In this document: one piece after another, positions 1 to 39,844 of the stretch
Numbering within the stretch: position 1 is the stretch's first letter
Layout of the letters: the number at the start of each line of letters is the position of its first letter
NCBI GenBank assembly: GCA_020849495.1
Contig: JADLGD010000094.1
Span: 1 to 39,844, forward strand
Origin: Fluviicola sp.
GTDB lineage: Bacteria; Bacteroidota; Bacteroidia; Flavobacteriales_D; Crocinitomicaceae
Direction of reading: 5' to 3'
Length of the DNA stretch: 39,844 nt
The notes under the pieces: generated by a model
What the model was told of the DNA's origin: nothing
The model's database searches: none
Seen by the model: the letters and a program-made list of their open reading frames with translations, nothing else
Position numbers and translations under genes: made by a program

Positions 1-1
1 G

Positions 2-181
2 AAATTTGGTGCTCGTCCGTTGAAAAGAGCGATTCAAAAATACATTGAAGATCCACTAGCTGAAGAAATTATCAAAGCGAACTTACAAGAAGGGGATTCC
101 ATTGTAATTGATATGAATGAAAACAATGCAGAGTTGAAAATTTCTATTGAAAAAGGCAAAACAAAAGCTTCTAAGAAATAA
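2..181 (+). CDS. clpC: Clp ATPase C-terminal fragment (probably ClpC), 5' end outside window
   Basis: Only the last 59 residues are present, in frame from base 2 to the TAA at 179-181. They start KFGARPLKRAIQKYIEDPLA, the classic end of the second AAA+ module (sensor-2 arginine in GARPLKR, D2-small domain) of Clp/Hsp100 ATPases. In the family these hexameric unfoldases feed proteins to ClpP (ClpC/ClpA) or disaggregate proteins (ClpB). The run IQKYIEDPLAEEII followed by a short acidic strand and a Lys-rich tail fits ClpC of Bacteroidota better than ClpB, but the discriminating N-domain and middle domain are outside the window, so the paralogue is inferred. A strong hairpin terminator follows directly. 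Confidence 0.75.
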   Translation, partial: KFGARPLKRAIQKYIEDPLAEEIIKANLQEGDSIVIDMNENNAELKISIEKGKTKASKK

Positions 182-202
182 TTCAGTTCGACCAACTATT
201 TT

Positions 203-250
203 GAAAGGCTTCTCGTTTCGATATTTGTCGAAAGGGAAGCCTTTCTTTAT
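203..250 (+). terminator. Rho-independent terminator after the Clp gene
   Basis: Arms GAAAGGCTTC (203-212) and GAAGCCTTTC (236-245) pair perfectly. A second, inner stem TTTCGA/TCGAAA (216-221 with 228-233) sits inside, and a T-rich tail follows. It separates the Clp gene from the next gene on the same strand. Confidence 0.8.
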
Positions 251-258
251 TAATTTTG
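251..258 (+). promoter_or_regulatory. Bacteroidota -7 box just before the gene at 263
   Basis: TAATTTTG matches TAnnTTTG exactly and ends 4 nt before the ATG at 263. At that distance transcription would begin at or near the start codon. A TTTG at 224-227 is a possible -33 element, but its spacer (23 nt) is long and it lies in the terminator loop. Confidence 0.5.
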
Positions 259-262
259 CTTC

Positions 263-1120
263 ATGAAAAATGCCGTTCTTGTTTTTTTAATTTGTTGGAC
301 AAACTTCCTTTTTGCTAGTGTTGAAATGACACGTGTTGACCCGCAATTATTCATCCATCAAGCAAAGGTGAATTTTGATTCTATTTCATCTTCAAATGAA
401 ACCTTGAAGCAAACAATGGTCAAGTATTTATTTGACAATGATTTGATTGATCATATTGGAACAAAAGCCTATGATTCGAATGCGAAGTTCACCAATTATT
501 ACAAGCAATACCATACCTTGTATCGTTTGATAGATTTGAATAGTGACGGCATTCCCGAATTGATTTTCAATGGCTATGTGGCGGAAGGTGATGATCGTGA
601 ATATCTTCAGATTTTCAACTCTAAACAAGGAATAGTAAATCAGATTTACAATGAAATCGGTCATTTATTAGCCTACAAAATTCATCCAAACACAAAAGAA
701 ATTCTATTGTTTCATCATCAATATCCTTGTTGTGTGAATGCTTCCCATAATTTGAATCGCTTGCGTTTAATCAATGGGAAGTTTCAAATTGTAAAGCGCT
801 ACTTTTTAGGTAGGGATAAAGATATGGTTGGTCCATTTTTTCCTAAAAAAAGTAAGTTCTCTGGTTCGTTTAAAACCCTCAATCAAAAAAGTAAATTGTA
901 TTGGTCTCCGGCTATTGTTGAAAAAGATGCTTGGAAATCGCGTTCAGCAACAAATGTCATTGCTTCTTATGATTCCTTAACTGTTTATACGGTTTTATCG
1001 AAAGAAAAGAGTTGGCAATTTGTGTTGATGAAAGGCGCTCCTATGGTAGAAAAGAACAGTGTGATCAATCCTGTAAATTTCACAGATACCTGGATTTATG
1101 GTTGGATGAAAGAAGAATAA
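263..1120 (+). CDS. Secreted protein of unknown function (285 aa)
   Basis: The protein begins with a signal peptide (hydrophobic residues 3-18 ending FLFAS), so it is probably exported. Around residues 93-104 the stretch LIDLNSDGIPELIF resembles a calcium-binding FG-GAP/EF-hand-like loop (D-N-D-G spacing), often seen in beta-propeller-like secreted proteins. A CC pair (HQYPCCVN, near residue 155) and a C-terminus rich in aromatics are other visible marks. I do not recognise a catalytic motif or a named family. It stands alone, with a terminator on each side and its own -7 box. Confidence 0.8.
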   Translation: MKNAVLVFLICWTNFLFASVEMTRVDPQLFIHQAKVNFDSISSSNETLKQTMVKYLFDNDLIDHIGTKAYDSNAKFTNYYKQYHTLYRLIDLNSDGIPELIFNGYVAEGDDREYLQIFNSKQGIVNQIYNEIGHLLAYKIHPNTKEILLFHHQYPCCVNASHNLNRLRLINGKFQIVKRYFLGRDKDMVGPFFPKKSKFSGSFKTLNQKSKLYWSPAIVEKDAWKSRSATNVIASYDSLTVYTVLSKEKSWQFVLMKGAPMVEKNSVINPVNFTDTWIYGWMKEE

Positions 1121-1121
1121 A

Positions 1122-1170
1122 AAAAACCGAAAAGTGCTTTCTACTAGAAAAAGACACGATTCGGCTTTTC
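1122..1170. terminator. Hairpin between convergent genes 263-1120 and 1187-1573
   Basis: An A-run followed by ACCGAAAAGTG (from about 1126) pairs imperfectly with CACGATTCGGCTTTT (1155-1169). The A-run on one side and T-run on the other suggest it works in both directions. The stem has mismatches, so confidence is moderate. Confidence 0.5.
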
Positions 1171-1186
1171 TGAACAAGAGGAAGAG

Positions 1187-1573
1187 CTAATTACAATCTG
1201 TTAATTGCCAGTTTTTAACCAATTCTTGATGTTGGTTCAGGAAGCGATCAAGTGCTGAGTCTGCATCAGTCACTTCGCCTGGAATGCGCTTTTCTATGGA
1301 AGAAAAAGCATCCTTAATACTGTCCAAAATCGTTGAATCCATTAAGATGAGTGAAGTTGAAGTGTCAAAGTTATAGCTTTCGAATACTTCTATTATTTTC
1401 TTCCGATCACTCGCTTCACGTGGTAACAGATGTTCCTTGGACGATAATTCATTGAAGAAAGGTAATAGTCGAGCACTCAATTCTATAAAATGGCGCATTA
1501 CGATGGTTGCGTCATTGACTTGTTGGATAGCAACACTTCTCATGATGGTTCTCCTTGCGAGTTTCTTTTCCAT
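1187..1573 (-). CDS. Small hypothetical protein (128 aa), probably helical
   Basis: The 128 residues have no signal peptide and no membrane segment. Composition is helix-favouring (long Leu/Glu/Lys-rich stretches, SIEKRIPGEVTDADSALDRF near the end), with a single Cys next to the C-terminus. I recognise no family. A second possible start lies at 1543 (MRSVAIQQ), so the first 10 residues (MEKKLARRTI) are uncertain. An opposite-strand reading frame overlaps its first half, but the minus frame is longer and ends tidily against the convergent terminator, so I prefer it. Confidence 0.6.
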   Translation of the reverse strand: MEKKLARRTIMRSVAIQQVNDATIVMRHFIELSARLLPFFNELSSKEHLLPREASDRKKIIEVFESYNFDTSTSLILMDSTILDSIKDAFSSIEKRIPGEVTDADSALDRFLNQHQELVKNWQLTDCN

Positions 1574-1776
1574 GACACTTCGTTTTAGTTTCTATACCAA
1601 TGACGCCTCTCGACTTTTAAAGGTTGGATGATTTTTTTTCGATTTGAGTAAACTGGTTGTTTTGTTGATTGATTGGTAATTAAAAATGAATATTGCCTTT
1701 TCGTGCATTGTTCAAAAAGAAAGCAAATTGTTTACTAAATCGATTCAATTTTAACGTGAAATGGTGTGAAACGTAG

Positions 1777-1784
1777 TATATTTG
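1777..1784 (+). promoter_or_regulatory. -7 box of folD
   Basis: TATATTTG fits TAnnTTTG exactly, 15 nt before the ATG at 1800. It overlaps a TTG at 1782 that is in frame with folD, which argues that the TTG is promoter sequence and not the start codon. No clear -33 element is visible. Confidence 0.55.
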
Positions 1785-1799
1785 CACAAAATTTCAGTG

Positions 1800-2684
1800 A
1801 TGCAGATACTCAACGGAAAAGAAACAGCAGAAATCATCAGAAAAGAATTGGCGATTCAGGTGAAAGAACGTAAAGCAAATGGAAGAAAAATTCCACATTT
1901 AGCTGCAATTCTTGTTGGTCGTGATGGTGGTTCAGTGACTTATGTCAATAACAAATTGAAATCTTGCGAGGAAATCGGTTTTGAAAGTACATTGATCCGT
2001 TACGATGATTCCATCACTGAAGAAGTGTTGTTGAAGAAAATTCAATCATTGAACGAAGATAAAAGTATCGATGGTTTTATTGTTCAATTGCCGCTTCCTG
2101 CACACATTGATGAAATGAAAGTGACATTAGCAATCGACCCGAAAAAAGATGTAGATGGTTTTCACCCGATCAATGTCGGAAATATGATGTTGAATATTCC
2201 TGGATTTGTACCCGCTACACCAGCTGGAATTGTTGAGCTTTTACGCCGCTATAACATTGAAACTTCGGGTAAAAATTGTGTGGTTGTTGGAAGAAGTAAT
2301 ATTGTAGGAACACCATTGAGTTTGTTGTTAGGTAAAAATACCAATCCTGGGAATTGTACGGTAACGTTGGTGCATTCACGTTCTGAAAACATTAAAGACA
2401 TTTGTTCTCAAGCTGATATTTTAGTTGCGGCTGTAGGAATTCCAGAATTCATCACAGCAGATATGGTGAAAGAAGGCGCTGTGGTGATTGACGTTGGAAC
2501 AACACGTATCGATGATGCTTCACGTGAACGTGGATGGCGCTTGGTAGGTGATGTGAAATTTGATGAGGTAGCTCCAAAAACATCCTACATTACACCTGTA
2601 CCTGGAGGAGTTGGTCCTATGACGATTGCTTCTTTGATGATCAATACATTGAAAGCAATGGAGTTGAAAGGAAAATTATTTTAG
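1800..2684 (+). CDS. folD: Bifunctional methylene-THF dehydrogenase / methenyl-THF cyclohydrolase FolD
   Basis: FolD oxidises 5,10-methylene-THF to methenyl-THF with NAD(P)+ and hydrolyses that to 10-formyl-THF, supplying one-carbon units in the cytosol. From the ATG at 1800 the protein is 294 residues, the usual length. Visible signatures are YVNNK (Tyr48, catalytic Lys52), [10 protein letters not shown] and [10 protein letters not shown] in the catalytic domain, then the Rossmann segment [20 protein letters not shown], and the C-terminal [11 protein letters not shown]. The ATG was chosen over the upstream in-frame TTG at 1782 because MQILNGKE aligns with the family N-terminus and the TTG lies in the -7 box. 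It converges on the Lpd-like gene. Confidence 0.97.
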
Positions 2685-2693
2685 AATATAGAA

Positions 2694-2735
2694 AAAACAA
2701 GTTGGGGCGCGATTTATCGCGCCCCAACTTGTTTT
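2694..2735. terminator. Long perfect bidirectional terminator
   Basis: A near-perfect palindrome of about 20 bp per arm, centred at 2714-2715: AAAACAAGTTGGGGCGCGAT and its exact complement. It has a GC-rich core with an A-run on one side and a T-run on the other. It lies between folD (+) and the Lpd-like gene (-), and its right edge runs into that gene's stop codon (2734-2736). Confidence 0.9.
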
Positions 2736-4230
2736 ATAACCGTTCCAAAGGTGTTTTAATACCATCTACCAGCGAGTAACAAGCGAGTTTATCCTTGAAA
2801 ACAGATGATTTGAAAATGCTTTTATTGAGCAGCATCCTCACACATTCTTGAATGCCTTCTACAATCGATGGGTGAGGATGTACTAATTCAGAAATCACTG
2901 AAATCGACATGTTTAACTTGATCAATAAGCCAATTGCTTGAATAGCAGAAGAAGCATGTTCGCCAACTGCGCGCATACCCAACACTTTCATTTCTTTATC
3001 GTTCGTCACAATGATTTTAAAGAAACCTTCTGTTTTGCGCATTGCAATGGCTCTTGCTATGACAGAATAATCAATTTTCACAACTTTTACAGGAATGTTT
3101 TTCTCGATGCATTGTTGTTCGTTTAGTCCAACAGCTGCTACCTCTGGTTGAAGAAACATGATGGTGCAGATGTTATCGTAATTCAAACGATCGGTTGCCG
3201 TTCCCATGATTTTTTCTACTGCATGACGGCCTTCAATTTCCCCCATATTTACCAAAGCTATTCTTCCAGAAACATCACCAGCTGCATAAATATGAGGTAC
3301 GTTTGTTTGTGTATCATCGTCGCCAATGTGCATGCCTCTTTTTGACATGGAAACACCTGCGGCTTCTAAGTTGAGTGATTCATAATTTGGAATTCTACCA
3401 ATTGAAAGCAGTGCTTTTTCAACTCGGATGATTTCTTTCCTACCATCAGGATAACTCAATTCGTATTCGACTTCATTTCCCAGATTTTCCAATCGTTCCA
3501 ATTGCGCATTGTGATGAATGATGACTCCTTTTTCTTCCAAATTAGTTGAAACGATGGAAGAGATATCTTCATCTTCGAATGGTAAAATGCGATCTTGTCT
3601 GTCAATGATGTGTACTTTTGTTTTTCCAAAGTTGGAGAAAATAGTAGCGTATTCACAACCTATCACTCCGGCACCAACAATGACTAAACTTTTGGGATAA
3701 TCCTTTAAATTTTCTATTCCATCACTGGTTAAAATGGTTTGTTCATCAACTAACACATTCGGCATTTTACGCGGTCTGCTACCTGTTGCAATCACAATAT
3801 TTTTTCCTCGAATGATTTTTGTCTCACCTTCATGCGTTATTTCAATTTCATGTTCAGATACAAATCGAGCAGCACCACGTTCATAGGTGAGTGGTTTTGT
3901 GATGGTTTCGGTTTGTAATAATTTTATGTGACAAGAATATTGAAATTTACGTTCAAAAACAGCTTCCTCAACTGTATCGATAACATCATTCCAACTTAGA
4001 TAAAATGGCTCTCGTCCTTTTCCTGCTATTGTATCGTTGACACTAGCTACTTTTTGAGATATTTCCCAAAGTGTTTTTGATGAAAGTGCTCCGTTATAAA
4101 CACCAGCACCTCCAACGCGTTCTTTTTCAATTAAACAAACGCGTTTACCAAAATCAATACCTCGCATTGCTGCTGCATATCCTGCAGGACCACCACCAAT
4201 TACAACTAAATCGTATGTCAAAACACTCAT
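2734..4230 (-). CDS. Lpd/SthA-like FAD-NAD(P) oxidoreductase lacking the redox cysteine pair
   Basis: A 498-residue class I pyridine nucleotide-disulfide oxidoreductase fold: FAD-binding VVIGGGPAGYAAA (about 9-21), second dinucleotide site VIVGAGVIGCEYA (about 183-195), the FAD motif IYAAGDV (about 316-322), and a C-terminal dimerisation domain with HPHPSIVE that keeps the His-Glu pair. The redox-active motif, normally GGTCLNVGCIPSK, reads GGAGVYNGALSSK here, so both cysteines are gone. It therefore cannot reduce a disulfide such as lipoamide by the usual route. Transfer of electrons between NAD(P)H and another acceptor (transhydrogenase or diaphorase-like) is an inference. No 2-oxoacid dehydrogenase genes are near. 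Confidence 0.85.
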   Translation of the reverse strand: MSVLTYDLVVIGGGPAGYAAAMRGIDFGKRVCLIEKERVGGAGVYNGALSSKTLWEISQKVASVNDTIAGKGREPFYLSWNDVIDTVEEAVFERKFQYSCHIKLLQTETITKPLTYERGAARFVSEHEIEITHEGETKIIRGKNIVIATGSRPRKMPNVLVDEQTILTSDGIENLKDYPKSLVIVGAGVIGCEYATIFSNFGKTKVHIIDRQDRILPFEDEDISSIVSTNLEEKGVIIHHNAQLERLENLGNEVEYELSYPDGRKEIIRVEKALLSIGRIPNYESLNLEAAGVSMSKRGMHIGDDDTQTNVPHIYAAGDVSGRIALVNMGEIEGRHAVEKIMGTATDRLNYDNICTIMFLQPEVAAVGLNEQQCIEKNIPVKVVKIDYSVIARAIAMRKTEGFFKIIVTNDKEMKVLGMRAVGEHASSAIQAIGLLIKLNMSISVISELVHPHPSIVEGIQECVRMLLNKSIFKSSVFKDKLACYSLVDGIKTPLERL

Positions 4231-4276
4231 TACTTATTTAATTTGTTAAAGAAGATCACAATCTAAAATGGGTTTT

Positions 4277-4284
4277 TACTTTTG
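4277..4284 (+). promoter_or_regulatory. -7 box directly before the CxxCxxCC protein gene
   Basis: TACTTTTG matches TAnnTTTG and ends 5 nt before the ATG at 4290. The 59-bp spacer to the divergent Lpd-like gene must also hold that gene's promoter; on the minus strand TTTG and TAGATTG separated by 19 nt are visible candidates. Confidence 0.55.
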
Positions 4285-4289
4285 CAAAC

Positions 4290-4772
4290 ATGAATCTTGA
4301 ACAACATCTTGAGCATGCAATTGCAGAAAAAGAAACCTATAATAAATGGGTGAAGAAAGCAAAAAAAATCAATCCGCGTACACTTGATCAAGCTTTTCAT
4401 GATGAACATGTTCAAGTTTTCAAGAAAATAGATTGTTTGTCTTGTGCTAATTGTTGTAAAACGACCAGTCCAATTTTTAGAGATGTGGATATAAAGCGTT
4501 TATCTAAAAGACTAAGACTTTCAGAAGTGAATTTTATTAAACAGTACTTGAAAATGGATCATGAAGGCGATTATGTTTTGACCACTGCACCTTGTCCATT
4601 TTTAGGCGACGACAACTATTGTTCTGTTTATGAAGATCGTCCTCTTGCATGTAGAGAATACCCCCATACCGACCGCAAAAACATGTATCAAATTTTACCT
4701 TTGACCAGAAGGAATATGGAGGTTTGTCCTGCTGTTTCAATCATTGTTCAAGAATTGAAGAAAAAATTTTAA
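4290..4772 (+). CDS. YkgJ-family cysteine-cluster protein (Fe/Zn chelating)
   Basis: The 160-residue protein carries the YkgJ/CxxCxxCC signature: C49-LS-C52-AN-C55-C56, then C102 (APCPF), C111 (NYCSVYEDRP) and C121 (LACREYP). In the family (PF03692) these cysteines bind a metal, zinc or an iron-sulfur cluster; the biological role is not settled. There is no signal peptide, so it is cytosolic. It is divergent from the Lpd-like flavoprotein with only 59 bp between starts, so a shared redox context is possible but unproven. Confidence 0.9.
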   Translation: MNLEQHLEHAIAEKETYNKWVKKAKKINPRTLDQAFHDEHVQVFKKIDCLSCANCCKTTSPIFRDVDIKRLSKRLRLSEVNFIKQYLKMDHEGDYVLTTAPCPFLGDDNYCSVYEDRPLACREYPHTDRKNMYQILPLTRRNMEVCPAVSIIVQELKKKF

Positions 4773-4834
4773 CAACCAATCCAACCTTTTGTAATTTTTA
4801 CATCTTATCTTTACTTAAAAGTTACTGCTTTAGG

Positions 4835-6720
4835 ATGTTAAACAAAATTTGCTTGTTACCATTACTCTTAATGGTGTTTACTGTTTTTTCTCAAAGAGGA
4901 AAAAACGGTAGCTATACTGTAACAGCAGCAAACACACAATTAAATGCTTACACTTCATTGACAGCAAATGCTGCTGTGGGAGCAAATTCGATCACTGTAG
5001 CCAGTAATACCTTAACGAATGCCGTTTTAACTTCTGCACTTGCGGCGGGTGATTTAATCATGATCATTCAAATGCAAGGAGCAACGATGGATATTGATGC
5101 AACTCCAGCAACACCAGTAGCTTTAGGCGGTTGGGGAGGTACATATACAGTACCTATTGGTCATCAAGGAGATTGGGGAAGTTATCAAGATTTATGGGGG
5201 CAAGTAACAAATTATAACAATGCTGGAAAACACGAAGTGGTTGAAGTGCGATCTGTTGCAGGAGGTACAACCATTAATTTAATGTGTTCATTAACAAATT
5301 CATATACTGCTTCAGGACACGTACAAATAGTTCGGATTCCACGATTAATAAATTTGACTGTTAATGCTGCTTGTTCTGTAGTGCCTGCTTTATGGGATGG
5401 TACAATAGGTGGAGTTTTAGCATTAGAAGTAAATGGAATTTTGAGCTTGAGTGGATCAATTACAGCAACAGGTTATGGTTTTAGAGGTGGTGTTTGTGAT
5501 TTACAAACTGCTGGATCACCACCCCCAAGTGCTACTGGTGTTGGTTATTGTGCATCATCTGCTGCAATTGAAGGAGCAGAAAAAGGTGAAGGAATTGGCG
5601 GTTTCTATGCTGAATACGATGCGCTTTATTCACGCTATTGTAAATCAGCTCCAGCTAATGGAGGTGGGGGCGGAGGAAACCACAATGCTGGAGGAGGTGG
5701 AGGTGCCAATGTTGGAACAGGAGCCTACACTGGTAAAGGGAATCCTGTTGCAGGATATGCAGCCATTTGGAATTTAGAAAGTCCAGGATTTGCTACTTCA
5801 ACTAGTTCTGGTGGAGGTAGAGGTGGGTATTCCTATTCTACTGGTAATCAAAATGCAGCAACAGTTGGACCAAATAATACACTTTGGAGCGGTGATTATA
5901 GAAGAAAAGAAGGTGGACTTGGTGGTCATCCATTAACCTATAATGCAAGTTGTGTTTTTATGGGTGGCGGTGGAGGAGCTGGAGATGCCAATTCAAATCC
6001 AACACAAGGTGGTGCAGGTGGCCGTGGTGGTGGTATAGTTTACTTAACAGTTTACGGTTCAATTACTGGTACAGGCGCAATTCAAGCAAATGGAGCTGCT
6101 GGACAAAATGCGAATCCTTTAGGACAAGTTGCAATACCTCTTTCTAATGCAAAATATGGAAATGACGGTGCCGGTGGAGCTGGTGGTGGAGGTGCAATTG
6201 TTATTTCTAATGGTACAGCTATTCCCGCTACAATTACTCTTTCTGCAACAGGTGGAGTTGGTGGAAATCAAGTAGTTTCTTTTGGTAATTTTGCTTCTCC
6301 TGCAATGGAAGCAGATGGTCCGGGCGGTGGCGGAGGTGGTGGTATGATTAAAGTTACTTTTACTAGTGGAGCCCAATCTGTTTTAGGCGGTGCTGGTGGT
6401 ACTACAAATTCTGCTCATGTAAATTTATTCCCTCCAAATGGAGCAACTGCGGGTGCTGCTGGAATTTCAGGAATTGTTCAACCATTTTTTGATTTAACGA
6501 CAGCAAACGTGACCATTTGTAGTGGAACATCTACTACCTTAACTGCTACAGTAGTTGGTACTTTGCCTGGTACAATTACATGGTATTCAACCCAATTTGG
6601 TTCAACTGTCTTGGGAACAGGTACTTCTTTTACAACTCCAACATTAACTGCAACGACAACTTATTATGTTGGAACTTGTCCTAGTACATTTAGAAAAGCG
6701 GTTGTAGTTACTGTTTCACC
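4835..6720 (+). repeat. Duplicated head region, copy 1 (partner 7629-9552)
   Basis: This part of the first glycine-rich gene aligns with the start of the next gene throughout. Uninterrupted identical DNA blocks include 5767-5826 (=8585-8644, 60 bp), 5884-5937 (=8702-8755, 54 bp) and 6428-6468 (=9258-9298, 41 bp), while flanking codons differ. Confidence 0.85.
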
Positions 6721-7525
6721 TCTTCCTACAATAAATACGACATCCATGATTATAAACAATGTCACTTGTGTAGGGAATGATGGAAGTATAACAGGAATAA
6801 CTGCATCGGGAACTAGTTTGACTTACTCTTGGTCAAATGGCCCGATTACATTAAATAATACAGGTTTATCAAATGCGACTTACACGTTAACAGTAACTGA
6901 TAACTTGGGTTGTATAGCAACTTTAGCAGTTCCAGTTGGGACAAATTGTGTCTTACCGATTGAATTGTCGCATTTTTATACTTTCTGCAATGATGAACAA
7001 CAATCTGTTATTCGTTGGGAAGTAAACAATGAAGTGGATGTTGAAAATTATGAGTTGAGTGTAAGTACTAACGGGGTCGATTTTAATCCTTTATATTTGA
7101 TACCAAGTTATTCAAATACAGTTTATCCTTTAGCTTATGAGCAGATTGATGATAATAGATATGCTGGTTTTTCTTTATTGTATTATCAATTAAAAACTAT
7201 TCGAGAGAATGGTGAAAGTGAATCTGTTGCAATAGTTAGCCAAGAGAATTGCATCAACGATCGTCAAGCTGATTGTTTGCTTTCATTTCCAACTAATATT
7301 TCTTCCAACTCATTTGAAATTGTTGGTTCAAATTGGAAAGCTCCTTATTTAGATTTTGATATAATAGATATGAATGGGCGAGTTGTACAGTCGTTTAACT
7401 ATAAAATCGATAGTGAAAACTTCAATTTAAAAGTGTTTTTAGATGCTACATTAATGAAAGGAATGTATTTTCTAAAATCCTCCACAGAAGTGCCATTCTG
7501 TTCTTCTAAAATAATTATTGAATAG
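4835..7525 (+). CDS. Giant glycine-rich T9SS-secreted surface protein, type A sorting domain (896 aa)
   Basis: Start ATG 4835 gives MLNKICLL and a signal peptide ending VFSQ (about residue 20); the open frame upstream encodes no sensible N-terminus. Order: conserved head with VALGGWGGTYTVPIGHQGDW (about 90-110), a motif GIGGFYAEYDALYSRYC (about 252-268), Gly-rich tract (about 275-515), an Ig-like domain starting ICSGTSTTLTATV (about 560-628), one SprB-type repeat with CVGNDGSITGI and TDNLGC (about 629-702), a linker starting PIELSHFYTF (common in T9SS substrates), and a type A sorting domain (about 815-896; IIDMNGRVVQSF, LMKGMYFLKS). Expected to be exported by T9SS and attached to the cell surface. 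It is a tandem paralogue of the next gene. Function unknown; adhesion or matrix is inferred. Confidence 0.88.
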   Translation: MLNKICLLPLLLMVFTVFSQRGKNGSYTVTAANTQLNAYTSLTANAAVGANSITVASNTLTNAVLTSALAAGDLIMIIQMQGATMDIDATPATPVALGGWGGTYTVPIGHQGDWGSYQDLWGQVTNYNNAGKHEVVEVRSVAGGTTINLMCSLTNSYTASGHVQIVRIPRLINLTVNAACSVVPALWDGTIGGVLALEVNGILSLSGSITATGYGFRGGVCDLQTAGSPPPSATGVGYCASSAAIEGAEKGEGIGGFYAEYDALYSRYCKSAPANGGGGGGNHNAGGGGGANVGTGAYTGKGNPVAGYAAIWNLESPGFATSTSSGGGRGGYSYSTGNQNAATVGPNNTLWSGDYRRKEGGLGGHPLTYNASCVFMGGGGGAGDANSNPTQGGAGGRGGGIVYLTVYGSITGTGAIQANGAAGQNANPLGQVAIPLSNAKYGNDGAGGAGGGGAIVISNGTAIPATITLSATGGVGGNQVVSFGNFASPAMEADGPGGGGGGGMIKVTFTSGAQSVLGGAGGTTNSAHVNLFPPNGATAGAAGISGIVQPFFDLTTANVTICSGTSTTLTATVVGTLPGTITWYSTQFGSTVLGTGTSFTTPTLTATTTYYVGTCPSTFRKAVVVTVSPLPTINTTSMIINNVTCVGNDGSITGITASGTSLTYSWSNGPITLNNTGLSNATYTLTVTDNLGCIATLAVPVGTNCVLPIELSHFYTFCNDEQQSVIRWEVNNEVDVENYELSVSTNGVDFNPLYLIPSYSNTVYPLAYEQIDDNRYAGFSLLYYQLKTIRENGESESVAIVSQENCINDRQADCLLSFPTNISSNSFEIVGSNWKAPYLDFDIIDMNGRVVQSFNYKIDSENFNLKVFLDATLMKGMYFLKSSTEVPFCSSKIIIE

Positions 7526-7628
7526 CTTTTCCAACATCCAGAAATTTGATATAATTTTAGTACAAATTTCCAGAGATTATACAACCTTTACAAATGGTTT
7601 GCGTCTTAGGAATGTTAGAACAAGCGAC

Positions 7629-9552
7629 ATGTTAAAATTTCTCTCCTTACTTACTATTTTTTGTTTGAGTAATCTATTATTTGCTCAACGCGGTATTCAC
7701 GGTAGTTATATCAATTCTACTACCAATAATCAGCTAAATACTTATTCCCAAGTAACAGCAAATGCCAATGTTAATGCAACAAGTATTACTGTTGCTGCCA
7801 ACTTAACTGCTCCAGGGAATGAATTACTAAATACGTTTTTTACTTCTAATCTAGGACCTGGTGATTTAATCATGATCATTCAAATGCAAGGTGCAGCGAT
7901 GAACATTGATCCAACACCTGCAACACCCATAGCTTTAGGCGGTTGGGGTGGTACTTACACTGTTCCAATTGGTCATCAAGGAGATTGGTCTAGTTTTCTT
8001 GAATTATGGGGGGATATTACCAATTACAATAATGCTGGAAAATATGAAATTGTTGAAGTGAGAAGTATCACAGGAACAAATACGATCAATTTAATGTGTG
8101 GCTTGCAGAATGCATATTCAACAGCTGGTCATGTTCAAATTGTTAGAATTCCTCGTTTGCAAAATTTGACATTGAATGCGAACACATCAATCTCACCTTT
8201 ACTTTGGAATGGTACTAAAGGTGGGGTCGTTGCTTTAGAAGTCAATGGGAATTTAACCATGAATACAGGTAGTAAAATTCTTGCAACTGGATTTGGATTT
8301 AGAGGGGGTGTTTGTGAAACTAACACCTACGGTTCTCCTCCAGGAGGAGGTGCAGCTTCTGTTGGTTATTGTGCTTCAAGTGACAATAAAGAAGGAGCTG
8401 AAAAAGGCGAAGGAATTGGCGGTTTCTATGCTGAATATGATGCGCTTTATTCGCGTTATTGTAAGTCTGCTCCTGCAAATGGCGGTGGAGGCGGAAACAA
8501 TCACAACGCTGGTGGTGGTGGTGGCTCCAATGTCGGCAACGGTACCTATACAGGAAAAGGAAATCCTCAAGGATATGCTGCAAGTTGGAATTTAGAAAGT
8601 CCAGGATTTGCTACTTCAACTAGTTCTGGTGGAGGTAGAGGTGGATATTCTTATTCGACAGTTGATTTAAATGAAACGACACAAGGTCCTAATTTGGCAA
8701 CTTGGAGCGGTGATTATAGAAGAAAAGAAGGTGGACTTGGTGGTCATCCATTAACTTATGATGCAACTCGTTTATTCATGGGCGGCGGCGGTGGCGCAGG
8801 TGATGCGAATAGTACAACTGGTGGTGTTATTCAAGGAGGTGCAGGTGGTAGAGGTGGAGGAATTGTTTTTCTACAAGTCTATGGAACTGTAACAGGAACG
8901 GGAACCATTGAATCTAATGGTGTTAATGGACAAAATGCAAACCCAACTGGATTAACTGCAAATCCAAATTCTACCACTAAGTATGGAAATGATGGAGCTG
9001 GTGGTGCTGGAGCTGGAGGTTCAATTGTAATTTCTAATGCTGCTTCTTTGCCAACTACAATAACTTTATCTGCTACAGGCGGTAATGGAGGTAATCAAGC
9101 TATGTCTTATGGGAATTTTGTTTCTAGCCCTACGATGGAAGCTGATGGTCCTGGTGGTGGTGGTGCCGGTGGTTTAATTAAAGTGACTTCAACAAGCGGA
9201 ACACAATCTGTTGCTGGTGGAACTGGAGGAACAAGTAATTCAACTCACATTCCTAATTTCCCTCCAAATGGAGCAACTGCGGGTGCTGCTGGAATTTCTG
9301 GAATTGTTCAACCGTTTTTTGATATTACAGTAGCTAACAGTTCAATTTGTTCTGGTAATACTGCAACATTGACAGCTACAGTGGTTGGAACGTTACCTGG
9401 TGGTGCTATAGTTACTTGGTACTCTTCTCAGTTTGGTTCAACAGTAGTAGGTTCTGGAACAACGTTTACAACTCCTACATTAACAACAACGACAACCTAT
9501 TATGTAGGTACCTGTCCCGGAACTTTTAGAAAACCGGTTACTGTTACCGTAG
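7629..9552 (+). repeat. Duplicated head region, copy 2 (partner 4835-6720)
   Basis: Second copy of the head module, offset 2,818-2,830 bp from the first. Perfect 60, 54 and 41 bp blocks are listed under copy 1. The change in offset reflects small in-frame indels between the copies. Confidence 0.85.
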
Positions 9553-11951
9553 GTGGACCAAGTATTTCTGGAACAGCTACTGTTACAAATGCAACTTGTA
9601 CAACAGGTGGTTCAATTACTGGTTTAACAGCTAGTGGAGGTATCGCTCCATTGACAATTACTTGGAATGGGATTGTTAATCCGACCATGAATATTTCCAA
9701 TTTAACAGCTGGCAATTATACGGTTTTGGTTACCGATAATGCTGGATGTACGGCAACATCAGGTCCATATACAATCACTTCATCAGGAGGTCCTACTGTT
9801 AATACTGCGGCAATGGTTGTAACAAATGCAAACTGCTTGGGTAATAATGGTTCGATTACAGGTATAACAGCTACAGGTACTGGTTTAACTTACAGTTGGA
9901 ATAGCAATGCTTTTACTACCCTAGATATTTCTGGTTTGGCTGCTGGAACATACACTTTAACAGTTACTGATAACAATAGTTGTACTGCTTCTGTAGGTCC
10001 TTTAACCATTACGCAAACTGCAGGTCCATCCATTGATGCTACAAATGTAATTGTAACTAATTCAACGTGTTCATTAGCAAATGGTTCAATTACTGGATTG
10101 GTTGCAACAGGAAACGGATTAACTTATACTTGGAATGGAAATGCGAGTGCTTCCATTGACCAAAATAATCTAGCTGCAGGAAGTTATACTTTAGTAGCGA
10201 CAGATAACATAGGTTGTCAAGTAACGTACGGACCAACAACAATTACTTCGTCTCCTGGGCCAACGGTTGATGTATCCAATGTGCTTTTGAATGATGAACA
10301 TTGTGGCAGCTCAGATGGAAGTATCAGTGGAATTATTGTAAATGGAGGAACTCCAACTATTGTGTATTCTTGGAATAGCGGTGCTTACACAACGCTTGAT
10401 ATTGCCTCTATTCCTGCAGGAAGCTATAGTTTAACTATCACTGATGGGAATGGATGTATTGCGAATGCAGGTCCATTTACCATTGCATCGATTGCTGGTC
10501 CAGTTATCTCAACAACGAATATGGTTGTTACTGATGAATCGTGTGCTGGAAATGATGGATCAATCACTGGAATCACTTCGAGTGGAAGTAATTTAACTTA
10601 TCAATGGAACTTGGTACCAAGTACAGGTTTAGATCTAAGTAATCAAGTTGCTGGTAATTATGTGTTGACAGTAACAGATGCTTTTGGTTGTACGGATCTA
10701 GAAGGTCCAATTGCTATTGGTGGTCCAATTCCAATGAGTTTGGATTCAAGTAACTTAGTAATCACTCCTGCTGGTTGTACAGTTGATAATGGTGCAATTT
10801 CAGGTTTGACAGTTGTTGGTGGTGTTTTTCCTGTTGTTAATTGGAACAATGGTGATCAAACATTAGACATCAACAATCTAGCTCCAGGTCAGTACAATAT
10901 CACGATTGTTGACGGACAAAACTGTACCATTAATGCTTCTTTCAATGTTACAACGTTCACTGATTTAGCTATTTCGACTGCAGGTGTTATGATTGTGAAT
11001 GACGCTTGTAATCAAGGAACAGGTTCCATTTCTGGAATTACTATTAGTGGCGGAACAACTCCTTATCAATATGAATGGGACAATGATCCGCTTTTAAATA
11101 ATTTGAATTTGTCGGGGGCATCAGGTGGTAATCATACGATTTTAGTTACAGATGCAGTTGGTTGTACTGTAACAGCAACAGTTAATGTTGGAATGACAAA
11201 TTTACCAGTGGTAAATGATAACACCTTGAATGTAGTGGATGCAACTTGTGGAAATGCTAATGGTTCTATTTCAGGCTTAAGTGTTACCGGTTCAGCTCCA
11301 TTTACTTATGTTTGGATGGGAACAGCTTCTACTACTCTGGATATCTTTAATTTAACAGCTGGAAATTATTCGCTTACAGTTACGGATGCTTTGGGTTGTT
11401 CATCTACACCTTATGCAACAGTTGTGAACGGTGCGGGTGCACCAAACGCTGATTTTACTTATACGAGTGGAGTTATCGTTCCAGGATCTACTGTTGATTT
11501 TAATGATGCTTCTACTGGAACAGCAATTAACTCATGGGAATGGTCAATCAATTCGGCGGCACCATTTGCGACAAACCAAAACACTTCCTTTTTATTTGCC
11601 AATGAAGGAGAGTTTACGGTTACTTTGGTCATTGAAACAGCTGAGGGTTGCATCGATTCGATCACGAAGTTGATTACAATCTATGGTGAAATCATCATTC
11701 CGAATGTCATAACGGTAAATGGTGACCAAATGAATGATGTGTTTGATATCGTTAATTTAAAACCAAATACAACACTTATTATTCAGAATAGATGGGGGAA
11801 TGTTGTTTTTGCAACGGAAGATTATTTGAACAATTGGAAAGGGACAGATCAACTTGGAAATCAATTGGTAGAAGGAACCTATTTTTACCAAATAATCACT
11901 GTAGAAGGCAATACATGGAAAGGATTCGTTCAATTGATAAATAAAGATTAA
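7629..11951 (+). CDS. Giant glycine-rich surface protein with eight SprB repeats, PKD and gliding-type T9SS C-terminus (1440 aa)
   Basis: Start ATG 7629 gives MLKFLSLL and a signal peptide ending LLFAQ (about residue 20). The head (to about 640) is a close paralogue of the preceding protein: GGWGGTYTVPIGHQGDW, GIGGFYAEYDALYSRYC, Gly-rich tract (about 285-515), Ig-like domain (about 560-640). It is followed by eight SprB-type repeats (about 642-1270), a PKD-like domain (ADFTYTSGVIVPGSTVDFND, about 1275-1354) and a gliding-motility-associated C-terminal domain (IIPNVITVNGDQMNDVF, QNRWGNVVF, GTYFYQI; about 1355-1440), a known T9SS signal. SprB itself is the mobile gliding adhesin of Flavobacterium johnsoniae; this protein shares repeats with it but is far smaller. 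Adhesion or motility is inferred. Confidence 0.9.
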   Translation: MLKFLSLLTIFCLSNLLFAQRGIHGSYINSTTNNQLNTYSQVTANANVNATSITVAANLTAPGNELLNTFFTSNLGPGDLIMIIQMQGAAMNIDPTPATPIALGGWGGTYTVPIGHQGDWSSFLELWGDITNYNNAGKYEIVEVRSITGTNTINLMCGLQNAYSTAGHVQIVRIPRLQNLTLNANTSISPLLWNGTKGGVVALEVNGNLTMNTGSKILATGFGFRGGVCETNTYGSPPGGGAASVGYCASSDNKEGAEKGEGIGGFYAEYDALYSRYCKSAPANGGGGGNNHNAGGGGGSNVGNGTYTGKGNPQGYAASWNLESPGFATSTSSGGGRGGYSYSTVDLNETTQGPNLATWSGDYRRKEGGLGGHPLTYDATRLFMGGGGGAGDANSTTGGVIQGGAGGRGGGIVFLQVYGTVTGTGTIESNGVNGQNANPTGLTANPNSTTKYGNDGAGGAGAGGSIVISNAASLPTTITLSATGGNGGNQAMSYGNFVSSPTMEADGPGGGGAGGLIKVTSTSGTQSVAGGTGGTSNSTHIPNFPPNGATAGAAGISGIVQPFFDITVANSSICSGNTATLTATVVGTLPGGAIVTWYSSQFGSTVVGSGTTFTTPTLTTTTTYYVGTCPGTFRKPVTVTVGGPSISGTATVTNATCTTGGSITGLTASGGIAPLTITWNGIVNPTMNISNLTAGNYTVLVTDNAGCTATSGPYTITSSGGPTVNTAAMVVTNANCLGNNGSITGITATGTGLTYSWNSNAFTTLDISGLAAGTYTLTVTDNNSCTASVGPLTITQTAGPSIDATNVIVTNSTCSLANGSITGLVATGNGLTYTWNGNASASIDQNNLAAGSYTLVATDNIGCQVTYGPTTITSSPGPTVDVSNVLLNDEHCGSSDGSISGIIVNGGTPTIVYSWNSGAYTTLDIASIPAGSYSLTITDGNGCIANAGPFTIASIAGPVISTTNMVVTDESCAGNDGSITGITSSGSNLTYQWNLVPSTGLDLSNQVAGNYVLTVTDAFGCTDLEGPIAIGGPIPMSLDSSNLVITPAGCTVDNGAISGLTVVGGVFPVVNWNNGDQTLDINNLAPGQYNITIVDGQNCTINASFNVTTFTDLAISTAGVMIVNDACNQGTGSISGITISGGTTPYQYEWDNDPLLNNLNLSGASGGNHTILVTDAVGCTVTATVNVGMTNLPVVNDNTLNVVDATCGNANGSISGLSVTGSAPFTYVWMGTASTTLDIFNLTAGNYSLTVTDALGCSSTPYATVVNGAGAPNADFTYTSGVIVPGSTVDFNDASTGTAINSWEWSINSAAPFATNQNTSFLFANEGEFTVTLVIETAEGCIDSITKLITIYGEIIIPNVITVNGDQMNDVFDIVNLKPNTTLIIQNRWGNVVFATEDYLNNWKGTDQLGNQLVEGTYFYQIITVEGNTWKGFVQLINKD
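9554..11440 (+). repeat. Eight SprB-type protein repeats
   Basis: Eight units of about 75-85 codons, each with a first Cys shortly before a GSITGI/GSISGI-like motif, a central W-N core, an AGxYxLxVTD strand and a second Cys in DNxGC/DAxGC. The units have diverged at both the DNA and protein level, so this is an old expansion and not a slipping microsatellite. The preceding paralogue has one unit. Confidence 0.85.
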
Positions 11952-11996
11952 TTTTTAAAAATCCTTTATTACCTTTAAACTCGATTCCAAGATCGC

Positions 11997-12563
11997 ATGC
12001 AAACCGGAACTATAAACATCAATACGAAGCAAATTCTTTCATCCTTTGTAACAGAGATGAACGATAAGGGTATGAAAAATATCACGCTCGCTCATATTGG
12101 TGGTGTCAATCAAGATTTAATTAATAGTCTTTCTACAAATGTGGAAGATTTTATGATTTCTGCTGGCGACAAAAAACCATTGATAAAACGTGTTTTTAGT
12201 ATTGTCATTGAAGGATTGCAAAATGTATTGATTCACGGTGAACGTTTGGATGGAGTGCGCCTAGGTTTGTTAGTGATCGCCAATAATGAATCCCTCTATC
12301 GTGTATCGATGGGAAACATTACCCAGGTTACTGAAAGAGAAAAAATCACAGCTTATTTGGATAAATTAAACCAATTCGATGACGAAGAGGTGAAATCATT
12401 TTATTTAGAAACGCTCAACAATGGATTGATTTCTGAAAAAGGAGGAGCTGGTTTAGGCTTTATCACCATGCGTATGAAATCAAAACACCGTTTGGATTAT
12501 CAATTTTTAGATCTAGGAGATGGATTGTTGTTTTTCTCTATTACAACTGATTTAGAACGTTAA
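11997..12563 (+). CDS. SiaB-like (GHKL-fold) protein kinase / anti-sigma-type regulator
   Basis: The 188-residue protein has the layout of SiaB-family kinases: an N-box helix with EGLQNVLIHGE (about residues 73-83), and a G-box GGAGLGFITMRMKSKHR (about 145-161). In Pseudomonas SiaB phosphorylates the STAS-like protein SiaC and so tunes a diguanylate cyclase. No siaC-like gene is adjacent here, although a true STAS protein with a phosphorylatable Ser motif lies at 17210. A near-match -7 box TACCTTTA is at 11970-11977. Family placement is from motif and length; substrate is unknown. Confidence 0.75.
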   Translation: MQTGTININTKQILSSFVTEMNDKGMKNITLAHIGGVNQDLINSLSTNVEDFMISAGDKKPLIKRVFSIVIEGLQNVLIHGERLDGVRLGLLVIANNESLYRVSMGNITQVTEREKITAYLDKLNQFDDEEVKSFYLETLNNGLISEKGGAGLGFITMRMKSKHRLDYQFLDLGDGLLFFSITTDLER

Positions 12564-12605
12564 TTCCCTTTTTAAACTTTTACAACTCCAAATTGTTTGC
12601 TAGGA

Positions 12606-13514
12606 ATGTCATTTCACGTAGCATTTTCGCCGATTTATGTTCACGCTGTTCCAGAAGGACATCGTTTTCCAATGCTTAAATACGATTTACTTCAACAACA
12701 ATTGGTTTTAGAAGGATTAGTAGAATCAGCAGATTTTGTTCACGCTTCACCGATTCAATTGAAATATCTAAAAGACGTGCATTCTGAAGCCTATTTAAAC
12801 AAATTGATTTCACTTAATTGTACACCTAAAGAACAACGCGTTTCTGGTTTTGAGCACAATTCGGAATTGATTCAACGCGAGTTAGTCATCATGGAGGCTA
12901 CTCGTTTGTGTGCAAAGTTGGCACTAGAAACAAATGGTGTTGCTTTGAATATTGCAGGTGGAACACATCATGCTTACGCTGATAGAGGAGAAGGTTTTTG
13001 CTTGTTGAATGATCAGGCAATTGCAGCGAATTGGTTACTGAAAGAACAATTGACCGAACGAATTCTCATCATTGATTTAGATGTGCATCAAGGAAATGGA
13101 ACGGCAGCCATTTTTCAAAACAATCCATCCGTCTTCACCTTTAGTTTTCACGGTGCAAGTAATTATCCATTGAAAAAAGAGTTGTCCGATTTGGATGTTG
13201 CATTACCAGATGGCACAAATGATCAAGCTTATTTATCACTTTTAGAATTACATCTTTCGAAAGTTATTGCTGTATTTAAGCCTACGTTTCTCTTTTATCA
13301 ATCTGGTGTTGATGTGTTGGCAACGGATAAATTGGGAAAATTAGGTCTTTCAATTGAAGGAACAAAACAGCGAGATCGTATCGTATTTGAGTTTGCTAAA
13401 TCATTAAACATTCCCATTGTTTGCAGTATGGGCGGAGGGTATAGTAAAGAAATTCGTTACATTGTAGAAGCGCACATGAACACGTTTCGATTGGCACATT
13501 TTTATTTTTCATAG
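12606..13514 (+). CDS. Histone deacetylase-like (AcuC/HDAC superfamily) hydrolase
   Basis: This 302-residue Zn-dependent deacylase has the expected active-site series: GGTHHAYADRGEGFC (His-His pair), LIIDLDVHQGNGTA (Asp and His zinc ligands), YQSGVDVLATDKLG (third zinc Asp) and the GGGY loop near the end (MGGGYSKEI). In bacteria such enzymes remove acyl groups from lysines or polyamines; the substrate here is not predictable. ATG 12606 was chosen over the upstream TTG because MSFHVAFSPIYVH fits the family start. It sits 42 bp after the SiaB-like gene on the same strand. Confidence 0.92.
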   Translation: MSFHVAFSPIYVHAVPEGHRFPMLKYDLLQQQLVLEGLVESADFVHASPIQLKYLKDVHSEAYLNKLISLNCTPKEQRVSGFEHNSELIQRELVIMEATRLCAKLALETNGVALNIAGGTHHAYADRGEGFCLLNDQAIAANWLLKEQLTERILIIDLDVHQGNGTAAIFQNNPSVFTFSFHGASNYPLKKELSDLDVALPDGTNDQAYLSLLELHLSKVIAVFKPTFLFYQSGVDVLATDKLGKLGLSIEGTKQRDRIVFEFAKSLNIPIVCSMGGGYSKEIRYIVEAHMNTFRLAHFYFS

Positions 13515-13522
13515 CACTTTGC

Positions 13523-13552
13523 TTGCAAAAAAGAATTTAGCAATTATCTTTG
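13523..13552 (+). promoter_or_regulatory. Bacteroidota promoter of the small Cys-rich gene
   Basis: TTG (13523-13525), a 19-nt spacer, then TATCTTTG (13545-13552), an exact match to TAnnTTTG. This is the best two-part promoter match I found in the window and lies 22 nt before the ATG at 13575. A TTTGC-TT-GCAAA dyad (13518-13529) overlaps the -33 element. Confidence 0.65.
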
Positions 13553-13574
13553 TGTAGAATTAGTCTAAATAAAG

Positions 13575-13715
13575 ATGAAACAACAATTGATTCCTTCCAA
13601 TGAATTTGAAAAAGCATTGAATCATTGCTTGAATTGTTCTTGTGACAAGAAAAAAGACTGTTGTAAAAAGTACAAGAAAAAAGGAGTTCATTGTAAAAAG
13701 TGTCCCAAATTATAA
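13575..13715 (+). CDS. Cys/Lys-rich miniprotein (46 aa)
   Basis: A short reading frame (ATG 13575, TAA 13713-13715) encodes 46 residues with seven cysteines at 18, 21, 23, 29, 30, 40 and 43: CLNCSC, then DCCKKYKKKGVHCKKCPK. Twelve lysines make it strongly basic. The pattern CxxCxC-CC-CxxC suggests a metal-binding knuckle. It has no signal peptide. It is preceded by a well-formed promoter and occupies an otherwise empty gap, which supports it being real. I recall similar small CCKKYKKKG-type proteins from other Bacteroidota but cannot name a family. Function unknown. Confidence 0.7.
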   Translation: MKQQLIPSNEFEKALNHCLNCSCDKKKDCCKKYKKKGVHCKKCPKL

Positions 13716-13733
13716 GAATTCCATTGATTGGCT

Positions 13734-13741
13734 TATTTTTG
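13734..13741 (+). promoter_or_regulatory. -7 box directly before the gene at 13746
   Basis: TATTTTTG matches TAnnTTTG and ends 4 nt before the ATG. No convincing -33 element is visible. Confidence 0.45.
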
Positions 13742-13745
13742 AGTC

Positions 13746-14246
13746 ATGAACCGAGTAATGCTTTTGTTTTCTTTCATGTTGCTTCCTTTTTTGGGTAGGA
13801 CACAAGATGATTCAAAATCAGCGATTGCTGCAACTTTTCAATACCATCCTTACGATTTTTTTCTTGGTTTAGGTTATCAATATGCTCCACAAAAATGGGA
13901 ACAGGAAGCACGTTTAAGTATTGGTTTGAACCGTTCACTTTTTCAGAGAAGGTTTTATCCTAAATTGACTTACATTTTTGCTTATCGATTAACTGTTTAT
14001 AAAACCTTTTCATGTGCTCCTTTTCTTCGTTTAGACGCATCCTTTCTAGATGTTTCAAGCGATGTCAATACGAATCGATTAACCTGGTTAGAGCCAAATC
14101 TTGGAATAAATGTAATGAACGGAAAACGATTGAAATACGGTTTATCATCAGGTATTGGACCTTCGTGGGAATGGAGTTCTCAACATTCGGGCGCCATACA
14201 AACTTGGAATGTTTTTGCTGAAATCAACTTGACTTATGCGATTTAA
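13746..14246 (+). CDS. Probable small outer-membrane beta-barrel protein (166 aa)
   Basis: Signal peptide (MLLFSFMLLPFLGRTQ, cleavage near residue 20) followed by alternating hydrophobic/polar strands rich in Tyr, Phe and Trp, each 8-12 residues long (FFLGLGYQYA, EARLSIGLNRS, LTYIFAYRL, FAEINLTYAI), and a C-terminus ending in a strand. This is the look of an 8-stranded porin-like barrel. No named family is recognised. Its last 11 bp overlap the start of the GDPD-like lipoprotein gene, so the two are translationally coupled and probably both act in the envelope. Confidence 0.75.
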   Translation: MNRVMLLFSFMLLPFLGRTQDDSKSAIAATFQYHPYDFFLGLGYQYAPQKWEQEARLSIGLNRSLFQRRFYPKLTYIFAYRLTVYKTFSCAPFLRLDASFLDVSSDVNTNRLTWLEPNLGINVMNGKRLKYGLSSGIGPSWEWSSQHSGAIQTWNVFAEINLTYAI

Positions 14247-15027
14247 TTGGCTTTTATTTCTGGTGTTGGTTCTCATTGCTTGTCAGCGAAAAGACCGTTT
14301 TTCTTCCGTAGAAATTCTTGGACACGCAGGTTCTGGTTTAACCAATTCAACCAATCCGTATCATGACAATTCTTTAGAATCGATTCAGTATGCGATGCAA
14401 TTCGAAGAAGTGGAAGGAGTAGAAATTGACATTCAAATTTCAGCGGATACAACGGCTTGGTTGATGCACGATATGCAGCTTTCTATTGAAACGAATGGAA
14501 CAGGATGTGTGACACAATCTTCGGATGCCTATCTAGCAAGTTTACGTTACAAAACGCTCGAAAAAGAGCAATTGGTTCGTTTGAAAGATGTGCCGAATCT
14601 GTTTTCAGGAAAACACTTGATTTTGGATTTAAGAGGAAGAGATGGTTGTGAAAATCTTCCAGTTCCATTAGCAGTTGTTTTGAAAGCCTTAGAAACTGTT
14701 CCAAATCAATTTCCGGGAGCAGATTTAATTGCCATGATCGATGATCAAACGTGGTTGGATTCGCTCAAAAACAGAGGATTCGCGGTCTATTTGAATGCCT
14801 ACAATAAAACCAACTTTTATCAATACAATTGGCAAGCATTTGATGGAGTGTGTATCAATAATTCAGCAATTTCAAAAGAAGATGTGACAGAATTGTTGGG
14901 ATTGAACAAAAAAGTTGTCATTTTTGGAGTCAGAGCGCCCAAACCCATTCGTCAAGCACTAAAAAAACAACCGAGTTTTTTATTGACAGATGATATTAAA
15001 GCGACATTAATTGAAAAGTACAGATGA
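14236..15027 (+). CDS. GDPD-family (glycerophosphodiester phosphodiesterase-like) lipoprotein
   Basis: The 263 residues start with a lipoprotein signal ending LIAC (Cys near residue 16). The GDPD TIM-barrel is recognisable: ILGHAGSG (catalytic His), DNSLESIQYAMQ (the usual PENT motif altered), GVEIDIQIS (metal-binding Glu-x-Asp) and LMHDMQL (second catalytic His). The usual HRG is HAG, so the conserved Arg is missing. GDPDs cleave glycerophosphodiesters into alcohol and glycerol-3-phosphate; with Arg lost, activity or substrate may differ. It overlaps the preceding barrel gene by 11 bp and the next gene by 4 bp. Confidence 0.8.
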   Translation: MRFNWLLFLVLVLIACQRKDRFSSVEILGHAGSGLTNSTNPYHDNSLESIQYAMQFEEVEGVEIDIQISADTTAWLMHDMQLSIETNGTGCVTQSSDAYLASLRYKTLEKEQLVRLKDVPNLFSGKHLILDLRGRDGCENLPVPLAVVLKALETVPNQFPGADLIAMIDDQTWLDSLKNRGFAVYLNAYNKTNFYQYNWQAFDGVCINNSAISKEDVTELLGLNKKVVIFGVRAPKPIRQALKKQPSFLLTDDIKATLIEKYR

Positions 15028-15368
15028 GTAAACAGAAGAAAGAACGTTTGAATGTGGTGTATTCAACAAATCCTAATTTCAGCTATGAATTTGAACAAGA
15101 GGACGAGCAAGTAACGCTTGAGCCTTCCAAACAATTGTTATATGTTTCGATTGATCGTAAGCAACGAGGTGGCAAAGAAGTGACTTTAATCGAAGGCTTC
15201 ATTGGTTCGGATGATGATTTGAAAGAGTTGGGAAAATTACTCAAAAGCAAATGTGGAGTTGGAGGAACAGCAAAAGACGGAGAAATCATCGTTCAAGGAT
15301 CATTTCGAGATAAAATCATGGACTTACTCGTGAAAGAAGGGTATAAAGTCAAACGCAAAGGCGGTTAA
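15024..15368 (+). CDS. SUI1/YciH-family translation factor
   Basis: The 114-residue protein has a charged N-terminal tail (about 1-40) and a SUI1/eIF1 domain with the hallmark KQRGGKEVTLIEGF, then LGKLLKSKCGVGGTAKDG and IIVQGSFRDKIMDLL. Bacterial YciH resembles eIF1 and affects start-site fidelity; its physiological role is not well fixed. Translation is coupled to the GDPD-like gene by an ATGA overlap, an unusual pairing of an envelope enzyme and a translation factor. A 311-bp gap follows. Confidence 0.93.
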   Translation: MSKQKKERLNVVYSTNPNFSYEFEQEDEQVTLEPSKQLLYVSIDRKQRGGKEVTLIEGFIGSDDDLKELGKLLKSKCGVGGTAKDGEIIVQGSFRDKIMDLLVKEGYKVKRKGG

Positions 15369-15679
15369 AAAAAAGCTGATTTCGTGAAATACTAAAATAA
15401 TTTAACCAACCAATAACTAACAATAATCAAAGTATCTCAATACGAAACCAGCCTATAATACGTTGGGGTAAAATTCATAGAAACCATGAATTCTGCCACT
15501 AAGTTAATGAAATATAAACAAATACTAAAAGAAAATTTAGTGTTGTGTAGTGTTTTTTGATTAATCGGTTGGATTTTAGTAAAAGGATTTAGTGTTTTGT
15601 TTGTTACCTCTTCATAATTTGTTAAAATCTATCTCCTTTTTCACTGAATTTAAGCTAGCTTTTTCTTACATTTGTCTCA
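15369..15679. other. 311-bp intergenic region upstream of pyrR
   Basis: No convincing gene. It contains an inverted repeat AATTCAT/ATGAATT (15472-15478 with 15486-15492, 7-nt loop), a CACTAA/TTAGTG pair (15497-15502 and 15537-15542), a repeated ATTTAGTGTT (15535-15544 and 15588-15597), and the pyrR -7 box at its right end. No classic terminator or riboswitch is recognised. Confidence 0.5.
15667..15674 (+). promoter_or_regulatory. -7 box of the pyrR-pyrB operon
   Basis: TACATTTG matches TAnnTTTG and ends 5 nt before the pyrR ATG at 15680. The predicted transcript has almost no leader, so a PyrR-dependent leader attenuator of the Bacillus type would have no room downstream of this promoter. 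Confidence 0.6.
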
Positions 15680-16231
15680 ATGGAAAAGCAAGTCATTTTA
15701 GACGATCAACAAGTTCAGTTAACCATGAACAGACTTGCCTATCAACTCATTGAAAATCACGACGATTTCGCAAACACGGTATTGATTGGATTGCAACCAC
15801 GTGGTATTCATGTGCTTGAAAGGTTGAAAATGATTTTAGAATCGATTCTGCAGCATGAAGTTGTTTGCGGACAATTGGATATCACTTTTTATCGCGATGA
15901 TTTTAGAAGAAGAGAAAAACCTCTGATTCCAAATGCTACCAACATTGATTTTACGATTGAAGGAAAACGCGTTGTTTTAATTGACGATGTCTTGTTCACC
16001 GGACGAACGATTCGTTCAGGATTGGATGCCTTGTTGGCTTTTGGTCGACCACTTAGTGTTGAATTGATGGTCTTGATTGATCGCCGTTTTCAGCGCGATT
16101 TGCCTATTCAAGCAGATTACATTGGTAAATCAGTGGATACCTTGAATACAGAACGTGTTTCCGTGGAATGGAGTCACTTGGAAGGAAAAGATAATATAGT
16201 ATTGTTTACACCGAAGGAATGGAACAGTTAA
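15680..16231 (+). CDS. pyrR: PyrR: pyrimidine regulator / uracil phosphoribosyltransferase-like
   Basis: 183 residues, typical PyrR length. The type I PRTase PRPP loop is clear at about 97-110 (VVLIDDVLFTGRTIR), with the upstream GLQPRGIHVLER and ITFYRDDFRR typical of PyrR and the later VELMVLIDRR. PyrR binds UMP/UTP and in Bacillus controls pyr mRNA attenuation; many homologues also have weak UPRTase activity. Its gene overlaps pyrB by 13 bp, so the two are co-translated. Regulation by RNA binding is not supported here because the predicted leader is only a few bases. Confidence 0.93.
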   Translation: MEKQVILDDQQVQLTMNRLAYQLIENHDDFANTVLIGLQPRGIHVLERLKMILESILQHEVVCGQLDITFYRDDFRRREKPLIPNATNIDFTIEGKRVVLIDDVLFTGRTIRSGLDALLAFGRPLSVELMVLIDRRFQRDLPIQADYIGKSVDTLNTERVSVEWSHLEGKDNIVLFTPKEWNS

Positions 16232-17148
16232 GCGTAGATCATTTAGTTGGGATTCGTGATCTTACTCGTAAAGACATTGAATTGATTTTTAAAACGGCAG
16301 ATAGTTTCAAAGAAGTCATTAATCGACCAATTAAAAAAGTTCCTTCTTTACGTGATATCACCATTGCTAACCTGTTTTTTGAAAATTCCACTCGTACCAG
16401 ATTGTCCTTTGAATTAGCTGAAAAACGCTTGTCTGCTGATGTGGTGAATTTTTCTGCTTCTTCAAGCTCGGTTAAAAAAGGAGAAACATTAATTGATACG
16501 GTCAACAATATTTTATCCATGAAAGTGGATATGGTGGTGATGCGTCATCCGAATCCTGGAGCTGCTAAGTTTCTTTCTGAACGTACGAACACACGAGTGA
16601 TCAATGCCGGTGATGGAACGCACGAACATCCTACACAAGGTTTATTGGATGCATTTTCAATTCGTGAACGTTTAGGTGAAGTAGAAGGGAAGAAAGTCGT
16701 GATTGTTGGAGATATTCTACATTCACGTGTTGCACTTTCGAACATCTATACCTTACAAAAGTTAGGAGCTGAAGTGATGGTGTGTGGACCAACGACTTTG
16801 ATTCCTAAATACATCGATCAATTAGGAGTGAAAGTAGAACACAATTTACAACGCGCTTTGGAATGGTGTGATGTAGCCAATATGCTTAGAATTCAATTAG
16901 AACGTCAAGATATTCAGTATTTTCCAAGTCTTCGTGAATATTCCATGCAATATGGTTTAACGAAAGAAATGCTAGATAATTTAGAAAAAGAGATCATTGT
17001 CATGCATCCAGGACCTATCAATAGAGGGGTTGAAATAACCAGTGATGTTGCTGATTCGAAACAATCCATTATTTTACAACAAGTAGAAAATGGTGTTGCC
17101 ATTCGAATGGCTGTCATTTATTTGTTAGCAGGAAAGATTGGTCGTTAG
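16219..17148 (+). CDS. pyrB: Aspartate carbamoyltransferase catalytic subunit PyrB
   Basis: 309 residues, the normal length of the catalytic chain. It carries FFENSTRTRLSFELAEKRL (carbamoyl-phosphate site, S-T-R-T-R), MRHPNPGA, DGTHEHPTQGLLDAF (carbamoyl phosphate/aspartate binding) and MHPGPINRGVEI near the end. It catalyses carbamoyl phosphate + aspartate to carbamoyl aspartate, the committed step of pyrimidine synthesis in the cytosol. No pyrI regulatory subunit or pyrC follows; pyrR precedes it in the same operon. Confidence 0.97.
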   Translation: MEQLSVDHLVGIRDLTRKDIELIFKTADSFKEVINRPIKKVPSLRDITIANLFFENSTRTRLSFELAEKRLSADVVNFSASSSSVKKGETLIDTVNNILSMKVDMVVMRHPNPGAAKFLSERTNTRVINAGDGTHEHPTQGLLDAFSIRERLGEVEGKKVVIVGDILHSRVALSNIYTLQKLGAEVMVCGPTTLIPKYIDQLGVKVEHNLQRALEWCDVANMLRIQLERQDIQYFPSLREYSMQYGLTKEMLDNLEKEIIVMHPGPINRGVEITSDVADSKQSIILQQVENGVAIRMAVIYLLAGKIGR

Positions 17149-17164
17149 AATTTTTTGTTTTCGA

Positions 17165-17193
17165 TTGATTATTGCAATAATTTATTACATTTG
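17165..17193 (+). promoter_or_regulatory. Promoter of the STAS gene with an embedded 14-bp palindrome
   Basis: TTG at 17165-17167, an 18-nt spacer, and TACATTTG at 17186-17193 form a Bacteroidota promoter 16 nt before the ATG at 17210. Inside the spacer, ATTATTGCAATAAT (17168-17181) is a perfect 14-bp palindrome, placed where a bound repressor or activator would contact RNA polymerase. Confidence 0.55.
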
Positions 17194-17209
17194 AATAACA
17201 CGAAACAAC

Positions 17210-17551
17210 ATGAACTTCGAAATTACACAAGAATCACAATACGCAGTTGTTAGCACGAAAGTGGATAAATTAGATGCTGCAAATGCTCCTGAGTTGAAAA
17301 GCGAGTTATTACTCTTGAACAAGGGGGGAGTTAACAATATTATTCTCGATTTATCCAAAACAAAATACTGCGACTCTTCGGGTTTGTCAGCTATTCTTTC
17401 AGGAAATCGTTTGTGTAAAGATTCCAACGGTCAATTCGTTATTTGTGGTTTGCAAGACAATGTTGCAAAAATGATTGCAATTGCTCAATTGGATCGCGTT
17501 TTCAGTATTACAGCTACAAAGGATTTGGCTTCGGCTTTGATCACAAATTGA
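17210..17551 (+). CDS. STAS-domain anti-sigma factor antagonist-like protein
   Basis: 113 residues, a single STAS domain as in SpoIIAA/RsbV. The phosphorylation loop CDSSGLSAIL sits at residues about 58-67, with the expected Ser following Asp. In partner-switch systems a GHKL kinase phosphorylates this Ser and thereby sets the fate of a sigma factor or other target. No cognate kinase or sigma gene is adjacent; the SiaB-like kinase at 11997 is the nearest candidate. The stop is 1 nt before the RNase Z start, so the two are co-transcribed. Confidence 0.88.
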   Translation: MNFEITQESQYAVVSTKVDKLDAANAPELKSELLLLNKGGVNNIILDLSKTKYCDSSGLSAILSGNRLCKDSNGQFVICGLQDNVAKMIAIAQLDRVFSITATKDLASALITN

Positions 17552-17552
17552 G

Positions 17553-18464
17553 ATGAGTTTTGAGGTAACCATTCTCGGTTCCGGCGCAGCGCTTCCAACA
17601 GCTCTAAGAAATCCTACAGCTCAATACGTTTTTTGTAATGATCGTCACATCCTCATCGATTGCGGTGAGGGAACGCAGAATCAGTTGCGAAAAGCAAAAA
17701 TTCACATTCAAAAAATCAATCACATTCTCATTTCCCATCTTCATGGTGATCATTATTTTGGCTTGGTTGGTTTTTTAAGCAGTTTACATTTATTAGGTCG
17801 AGATAAAGGGATCACCATCTACGGTCCCGAAGAATTGGAACAAATCATTCGACTTCAACTAGAAGTAGGTGGCGCACAATTGGGTTTCTCCCTCGAATTT
17901 GTTCCGTTGAATGGAAAAGAACACAAATTGTTATTTGAAGATAAATTAATCGAAATCTGGACCTTTCCTTTGAAACATCGCATTCCAACCAATGGCTTTT
18001 TGATCAAAGAAAAAGAAAAAGAACGCCATCTAGATGGAGATAAATTCAAACGTGATGGCTTATCACTTACCTGTATTCCCAAATTTAAAAATGGGGAAGA
18101 TGTGATATTGGAAGATGGAACTGTTTTGGGAGCCGCTGATTACACGTATCCATCCAAAAAACCAAAAAGTTATGCGTATTGCTCAGATACCATTTACACG
18201 GAAAATATCATTCCTTTCATTGAAAAGGCTACTTGTTTGTACCATGAAGCAACATTTTTGCACAATAAACTAGATCGCGCTAAAGCGACTTTTCATACAA
18301 CCGCTTTACAAGCTGGAATGATTGCTGATAAAGCAGGTGTGCAAAAGCTGTTAATTGGACATTTAAGTGCCCGTTATGAAAATGGTCAGCTTCATGAATC
18401 TGAAGCTAAAACCCATTTTCAAAACGTAGAAGTAGTAGAGGATGGAACTATCTATCAAATTTAA
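17553..18464 (+). CDS. rnz: Ribonuclease Z (tRNA 3' endonuclease)
   Basis: 303 residues, standard short-form RNase Z. The metallo-beta-lactamase signature HLHGDHYFGL (about 63-72) supplies the zinc ligands, with GSGAALPT near the N-terminus, CSDTIYTE, LYHEATF and LLIGHLSARY downstream. It removes the 3' trailer from tRNA precursors in the cytosol. It follows the STAS gene with 1 nt spacing. Its stop region overlaps the stop of the convergent gene by 4 bp, with no hairpin terminator between. Confidence 0.96.
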   Translation: MSFEVTILGSGAALPTALRNPTAQYVFCNDRHILIDCGEGTQNQLRKAKIHIQKINHILISHLHGDHYFGLVGFLSSLHLLGRDKGITIYGPEELEQIIRLQLEVGGAQLGFSLEFVPLNGKEHKLLFEDKLIEIWTFPLKHRIPTNGFLIKEKEKERHLDGDKFKRDGLSLTCIPKFKNGEDVILEDGTVLGAADYTYPSKKPKSYAYCSDTIYTENIIPFIEKATCLYHEATFLHNKLDRAKATFHTTALQAGMIADKAGVQKLLIGHLSARYENGQLHESEAKTHFQNVEVVEDGTIYQI

Positions 18465-19621
18465 TTCACGATGATTTTTAATCTGTTTGATTCTTCATCA
18501 GAGAAAAGCACAAAGTAGCCGTCTAAATCACTCAAATCATAGGTGTTTGATCCGTTTAAAACCTTTACCAATTTTCCATCTAACGAAACCACTTGAATGG
18601 TCGCTGATGCTGTCGTATGCAACGTTTGATTGGTAGTGTTAAAAACTATTGTTTTTGGTTGGTAAGCAATACTAATCATTTTACTTTCTTCTCGTTGCAT
18701 CAGAGAATTGTAAATGTTTAACGAAAAGTAATTCACTCCAATCGCCGGATGTTCAAATAGAATTGAATAATCAGCACCTTTTGAATTATTTCCTTCTGAC
18801 GGAACAGTTGCAATTTTATTGAATGCTAGTACTTCTGTTGCATGTTGAATTTCAAAATGATCGATTCGCGTTTCGGAGATTGTTTGCCAATTCAGTTCTA
18901 CTTTCCCTGCTTTATTCAAATGAGCAGTAAAACCATTCAATTCGATAGGTAATGCAATATTTGATAAACTTACAGAACAATCATTGTCGCCATAAAAATT
19001 GGCTACACCTCCTGTATTTGACCAATTTGCGAATGCACCATCATTTCCAAATGCTCCTGGTAAGGTGTAATTGTATTGCAAGCTTGACGTTCCTAAACTA
19101 TTGGTAAAAACAGATGAGAAATAACGTGTAGCTCCCGTTCCATTTCCAAAATTACCTCCACTAGACCAAGTAGCATCTGTTGAATAAACAATGTAGATGG
19201 GAGCTGAACCACATAAAAGTGACCAAACCAGAGCATTGTTACAAATGGTGTTTTTAACAATGATAAAAGGTTGGTTAGCTGGAATGGTTGTTCCCGCTGC
19301 ATCGATAAACAAAGCACAACCAGCAGCAGTATTCAGAGCAGCTGTAGTTACAGCATTATTGGTGAAAGCATCTGTATAAGTTGCTGTTGGAGCAGGAGAA
19401 GAGCCATAAGTGACTTGCATATTGGCAGGTGTAGCAAGTAAACTTCCTCCTCCAGTGTTGCCAAAGATCACTTCATTGTCACCTTCTCCGCAACTACCAT
19501 TACAAGAATTGATCAATACACTGGTGATGTAAGCGTTTTGGCTAAAGGCATTTTCAAAAGAAACAACGAATAGTAAAAACAAGAACCCTGTTTTTAAACC
19601 TTTTAGAGAAGTAGCTTTCAT
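18461..19621 (-). CDS. T9SS type A secreted protein of unknown function (386 aa)
   Basis: Signal peptide ending ENAFSQ (about residue 28). The N-terminal half (ITSVLINSCNGSCGEGDNEVIF, about 32-53, with PFIIVKN) recalls the lamin-tail-like domains found in secreted Bacteroidota proteins, a family guess only. PIELNGFTAHLNKAGKVELNWQ (from about 226) is the linker usual in T9SS substrates, and the last 70 residues form a type A sorting domain (IQVVSLDGKLVKVL, LDGYFVLFS, RLKIIVN). It is expected at the cell surface or in the medium. It stands alone behind its own -7 box (19641-19648). Confidence 0.82.
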   Translation of the reverse strand: MKATSLKGLKTGFLFLLFVVSFENAFSQNAYITSVLINSCNGSCGEGDNEVIFGNTGGGSLLATPANMQVTYGSSPAPTATYTDAFTNNAVTTAALNTAAGCALFIDAAGTTIPANQPFIIVKNTICNNALVWSLLCGSAPIYIVYSTDATWSSGGNFGNGTGATRYFSSVFTNSLGTSSLQYNYTLPGAFGNDGAFANWSNTGGVANFYGDNDCSVSLSNIALPIELNGFTAHLNKAGKVELNWQTISETRIDHFEIQHATEVLAFNKIATVPSEGNNSKGADYSILFEHPAIGVNYFSLNIYNSLMQREESKMISIAYQPKTIVFNTTNQTLHTTASATIQVVSLDGKLVKVLNGSNTYDLSDLDGYFVLFSDEESNRLKIIVN

Positions 19622-19640
19622 ATCGTATTATTTTACGCTA

Positions 19641-19648
19641 CAAAGCTA
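19641..19648 (-). promoter_or_regulatory. -7 box of the gene at 18461-19621
   Basis: On the minus strand TAGCTTTG matches TAnnTTTG, 19 nt before the ATG at 19621. No clear -33 element. Confidence 0.45.
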
Positions 19649-19820
19649 GGTACTCCTTGTTCTGTGTAAATTAGAGTATGTTTATCAATCCATCAAATTT
19701 TGATTGGACAAAATGAACTGTATAACAACTGCTGAAATGGGATTTTTCTAAAAGTTCAATAAAAAACGATTTAGTTGACTTTACAATTTTTTAATGTCAC
19801 TAAAGACAGCATAAGAAGGA

Positions 19821-20744
19821 TTAATAATTCAAATGACGCTCTTTTTTATCTTCGTAAATATCTTCAATGGTCACCAAAATCCCCGTTTCTTCAACTGCTC
19901 CGAAATCAGGATTGACAGCCGTACCAAAAGTTTTCATCGTTGGAGATAGATTCATGTAAATATTAACCAAAGGCGGAATGTTTTCACCTCTAGCACGAAC
20001 ATAGGAATTCAATACTTTAAACCCTTCTTTAAAATCCAAACCTTTGAGTTGATTCTCTGCGTAATCTCGATCGTAATTTTGTTCCAATGGTTGATATGGT
20101 TTCATCAAATGTTCATTATCCGGGAAATAATGATTCATGAAATGCAACAAGAAATCTCTACTTTCTTGATTGTAAGTAGGGTACATGGTTACTTTTCCAA
20201 AGAAATACTTGATCTCATTTTCATAAGTTCTCGCCAAAGCACCCAATCCATCCCAAATATTGTCTAGTGCATACAATCCTTTTCGAGGGTTGACAGAAGG
20301 TTGATAATTGGGTTGTACCCAGCTTCTTCCTAATTCACAAGTATGTGGTAGGTAATCTTTTACGAAACGATCTGTAAAGTCAAAATAATGATGTGTAGAA
20401 AGATGTATTGTTCCATCTGCATCAATCGCATTTTTGCACAAAATAAAGCGATAACCTCCAACAATTTCTTCATCTTCTGGCGACCATACAATCAATTGCT
20501 GGTAACAAATTTCATTCGTATCGTATTCATCGAGATCCAAGGGCAGGCCAGTTCCACCTCCAGCTGTTCGAAATGTTACTTCACGCAAACGACCAATTTC
20601 TTTCACAACATTGGGGGCAGTGTGAATATTGATAATGTAAATTTCATTATCGCCTTTACGAGTTTTACGAATCAAACCACTTTTGTGAAGTTCATCTTTC
20701 AAAATGGATTTGTCGATTGCCGGTATAATGGGTTCTTGGTGCAT
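19821..20744 (-). CDS. OlsB/GlsB-like GNAT N-acyltransferase
   Basis: About 307 residues from ATG 20744 (a GTG at 20750 would add two residues and overlap the upstream gene by 4 bp). Recognisable segments are LREVTFRTAGGGTG (about 52-65), VGGYRFILC (acyl-donor strand) and CELGRSWVQPNYQ (about 138-150), typical of the GNAT/hemolysin-like acyltransferases that load a 3-hydroxy fatty acid onto an amino acid head group. With the PlsC-like gene upstream it forms the two-enzyme set that makes ornithine lipids (OlsB/OlsA) or, in Bacteroides, glycine lipids (GlsB/GlsA). Glycine is my preferred substrate by phylum; sequence alone does not show it. Confidence 0.85.
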   Translation of the reverse strand: MHQEPIIPAIDKSILKDELHKSGLIRKTRKGDNEIYIINIHTAPNVVKEIGRLREVTFRTAGGGTGLPLDLDEYDTNEICYQQLIVWSPEDEEIVGGYRFILCKNAIDADGTIHLSTHHYFDFTDRFVKDYLPHTCELGRSWVQPNYQPSVNPRKGLYALDNIWDGLGALARTYENEIKYFFGKVTMYPTYNQESRDFLLHFMNHYFPDNEHLMKPYQPLEQNYDRDYAENQLKGLDFKEGFKVLNSYVRARGENIPPLVNIYMNLSPTMKTFGTAVNPDFGAVEETGILVTIEDIYEDKKERHLNY

Positions 20745-20746
20745 AA

Positions 20747-21562
20747 TCACGAAGATAAGGAGTAAATATGATTTCTAAACCATTCTGCATGGCTTGCATC
20801 GGATTTTTTTGTATCCAATTCACTTGCTAAAATAGGTTTCCCAACAGTGAATTTTACATGTTGACCTTTTTGCTTGAACAATTCATCTGCTAAGTACAAC
20901 ATTTCGATGTTTGCCTTGATTCCAAGCGCAGATCTAAAATTAGACAGATTATAAAACCAATTGGATAAGCGACCATCAATGTGCACGGGAATAATCACTT
21001 GATCATTTAGGCGCGCTTGTTTGACAAAGGCTTTCTTCCATTCTAAATCTCGAATGATACCTTTTTTACGTCTGCTTACCAAGCCTGCTGGGAAAACGCA
21101 AACACATTGATCGGTTCCAAAAACAGCATTGACTTGAAGCAGGGAACTACCTTTTGTTTTACCGTGTTTGTTGACGCCAATAAAAATATCGTTCAAACGG
21201 TTTAAGCTTAAGAGCAAATCATTGACAATGAATTTAATATCTGTTCGGTGGTTTTGCAAAGCTTCTACCAAAATCAAAGCATCCATTCCTCCAAGAGGAT
21301 GATTCATGACAATCACACATTTTCCTGTTTTGGGAATGTTTTCAATTCCTTCAATGGAATACTTGATGCCAATCTCTTCGATAACATCCGTGCAGAATTG
21401 TTGATTCACACTGTCATGTGTAGCCAAAAAATCATTGATTTCTTTCTGGTGCACAATGCGTTCAATGTATCGAATAATAAAGCCTGGAATCCATTTGTAT
21501 AAACGCGGACTTTTGCTTTTGATCAATCGTCGAATATTGATAAAATCTTCGGTCTGTTTCAT
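20747..21562 (-). CDS. PlsC/OlsA/GlsA-like O-acyltransferase
   Basis: 271 residues. The lysophosphatidate-acyltransferase type active site is MNHPLGGMDALIL (about 86-98; His and Asp), with the acceptor motif CVFPAGLVSRRKKG (about 153-166) and VIIPVHIDG (about 191-199). Enzymes of this kind add a second acyl chain, here probably to the hydroxyl of an N-acyl amino acid. A cytoplasmic-face membrane enzyme is likely. It is the first gene of a pair, spaced 2 nt before (or overlapping) the GNAT gene. Its -7 box (21567-21574) is 4 nt from the ATG. Confidence 0.85.
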   Translation of the reverse strand: MKQTEDFINIRRLIKSKSPRLYKWIPGFIIRYIERIVHQKEINDFLATHDSVNQQFCTDVIEEIGIKYSIEGIENIPKTGKCVIVMNHPLGGMDALILVEALQNHRTDIKFIVNDLLLSLNRLNDIFIGVNKHGKTKGSSLLQVNAVFGTDQCVCVFPAGLVSRRKKGIIRDLEWKKAFVKQARLNDQVIIPVHIDGRLSNWFYNLSNFRSALGIKANIEMLYLADELFKQKGQHVKFTVGKPILASELDTKKSDASHAEWFRNHIYSLSS

Positions 21563-21566
21563 GCTG

Positions 21567-21574
21567 CAAAGATA
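21567..21574 (-). promoter_or_regulatory. -7 box directly before the acyltransferase pair
   Basis: Minus-strand TATCTTTG matches TAnnTTTG and ends 4 nt before the ATG at 21562. A tandem 9-mer lies just upstream (21585-21602). Confidence 0.5.
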
Positions 21575-21584
21575 ATAACAATTC

Positions 21585-21602
21585 GAAAAGCTTGAAAAGC
21601 TT
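21585..21602 (-). repeat. Tandem 9-mer between the DUF4249 gene and the acyltransferase operon
   Basis: Minus strand AAGCTTTTC twice in a row (plus strand GAAAAGCTT at 21585-21593 and 21594-21602), 10 bp upstream of the -7 box. It could be a protein-binding site; chance is also possible in AT-rich DNA. Confidence 0.35.
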
Positions 21603-21605
21603 TAA

Positions 21606-22562
21606 CTAAGGTTGACAATAAAGCGTGTCAAATGAAGGGGAAATTCCTGCCCAAACACCTAAAGCACCACCAGTAATATTCGAAGGAATGGTTGTTGGTG
21701 AAGCAAACGGATTTCCACTTGTACCTAATTGCATGTATTTGCGTTCATAAAAATCAAACACCGCTTTGTCTAATTTCGAAAATTTGATCACCACAGAATC
21801 ACCAATTTTATAATAGCCTTTATTTTTATTGTCTACACCTTGATCTTGCCAAGACATCGGATTTTCGTAATAGAACTCAATGGTTTTTCCACTGAAAAAT
21901 TCATCATTGAAAACAGGAGAATACGTTTTTGTGAAATTGGCATCTTTCGGTTCTCCATCTACCATATTGATGCGTTTTACTTCCCACATGTAATTGTCGA
22001 ATGTTCCCAATGGATCTGTCAAATTTGCATACGAAAAACCGTATCCAGGATCAGGATCTTGGTCTTCTTTCCAAAACACAGAATCCAAAGCTGTTGGAGG
22101 TAAAATGGTTGTAGATGAAGTGTAGGTATTTCCTTCAAATTGAACATTTAAGGAATAGGTTTTTCCAACTTCACCCCAAATTGCTGTATTGAAACTTGTG
22201 TAAGCACATAAATGATATTCTGCTAATTCTGCTACAGAAATCCCAAATAAATCAGCTGCAATTTGTTCTGTTCCTGGAGGTAAATTGTCGGAGCAGATTT
22301 CATCTAATACAACGGTGTCCGTTCCATTTGAAACAGTCACTACTGCACCCGATTGAAACCCATTTAAAAAACTATCCAAGGAAGTAGGAGAGTAGATGTC
22401 TTTTGTTTTTGATATCAAAACAATTGGCGGTTGACCAGTTTCAATTTTTCCATCAATCACTAACTGTTCCTCGTAACCGGGAATGTCAATTTTCACCTCT
22501 TTTGTACAAGCGCTCAAGCCCAAAAGCACTATCAAAGCACTAATTAAAATTCGAAATTCCAT
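21606..22562 (-). CDS. DUF4249 lipoprotein, partner of the upstream TonB receptor
   Basis: 318 residues with a lipoprotein signal (VLLGLSAC, Cys near residue 19) and then the beta-rich pattern of DUF4249: KVDI-like strand, EQLVIDGKIETGQPPIVLISKT, GAVVTVSNGTDTVVLDE, and a C-terminal GGALGVWAGISPSFDTL. DUF4249 proteins are outer-membrane lipoproteins found beside TonB-dependent receptors and are assumed to cap or assist them, as SusD does for SusC. The start overlaps the receptor's end by 19 bp, so they are co-translated. Substrate unknown. Confidence 0.9.
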   Translation of the reverse strand: MEFRILISALIVLLGLSACTKEVKIDIPGYEEQLVIDGKIETGQPPIVLISKTKDIYSPTSLDSFLNGFQSGAVVTVSNGTDTVVLDEICSDNLPPGTEQIAADLFGISVAELAEYHLCAYTSFNTAIWGEVGKTYSLNVQFEGNTYTSSTTILPPTALDSVFWKEDQDPDPGYGFSYANLTDPLGTFDNYMWEVKRINMVDGEPKDANFTKTYSPVFNDEFFSGKTIEFYYENPMSWQDQGVDNKNKGYYKIGDSVVIKFSKLDKAVFDFYERKYMQLGTSGNPFASPTTIPSNITGGALGVWAGISPSFDTLYCQP

Positions 22563-24934
22563 GTGACACTAGGTAATATTGGAAACAAAGAAACTTGCTT
22601 CACAGAGATTTTAAAATTATTATCCAACAAACTTCCATCATTGTCAATGTACAAAAAGAACGGATTGGCCCTGTTGTAAACATTGTAAACGGAAATATTG
22701 ACGTTTTGTCTAAAGCGCTTTTTGACGATGATTTCTTCACCAGTTACTTTATCTATTTTCTTTTTGGTTGGATTATCGTACCAAGTTGCACTTAAATCCA
22801 AACGATGATAAGGCGCCATGCGCGTTGAATTTCTGCTTCCGTAGTTGAATAACAAATCTTGATCTTGCACATACCAACTGTTTGGTAAGGTTAATGTGCT
22901 TCCAGAAGCATAAATAAAGATAAAACCAAATGTCCAATGTTTGTTCAATTCATAGGTTCCAACTAAGGTTAAATCATGTCTTCTGTCGTATTTTGCTGGA
23001 AAAGCATCTGCTTGTAAATCGGGGAAATAACGTTCTGTTTTAGACCAGGTATAACCAATCCAACCTGTAAGTTTTCCAAAGGTACGTTTCACAAAAAACT
23101 CAGCGCCATAACTCCAGCCTTTACCAAAAACCAACAAGTTATCCGTGTTGTCATTGACATTATCACTCGGTAAAGCTCCTTGTTTGTATTCAATGACGTT
23201 GTTCATTTGCTTGTAATACAATTCAACAGAAGTTTCCCATTTGTTGTTATTAAAGTTTTGAAAATAGCCAACACTTGCTTGCCAACCTTTTTGTGGTTGA
23301 GCAATATCAGTAGAAGGGTACCAAATATCTGTAGGCATAGAAACGGCACTCAAACTGGTTAAATGAACGTATTGGTTGTTGTACATGTATCCCGCTTTGA
23401 TGGAACTAGATTTGGTCAATAAAAAGCGAGCTGAAATACGAGGCTCTAATGCATGATAAAATTTGATGACATCGTTTTTTGCATAACTGATGGTGCTGTC
23501 AGGATTTCCTACTGCATCTTGTGTGTAACGGATGAAAGGTCCAACAAACTGATACATACTATAGCGCAATCCTACATTTATGCGAATAAATTCATTCAAA
23601 TCGACTTCATCTAAAAAATAAATGGCAGATTCATGACTGTATAAATTTTGTGCTAAACCGGTATCAAAAACGGTTGTATCTTGTGAAGCTGAAATACTTA
23701 CAGGGGTAAATTTGTGGTGTAAATAATCCACTCCCCATTTCATGTTGTGGCGATTGTTTGGATAATAAGTGAAATCAATTTTTCCACCCATGTCACGAAT
23801 TCCTGATTTGATTTCAATGTTGAAATTTTCTTGCGAAGACCCGAAACTGAATAGGTAATCCGTGAAATTCAAACTGGTATTCATGAACAGTTTATTGCTA
23901 AACAAATGCGTCCATTTTAACGAAGCAATGGCATTTCCCCAAGGCATTTTGACACTGAAATCATCTTCTTTGTTCCCAAAATTGAAAAAGTCTTTCCCAT
24001 AATAGCCACTCAAATACAATTTGTCTTTCTTGCCAATGTTGTAATTGAATTTTGCATTGAAATCGTAGAAATAATAACTGGTTCCTGAAAAAGAACTCGA
24101 TGGTTTGATGAATTGTTTCATGAATACATCAATGTATGTTCTTCTTGCTGAAACGATAAACGACCCTTTTTCTTTGACAATAGGTCCTTCCAATGTTAAG
24201 CGCGATGAAATCAATCCAATTCCGCCAGTTGCTTTGAATTGTTTGTTATTTCCTTCGTTCATGTTTACTTCCAATACAGAAGATAAACGTCCTCCAAAAT
24301 TGGAAGGCATTCCACCTTTTATCAGATTCACATTTTTAATCGCATCAGAATTAAACACGGAAAAGAAACCGAACAAATGAGCGGCATTGTACACATGGGT
24401 GTTGTCTAAGAGCACCAAGTTTTGATCTGGACTTCCACCTCGTACATAAAAACCTTGTCCGCCTTCACTAACGGAAGAAACACCTGGTAATAATTGAATG
24501 GTTTTTATCACATCTACTTCACCCAAAAATGCGGGTAGTTTTTTTACAAATTCAATGTCCAGCTCAATTTGACCAATTTTAGTAGAATTCACATTATCCA
24601 TGCGTTTGGCGTTGACTTCTACTTCATCAATCGCATTCACATCATCATTCAATTGGATTTTCAATTCTTGATCCGTAGTTAAATCCAAGAAAATCGTATC
24701 ATTTGGAAATCCAGAAGCACAAACAACCGCCGTGTATTGTCCTTTTTCAGAACTCAAAGAAAAGAAACCAAATTCGTTGCTGACACAAGCCTTTTTGTTT
24801 TCTAGTAGTGTAAATTGAGCTCCGATAATTGGTTCACCCGTTTTTTCTTCCAAGATGTATCCACTCGCTGTAGCGAATTCTTGCGCATAAGTCACTGAAC
24901 TTATGAAAACGAGCAGAAGAACAAGGTGTTTCAT
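22544..24934 (-). CDS. TonB-dependent outer-membrane receptor with carboxypeptidase-D-like N-domain
   Basis: 796 residues: signal peptide (to about 17), a CarboxypepD_reg-like domain (about 20-95, SGYILEEKTGEPIIGA), a plug domain (about 110-235) with LPGVSSVSEGGQGFYVRGG and DNTHVYNAAHLFGFFSVFN, then a long beta-barrel ending in a terminal aromatic strand (SVTWNFEF). These receptors import substrates using TonB-ExbBD energy. No energising or regulatory gene is nearby, so the substrate is not inferable. A near-match -7 box (TAAATTCG on the minus strand, 24943-24950) lies 8 nt before the ATG. Confidence 0.93.
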   Translation of the reverse strand: MKHLVLLLVFISSVTYAQEFATASGYILEEKTGEPIIGAQFTLLENKKACVSNEFGFFSLSSEKGQYTAVVCASGFPNDTIFLDLTTDQELKIQLNDDVNAIDEVEVNAKRMDNVNSTKIGQIELDIEFVKKLPAFLGEVDVIKTIQLLPGVSSVSEGGQGFYVRGGSPDQNLVLLDNTHVYNAAHLFGFFSVFNSDAIKNVNLIKGGMPSNFGGRLSSVLEVNMNEGNNKQFKATGGIGLISSRLTLEGPIVKEKGSFIVSARRTYIDVFMKQFIKPSSSFSGTSYYFYDFNAKFNYNIGKKDKLYLSGYYGKDFFNFGNKEDDFSVKMPWGNAIASLKWTHLFSNKLFMNTSLNFTDYLFSFGSSQENFNIEIKSGIRDMGGKIDFTYYPNNRHNMKWGVDYLHHKFTPVSISASQDTTVFDTGLAQNLYSHESAIYFLDEVDLNEFIRINVGLRYSMYQFVGPFIRYTQDAVGNPDSTISYAKNDVIKFYHALEPRISARFLLTKSSSIKAGYMYNNQYVHLTSLSAVSMPTDIWYPSTDIAQPQKGWQASVGYFQNFNNNKWETSVELYYKQMNNVIEYKQGALPSDNVNDNTDNLLVFGKGWSYGAEFFVKRTFGKLTGWIGYTWSKTERYFPDLQADAFPAKYDRRHDLTLVGTYELNKHWTFGFIFIYASGSTLTLPNSWYVQDQDLLFNYGSRNSTRMAPYHRLDLSATWYDNPTKKKIDKVTGEEIIVKKRFRQNVNISVYNVYNRANPFFLYIDNDGSLLDNNFKISVKQVSLFPILPSVTWNFEF

Positions 24935-25098
24935 TTGGATAGCGAATTTACGTAATTAATCGTTAGAACAGAAGCAGGATTTTGAAGAAACAAAGATTTC
25001 TTAAAAGTGTTTTAAATTTCAGCTAACTATTGCAAATTACAGCAGTATTTAACCAAGGAAATGCTTATTTTTGGCCTTCAATTTTAGAATCACAAGCA

Positions 25099-27534
25099 AT
25101 GAAAATTTCATACAACTGGCTCAACGAATTTTTACCTGTTACAAAAACTCCCGAAGAACTGGATCAACTACTTACAGACACAGGTCTCGAAGTGGAAGGT
25201 TTTGAAGTCTTGGAAGCTGTGAAAGGTGGATTGGAAGGTGTTGTTGTAGCTGAAGTTTTGACTTGTGAACAACATCCAAATGCAGACCGATTAAAAGTAA
25301 CGACAGTTAACAATGGCAAAGAAGTACTACAAGTTGTTTGTGGAGCTCCGAATGTAGCTGTTGGACAAAAAGTAATTCTTGCACAAGTAGGGGCAACGCT
25401 TTACCCAACTCCAGATCAGCCTTTGAAAATGAAGGTTTCCAAAATCCGTGATGTTGAATCACACGGAATGTTGTGTGCTGAAGATGAATTAGGCTTGGGT
25501 CAAAGTCACGATGGCATCTTGGTTTTGGATCCGTCTGCACCAGTAGGAATGCCTGCAGCAAGTTATTTGGAATTGGAAAACGATGTGCAGATTGAAATTG
25601 GCTTGACACCAAATCGCGCTGATGCGATGGGACATATTGGCGTAGCAAGAGATGTGTTAGCATACATGAATTGTCACGAACAATCAATAAAAACACTTGA
25701 GTTAAAAGCTGTTCAACCAATCGAAGTAGCTGCAAATTTGCCGGTTGATATTCAAGTTTTAGATACAGAAAGATGTCCTCGTTACATGGGGATTACCATA
25801 GAAGGAGTAACAGTTAAAGCTTCTCCAGCTTGGTTGCAAAAACGTTTACGTGCAGTTGGTCTTTCTCCAATCAATAACGTGGTGGATGTAACCAATTACG
25901 TCATGCGTGAATTGGGAACTCCTTTACATGCTTTTGATGCGAAAAAAGTGAATGGTAAAGTACAAGTTCGTACTGCTAAAGCTGGTGAGAAAATCACCAC
26001 TTTGGATGGCGTTGAAAGAACTTTGGATGCAACAGATTTAGTCATTGCGAATGCAAACGAAGCGATGTGTATTGCAGGAGTTTTTGGTGGAATTGATTCT
26101 GGAATTCAAGATGATTCGACGGCTATATTCTTGGAAGCAGCGTTTTTCCAACCTGTTTCTGTTAGAAAAACTGCAAAACGTCATGGTTTAAATACAGATG
26201 CAAGTTTCCGCTTTGAGCGTGGAGTAGATGTGGATTTGGTTCCTTATGCTCTTCAACGCGCTGTTCAACTTATTCAAGAAGTAGCTGGCGGTAAAGTTGG
26301 AATGGAGGCTGTTGATTTATATCCAAAACCAATTCAACGTCGCACGGTCGAATTGAGATATGCGCGTTGTGCACAAGTATTAGGACATACCATTGCACCA
26401 GAAATCATTCAGTCAATATTGAAAGCATTGGATTTTGAAATTACCAGTTCTACTGCTGATGCATTGACTTTATTGGTGCCAAATTACCGCATTGATGTGG
26501 ATCGTGAGATTGACGTCATTGAAGAAATTTTGCGCATTTATGGTTTCAATCAAGTGCCATTGCCAGAGAAATTAAATACTTCTTTGGTTTTAACTTCAAA
26601 ACCTGATGTTGAGCGTTTGACAGTAAATCTTTCCGAAGTGTTTGCAGGATTGGGCTTCAATGAAATGATGAATAATTCACTGACAAGTCCTGTATATGTA
26701 GAGAAACTTGGAAAAGGAACGTATCAATCTTCAAACGATGTATTGATGTTGAATCCGCTTTCACAAGATTTAGCTTCGATGCGTCAATCCTTGATTTTTC
26801 AAGGCTTGGAAACAGTAGCGCATAACCAAAACAGACAACGAGCAGATGTGCGTTTGTTTGAATTTGGAAAAGTGTACCGTAAAATAGAAGGAAACTACAG
26901 CGAAAACAAACGATTGCTACTTGTAATTAGCGGTCGTAAAAACGACGAATCGTGGAATGCTTCGAATGACAAAGTTTCGCTTTACACGTTGAAAGGAATC
27001 GTGAATGTGTTATTTGAACGTTTAGGCTTAAGTAATTTAATGAATGAAGAAGCTTTAGAAAACGAAGATTTGTTGGCAGATGGCTATAGTGTTCGTATTT
27101 TGAAGAACAAAGTTGGGAACATTGGTTGGGTGAATCAAGCAACAAAAAAACACTTCGGAATTAAAAGTGATGTTTTTGTAGCTGATTTGGATTGGGACGC
27201 ATTGGTTGATGCTTTGAAATTAGCGAAGGTTCAATACAAGGAATTGCCTAAAACCTTTGCTGTTCGTAGAGATTTCTCTTTATTATTGGATACAAAAGTG
27301 AGTTTCGCTTCCATTCAAGAGTTGGCGAAGAAAACAGATAAAAAAATCTTGCAGAATATCGGATTGTTTGATGTGTACGAAGGAAAGAACTTACCGGAAG
27401 GTAAAAAATCCTATGCTGTTTCATTTACATTCCAAGATGCTGAGGCAACCTTGAAAGATGAACAAGTGGACAAAGTGATGGAACAAATTCGTATTAAACT
27501 AAGTGAACAACTTGGAGCTGAATTGCGCATGTAA
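25099..27534 (+). CDS. pheT: Phenylalanyl-tRNA synthetase beta subunit
   Basis: ATG 25099 gives MKISYNWLNEF, the standard PheT start; the open frame upstream (from 25030) lacks homology. Length is 811 residues. Domains in order: EMAP/tRNA-binding fold (about 40-150, AEVLTCEQHPNADRLKV), B3/B4 editing region (LGTPLHAFD, IAGVFGG), B5 DNA-binding-like domain (about 405-475), synthetase core and C-terminal FDX-ACB (about 715-811, FAVRRDFSLLLD). With PheS it charges tRNA-Phe in the cytosol. pheS is not adjacent, as is common in Bacteroidota. Confidence 0.98.
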   Translation: MKISYNWLNEFLPVTKTPEELDQLLTDTGLEVEGFEVLEAVKGGLEGVVVAEVLTCEQHPNADRLKVTTVNNGKEVLQVVCGAPNVAVGQKVILAQVGATLYPTPDQPLKMKVSKIRDVESHGMLCAEDELGLGQSHDGILVLDPSAPVGMPAASYLELENDVQIEIGLTPNRADAMGHIGVARDVLAYMNCHEQSIKTLELKAVQPIEVAANLPVDIQVLDTERCPRYMGITIEGVTVKASPAWLQKRLRAVGLSPINNVVDVTNYVMRELGTPLHAFDAKKVNGKVQVRTAKAGEKITTLDGVERTLDATDLVIANANEAMCIAGVFGGIDSGIQDDSTAIFLEAAFFQPVSVRKTAKRHGLNTDASFRFERGVDVDLVPYALQRAVQLIQEVAGGKVGMEAVDLYPKPIQRRTVELRYARCAQVLGHTIAPEIIQSILKALDFEITSSTADALTLLVPNYRIDVDREIDVIEEILRIYGFNQVPLPEKLNTSLVLTSKPDVERLTVNLSEVFAGLGFNEMMNNSLTSPVYVEKLGKGTYQSSNDVLMLNPLSQDLASMRQSLIFQGLETVAHNQNRQRADVRLFEFGKVYRKIEGNYSENKRLLLVISGRKNDESWNASNDKVSLYTLKGIVNVLFERLGLSNLMNEEALENEDLLADGYSVRILKNKVGNIGWVNQATKKHFGIKSDVFVADLDWDALVDALKLAKVQYKELPKTFAVRRDFSLLLDTKVSFASIQELAKKTDKKILQNIGLFDVYEGKNLPEGKKSYAVSFTFQDAEATLKDEQVDKVMEQIRIKLSEQLGAELRM

Positions 27535-27598
27535 TTCAAATTAGGAAGCTTTAACAGAAAGTCGTCAACAAAAAGAAGCTCTCTGCTGTTCTTTACGA

Positions 27599-28237
27599 AT
27601 GTTAAATCAGAATCAAGTGAAAAAGCAACATTTTGTCGTTACTGGAATTGGAACTGGAATTGGTAAAACAGTTTGTTCTGCAGTTTTGTGTGAAGCCTTA
27701 CAAACCGATTATTGGAAACCTGTTCAAGCTGGCGAATTAGATACTTTAGACAGTGCTTTTGTTGCTAGTTTAACTAGTAACACGAAGATCATCCCTGAAA
27801 AAGAATTGCTCACAGAGCCGATGTCACCCCATGAAGCTGCGCGAATTGACGGGAAAGTTTTACATGAAAGTGATTTTGAATTGCCGGATTTTGAACGTTC
27901 TACCATCATTGAAGGGGCAGGAGGGTTGATGGTGCCTTTGAACGATGAGGGGCTCAATTACATTGATATTTTCCAACACTGGGAATTGCCTGTATTCGTG
28001 ATTACGCGTCATTATTTAGGAAGCATCAATCATACTTTATTGACTTTGAATGCTTTGTATCATCGAGAAATTCCAATTGCAGGATTGATTATTAATGGAG
28101 CATCCAATTCAGCAAGTGAACGCATTTATAAAAACACTTTTCCTGAAATAAACATCACTACCATTCCAGAAATAACAGATTTCACAAAAGAAGCTATTGC
28201 AGCTGCAGCAAAAACATGGAACGATCAACAGCATTAA
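27599..28237 (+). CDS. bioD: Dethiobiotin synthetase BioD
   Basis: 212 residues with the P-loop TGIGTGIGKT (about 15-24), YWKPVQAGELD and EGAGGLMVPL (about 100-109), the BioD fingerprints. It converts DAPA, CO2 and ATP to dethiobiotin. It overlaps bioA by 22 bp, so the two consecutive enzymes are co-translated. bioB, bioF and bioC are not in the window. Confidence 0.94.
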   Translation: MLNQNQVKKQHFVVTGIGTGIGKTVCSAVLCEALQTDYWKPVQAGELDTLDSAFVASLTSNTKIIPEKELLTEPMSPHEAARIDGKVLHESDFELPDFERSTIIEGAGGLMVPLNDEGLNYIDIFQHWELPVFVITRHYLGSINHTLLTLNALYHREIPIAGLIINGASNSASERIYKNTFPEINITTIPEITDFTKEAIAAAAKTWNDQQH

Positions 28238-29514
28238 GCAAAGACAAACAATATGTCTGGCATCCGTTTACGCAAATGCTCACTGCGGATGAGCCTTTGC
28301 ACATCGTAAAAGCAAAAGGTGCTATTTTAACGGATAGTGATGAAAAAACATACATTGATGCGAATTCATCTTGGTGGGTCAATGTGCACGGACACGGAAA
28401 TTCGATCATCGCAGATGCAATAGCAAAACAAGTCAAAGAAGTTGATCACATTATTTTTGCTGGTGCTACTCACAATCAGGCAATACGCTTAGCAGAACGT
28501 GTTGCAACGATTCTTCCTCGGAGATTGGAAAAAGTCTTTTTTTCAGACGATGGTTCAACTGCTGTTGAAGTGGCTATGAAAATGGCATTTCAGTTTTGGC
28601 ACAATAAAAACACCCCCAAAAAACGCATCATTGCCTTAGAAGGCGCTTACCATGGAGATACTTTTGGAGCAATGGCCATTGGAGAAAGAGGTTATTTCAA
28701 CCAGCCGTTCGAGCATTTTTTCTTCGATGTGGATTATTTACCATTTCCAACATCAGAAAACAAAACTGCTTTTTTAGAACAAGCAAAAACAGTACTGGAA
28801 ACGGGTGAAATTGCAGCAGTTATCGTTGAACCAATCATTCAAGGTTCAGCAGGAATGCGCATGTATGCTGCTGAAATTTTAGATGAATTAATCGCTTTAA
28901 CTCACCAAAACGAAGCACTGGTCATTTTTGATGAGGTCATGACTGCTTGGGGTAGAACAGGAAAGTTATTTGCTTTGAATCATTGTGTCAATGAACCCGA
29001 TATCGTTTGTTTGTCAAAAGGATTGACTGGTGGAGTTGTTCCCTTGGGTTTAACCGTTTCAACAAATGAAATTTACGAGGCTTTTTTACATCCAGAGAAA
29101 ACGAAAGCTTTGTTACACGGACATAGTTTTACGGGGAATGCGCTAGCTTGTGCAGCTGCAAATGCGAGTTTAGACATCTTTGAAGCACATGCAACTTGGG
29201 AAAATGTTGCTAGAATTGAAGAAATGCATCGCCAATTTGCTGAGCGATTGTCAAAAAACGCAAAAGTGGAAAACATCGGAATTTGTGGAACAATTGTTCG
29301 CTTCGAGATCAAAACAGGCGAGGGGAATACCTATTTTTCCAATATTCGAGATGAAGCCTATCGGTTTTTTATTGAAAACGGTTGTTTGATTCGCCCACTA
29401 GGAAATGTGATTTACCTCAATCCGCCTTATTGTATTTCCTCTGAAGAATTAACCAAGTGCTATTCGGTTATTGAACGTTTTTTAGAAAAGATCAATCAAA
29501 AAAAAATGGATTGA
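28216..29514 (+). CDS. bioA: Adenosylmethionine-8-amino-7-oxononanoate aminotransferase BioA
   Basis: 432 residues, class III PLP aminotransferase. BioA-specific signs are the N-terminal VWHPFTQM, SSWWVNVHGHGN (substrate loop), GAYHGDTFGAMA and FDEVMTAWGRTG; the PLP lysine is in LSKGLTGG. It transfers an amino group from S-adenosylmethionine to KAPA, giving DAPA for BioD. Its stop lies inside a terminator stem. Confidence 0.95.
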   Translation: MERSTALSKDKQYVWHPFTQMLTADEPLHIVKAKGAILTDSDEKTYIDANSSWWVNVHGHGNSIIADAIAKQVKEVDHIIFAGATHNQAIRLAERVATILPRRLEKVFFSDDGSTAVEVAMKMAFQFWHNKNTPKKRIIALEGAYHGDTFGAMAIGERGYFNQPFEHFFFDVDYLPFPTSENKTAFLEQAKTVLETGEIAAVIVEPIIQGSAGMRMYAAEILDELIALTHQNEALVIFDEVMTAWGRTGKLFALNHCVNEPDIVCLSKGLTGGVVPLGLTVSTNEIYEAFLHPEKTKALLHGHSFTGNALACAAANASLDIFEAHATWENVARIEEMHRQFAERLSKNAKVENIGICGTIVRFEIKTGEGNTYFSNIRDEAYRFFIENGCLIRPLGNVIYLNPPYCISSEELTKCYSVIERFLEKINQKKMD

Positions 29515-29533
29515 ACTTCAGTACAATCCATTT
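29504..29533. terminator. Terminator between convergent bioA and the gene at 29553
   Basis: AAATGGATTG (29504-29513) and CAATCCATTT (29524-29533) are perfect inverted arms around a 10-nt loop. An A-run upstream gives T's on the minus strand, so it suits the minus-strand operon best. The left arm includes part of the bioA stop. Confidence 0.65.
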
Positions 29534-29552
29534 CCAATCTTTATTAAAACGC

Positions 29553-30218
29553 TTAGTTTAAAGCATCTACTAGTCCCATAACGTACATTCTCAAGACATC
29601 ATTCGAATTGATGGTTTCTGAAATGGTTACTTCATCTGTGTTTTGACCAAGTCCATTGATTCCATACGTTTTTTCAAAAGTATGAGAACGCAATTTTTCA
29701 AAATCCTTTAATACAACTTCCAGGCTATTTACCATTTCCTTTTCTTGGTTAAAAACCTTTATTGTTAGACTGAGTTTTGGTTTTACTTTTGAGAAAGATT
29801 CATTTGCCAAAGTGATTTTTGTTCCACCACTTGCAGCAATATGACAAGCAATGTCAATGTAAAAATTTTGATTTTCCATTGTTTTTACTGCTTTTTTGAA
29901 TGTGTTTGCAGGTAAATACATTAAATGTTCAGGTAATGCACCCATGACCATTTTTTCTTCTGGTCTCATGCTTGAAATTGTTGCATTAAGAAATTCACCA
30001 ATCATTTTTTCACTGATCAAAGAAATAGTATCAGAAAGTTCTTTAGGCATATCCTCAACAGTAGCTATATTGAGAATCTGGTGTTCTTTGTTTTGAGCTT
30101 TCATTTGGGTAACCAATTCGTCATCTATTCTAAATGCAAAATTGTAGATTACACCTGTTTGAGCATTTGCTGTAAGTAATTGAAATAAAAATCCGATGAT
30201 CAATAATGATTTTTTCAT
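29553..30218 (-). CDS. Secreted protein of unknown function (221 aa)
   Basis: A signal peptide ending LLTANAQ (about residue 20) leads to a soluble domain with no motif I can name. Visible marks: a Met-rich segment MRPEEKMVMGALPEHLMYLP, one Cys (CHIAASGG), and a C-terminal helix RMYVMGLVDALN. It is last in the minus-strand run, 72 bp after the CPYC protein gene, so co-transcription is plausible but not tight. Confidence 0.75.
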   Translation of the reverse strand: MKKSLLIIGFLFQLLTANAQTGVIYNFAFRIDDELVTQMKAQNKEHQILNIATVEDMPKELSDTISLISEKMIGEFLNATISSMRPEEKMVMGALPEHLMYLPANTFKKAVKTMENQNFYIDIACHIAASGGTKITLANESFSKVKPKLSLTIKVFNQEKEMVNSLEVVLKDFEKLRSHTFEKTYGINGLGQNTDEVTISETINSNDVLRMYVMGLVDALN

Positions 30219-30290
30219 TGTAATAGGGTTTAAAATTTGACTCGCGTATTAAACAATGATAATGCCATTATTGTTTTAAATCACTATCAA

Positions 30291-30791
30291 TTAACTCATT
30301 CGGTAAAAACAACGAAATTGTGTTTGATTGATTTCAACTAAGTCTTCTACAATTTCTTTTTCCATAGCATCGTTGGGCTCGGGGTTATTTACACGAATGA
30401 CAAACGATGAAAAACCATCTTCTCCACTATAATTCAGTGAGCTCAATTGACTTTGTTTTGAACAACACGAAGTAGTGATTTCTAAGTTCTCAAATTGTGT
30501 GTTTTTAAACGAAATTGTCATCCAATTTTGCCAAATTTCAAGCGGTATTTCAGTATTGCAATAAGGGCAATGAATGGTGTCGAAATATTGACCAGCATCA
30601 ATGAATTGGGTGTGCTCAAAACAATCTCCAATGATTTCAGAATCGGGATAATCTGATTCTAGAAGCGCCATTGATTGTTTGAATTGCTCATCAGTGGGCT
30701 GAAAGTTGGGGTCGATGGGCAAGAAAATGAGGTCGTGACTTGAAAAAACAGCATTTTCAGGACTGATAGAAATTGTTTGTATTCGTTTCAT
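30291..30791 (-). CDS. Unknown protein with a CPYC knuckle (166 aa)
   Basis: No signal peptide. Residues around 72-80 read IHCPYCNTEIP, a single zinc-ribbon-like knuckle, with other cysteines at CFEH, TTSCCS and RCFY, enough for a metal site. I do not recognise a family. Its start overlaps the class III aminotransferase stop by 4 bp (ATGA type), so it is translationally coupled to it. Confidence 0.75.
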   Translation of the reverse strand: MKRIQTISISPENAVFSSHDLIFLPIDPNFQPTDEQFKQSMALLESDYPDSEIIGDCFEHTQFIDAGQYFDTIHCPYCNTEIPLEIWQNWMTISFKNTQFENLEITTSCCSKQSQLSSLNYSGEDGFSSFVIRVNNPEPNDAMEKEIVEDLVEINQTQFRCFYRMS

Positions 30792-31990
30792 GAAACGTTC
30801 TCTTTCGTTTCAGCTACTGCTTGTTGGATCAATTTCCCTACTTCATGAACCTGTTCCTCGGTGATGTTTAATGGAGGAGACAAACGGAAACTATAAGGAT
30901 GCGAAAGGAACCAAAAACTGATGACTCCCAATTCAAGCAAACGCTTCACCACTTTTTCTACGCGTTCAAAGCTCACCATATCACAAGCATACATCATCCC
31001 AATACGTCTGATTTCTTGGATTTCATCAATGGTTTGTAAATACGATTCTAAAAGTGCACCCAAACGCTCCACCTCTTTGAAATCAATTTCACGTTCAAAT
31101 ACTTCTAAAGTAGCCCATGCTGCAGCATTTACTACCGGATTCCCACCAAATGTGGTAATGTGCCCCAACATTGGTTGAACTTTCAATTCTTGCATGAATT
31201 CATACTTTGAAACAAAAACACCGATGGGCAAACCGCCACCAATTGCTTTGCCTAATGTGAGCACATCTGGCACCACACCACTGTGTTCGAAGGCGAATAG
31301 CCTTCCAGAACGTCCCATTCCACATTGGATTTCATCAAAAATCAACAAGGCTCCAACATCATCGCAACGTTTACGCAATGCTTTTAGAAATTCAACACTT
31401 GCTTGTCTCACACCAGCATCACCTTGAATGGGTTCTAAAATGACACCAGCTGTTCGCTTAGTAATTCGTTCTAAATCTTCCAGACAATTCAATTGAATGA
31501 AATCCACATCAGGCAACAAAGGTCTGAAAGGCGTTTTCTTCGTTTCATTAGCTGAAACTGACATGGATCCATGTGTATTGCCATGATAAGATCCTTTGAA
31601 AGCAATCAATTGGGTTCTTCCAGTTACGCGTTTGGCCAATTTAAGTGCAGCTTCATTGGCTTCCGTTCCTGAATTGACAGGATACACACAATTCAAGGAC
31701 GAAGGAAGAATTTTGGTGAGTGCTCGTGCAAACTCCAAACTGGTGTCTTGAATAAATTCACCATAAACCATTACGTGCAAGTACTTATCAACTTGATCTT
31801 TGATGCGCTTGACCACATGCGGGTGTTTGTTGCCAATATTTGATACGGCAACACCTGCAATCATGTCGTAGTAACGTTTTCCAGTTTTATCGTAAATAAA
31901 AATCCCTTCTGCCGATTCAACTTCAATTGAATACGGGAAGGGATTTGTTTGTCCAAGAATTTTTAAAAAGTCAGCTTTATTATCTGTCAT
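30788..31990 (-). CDS. Class III PLP-dependent aminotransferase
   Basis: About 400 residues from ATG 31990 (MTDNKADF); an upstream ATG at 32002 would add four residues and lengthen the overlap with the previous gene. PLP-fold motifs are VNSGTEANEAALKLAK (phosphate cup), GSYHGNTHGSMS, FDEIQCGMGRSG and the Schiff-base lysine in LGKAIGGGLPIG. These enzymes transfer amino groups from omega-amino or ornithine-like donors; ArgD, GabT and OAT share this pattern, and nothing visible settles which. The context (sigma module, transketolase) does not point to arginine or GABA metabolism. Confidence 0.9.
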   Translation of the reverse strand: MTDNKADFLKILGQTNPFPYSIEVESAEGIFIYDKTGKRYYDMIAGVAVSNIGNKHPHVVKRIKDQVDKYLHVMVYGEFIQDTSLEFARALTKILPSSLNCVYPVNSGTEANEAALKLAKRVTGRTQLIAFKGSYHGNTHGSMSVSANETKKTPFRPLLPDVDFIQLNCLEDLERITKRTAGVILEPIQGDAGVRQASVEFLKALRKRCDDVGALLIFDEIQCGMGRSGRLFAFEHSGVVPDVLTLGKAIGGGLPIGVFVSKYEFMQELKVQPMLGHITTFGGNPVVNAAAWATLEVFEREIDFKEVERLGALLESYLQTIDEIQEIRRIGMMYACDMVSFERVEKVVKRLLELGVISFWFLSHPYSFRLSPPLNITEEQVHEVGKLIQQAVAETKENVS

Positions 31991-32489
31991 TTGGTCTTCC
32001 ATGATGTGGGGGTGGAGGTGGTGGACCTTGTTCTCTCAAAGCATCCAACAACTCGCGTTTAAATTCACGCTCCAAACTTAAGAGTTTTAACGTTCTTTTA
32101 TGCCCAATTACCTTAGAGAATTTTTCATTATACTCTTTACGAAGTGCAATTTCCTTTTCTTCATTAGCAAGAACTTCATCGAATTTCTTTTCCGCATCTT
32201 CTTCAGAAAGTTTGTCGTAGTTATCTTCTACCTCTTTCTCAATTTTTCGATTTGCTTTTCGAAGTTCTTTGATTTTTGCTTCCAACTCGTTGTAAATGGG
32301 CCAAAATTTTTCAGCTTCTTCGGTTGTAAGTGTCAATTCTTGTGAAATAAAAGCGATTTTCAATTTATCGATTTTATCTTCCCGCTCTTTTTCAGTAGGC
32401 GGTTTTTTCTTTCCTTCTGGTTGAGCACTTCCGAAAAGTGGTGTAATCACCACAAGAAATGCAATCAGGTATTTGAATGATTGGTTCAT
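31980..32489 (-). CDS. Exported Spy/CpxP-like sensor paired with the ECF sigma factor
   Basis: 169 residues: signal peptide ending LFGSAQ (about residue 23), then a highly charged alpha-helical body with LTLTTEEAEKFWPIYNELEAKI (about 53-74), similar to the LTxxQ helices of Spy/CpxP chaperone-like proteins, and a Pro/His-rich tail PPPPPPHHGRP. Similar proteins in flavobacteria are often annotated as sensors of an ECF sigma factor. It follows the anti-sigma-like gene by 17 nt. Role as periplasmic stress or metal sensor is inferred. Confidence 0.8.
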   Translation of the reverse strand: MNQSFKYLIAFLVVITPLFGSAQPEGKKKPPTEKEREDKIDKLKIAFISQELTLTTEEAEKFWPIYNELEAKIKELRKANRKIEKEVEDNYDKLSEEDAEKKFDEVLANEEKEIALRKEYNEKFSKVIGHKRTLKLLSLEREFKRELLDALREQGPPPPPPHHGRPNDR

Positions 32490-32506
32490 GATACGTTTTT
32501 TTGGGT

Positions 32507-33037
32507 TTAACTTCCGATAAATAATTCTTCTTCGAGGTCTAAATCTTCTTCTTGTAAATACTTCAGGATTTCATCTTTGTCCAGGTCTTCAAACAAGTCA
32601 TCTTTTTGATTGTTTTGTTGATCTGCTATGTCGTTGGATGGAGTTTCGACGGTATTTGACAGATCTACCTGAGGGATTTCGTCCAAATGTTCTGCAAGTT
32701 GAGCAATTTCAACATCGTCAATGTTTTCTTCCATGTATTCTAGAATTTCAGCTTTACTAACAGAAGAAAAATCAACTTTTTGTTTGTTTGGTGTTTGTAC
32801 ATCCGTTCGATTCCAATTCAATGTGATGATCAACGCAATTGCTGCAGCAATACTTGTCCAACTATACCAGCGCTTGTACAGAGGGATAATTTTCGTTTCA
32901 GGTTGAACTTCGTTTACCTGCTTCATCATGTCAGCTTTGAATTGTTCAAAGAATTCATTTGAAGGAAGGGGAGTTGCGTTCACCTTTAAATCATCAATGA
33001 TATGTTTTTCGTTCTGATTCACGTCTTTAAGATTCAT
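32507..33037 (-). CDS. Membrane anti-sigma-like protein with a repeated acidic motif
   Basis: 176 residues: a cytoplasmic N-domain (1-55), one membrane segment (about 59-76, WYSWTSIAAAIALIITLNW) and a very acidic C-terminal part. Two copies of a motif are visible there: KAEILEYMEENIDDVEI (95-111) and KDEILKYLQEEDLDLEE (154-170). It lacks the zinc HxxxCxxC site of ZAS anti-sigmas. It begins 7 nt after the sigma gene, which with its topology suggests it holds the sigma factor at the membrane. Confidence 0.75.
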   Translation of the reverse strand: MNLKDVNQNEKHIIDDLKVNATPLPSNEFFEQFKADMMKQVNEVQPETKIIPLYKRWYSWTSIAAAIALIITLNWNRTDVQTPNKQKVDFSSVSKAEILEYMEENIDDVEIAQLAEHLDEIPQVDLSNTVETPSNDIADQQNNQKDDLFEDLDKDEILKYLQEEDLDLEEELFIGS

Positions 33038-33044
33038 TCGTTTA

Positions 33045-33605
33045 TCAATGGTTTAATTTCAATTTTAAAAAAGCTTCAATTTTTCCAACTGCATGGAAAT
33101 AATTGGCTTTCAATCCACCAACTGATCCACCAGTTAGCTTGGCTATTTCTTCGTATTTTAAATCTTCAAAGTATTTGTATTCAAAAACAAGGCGTTGTTT
33201 TTCAGGCAATGTTTCCAATGCTTCCATCAGCCACTGGGTGATTTCTTCAGGACTTATTTTTCCAAAGTGTTCAGATGAATGATTAAATTCAATGATTGGA
33301 GCATCAAGATCAGTTGTCAGGTGTTTTTTTTCTTTTCGAATCACCAACAATGTTTCGTTGTAAGCAATACGGTAAATCCATGAAAACAATGCGCTGTTCC
33401 CTTGGAATTGTTGTCTGTTTTTCCAGATTTTAATAAAAACTTCTTGTAGAATATCGTTGGTCAATTCATGATTACTAACCCAACGTCTGATGATGGTGTA
33501 CAGTTTTTTACTGTAGGCATCAACTACCCAACCAAAGGCCAGTTGGGCTTTTGCATCTTCCCGATGAAGATACTGAACAATCGTTTCTTCATCGGGAATG
33601 TTCAT
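33045..33605 (-). CDS. ECF RNA polymerase sigma factor
   Basis: 186 residues. Region 2 (about 24-90) shows ELTNDILQEVFIKIWKNRQ and FSWIYRIAYNETLL; region 4 (about 130-178) shows LPEKQRLVFEYKYFEDLKYEEIAKLTG followed by GGLKANYFHAVGKIE. It should direct transcription of a stress or envelope regulon. It begins 8 nt after the transketolase C-half gene and is followed by the anti-sigma-like and sensor genes, so it could also read its own operon. Confidence 0.93.
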   Translation of the reverse strand: MNIPDEETIVQYLHREDAKAQLAFGWVVDAYSKKLYTIIRRWVSNHELTNDILQEVFIKIWKNRQQFQGNSALFSWIYRIAYNETLLVIRKEKKHLTTDLDAPIIEFNHSSEHFGKISPEEITQWLMEALETLPEKQRLVFEYKYFEDLKYEEIAKLTGGSVGGLKANYFHAVGKIEAFLKLKLNH

Positions 33606-33613
33606 GTGAATTT

Positions 33614-34570
33614 TTATGATTTACGTTGAATTGCTTTTTGTGCCGCTTCAACAATGTTAATCGTGTCTAAACCGTATTTCACCATTAATTCTTCTGGTTT
33701 TCCAGATTCACCAAAGGTGTCATTTACGGCTACATATTCTTGAGGTGCTGGGAACTGTCTTGCTAAAACTTGCGAAACTGCTTCTCCTAAACCTCCGTTC
33801 ATCATGTGCTCTTCAGCTGTAACAACGCATTTTGTCTTGCGAACAGAATCTAAGATAGCTTTTTCATCCAAAGGTTTAATCGTGTGCATATTTATTACTT
33901 CAGCACTGATTCCTTTTTCTGCTAATTGTTGAGCTGCTTCGATGGATTTCCATACCAAATGTCCACATGCAATGATGGTTACATCCGTTCCTTCGATTAA
34001 AAGATCTGCTTTACCAATGACAAAATTTGCATCTGGTTTCACAAAAATTGGAACAACTGGACGACCAAAACGCAAGTAAACAGGACCAACGTGATCAGCA
34101 ATTGCCATGGTAGCTTGTTTCGTTTGATTGAAATCAGCAGGCACAATAACTGTCATATTTGGTAACATACGCATCATACCAATATCTTCCAAAATTTGAT
34201 GTGTTGCTCCATCTTCACCCAATGTTAATCCCGCGTGAGAAGCACAAATTTTCACATTCTTTTGAGAATAAGCGACTGATTGACGAATTTGATCGTAAAC
34301 ACGACCAGTTGAAAAATTCGCAAAAGTACCTGTGAAAGGAATTTTACCTCCAATCGTCATACCAGCTGCAAGACCAATCATATTAGCTTCAGCAATTCCA
34401 ACTTGAAAAAAGCGCTCAGGAAATGCATTTTTAAACGCATCCATTTTAAGTGAACCGATCAAGTCAGCGCATAAACCAACTACATTTGGATTTTTCTGTC
34501 CTGCTTCCAACAAGCCTTCACCAAATCCAGATCGCGTGTCTTTGTTTCCTAAAATTTCAAATTGCTTCAT
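33614..34570 (-). CDS. Transketolase C-terminal subunit (split enzyme)
   Basis: 318 residues covering the Pyr and C-terminal domains of transketolase: [14 protein letters not shown] (catalytic Glu contacting ThDP), [19 protein letters not shown] (about 110-128), [13 protein letters not shown], and YLRFGRP. It must pair with the N-terminal subunit encoded at 35942-36784 to move C2 units in the pentose phosphate pathway. It is separated from it by a secreted VWA gene and starts 9 nt after that gene's stop. Confidence 0.95.
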
Positions 34571-34579
34571 TTTTGTGTA

Positions 34580-35935
34580 TTATAAATTAATTGGAGTTGT
34601 TTTATTTGATTGAATTTTAAACGATTTTTCCATCGTATATGTTGTTGATCGCAACTGTTTTTGACGGTAAACCACTTTATAGTTTCCAGGTTGTAATGCA
34701 ACAAAACCGGTCAGATTTGTTTGGTCTAAATTGCAAACCCATTCGGTTGTACCATCTTCTTTTATTACAAAGATTTGAGCTGCTACAGCTTTAGGCGTTG
34801 AATAAGTCAATTGACCAGGAGCTAGTATATTAATGGTTTCTTTTGAACTTTGAGTAACCGTTACTGTTTGATAAATACGAGGCAGGGTCAAAATTTCCAA
34901 TTCATACGTTCCAACAATGTACTTATCAGTTGTATTGACAAATTGTGTGTTTAATGTTGTAGGATTTCCTTTTTGTGTAACTCGAACATCAACTGTATAT
35001 GGTTTAGTTGCATTGGAGAATTTCACATGTATAAAACCTTGCGGACAATTCAATACAATGGTGTTATGAGTATTTTTCATTAAAGTAACACCTTTCTTCT
35101 CTACTTTAGGAATCGTGTTTACAACAATGTCATATTTCAAATTAGGATCAATTACTAACGTATCCGGATTTCCCCAACGGTTAATGGTATGTTCAAACGT
35201 GTACATTAATTTTTGTGTGCCAGCTTGGTATAAGAAAACAGTCACATCGGTTTCAATGGGCACACCGTTTACATTATTCAAATTGATTTGAGCTGTTGTA
35301 TTGATCAAAGCTTTATTGATCACTGATTTTAAAACGGATCTAAAGGCATCTTTTGTTTCAGCTTCAGTATAACTACCAATACATTTGAATTGCTCTAGGT
35401 AGGAAAGATCTAATCCCAAACCAATAACGAAAGGCGTCACTTTTACACCTTTGTCATGGAGTTTTTTAGCAATCACACAAGGATCATTATCGCAAGCTTC
35501 TAAACCATCAGTGATTAAAATAATGATATTTCGAGCATTTTGATCTGGAAAATCGCCTGCAGCAGCTTCTAAAGATCTTGCTATAGGGGTTGTACCTTTT
35601 GCTGCAATCGAACGAATACGGTTTTTTACAGCATCATAGTTGTCTTTAGCAAAGGGGACTTCTAGTTTTGTGTCATTACAATCTTGATAAGTAGCAGTAA
35701 CCGGTGATTGATGTCCGTAAACCCTTAATGCAATTTGCAAATTTGCTGAACCTCTTAAGCTATCAACAGCTTTTGCTAATAATTCCTTTGCTGCTTCAAT
35801 TCGTGTTTGGGTACCCCAATTAGCATTCATTGAATTAGAGGCATCCAAGATGAAAAGAATACGCGTCAATTCTTGTGATTTAGCTTGAAAAGAGCTAAAA
35901 AAGCACAAGAGTAATATGACACGTAATAGTTTCAT
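34580..35935 (-). CDS. Secreted VWA-domain protein inserted between transketolase halves
   Basis: 451 residues: signal peptide ending SSFQAKSQ (about residue 21), a VWA domain (about 23-215) with a complete MIDAS (DASNSM, GTTPIA, ITDGLEAC), four or more cysteines around it (CND, CDNDPC, KCIG), then about 230 residues of beta-rich repeats rich in Thr/Val with no C-terminal sorting domain I can see. The intact MIDAS suggests metal-dependent ligand binding outside the cytoplasm or in the periplasm. Spacing is 6 nt after the transketolase N-half and 9 nt before the C-half, so it is made from the same mRNA as a cytosolic enzyme. Confidence 0.88.
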   Translation of the reverse strand: MKLLRVILLLCFFSSFQAKSQELTRILFILDASNSMNANWGTQTRIEAAKELLAKAVDSLRGSANLQIALRVYGHQSPVTATYQDCNDTKLEVPFAKDNYDAVKNRIRSIAAKGTTPIARSLEAAAGDFPDQNARNIIILITDGLEACDNDPCVIAKKLHDKGVKVTPFVIGLGLDLSYLEQFKCIGSYTEAETKDAFRSVLKSVINKALINTTAQINLNNVNGVPIETDVTVFLYQAGTQKLMYTFEHTINRWGNPDTLVIDPNLKYDIVVNTIPKVEKKGVTLMKNTHNTIVLNCPQGFIHVKFSNATKPYTVDVRVTQKGNPTTLNTQFVNTTDKYIVGTYELEILTLPRIYQTVTVTQSSKETINILAPGQLTYSTPKAVAAQIFVIKEDGTTEWVCNLDQTNLTGFVALQPGNYKVVYRQKQLRSTTYTMEKSFKIQSNKTTPINL

Positions 35936-35941
35936 AGACGA

Positions 35942-36784
35942 TTAATAATCACCAAGTGTTTCTTCTAATTGATTCAATGCTACTTGCAATTGTTCTGCAT
36001 TTGGTGCAACACCATGCCATTTATGAGATCCCATCATGTAATCAACTCCTTGACCCATTTCGGTTTTCATAATAATAACAATTGGTTTTCCTTTTCCAGT
36101 CATAGCTTTAGCTTTATTTAGAACGGCAATCATCTCTTCGATGTTATGTCCGTCCATTTCTAAAACTTCCCAACCAAAAGCTTGCCATTTTGCGCCAAGA
36201 TTTCCAAGAGACAATACATCTTCTGTATCTCCGTCAATTTGACGTCCGTTCAAATCAATGGTTGCAATAATATTATCTACTTTGTTTGCTGCGGCATACA
36301 TAGCAGCTTCCCAAATTTGTCCTTCTTGCAATTCACCATCACCGTGAAGTGTATAGACTAAAGTTGAATCGCCGTTTAGTTTTTTAGTTAACGCTGCACC
36401 AATACCATTTGACAAACCTTGACCAAGAGATCCAGATGCCATTCGAACACCAGGTACTTTTTTATCTACACTAGGGTGACCTTGTAAACGAGCGTTTAAT
36501 TTTCTAAAAGTTCCCAGTTCTTCTATTGGAAAGTAACCAGCTCTAGCAAGCACACTGTACCAAACCGGAGAAATATGTCCATTGGATAGGAAGAATAAAT
36601 CTTCGTTTTTTCCATCCATTGAAAAATGATCTGGATTGTGTTTCATTTGGTTAAAATAAAGCACTGTTAGAAAATCTGCACAGCCTAATGATCCACCAGG
36701 ATGACCTGAATTTACACCAGATACCATTCGTACGATATCTCTTCTAACCTGACTAGCAACTGCTTTTAATTGTTGAATTTCCAT
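35942..36784 (-). CDS. Transketolase N-terminal subunit (split enzyme)
   Basis: 280 residues holding the PP domain: GHPGGSLGCADFL (about 26-38), LSNGHISPVWYSVLARAG, ASGSLGQGLSNGIGAA (about 116-131) and the ThDP motif GDGELQEGQIWEA (about 148-160) ending near IDLNGRQIDG. Two-subunit transketolases are common in bacteria and archaea, normally with the two genes side by side. First gene of the long minus-strand operon, behind a -7 box at 36807-36814. Confidence 0.95.
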   Translation of the reverse strand: MEIQQLKAVASQVRRDIVRMVSGVNSGHPGGSLGCADFLTVLYFNQMKHNPDHFSMDGKNEDLFFLSNGHISPVWYSVLARAGYFPIEELGTFRKLNARLQGHPSVDKKVPGVRMASGSLGQGLSNGIGAALTKKLNGDSTLVYTLHGDGELQEGQIWEAAMYAAANKVDNIIATIDLNGRQIDGDTEDVLSLGNLGAKWQAFGWEVLEMDGHNIEEMIAVLNKAKAMTGKGKPIVIIMKTEMGQGVDYMMGSHKWHGVAPNAEQLQVALNQLEETLGDY

Positions 36785-36806
36785 TTGATTTTGAACTTTT
36801 GCTTTA

Positions 36807-36814
36807 CAAAACTA
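36807..36814 (-). promoter_or_regulatory. -7 box of the transketolase-VWA-sigma operon
   Basis: Minus-strand TAGTTTTG matches TAnnTTTG, 22 nt before the ATG at 36784. The 134-bp divergent gap to the nidogen-domain gene holds no clear -33 element. Confidence 0.45.
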
Positions 36815-36918
36815 AGCTTTAAATTTACTTGATTGTTCATTTTTTTATGAATAGTTTTACACTTTAAAGCAACCATTGTTTAAAAAAAGTTGTTTTACTA
36901 ATAATTAATTCAGAAATA

Positions 36919-39225
36919 ATGAAATTTATTATTCTTTTTCCAACAATATTGTTTTGTTCAATATTGTTTTCCCAAGTAATGGTTGATTCACCTCAATATG
37001 ATTCATTGAAGTTGCTAAATCAATTAAATAATGTAGAACTAGTGTATGATACTTCTTCTACTGTTTTTCTTCCTACTGTAATATCTCCATCATCGAATGA
37101 AAAATCAGGTGCTTGTGATTGTTATGTTGAACCAGATGGGACATATACTCTTGCCCTTCTTCCTAATGATGACGGGTCTTCAAATTTGATAAATATTCCA
37201 TTCAACTTCTGTATGTATGGTCAAACATATAATCAGATTTATATCAATAATAATGGAAATGTTACTTTTACTGGACCGATGGCAACATTTAGTGCTACTG
37301 CTTTTCCATCAGGTGGTAATAATCCGATCATTGCTCCATTTTGGGGAGATGTTGATACAAGAGGAGGTTTTGGACAAGTTTTATATAAAATTACTCCCAC
37401 TGCTGTTTTTGTAAATTGGAAAGATGTTGGATATTATGACACTCATGGAGATAAATTAAACAGTTTTCAACTAATAATTACGGATGGTGCTGATCCCGTT
37501 ATTTCTTCCGGAAATGTTGCGTTTTGCTATAAGGATATGCAATGGACAACTGGAGATGCATCTAATGGGGTAAATGGTTTTGATGGAGTACCAGCAACTG
37601 CTGGTGCTAACAAAGGTGATAACATTTCTTTTTTCTTAATCTCAAGGTTTGATCATGCTGGGAATGATTTTGATGGTGCATTAGGGAATGCTGATGGTAT
37701 AAGCTGGTTAGATTACAAATCATTTTATTTTGATGTTTGTAACATTGGAAATGTTCCACCTATCGCTGAAGGTATTTCAGCATGTGATACGTTTAAAATC
37801 TGTGCATTAGGAGATACAGCAGATATTTCTATTAATTTTTTATCGCCTGAAACAACTCAAAGTACTTCGATTACATTTTCAAATGGTGGATTGACAACTT
37901 TACAAGAAGTTGGAAATATAAGTGGAAATACAGCATCCATAATTTTAAGAGCTGTTGGTGATTTAGCGTCAATTGGTAGTTGGAATGTTACAGTTACTGC
38001 TACAGATGATGCAACTCCAACACCAGGTGTAACCACTATTTCTTTCGTTATTCAAATTGATACAACAGGATTGTCAAATTTAAATCCACAATTAACACCA
38101 CTAGAGGCTTGTGATTCACTTACAGTTTCTGTTTTGAATGGTCCTTTTGATTCATATTTATGGGATGATTTTAGTACTGGTAGCACCATGTTTTTAGATT
38201 CAGCTCAAAATTTCGGGGTTACTGTAAGTTTAAATGGTTGTTACAAGCGAATTGAAGAATACTTTTCGATTGCAGAACCATTTTCTATAAATTTGGCTGG
38301 TAATTTTTCAATTTGTTCACCAGATACTATTACTAATCTATATTTACCTGATTCATTATCTTTTGGAAATGTAACATGGGGTATTCCAAACCCTGCGCTG
38401 GATTCGCTTTTTTCTGCAAATTTAACTGCTGGTACATACACATTGACAATTCAAGACAGTTTGTTTTTATGTCAAGAAGACACAACCTTTACAATTAATT
38501 ATAATCAAGCACCATTAATATTTGAAGATACGTTTGCTTGTAATTTTCAATTCAATGTTTCAGGAACTTTTGCAGTAAGTGGTGGTGTTTGGTCATCTCC
38601 TGATACTAATATTCGGTTTTTACCTAATGAAACAGTATTGAATCCTTCAATAACATCAAGTATTCCAGGTACATATACTATTAATTTTACTGATAATACA
38701 TGTGGAATAGAATTATCGTCGACTATCTTCTTTGAGAACTGGGCTTGGACTAGTCTACCTGATACCGTAATATGTGAGGGATCTAGTGCTGTGATTACAA
38801 GTTATGCTGCATCTCAAAATGACACTTATTTATGGAGTACAGGTTCTACAGAAACTGCAATTACGGTAAGTTCTTCCGGAACATATTATTTAACTGTTTC
38901 AAATGAATGTAATGATTATACAGATTCGTCAATTGTAGGTATTAAAATCTGTGATATTCAAGCACCAAACATTATTGTCCTTAGTTCAACTCAAGGGAAT
39001 AATGAATTTGTAATCAATTACAGTGGGGTGAAAGAGTATCGAATTACAATTCAAAACCGATGGGGTAACAATATTTGGGAGTCTATTAATCCTGCTGATT
39101 ACTGGAAAGGAAAAACTTCCAATGGTGCAATTGTAGAAGAAGGCGTTTATTTCTATACGATTAAAGCGGTATTGGATAATGACGAAGAATTAGAAAAACA
39201 AGGATGTGTTCATGTCTATCATTGA
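36919..39225 (+). CDS. Nidogen-domain surface protein with gliding-type T9SS C-terminus (768 aa)
   Basis: Signal peptide ending SILFSQ (about residue 19). Residues about 85-250 look like a NIDO (nidogen extracellular) domain: INIPFNFCMYGQTYNQIYIN, NGNVTF, NPIIAPFWGDVDTR, AVFVNWKDVGYY. Several Ig/cadherin-like beta domains follow (about 265-680; GSWNVTVTATDDATP, LWSTGSTETAITVSSSGTYYL). The end (about 680-768) is a gliding-motility-associated C-terminal domain (QNRWGNNIWE, DYWKGKTSNG, EEGVYFYTI). It is expected to be secreted by T9SS and cell-attached; adhesive function is inferred from NIDO. Divergent from the transketolase operon. Confidence 0.87.
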   Translation: MKFIILFPTILFCSILFSQVMVDSPQYDSLKLLNQLNNVELVYDTSSTVFLPTVISPSSNEKSGACDCYVEPDGTYTLALLPNDDGSSNLINIPFNFCMYGQTYNQIYINNNGNVTFTGPMATFSATAFPSGGNNPIIAPFWGDVDTRGGFGQVLYKITPTAVFVNWKDVGYYDTHGDKLNSFQLIITDGADPVISSGNVAFCYKDMQWTTGDASNGVNGFDGVPATAGANKGDNISFFLISRFDHAGNDFDGALGNADGISWLDYKSFYFDVCNIGNVPPIAEGISACDTFKICALGDTADISINFLSPETTQSTSITFSNGGLTTLQEVGNISGNTASIILRAVGDLASIGSWNVTVTATDDATPTPGVTTISFVIQIDTTGLSNLNPQLTPLEACDSLTVSVLNGPFDSYLWDDFSTGSTMFLDSAQNFGVTVSLNGCYKRIEEYFSIAEPFSINLAGNFSICSPDTITNLYLPDSLSFGNVTWGIPNPALDSLFSANLTAGTYTLTIQDSLFLCQEDTTFTINYNQAPLIFEDTFACNFQFNVSGTFAVSGGVWSSPDTNIRFLPNETVLNPSITSSIPGTYTINFTDNTCGIELSSTIFFENWAWTSLPDTVICEGSSAVITSYAASQNDTYLWSTGSTETAITVSSSGTYYLTVSNECNDYTDSSIVGIKICDIQAPNIIVLSSTQGNNEFVINYSGVKEYRITIQNRWGNNIWESINPADYWKGKTSNGAIVEEGVYFYTIKAVLDNDEELEKQGCVHVYH

Positions 39226-39242
39226 TTCAACGAAATTTAACG

Positions 39243-39270
39243 AATGCCTCAACTTTGTTGGGGCATTTTT
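39243..39270 (+). terminator. Rho-independent terminator after the nidogen-domain gene
   Basis: AATGCCTCAAC (39243-39253) pairs with GTTGGGGCATT (39257-39267), with one T-G wobble and a 3-nt loop, followed by a T-run. It separates the gene from gap. Confidence 0.85.
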
Positions 39271-39322
39271 TGTTTAAAGGATCCATAACTTTTCATTAAT
39301 TTCAACTTCGTAAAATACACAC

Positions 39323-39844
39323 ATGTCAGAAAAAATAAGAGTAGGGGTAAATGGTTTTGGTAGGATAGGAAGGTGTTTTACACGTTTATGCTTGCAATTA
39401 GATGATATAGAAGTTGTTGCTATCAATGATTTAGCGCCAATTGAAACATTGACTCATTTATTGCGCTATGATAGTGTTCATGGAAGACTAGCAGGTGAAT
39501 TTAAAGTTTCCAAAAATGAATTGATTTTACCTTCAAACGATAAAATTGTGTTTACACAATTCAATCAACCTTCTGCAATTCCTTGGAAGGAACTAGGAGT
39601 GGATATTGTGATTGAATCTACGGGTAAATTCTTAACAAGAACATTAGCGAGTGGACATTTAGAAGCAGGTGCAAAACAGGTGATTTTATCTGCGCCTGCT
39701 ATTGGAGAAGATATACCGACAATTGTTTTAGGGGTGAATGATCATTTAATCAATCGGTCTGAAACCATATATAGTAACGCATCTTGTACAACCAATTCAG
39801 CTGCTCCATTAATCGCAGTGATGCAAGAAATGTGTCAAATTGAA
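39323..39844 (+). CDS. gap: Glyceraldehyde-3-phosphate dehydrogenase, N-terminal 174 residues (cut by window end)
   Basis: ATG 39323 opens a frame that runs off the window. It begins with the NAD-binding RVGVNGFGRIGR (about 5-16), has the NAD-selective Asp in VVAINDLAP (about 32-40), YDSVHG, ESTGKF and the catalytic SNASCTTN (about 152-159). GAPDH converts glyceraldehyde-3-phosphate to 1,3-bisphosphoglycerate in glycolysis. No -7 box is obvious in the gap upstream. Confidence 0.96.
   Translation, partial: MSEKIRVGVNGFGRIGRCFTRLCLQLDDIEVVAINDLAPIETLTHLLRYDSVHGRLAGEFKVSKNELILPSNDKIVFTQFNQPSAIPWKELGVDIVIESTGKFLTRTLASGHLEAGAKQVILSAPAIGEDIPTIVLGVNDHLINRSETIYSNASCTTNSAAPLIAVMQEMCQIE

Follow-up and report, generated by a model that had tools for sequence, protein, structure and literature searches.

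A tandem pair of Fluviicola surface proteins with one shared head and T9SS tails of different types

What the tail of a T9SS substrate does after export has been shown only recently, by man-made swaps in one species. Type A C-terminal domains (CTDs), which have seven strands and a near-invariant Lys (PMC10994853), are carried by PorV, followed by release or attachment to LPS (F. johnsoniae, P. gingivalis); type B CTDs are carried and also anchored by PorP/SprF proteins, some of them on the gliding track; and when CTDs are exchanged, fates are exchanged with them (PMC12618676, PMC9143113, PMC10994853). In F. johnsoniae specifically, SprB given a type A CTD is either released or anchored statically, and AmyB and RemA given the type B CTD of SprB are placed on the gliding track (PMC12618676). 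These artificial swaps, SprB-CTD(RemA/AmyB) and RemA/AmyB-CTD(SprB) (PMC12618676), resemble the genes described here in giving one passenger a CTD of either type, A or B; but they are laboratory-made, whereas our pair is natural, recurrent, and within one genome, and its stalk is changed too.

The pair lies in a window of 39,844 nucleotides, the whole stretch of DNA analyzed here, from Fluviicola sp. (GCA_020849495.1 JADLGD010000094.1:1-39844). Gene B resembles SprB, the type B T9SS gliding adhesin of Flavobacterium johnsoniae, in the SprB repeats of its stalk and in its CHU_C/type B CTD, but has an AgmC_N-like head and no adjoining PorP/SprF gene. Gene A resembles type A T9SS substrates (RemA, RemZ, NucA, gingipains) in its Ig-like type A CTD, predicted to have seven strands, but differs from them in that its head is that of the type B protein encoded next door. 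The head itself is akin to the AgmC N-terminal domain (NCBIfam NF047640, named for adventurous gliding motility), which matches all 30 of the heads scanned (best 1.4e-56); the window heads, however, fall far under the equivalog cut-off (139.8 and 123.8 bits, with 146 also obtained for A, against 275) and have T9SS tails attached, and they appear to be a domain related to AgmC that is not to be filed as AgmC. A literature search of incomplete coverage on AgmC found none.

Architecture of the two proteins

Two ORFs are confirmed as neighbors on the + strand in head-to-tail order, with ATG start codons at 4835 (A) and 7629 (B).

4290-4772 (+), conserved upstream neighbor: CxxCxxCC metal-chelating protein
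4835-7525 (+), gene A, 896 aa: signal peptide, head, one SprB repeat, Fn3-like domain, divergent type A T9SS tail
4892-6484 (+), gene A head: AgmC_N-like beta plus Gly-rich domain, mature residues 1-531 (NF047640 E 1.2e-40; pLDDT 95.2)
6485-6715 (+), gene A Ig_7 domain, closing the head (Ig_7 E 2.6e-14; Z 10.7 to a GhpA Ig domain)
6722-6946 (+), gene A single SprB repeat
6953-7261 (+), gene A Fn3-like domain (LPIEL module)
7262-7522 (+), gene A divergent type A CTD: seven strands, Lys892 near the C-terminus (24.7 bits, below cut-off)
7629-11951 (+), gene B, 1440 aa: signal peptide, head, eight SprB repeats, PKD-like domain, type B (CHU_C) CTD
7686-9551 (+), gene B head with its Ig_7 domain (75% identity with the A head)
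9552-11437 (+), gene B stalk: eight SprB repeats of ~78-80 residues each
11439-11672 (+), gene B PKD-like domain, weak (PKD_4 21.2 bits, cut-off 27)
11691-11936 (+), gene B CHU_C/type B T9SS CTD
11997-12563 (+), conserved downstream neighbor: DUF6272
12597-13514 (+), conserved downstream neighbor: histone-deacetylase family (HDAC)

Both signal peptides, as read from the sequence, end directly before QRG; that of gene A is an N-terminal Sec signal peptide, MLNKICLLPLLLMVFTVFS. The mature heads align over ~609 residues with about 74-75% identity (E 8.3e-276), and A and B are the only strong copies of the head in the host genome (99.6% complete). The initial annotation had proposed a common head of about 630 residues with swapped tails. 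The common head is real and the tail classes do differ, but likeness runs past the head (the SprB repeat of A is 59% identical to the second repeat of B), and the arrangement is not a static swap, the window heads having exchanged sequence by gene conversion. The domains that had been read behind the heads are also there: one SprB repeat and a type A sorting domain, albeit a divergent one, in A; and in B exactly eight repeats by motif, a PKD domain that stays below its cut-off, and a gliding-type CTD that is clear (PF13585, CHU_C, 73.7 bits; TIGR04131, 37.9 bits over a cut-off of 35). Six stretches of gene B pass PF13573 individually, with an overall score of 27.3 bits against a cut-off of 28. 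An assembly artefact behind the tandem is ruled out by a relative, G050, whose single 4.55-Mb contig has the same A-B order.

The CTD of gene A scores 24.7 bits against PF18962 (Por_Secre_tail; Pfam cut-off 27) and 19.2 bits against TIGR04183 (cut-off 23). We accept it as type A because i) homologous A copies in relatives, among them G056, G138, and G133, pass the Pfam type A cut-off (28 to 41.8 bits); ii) in the tail model, residue 109 onward is predicted to form a seven-stranded CTD; iii) a profile built from 28 such A-type tails finds solved type A CTDs (8glk 4e-8, 8glj 2.5e-5, gingipain 5hfs 0.21); and iv) Lys892 near the C-terminus is kept and, in our reading of the alignment, probably takes the same position as the near-invariant Lys of type A CTDs. 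Fn3 and Ig-like domains took up the Foldseek list for the A tail, with no T9SS CTD among the matches listed, although the sequence profile did match T9SS CTDs. Because a home-made type A model picked up some B tails as well, each tail was assigned to the class with the higher score, together with a reading of its C-terminus. The LPIEL Fn3-like module recurs in the protein at 18461-19621, whose tail, type A-like but very degenerate, is missed by Pfam.

A cognate PorP/SprF gene usually, if not obligatorily, adjoins the gene for a type B substrate. None is present beside B or anywhere on the window contig, making B an "orphan" type B substrate; such orphans exist (PMC12618676), and a lone B may therefore still be counted as type B. 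Another CHU_C type B tail in the window belongs to a Nidogen-like (NIDO) protein at 36919-39225.

The host genome encodes SprA, PorV, 16 PorP/SprF-family matches (all away from the window contig), and at least 150 type A tails. Together with the different CTD classes, this inventory supports the earlier two-route reading at the level of sequence: A would leave by PorV and B by PorP/SprF, a routing that we infer from CTD class. Because a type A tail allows surface retention as well as release, A and B might both be found on the cell surface.

The shared head

An AlphaFold2 model of the head, built on a 90-row alignment, has a mean pLDDT of 95.2 and a pTM of 0.94. The Gly-rich tract is modelled at high confidence almost without helix or strand and might, at a guess, pack in the manner of polyglycine. 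The final 77 residues are an Ig_7 domain whose nearest relatives are the Ig domains of the Aureispira grappling hook protein GhpA (Z 10.7, 75 residues, 1.8 A), although the match to GhpA is limited to that one domain. The initial annotation had called for a structure prediction and had named ordinary low-complexity sequence as the alternative to a conserved fold; the confident fold, 90 aligned homologues, and AgmC_N matches in 30/30 heads rule that alternative out. The head is a real and widespread domain, the NF047640 type being present in 39 of 395 genomes sampled evenly across the phylum; the closest outside relative of the heads in a first scan was a Fluviicola MAG.

Foldseek matches of the head model are dominated by its Ig domain. 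They also include an alignment of 608 columns between the model (window 4892-6715) and a predicted PA14-domain protein of Bathycoccus virus (E 7e-16, TMq 0.43), and matches to other algal and giant virus proteins; a sequence search for viral or phage relatives found none. The sole PDB match of the head in a sequence search, 1vhe (E 5.6e-4), was judged to be chance.

The locus and the tails in relatives

A head match is present in 112 of 240 family genomes, and the 129 heads of the tree set comprise 96 with type B tails and 8 with type A tails, the rest being cut or unread; type B tails are the rule in the family. In the Fluviicola-genus genomes inspected, B occupies a conserved locus in the order CxxCxxCC gene, B, DUF6272, HDAC. 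This linkage is also seen in the window (4290-4772, 11997-13514), though HDAC was not seen in every genome: in G138 and G133, DUF6272 is present at the B locus and HDAC is absent from the stretch read. The CTD of window B has 56-59% identity with other Fluviicola B tails but only 34-35% with those of G050 and G056, in which B sits at the same conserved locus with a type B CTD subtype unlike that of the window and of other Fluviicola genomes (L129:5072-9829 in G050; L004:9929-14692 in G056). A distant paralogue of the head, mostly ~2260 aa, occurs in nine Fluviicola-genus genomes (L197, L198) and was not found in G000 (the window genome), G050, or G056, which have the A/B tandem instead.

Other pairs with the same head and alternative tails, for which the initial annotation had proposed a search, do exist: A-tailed copies occur in five family genomes (G000, G050, G056, G138, G133), and all five also have B. 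A lies between the CxxCxxCC gene and B only in G000, G050, and G056, and elsewhere in G138 and G133, in each of which A and B are on different contigs (G133 has 7% contamination). Most Fluviicola-genus genomes are without an A copy. Within a genome the A and B heads are 82% identical in G138, 80% in G133, 83% in G056, 82% in G050, and about 74-75% in the window. A literature search of incomplete coverage for natural A/B pairs with one head found none.

Trees of the heads nest A among B, with A heads grouping by lineage with their own B, and join A with B in G138 (94), A with B in G133 (100), and the A copies of G050/G056 with the G050/G056 B copies (99). A single A clade is rejected by an AU test on the heads (p 3.6e-31), and with it a single origin of the A tails, with gene conversion as a caveat; pairing of the two window heads within Fluviicola is not rejected (p 0.29). 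Because conversion distorts head trees, we give the number of A origins as a range, 3 to 4 in this family. The description of the pair as a natural experiment is thus better founded than was foreseen, the A/B split having arisen repeatedly in relatives.

Gene conversion and the origin of the pair

The window heads share 68 codons in identical runs of at least 8 codons, against 8.6 expected, and none of 5000 shuffles preserving amino acids and silent identity gave as high a number. The longest run is 19 codons (p 0.0015), and the longest exact DNA common to A and B is 60 nt.

5768-5824 (+), in A: longest gene-conversion patch, 19 identical codons (partner 8586-8642)
5885-5935 (+), in A: gene-conversion patch, 17 identical codons (partner 8703-8753)
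6428-6466 (+), in A: gene-conversion patch, 13 identical codons (partner 9258-9296)

The other A/B pairs and the cross-species comparisons tested gave no excess of identical codons, although silent sites in the other pairs may be near saturation, which limits this null result.

The A tails do not look orthologous and would come from a large shared pool, the A tail module being a member of a pool with many copies per genome. Window A's tail matches an unrelated 1822-aa protein of its own genome (E 1.7e-12) more closely than it does the other A tails (G138 5e-6, G133 2.5e-4, G056 3.6e-4, G050 1e-3), and the G056 tail matches many proteins about as well as it matches that of G133; both observations favor separate captures. 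One spacer domain per A precedes the LPIEL Fn3 module. In the window it is an SprB repeat, and in G138 and G133 it consists of repeats of B-stalk kinds; that of G050/G056 is another domain, whose unlikeness to the SprB stalk of B is a point against re-tailing.

We think it probable that the head has been duplicated and re-tailed recurrently and so is exported along two T9SS routes, PorV and PorP/SprF. B, whose product is a long-stalked type B T9SS surface protein headed by an AgmC_N-like domain, would be the old gene of the conserved locus. Several lineages would have duplicated the head and joined the copy to a generic cassette of Fn3 and type A CTD, in the window bringing one stalk repeat along. 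B would be exported by a PorP/SprF-type shuttle and stay anchored on its long stalk, possibly on the gliding track; A would be exported by PorV and then released into the medium or held near the surface on LPS; and gene conversion in the window would keep parts of both heads alike while the tails differ. Architecture, homology, repeated re-tailing, and conversion patches make up the observed part of this explanation. From these we infer the shuttles, the final locations, a common ligand, and an adhesive role; conservation of the head and conversion suggest that A and B have a common function.

The main rival is a single ancient A/B pair that predates the split of the lineages, with whole heads homogenised repeatedly by gene conversion within genomes, which would give the A heads a young appearance, and A tails that diverged fast. 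Conversion is real in the window, A precedes B at the same site in G000 and G050/G056, and the rejection within Fluviicola of a single A clade (p 0.004) as well as a single B clade (p 0.0003) is what homogenisation would give. We nonetheless consider an ancient pair rather unlikely, since the A copies of G138 and G133 are not adjacent to B, an A copy is missing from most Fluviicola-genus genomes, the A tails are not mutual best matches, and the other pairs are without an identical-codon excess (subject to the saturation noted above). Under either reading, one head would have two delivery routes. It is less likely again that A and B share one destination, with CTD class mattering little and only stalk length differing: RemA (type A) and SprB (type B) are indeed both motility adhesins in F. 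johnsoniae (PMC10202324), but CTD swaps altered destination in the same species (PMC12618676). Ordinary duplication and decay, with A a shortened, dispensable copy whose tail is degenerating and whose head likeness reflects youth only, would account for a CTD below the Pfam cut-off and for the presence of A in few genomes, but is very improbable given that A has an unbroken reading frame, five genomes retain a pair of this kind, the A copies of G050 and G056 still show 89% likeness in the head and 80% in the tail, and three A tails (G056, G138, G133) score above the Pfam cut-off.

If recurrent re-tailing is correct, nature seems to have repeated the experiment lately done by hand in laboratories, and the several natural matched pairs, with the same head and host genome and a different tail class, make the role of the tail in final location testable in natural proteins. 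They also suggest a modular exchange of T9SS tails, which would extend to swaps between type B subtypes. Tentatively, and with more doubt than confidence, we suggest that Crocinitomicaceae-like bacteria repeatedly re-tail one adhesin head so that it is delivered in two forms at once, one shuttle-anchored and possibly gliding, the other released or bound to LPS, and that conversion keeps the heads matched for the same ligand or for mutual binding; shed A might, for example, coat a surface that B-carrying cells then grip.

Outside the family, three genomes (G633, G635, G637) have A only, so that A tails are not always paired with B. One locus there (L048:4693-14596) has tandem heads that both carry type B tails, of different CTD subtypes (35% identical). 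A further set of Bacteroidota genomes (L111, L115, L117, L119, L123) has as many as four AgmC_N-type heads per genome, frequently joined to type A tails.

Follow-up and report, generated by a model that had tools for sequence, protein, structure and literature searches.

The miniprotein gene and its surroundings

The window, by which we mean the whole stretch of 39,844 nucleotides analysed from Fluviicola sp. (GenBank assembly GCA_020849495.1, contig JADLGD010000094.1), contains a short gene for a Cys- and Lys-rich protein of 46 residues. The features of this locus are the following:

13523..13525, + strand: TTG of the -33 promoter element (pattern match, exact spacing TTG-N19-TATCTTTG)
13545..13552, + strand: TATCTTTG, -7 element of the TAnnTTTG type (pattern match)
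13553..13570, + strand: predicted Fur box TGTAGAATTAGTCTAAAT, two mismatches to TTTAGAATNATTCTAAAT; palindrome following the -7 element and preceding the ATG at 13575
13575..13715, + strand: gene of the 46-aa miniprotein (frame, relatives, selection)
13650..13706, + strand: conserved core K26–P44, CC-x9-C-x2-C-P, with a FhuF_C-like Cys pattern (alignment, TIGR03950 matches, pattern counts)
13746..14246, + strand: 166-aa gene with an N-terminal signal-like stretch (by eye), possibly a co-transcribed neighbour within this bacterial family; downstream homologue on the same strand in 23/90 miniprotein loci
14236..15027, + strand: glycerophosphodiester phosphodiesterase-like gene (PF03009) overlapping the 166-aa gene; downstream homologue in 25/90 miniprotein loci

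Translation of the frame 13575–13715 yields MKQQLIPSNEFEKALNHCLNCSCDKKKDCCKKYKKKGVHCKKCPKL, with start, stop and length as in the preliminary description. The seven Cys in a CxxCxC-CC-CxxC layout reported there are confirmed by the residue count (positions 18, 21, 23, 29, 30, 40 and 43); instead of the twelve Lys claimed, however, the protein has 13, and its computed pI is 9.4. Among the small open reading frames of 30–60 aa in the window 3/225 contain at least seven Cys, compared with 14/11,032 in 30 shuffles of the window. In these shuffles, as in those used for the Fur box below, the dinucleotide content is kept only approximately.

The miniprotein gene is preceded by a SiaB-family kinase-like and a histone-deacetylase-family gene (11997–13514), which have upstream homologues in 19 and 13 loci, respectively. 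On the downstream side no terminator-like site was found between the miniprotein gene and the 166-aa gene, and no Pfam family matched the latter. The order of the 166-aa and the phosphodiesterase-like gene (13746–15027) is kept in about 25 loci, and in 11 loci a SUI1-like gene comes after the phosphodiesterase-like gene. A fixed functional neighbour of the miniprotein can be ruled out, since no gene is common to all loci and the commonest downstream families are just the two listed above with 25 and 23 of 90 loci.

Conservation of the miniprotein family

In a protein search, 66 of 99 related genomes had a match at E≤1. After inspection of the DNA, and with four weak matches (L137–L140, E 0.09 to 0.65) excluded as non-members, 53 members in 53 genomes were confirmed. 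When the family alignment was used as query at E≤0.01, the sample of the order had matches in 181 of 399 genomes and that of the class Bacteroidia in 97 of 395, nearly always with one copy per genome; in an earlier sample of the phylum the narrower alignment A1, at a threshold of E≤0.001, matched 10/395 genomes. A contig scan for relatives gave at least four loci from MAGs, and a search of plasmids found no plasmid copies.

In the alignment of 50 members Cys29, Cys30, Cys40, Cys43 and Pro44 are invariant and Lys26, Lys27, Lys31, Tyr33 and Gly37 nearly so. The core of the family thus reads CC-x(8-9)-C-x2-C-P, and the motif was found in 124 loci, of which 90 are unique and 88 have 240 nt of upstream sequence; these numbers comprise the best-scoring loci plus fetched ones, which are mutually related. 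The spacing CC-x9-C-x2-C occurs in 70 loci and CC-x8-C-x2-C in 19. The three N-terminal Cys vary (CxxCxC is present in 25/53 members and CxC in 28/53), so that with regard to relatives the frame and the four core Cys are conserved as expected from the preliminary description, whereas the N-terminal part of the layout is not. A metal-binding protein had been suggested there, which the invariance of the four core Cys makes likely; for the nucleic-acid binding suggested alongside we find nothing specific beyond the positive charge.

For the core the pooled pN/pS of 14 members from the genus is 0.058 (pS 0.93, pN 0.054). A low pN/pS (0.089) is also found for that antisense frame in which the third codon positions mirror those of the sense frame, as would be expected from this mirroring. 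The low pN/pS of the core and the homologues across the class strongly support a real protein-coding gene, evidently under purifying selection, and rule out a random Cys-rich frame.

The libraries searched contain no model for the family in Pfam or NCBIfam: seven Pfam families matched one of the 50 members each, none of them repeatedly, and no Pfam family was common to all. No relative of the miniprotein was found by sequence in the PDB. An AlphaFold2 model computed from the 50 members has low confidence (mean pLDDT 68, pTM 0.37); its best part is a helix (residues 26–36) which includes Cys29 and Cys30 and leads into the CxxC loop. Foldseek found no match of this model in the PDB, and given its low confidence we regard the model as compatible with a four-Cys site and nothing beyond that.

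The promoter region contains a predicted Fur box

The motif TTG-N19-TATCTTTG claimed upstream of the frame is indeed present at 13523–13552; the window contains no other exact copy, with 0.1 expected. The looser form TTG-N19-TAnnTTTG, however, occurs twice with 1.3 expected, so that the promoter is not distinctive by itself and cannot be upheld as the best one in the window. For the same reason the window alone is no proof of the gene; this proof is supplied by the relatives. With these the preliminary description holds in its central point, a conserved Cys- and Lys-rich miniprotein with a real promoter, as indicated by homologues in related genomes, the box upstream and the low pN/pS.

Directly adjacent to the -7 element lies the palindrome listed above as a Fur box, a feature which had been missed, and in relatives a near-perfect TTTAGAATNATTCTAAAT is found at the same place. 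It is the same palindrome as the Fur box 5'-ATTTAGAATTATTCTAAAT-3' described for Riemerella anatipestifer, where gel shifts with Fur are reported for four promoters (PMC5609570). Outside that report we did not find the spellings of the palindrome in print in the literature searched.

For each of the 88 loci the 240 nt preceding the CC codons were scored for the best match to the box. With up to three mismatches a box is present upstream in 70/88 loci, whereas 0/88 of the control segments downstream of the genes have one and shuffles predict 0.2; as the loci are related, 88 should not be taken as a count of independent events. The box is retained even though the neighbouring genes change from one lineage to another. 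Of the 71 boxed miniprotein loci 42 have TAnnTTTG immediately 5′ of the box, 20 have it on the 3′ side and 9 have neither arrangement, and in some members the box is found elsewhere around the promoter.

A conserved predicted Fur box at the miniprotein gene is therefore well supported and places the gene in the iron-starvation response. Lying over the start or the promoter, the box points to repression, i.e., Fur would repress the gene and iron shortage would induce it.

Other genes with the box and a second palindrome

The host genome has two matches to the Fur family (93 and 23 bits). In 14 genomes of the genus the box pattern (≤1 mismatch) gave 47 strand-wise matches compared with one for the reversed control. 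Next to these sites lie, among others, nuoA-nuoB and genes for a multiheme cytochrome c, TonB receptors and a SufS-type aminotransferase, and the sufA-sufB operon has a box with two mismatches at its start. A further site adjoins a gene for a secreted protein followed by one with a weak periplasmic-binding match (E 0.0046). By eye this pair looks like a heme-uptake operon, with the secreted protein presumably being HmuY-like. A few sites lie beside genes without evident iron link. Judged from the adjoining genes, the predicted regulon overall is an iron and iron-sulfur gene set.

In many genomes of the genus (L042, L083, L091 and similar loci) a conserved gene for a multiheme cytochrome c has the box TTTAGAATCATTTTAAAT upstream of it at a distance of about 130 nt, and in the genome of the window this box is also found upstream of nuoA (L040). 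The distance between box and start there is unlike that at the miniprotein gene, so Fur might act in another way.

A second palindrome, AATACC-N8-GGTATT (≤1 mismatch), was found upstream of 18/88 miniprotein genes, with none expected from shuffles at that level. Ten of these 18 genes have a Fur box as well and eight do not; at the cut-offs used, at least one of the two elements is present in 78/88 miniprotein loci and neither in 10/88. Throughout the genus genomes the second palindrome occurs at 41 places compared with 4 for the control pattern. It is found at the sufA promoter, which thus combines this palindrome with the Fur box at its start, at a gene for an imelysin-type lipoprotein and at DUF4856 genes, and several sites lie inside unrelated genes. 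Examples are L141, L162 and L170 for sufA, L157 for the imelysin gene, L142 and L164 beside DUF4856 genes, and L029, L115, L116, L119–L121, L126 and L129 for the miniprotein. The 3′ end of the palindrome often overlaps the -33 element. We considered IscR/Rrf2 as a general reader of the palindrome and ruled this out, because one genome (G010) with a perfect palindrome at sufA (L162) is without an Rrf2 match.

The conserved core resembles the C-terminus of FhuF

When scanned singly, 15 of the 50 members matched the NCBIfam model TIGR03950 (siderophore ferric iron reductase) with a best E of 5.4e-4, and one member matched TIGR03951 (FhuF) with an E of 0.061; none of 50 composition shuffles matched any FhuF-type model. 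For eight members scanned singly the matches to TIGR03950 and TIGR03951 lie at the extreme C-terminal end of the models, e.g., at 202–223 of 223. The protein of the window itself reaches an E of 4.5 with TIGR03950.

The siderophore-iron reductase FhuF is described as a Fur-controlled protein which binds a [2Fe-2S] cluster with the motif C-C-x10-C-x2-C (PMC8068687). The E. coli protein ends with RRTCCQRYRLPDVQQCGDCTLK, a segment that Pfam assigns to FhuF_C, its model of the C-terminal 2Fe-2S domain, and in the C-terminal ends of FhuF proteins that we fetched the spacings are x9-x11 and x2-x3. The pattern [RK]..CC.[RK][YHF].{6,8}C.{2,3}C[PTA] fits 10/10 FhuF ends, 68/90 miniprotein loci and 3/200,000 shuffles, numbers which overstate the case as the pattern was written after both families had been seen. 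Locus L260 was excluded from the FhuF set, as the frame chosen there is without the motif.

The E of 4.5 just given and the following comparisons speak against common descent. The Pfam model FhuF_C (PF11575) matched 0/50 members at E≤1; of four FhuF proteins scanned, three carry this domain at E≤0.01. Profile–profile alignment of the two families with hhalign resulted in a probability of 2.8% (P 0.016), and HMMs built each way fail to separate the two families from decoys. No match to the catalytic domain of FhuF (PF06276) was found in the 50 members, and the miniprotein would be far too short for it; without this domain the miniprotein is not a FhuF. We conclude that miniprotein and FhuF appear to share a ligand pattern and, as predicted from the box, their control, while homology is not proven. 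In the literature searched we found neither the core motif of the miniprotein spelled out nor a publication on FhuF-like miniproteins that stand by themselves. That the core resembles the FhuF motif had, like the Fur box, escaped the preliminary description, whose observation is sound and under-interpreted.

Proposed role of the miniprotein

The miniprotein is probably a small iron-handling protein made under iron shortage. In particular we favour, with nearly even confidence, a Fur-repressed iron-starvation protein which binds a [2Fe-2S] cluster or iron and has a small redox or iron-transfer role. When iron is present, transcription would be blocked by Fe-loaded Fur bound to the palindrome that separates the -7 element from the ATG; when iron falls, the gene would be expressed. 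The basic core would form a short helix with the vicinal Cys29-Cys30, followed by the Cys40-x2-Cys43 loop, and, as the motif suggests, these four Cys could be the ligands of a [2Fe-2S] cluster or of iron, much as at the FhuF C-terminus. Judging from the regulon and by analogy, the protein might then act in redox or iron transfer, either helping to free iron from an internal ferric store or a ferric chelate, or feeding iron or clusters to Suf. The bound cofactor, the redox or iron-release role and the partner are the biochemical side of this proposal, which we infer.

One alternative is a [2Fe-2S] miniprotein of the Bfd type, which would dock with its basic face on ferritin or bacterioferritin and pass electrons in, so that stored iron comes out. 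Bfd is Fur-repressed and binds bacterioferritin, and the predicted Fur control, small size, Cys content and basic character of the miniprotein would suit this role, which may be vacant in the genus, as the Fer2_BFD domain is absent from 14/14 of its genomes. The Cys of Bfd, however, are spaced CxC-x31/32-CxxC, a spacing the miniprotein does not have, with the N-terminal CxC being restricted to the 28/53 members mentioned, and Pfam Fer2_BFD (PF04324) matches 0/50 members. We therefore consider this explanation unlikely.

Alternatively, the core Cys could bind zinc structurally, with the protein being a metal buffer or an adaptor that modifies a partner enzyme in iron starvation. Four Cys in a small basic domain are typical of zinc knuckles; the four invariant Cys of the miniprotein stand in such a domain, and the modelled helix 26–36 with the subsequent CxxC loop would agree with this. 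Yet both the predicted Fur control and the resemblance to the FhuF pattern speak for iron, and no zinc-domain family stood out among the seven Pfam families with their single matches. A zinc knuckle thus appears improbable to us.

Still another explanation, a Fur-controlled basic peptide like FbpB which would spare iron by aiding a small RNA or RNase against mRNAs of iron-rich proteins, could draw on the similar size and charge of the miniprotein (46 aa, 13 Lys, pI 9.4), but we think it quite improbable, as the invariance of four Cys across 50 members would not follow from charge by itself and RNA binding is described as unproven even for the Fbp proteins (PMC8464778).

Returning to the iron- or cluster-binding protein that we favour, a broader proposal can be made, which we regard as possible but with more doubt than confidence: the miniproteins could be a Bacteroidota-wide family of free-standing FhuF-type [2Fe-2S] proteins, one-motif iron reductases or mobilisers which are made only under iron shortage and do the job of FhuF or Bfd with about 45 residues, and in several lineages miniprotein gene and suf operon would have a two-box promoter (Fur box and AATACC-N8-GGTATT) in common via a second iron regulator. 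The gene is present in a quarter of the Bacteroidia genomes sampled (97/395) and can be missed when length cut-offs are applied. Should the proposal be true, a central but overlooked component of iron homeostasis would have been found in a major phylum, and with it a very small protein in which the unusual cluster motif of FhuF is used on its own. The miniprotein would then be a handle on how these bacteria release or reassign iron in starvation.

Comparison with known systems

We know of no conserved Cys core in the Fbp proteins, and the comparison with them is one of size, charge and regulation only: the miniprotein is small and basic, of similar size and, as predicted, Fur-regulated, but it comes from a different phylum. 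In Bacillus subtilis FbpA (54 aa), FbpB (48 aa) and FbpC (29 aa) are described as small, basic and regulated by Fur (PMC8464778). With Bfd (PF04324) the miniprotein shares the small size, the richness in Cys and the predicted Fur control; the spacing of the Cys is different, a Pfam match is lacking, and the Fer2_BFD domain itself is missing from the genus. The third of these systems is FhuF. The miniproteins have basic-CC-basic-aromatic-x-C-x2-C near the C-terminus as FhuF does, and a predicted Fur control stands beside the Fur control described for FhuF (PMC8068687). Unlike FhuF with its about 260 aa, however, the miniproteins have 40–60 aa, are Lys-rich and without the catalytic domain, and they have the spacing CC-x(8-9)-C where in FhuF mostly x10 is found.
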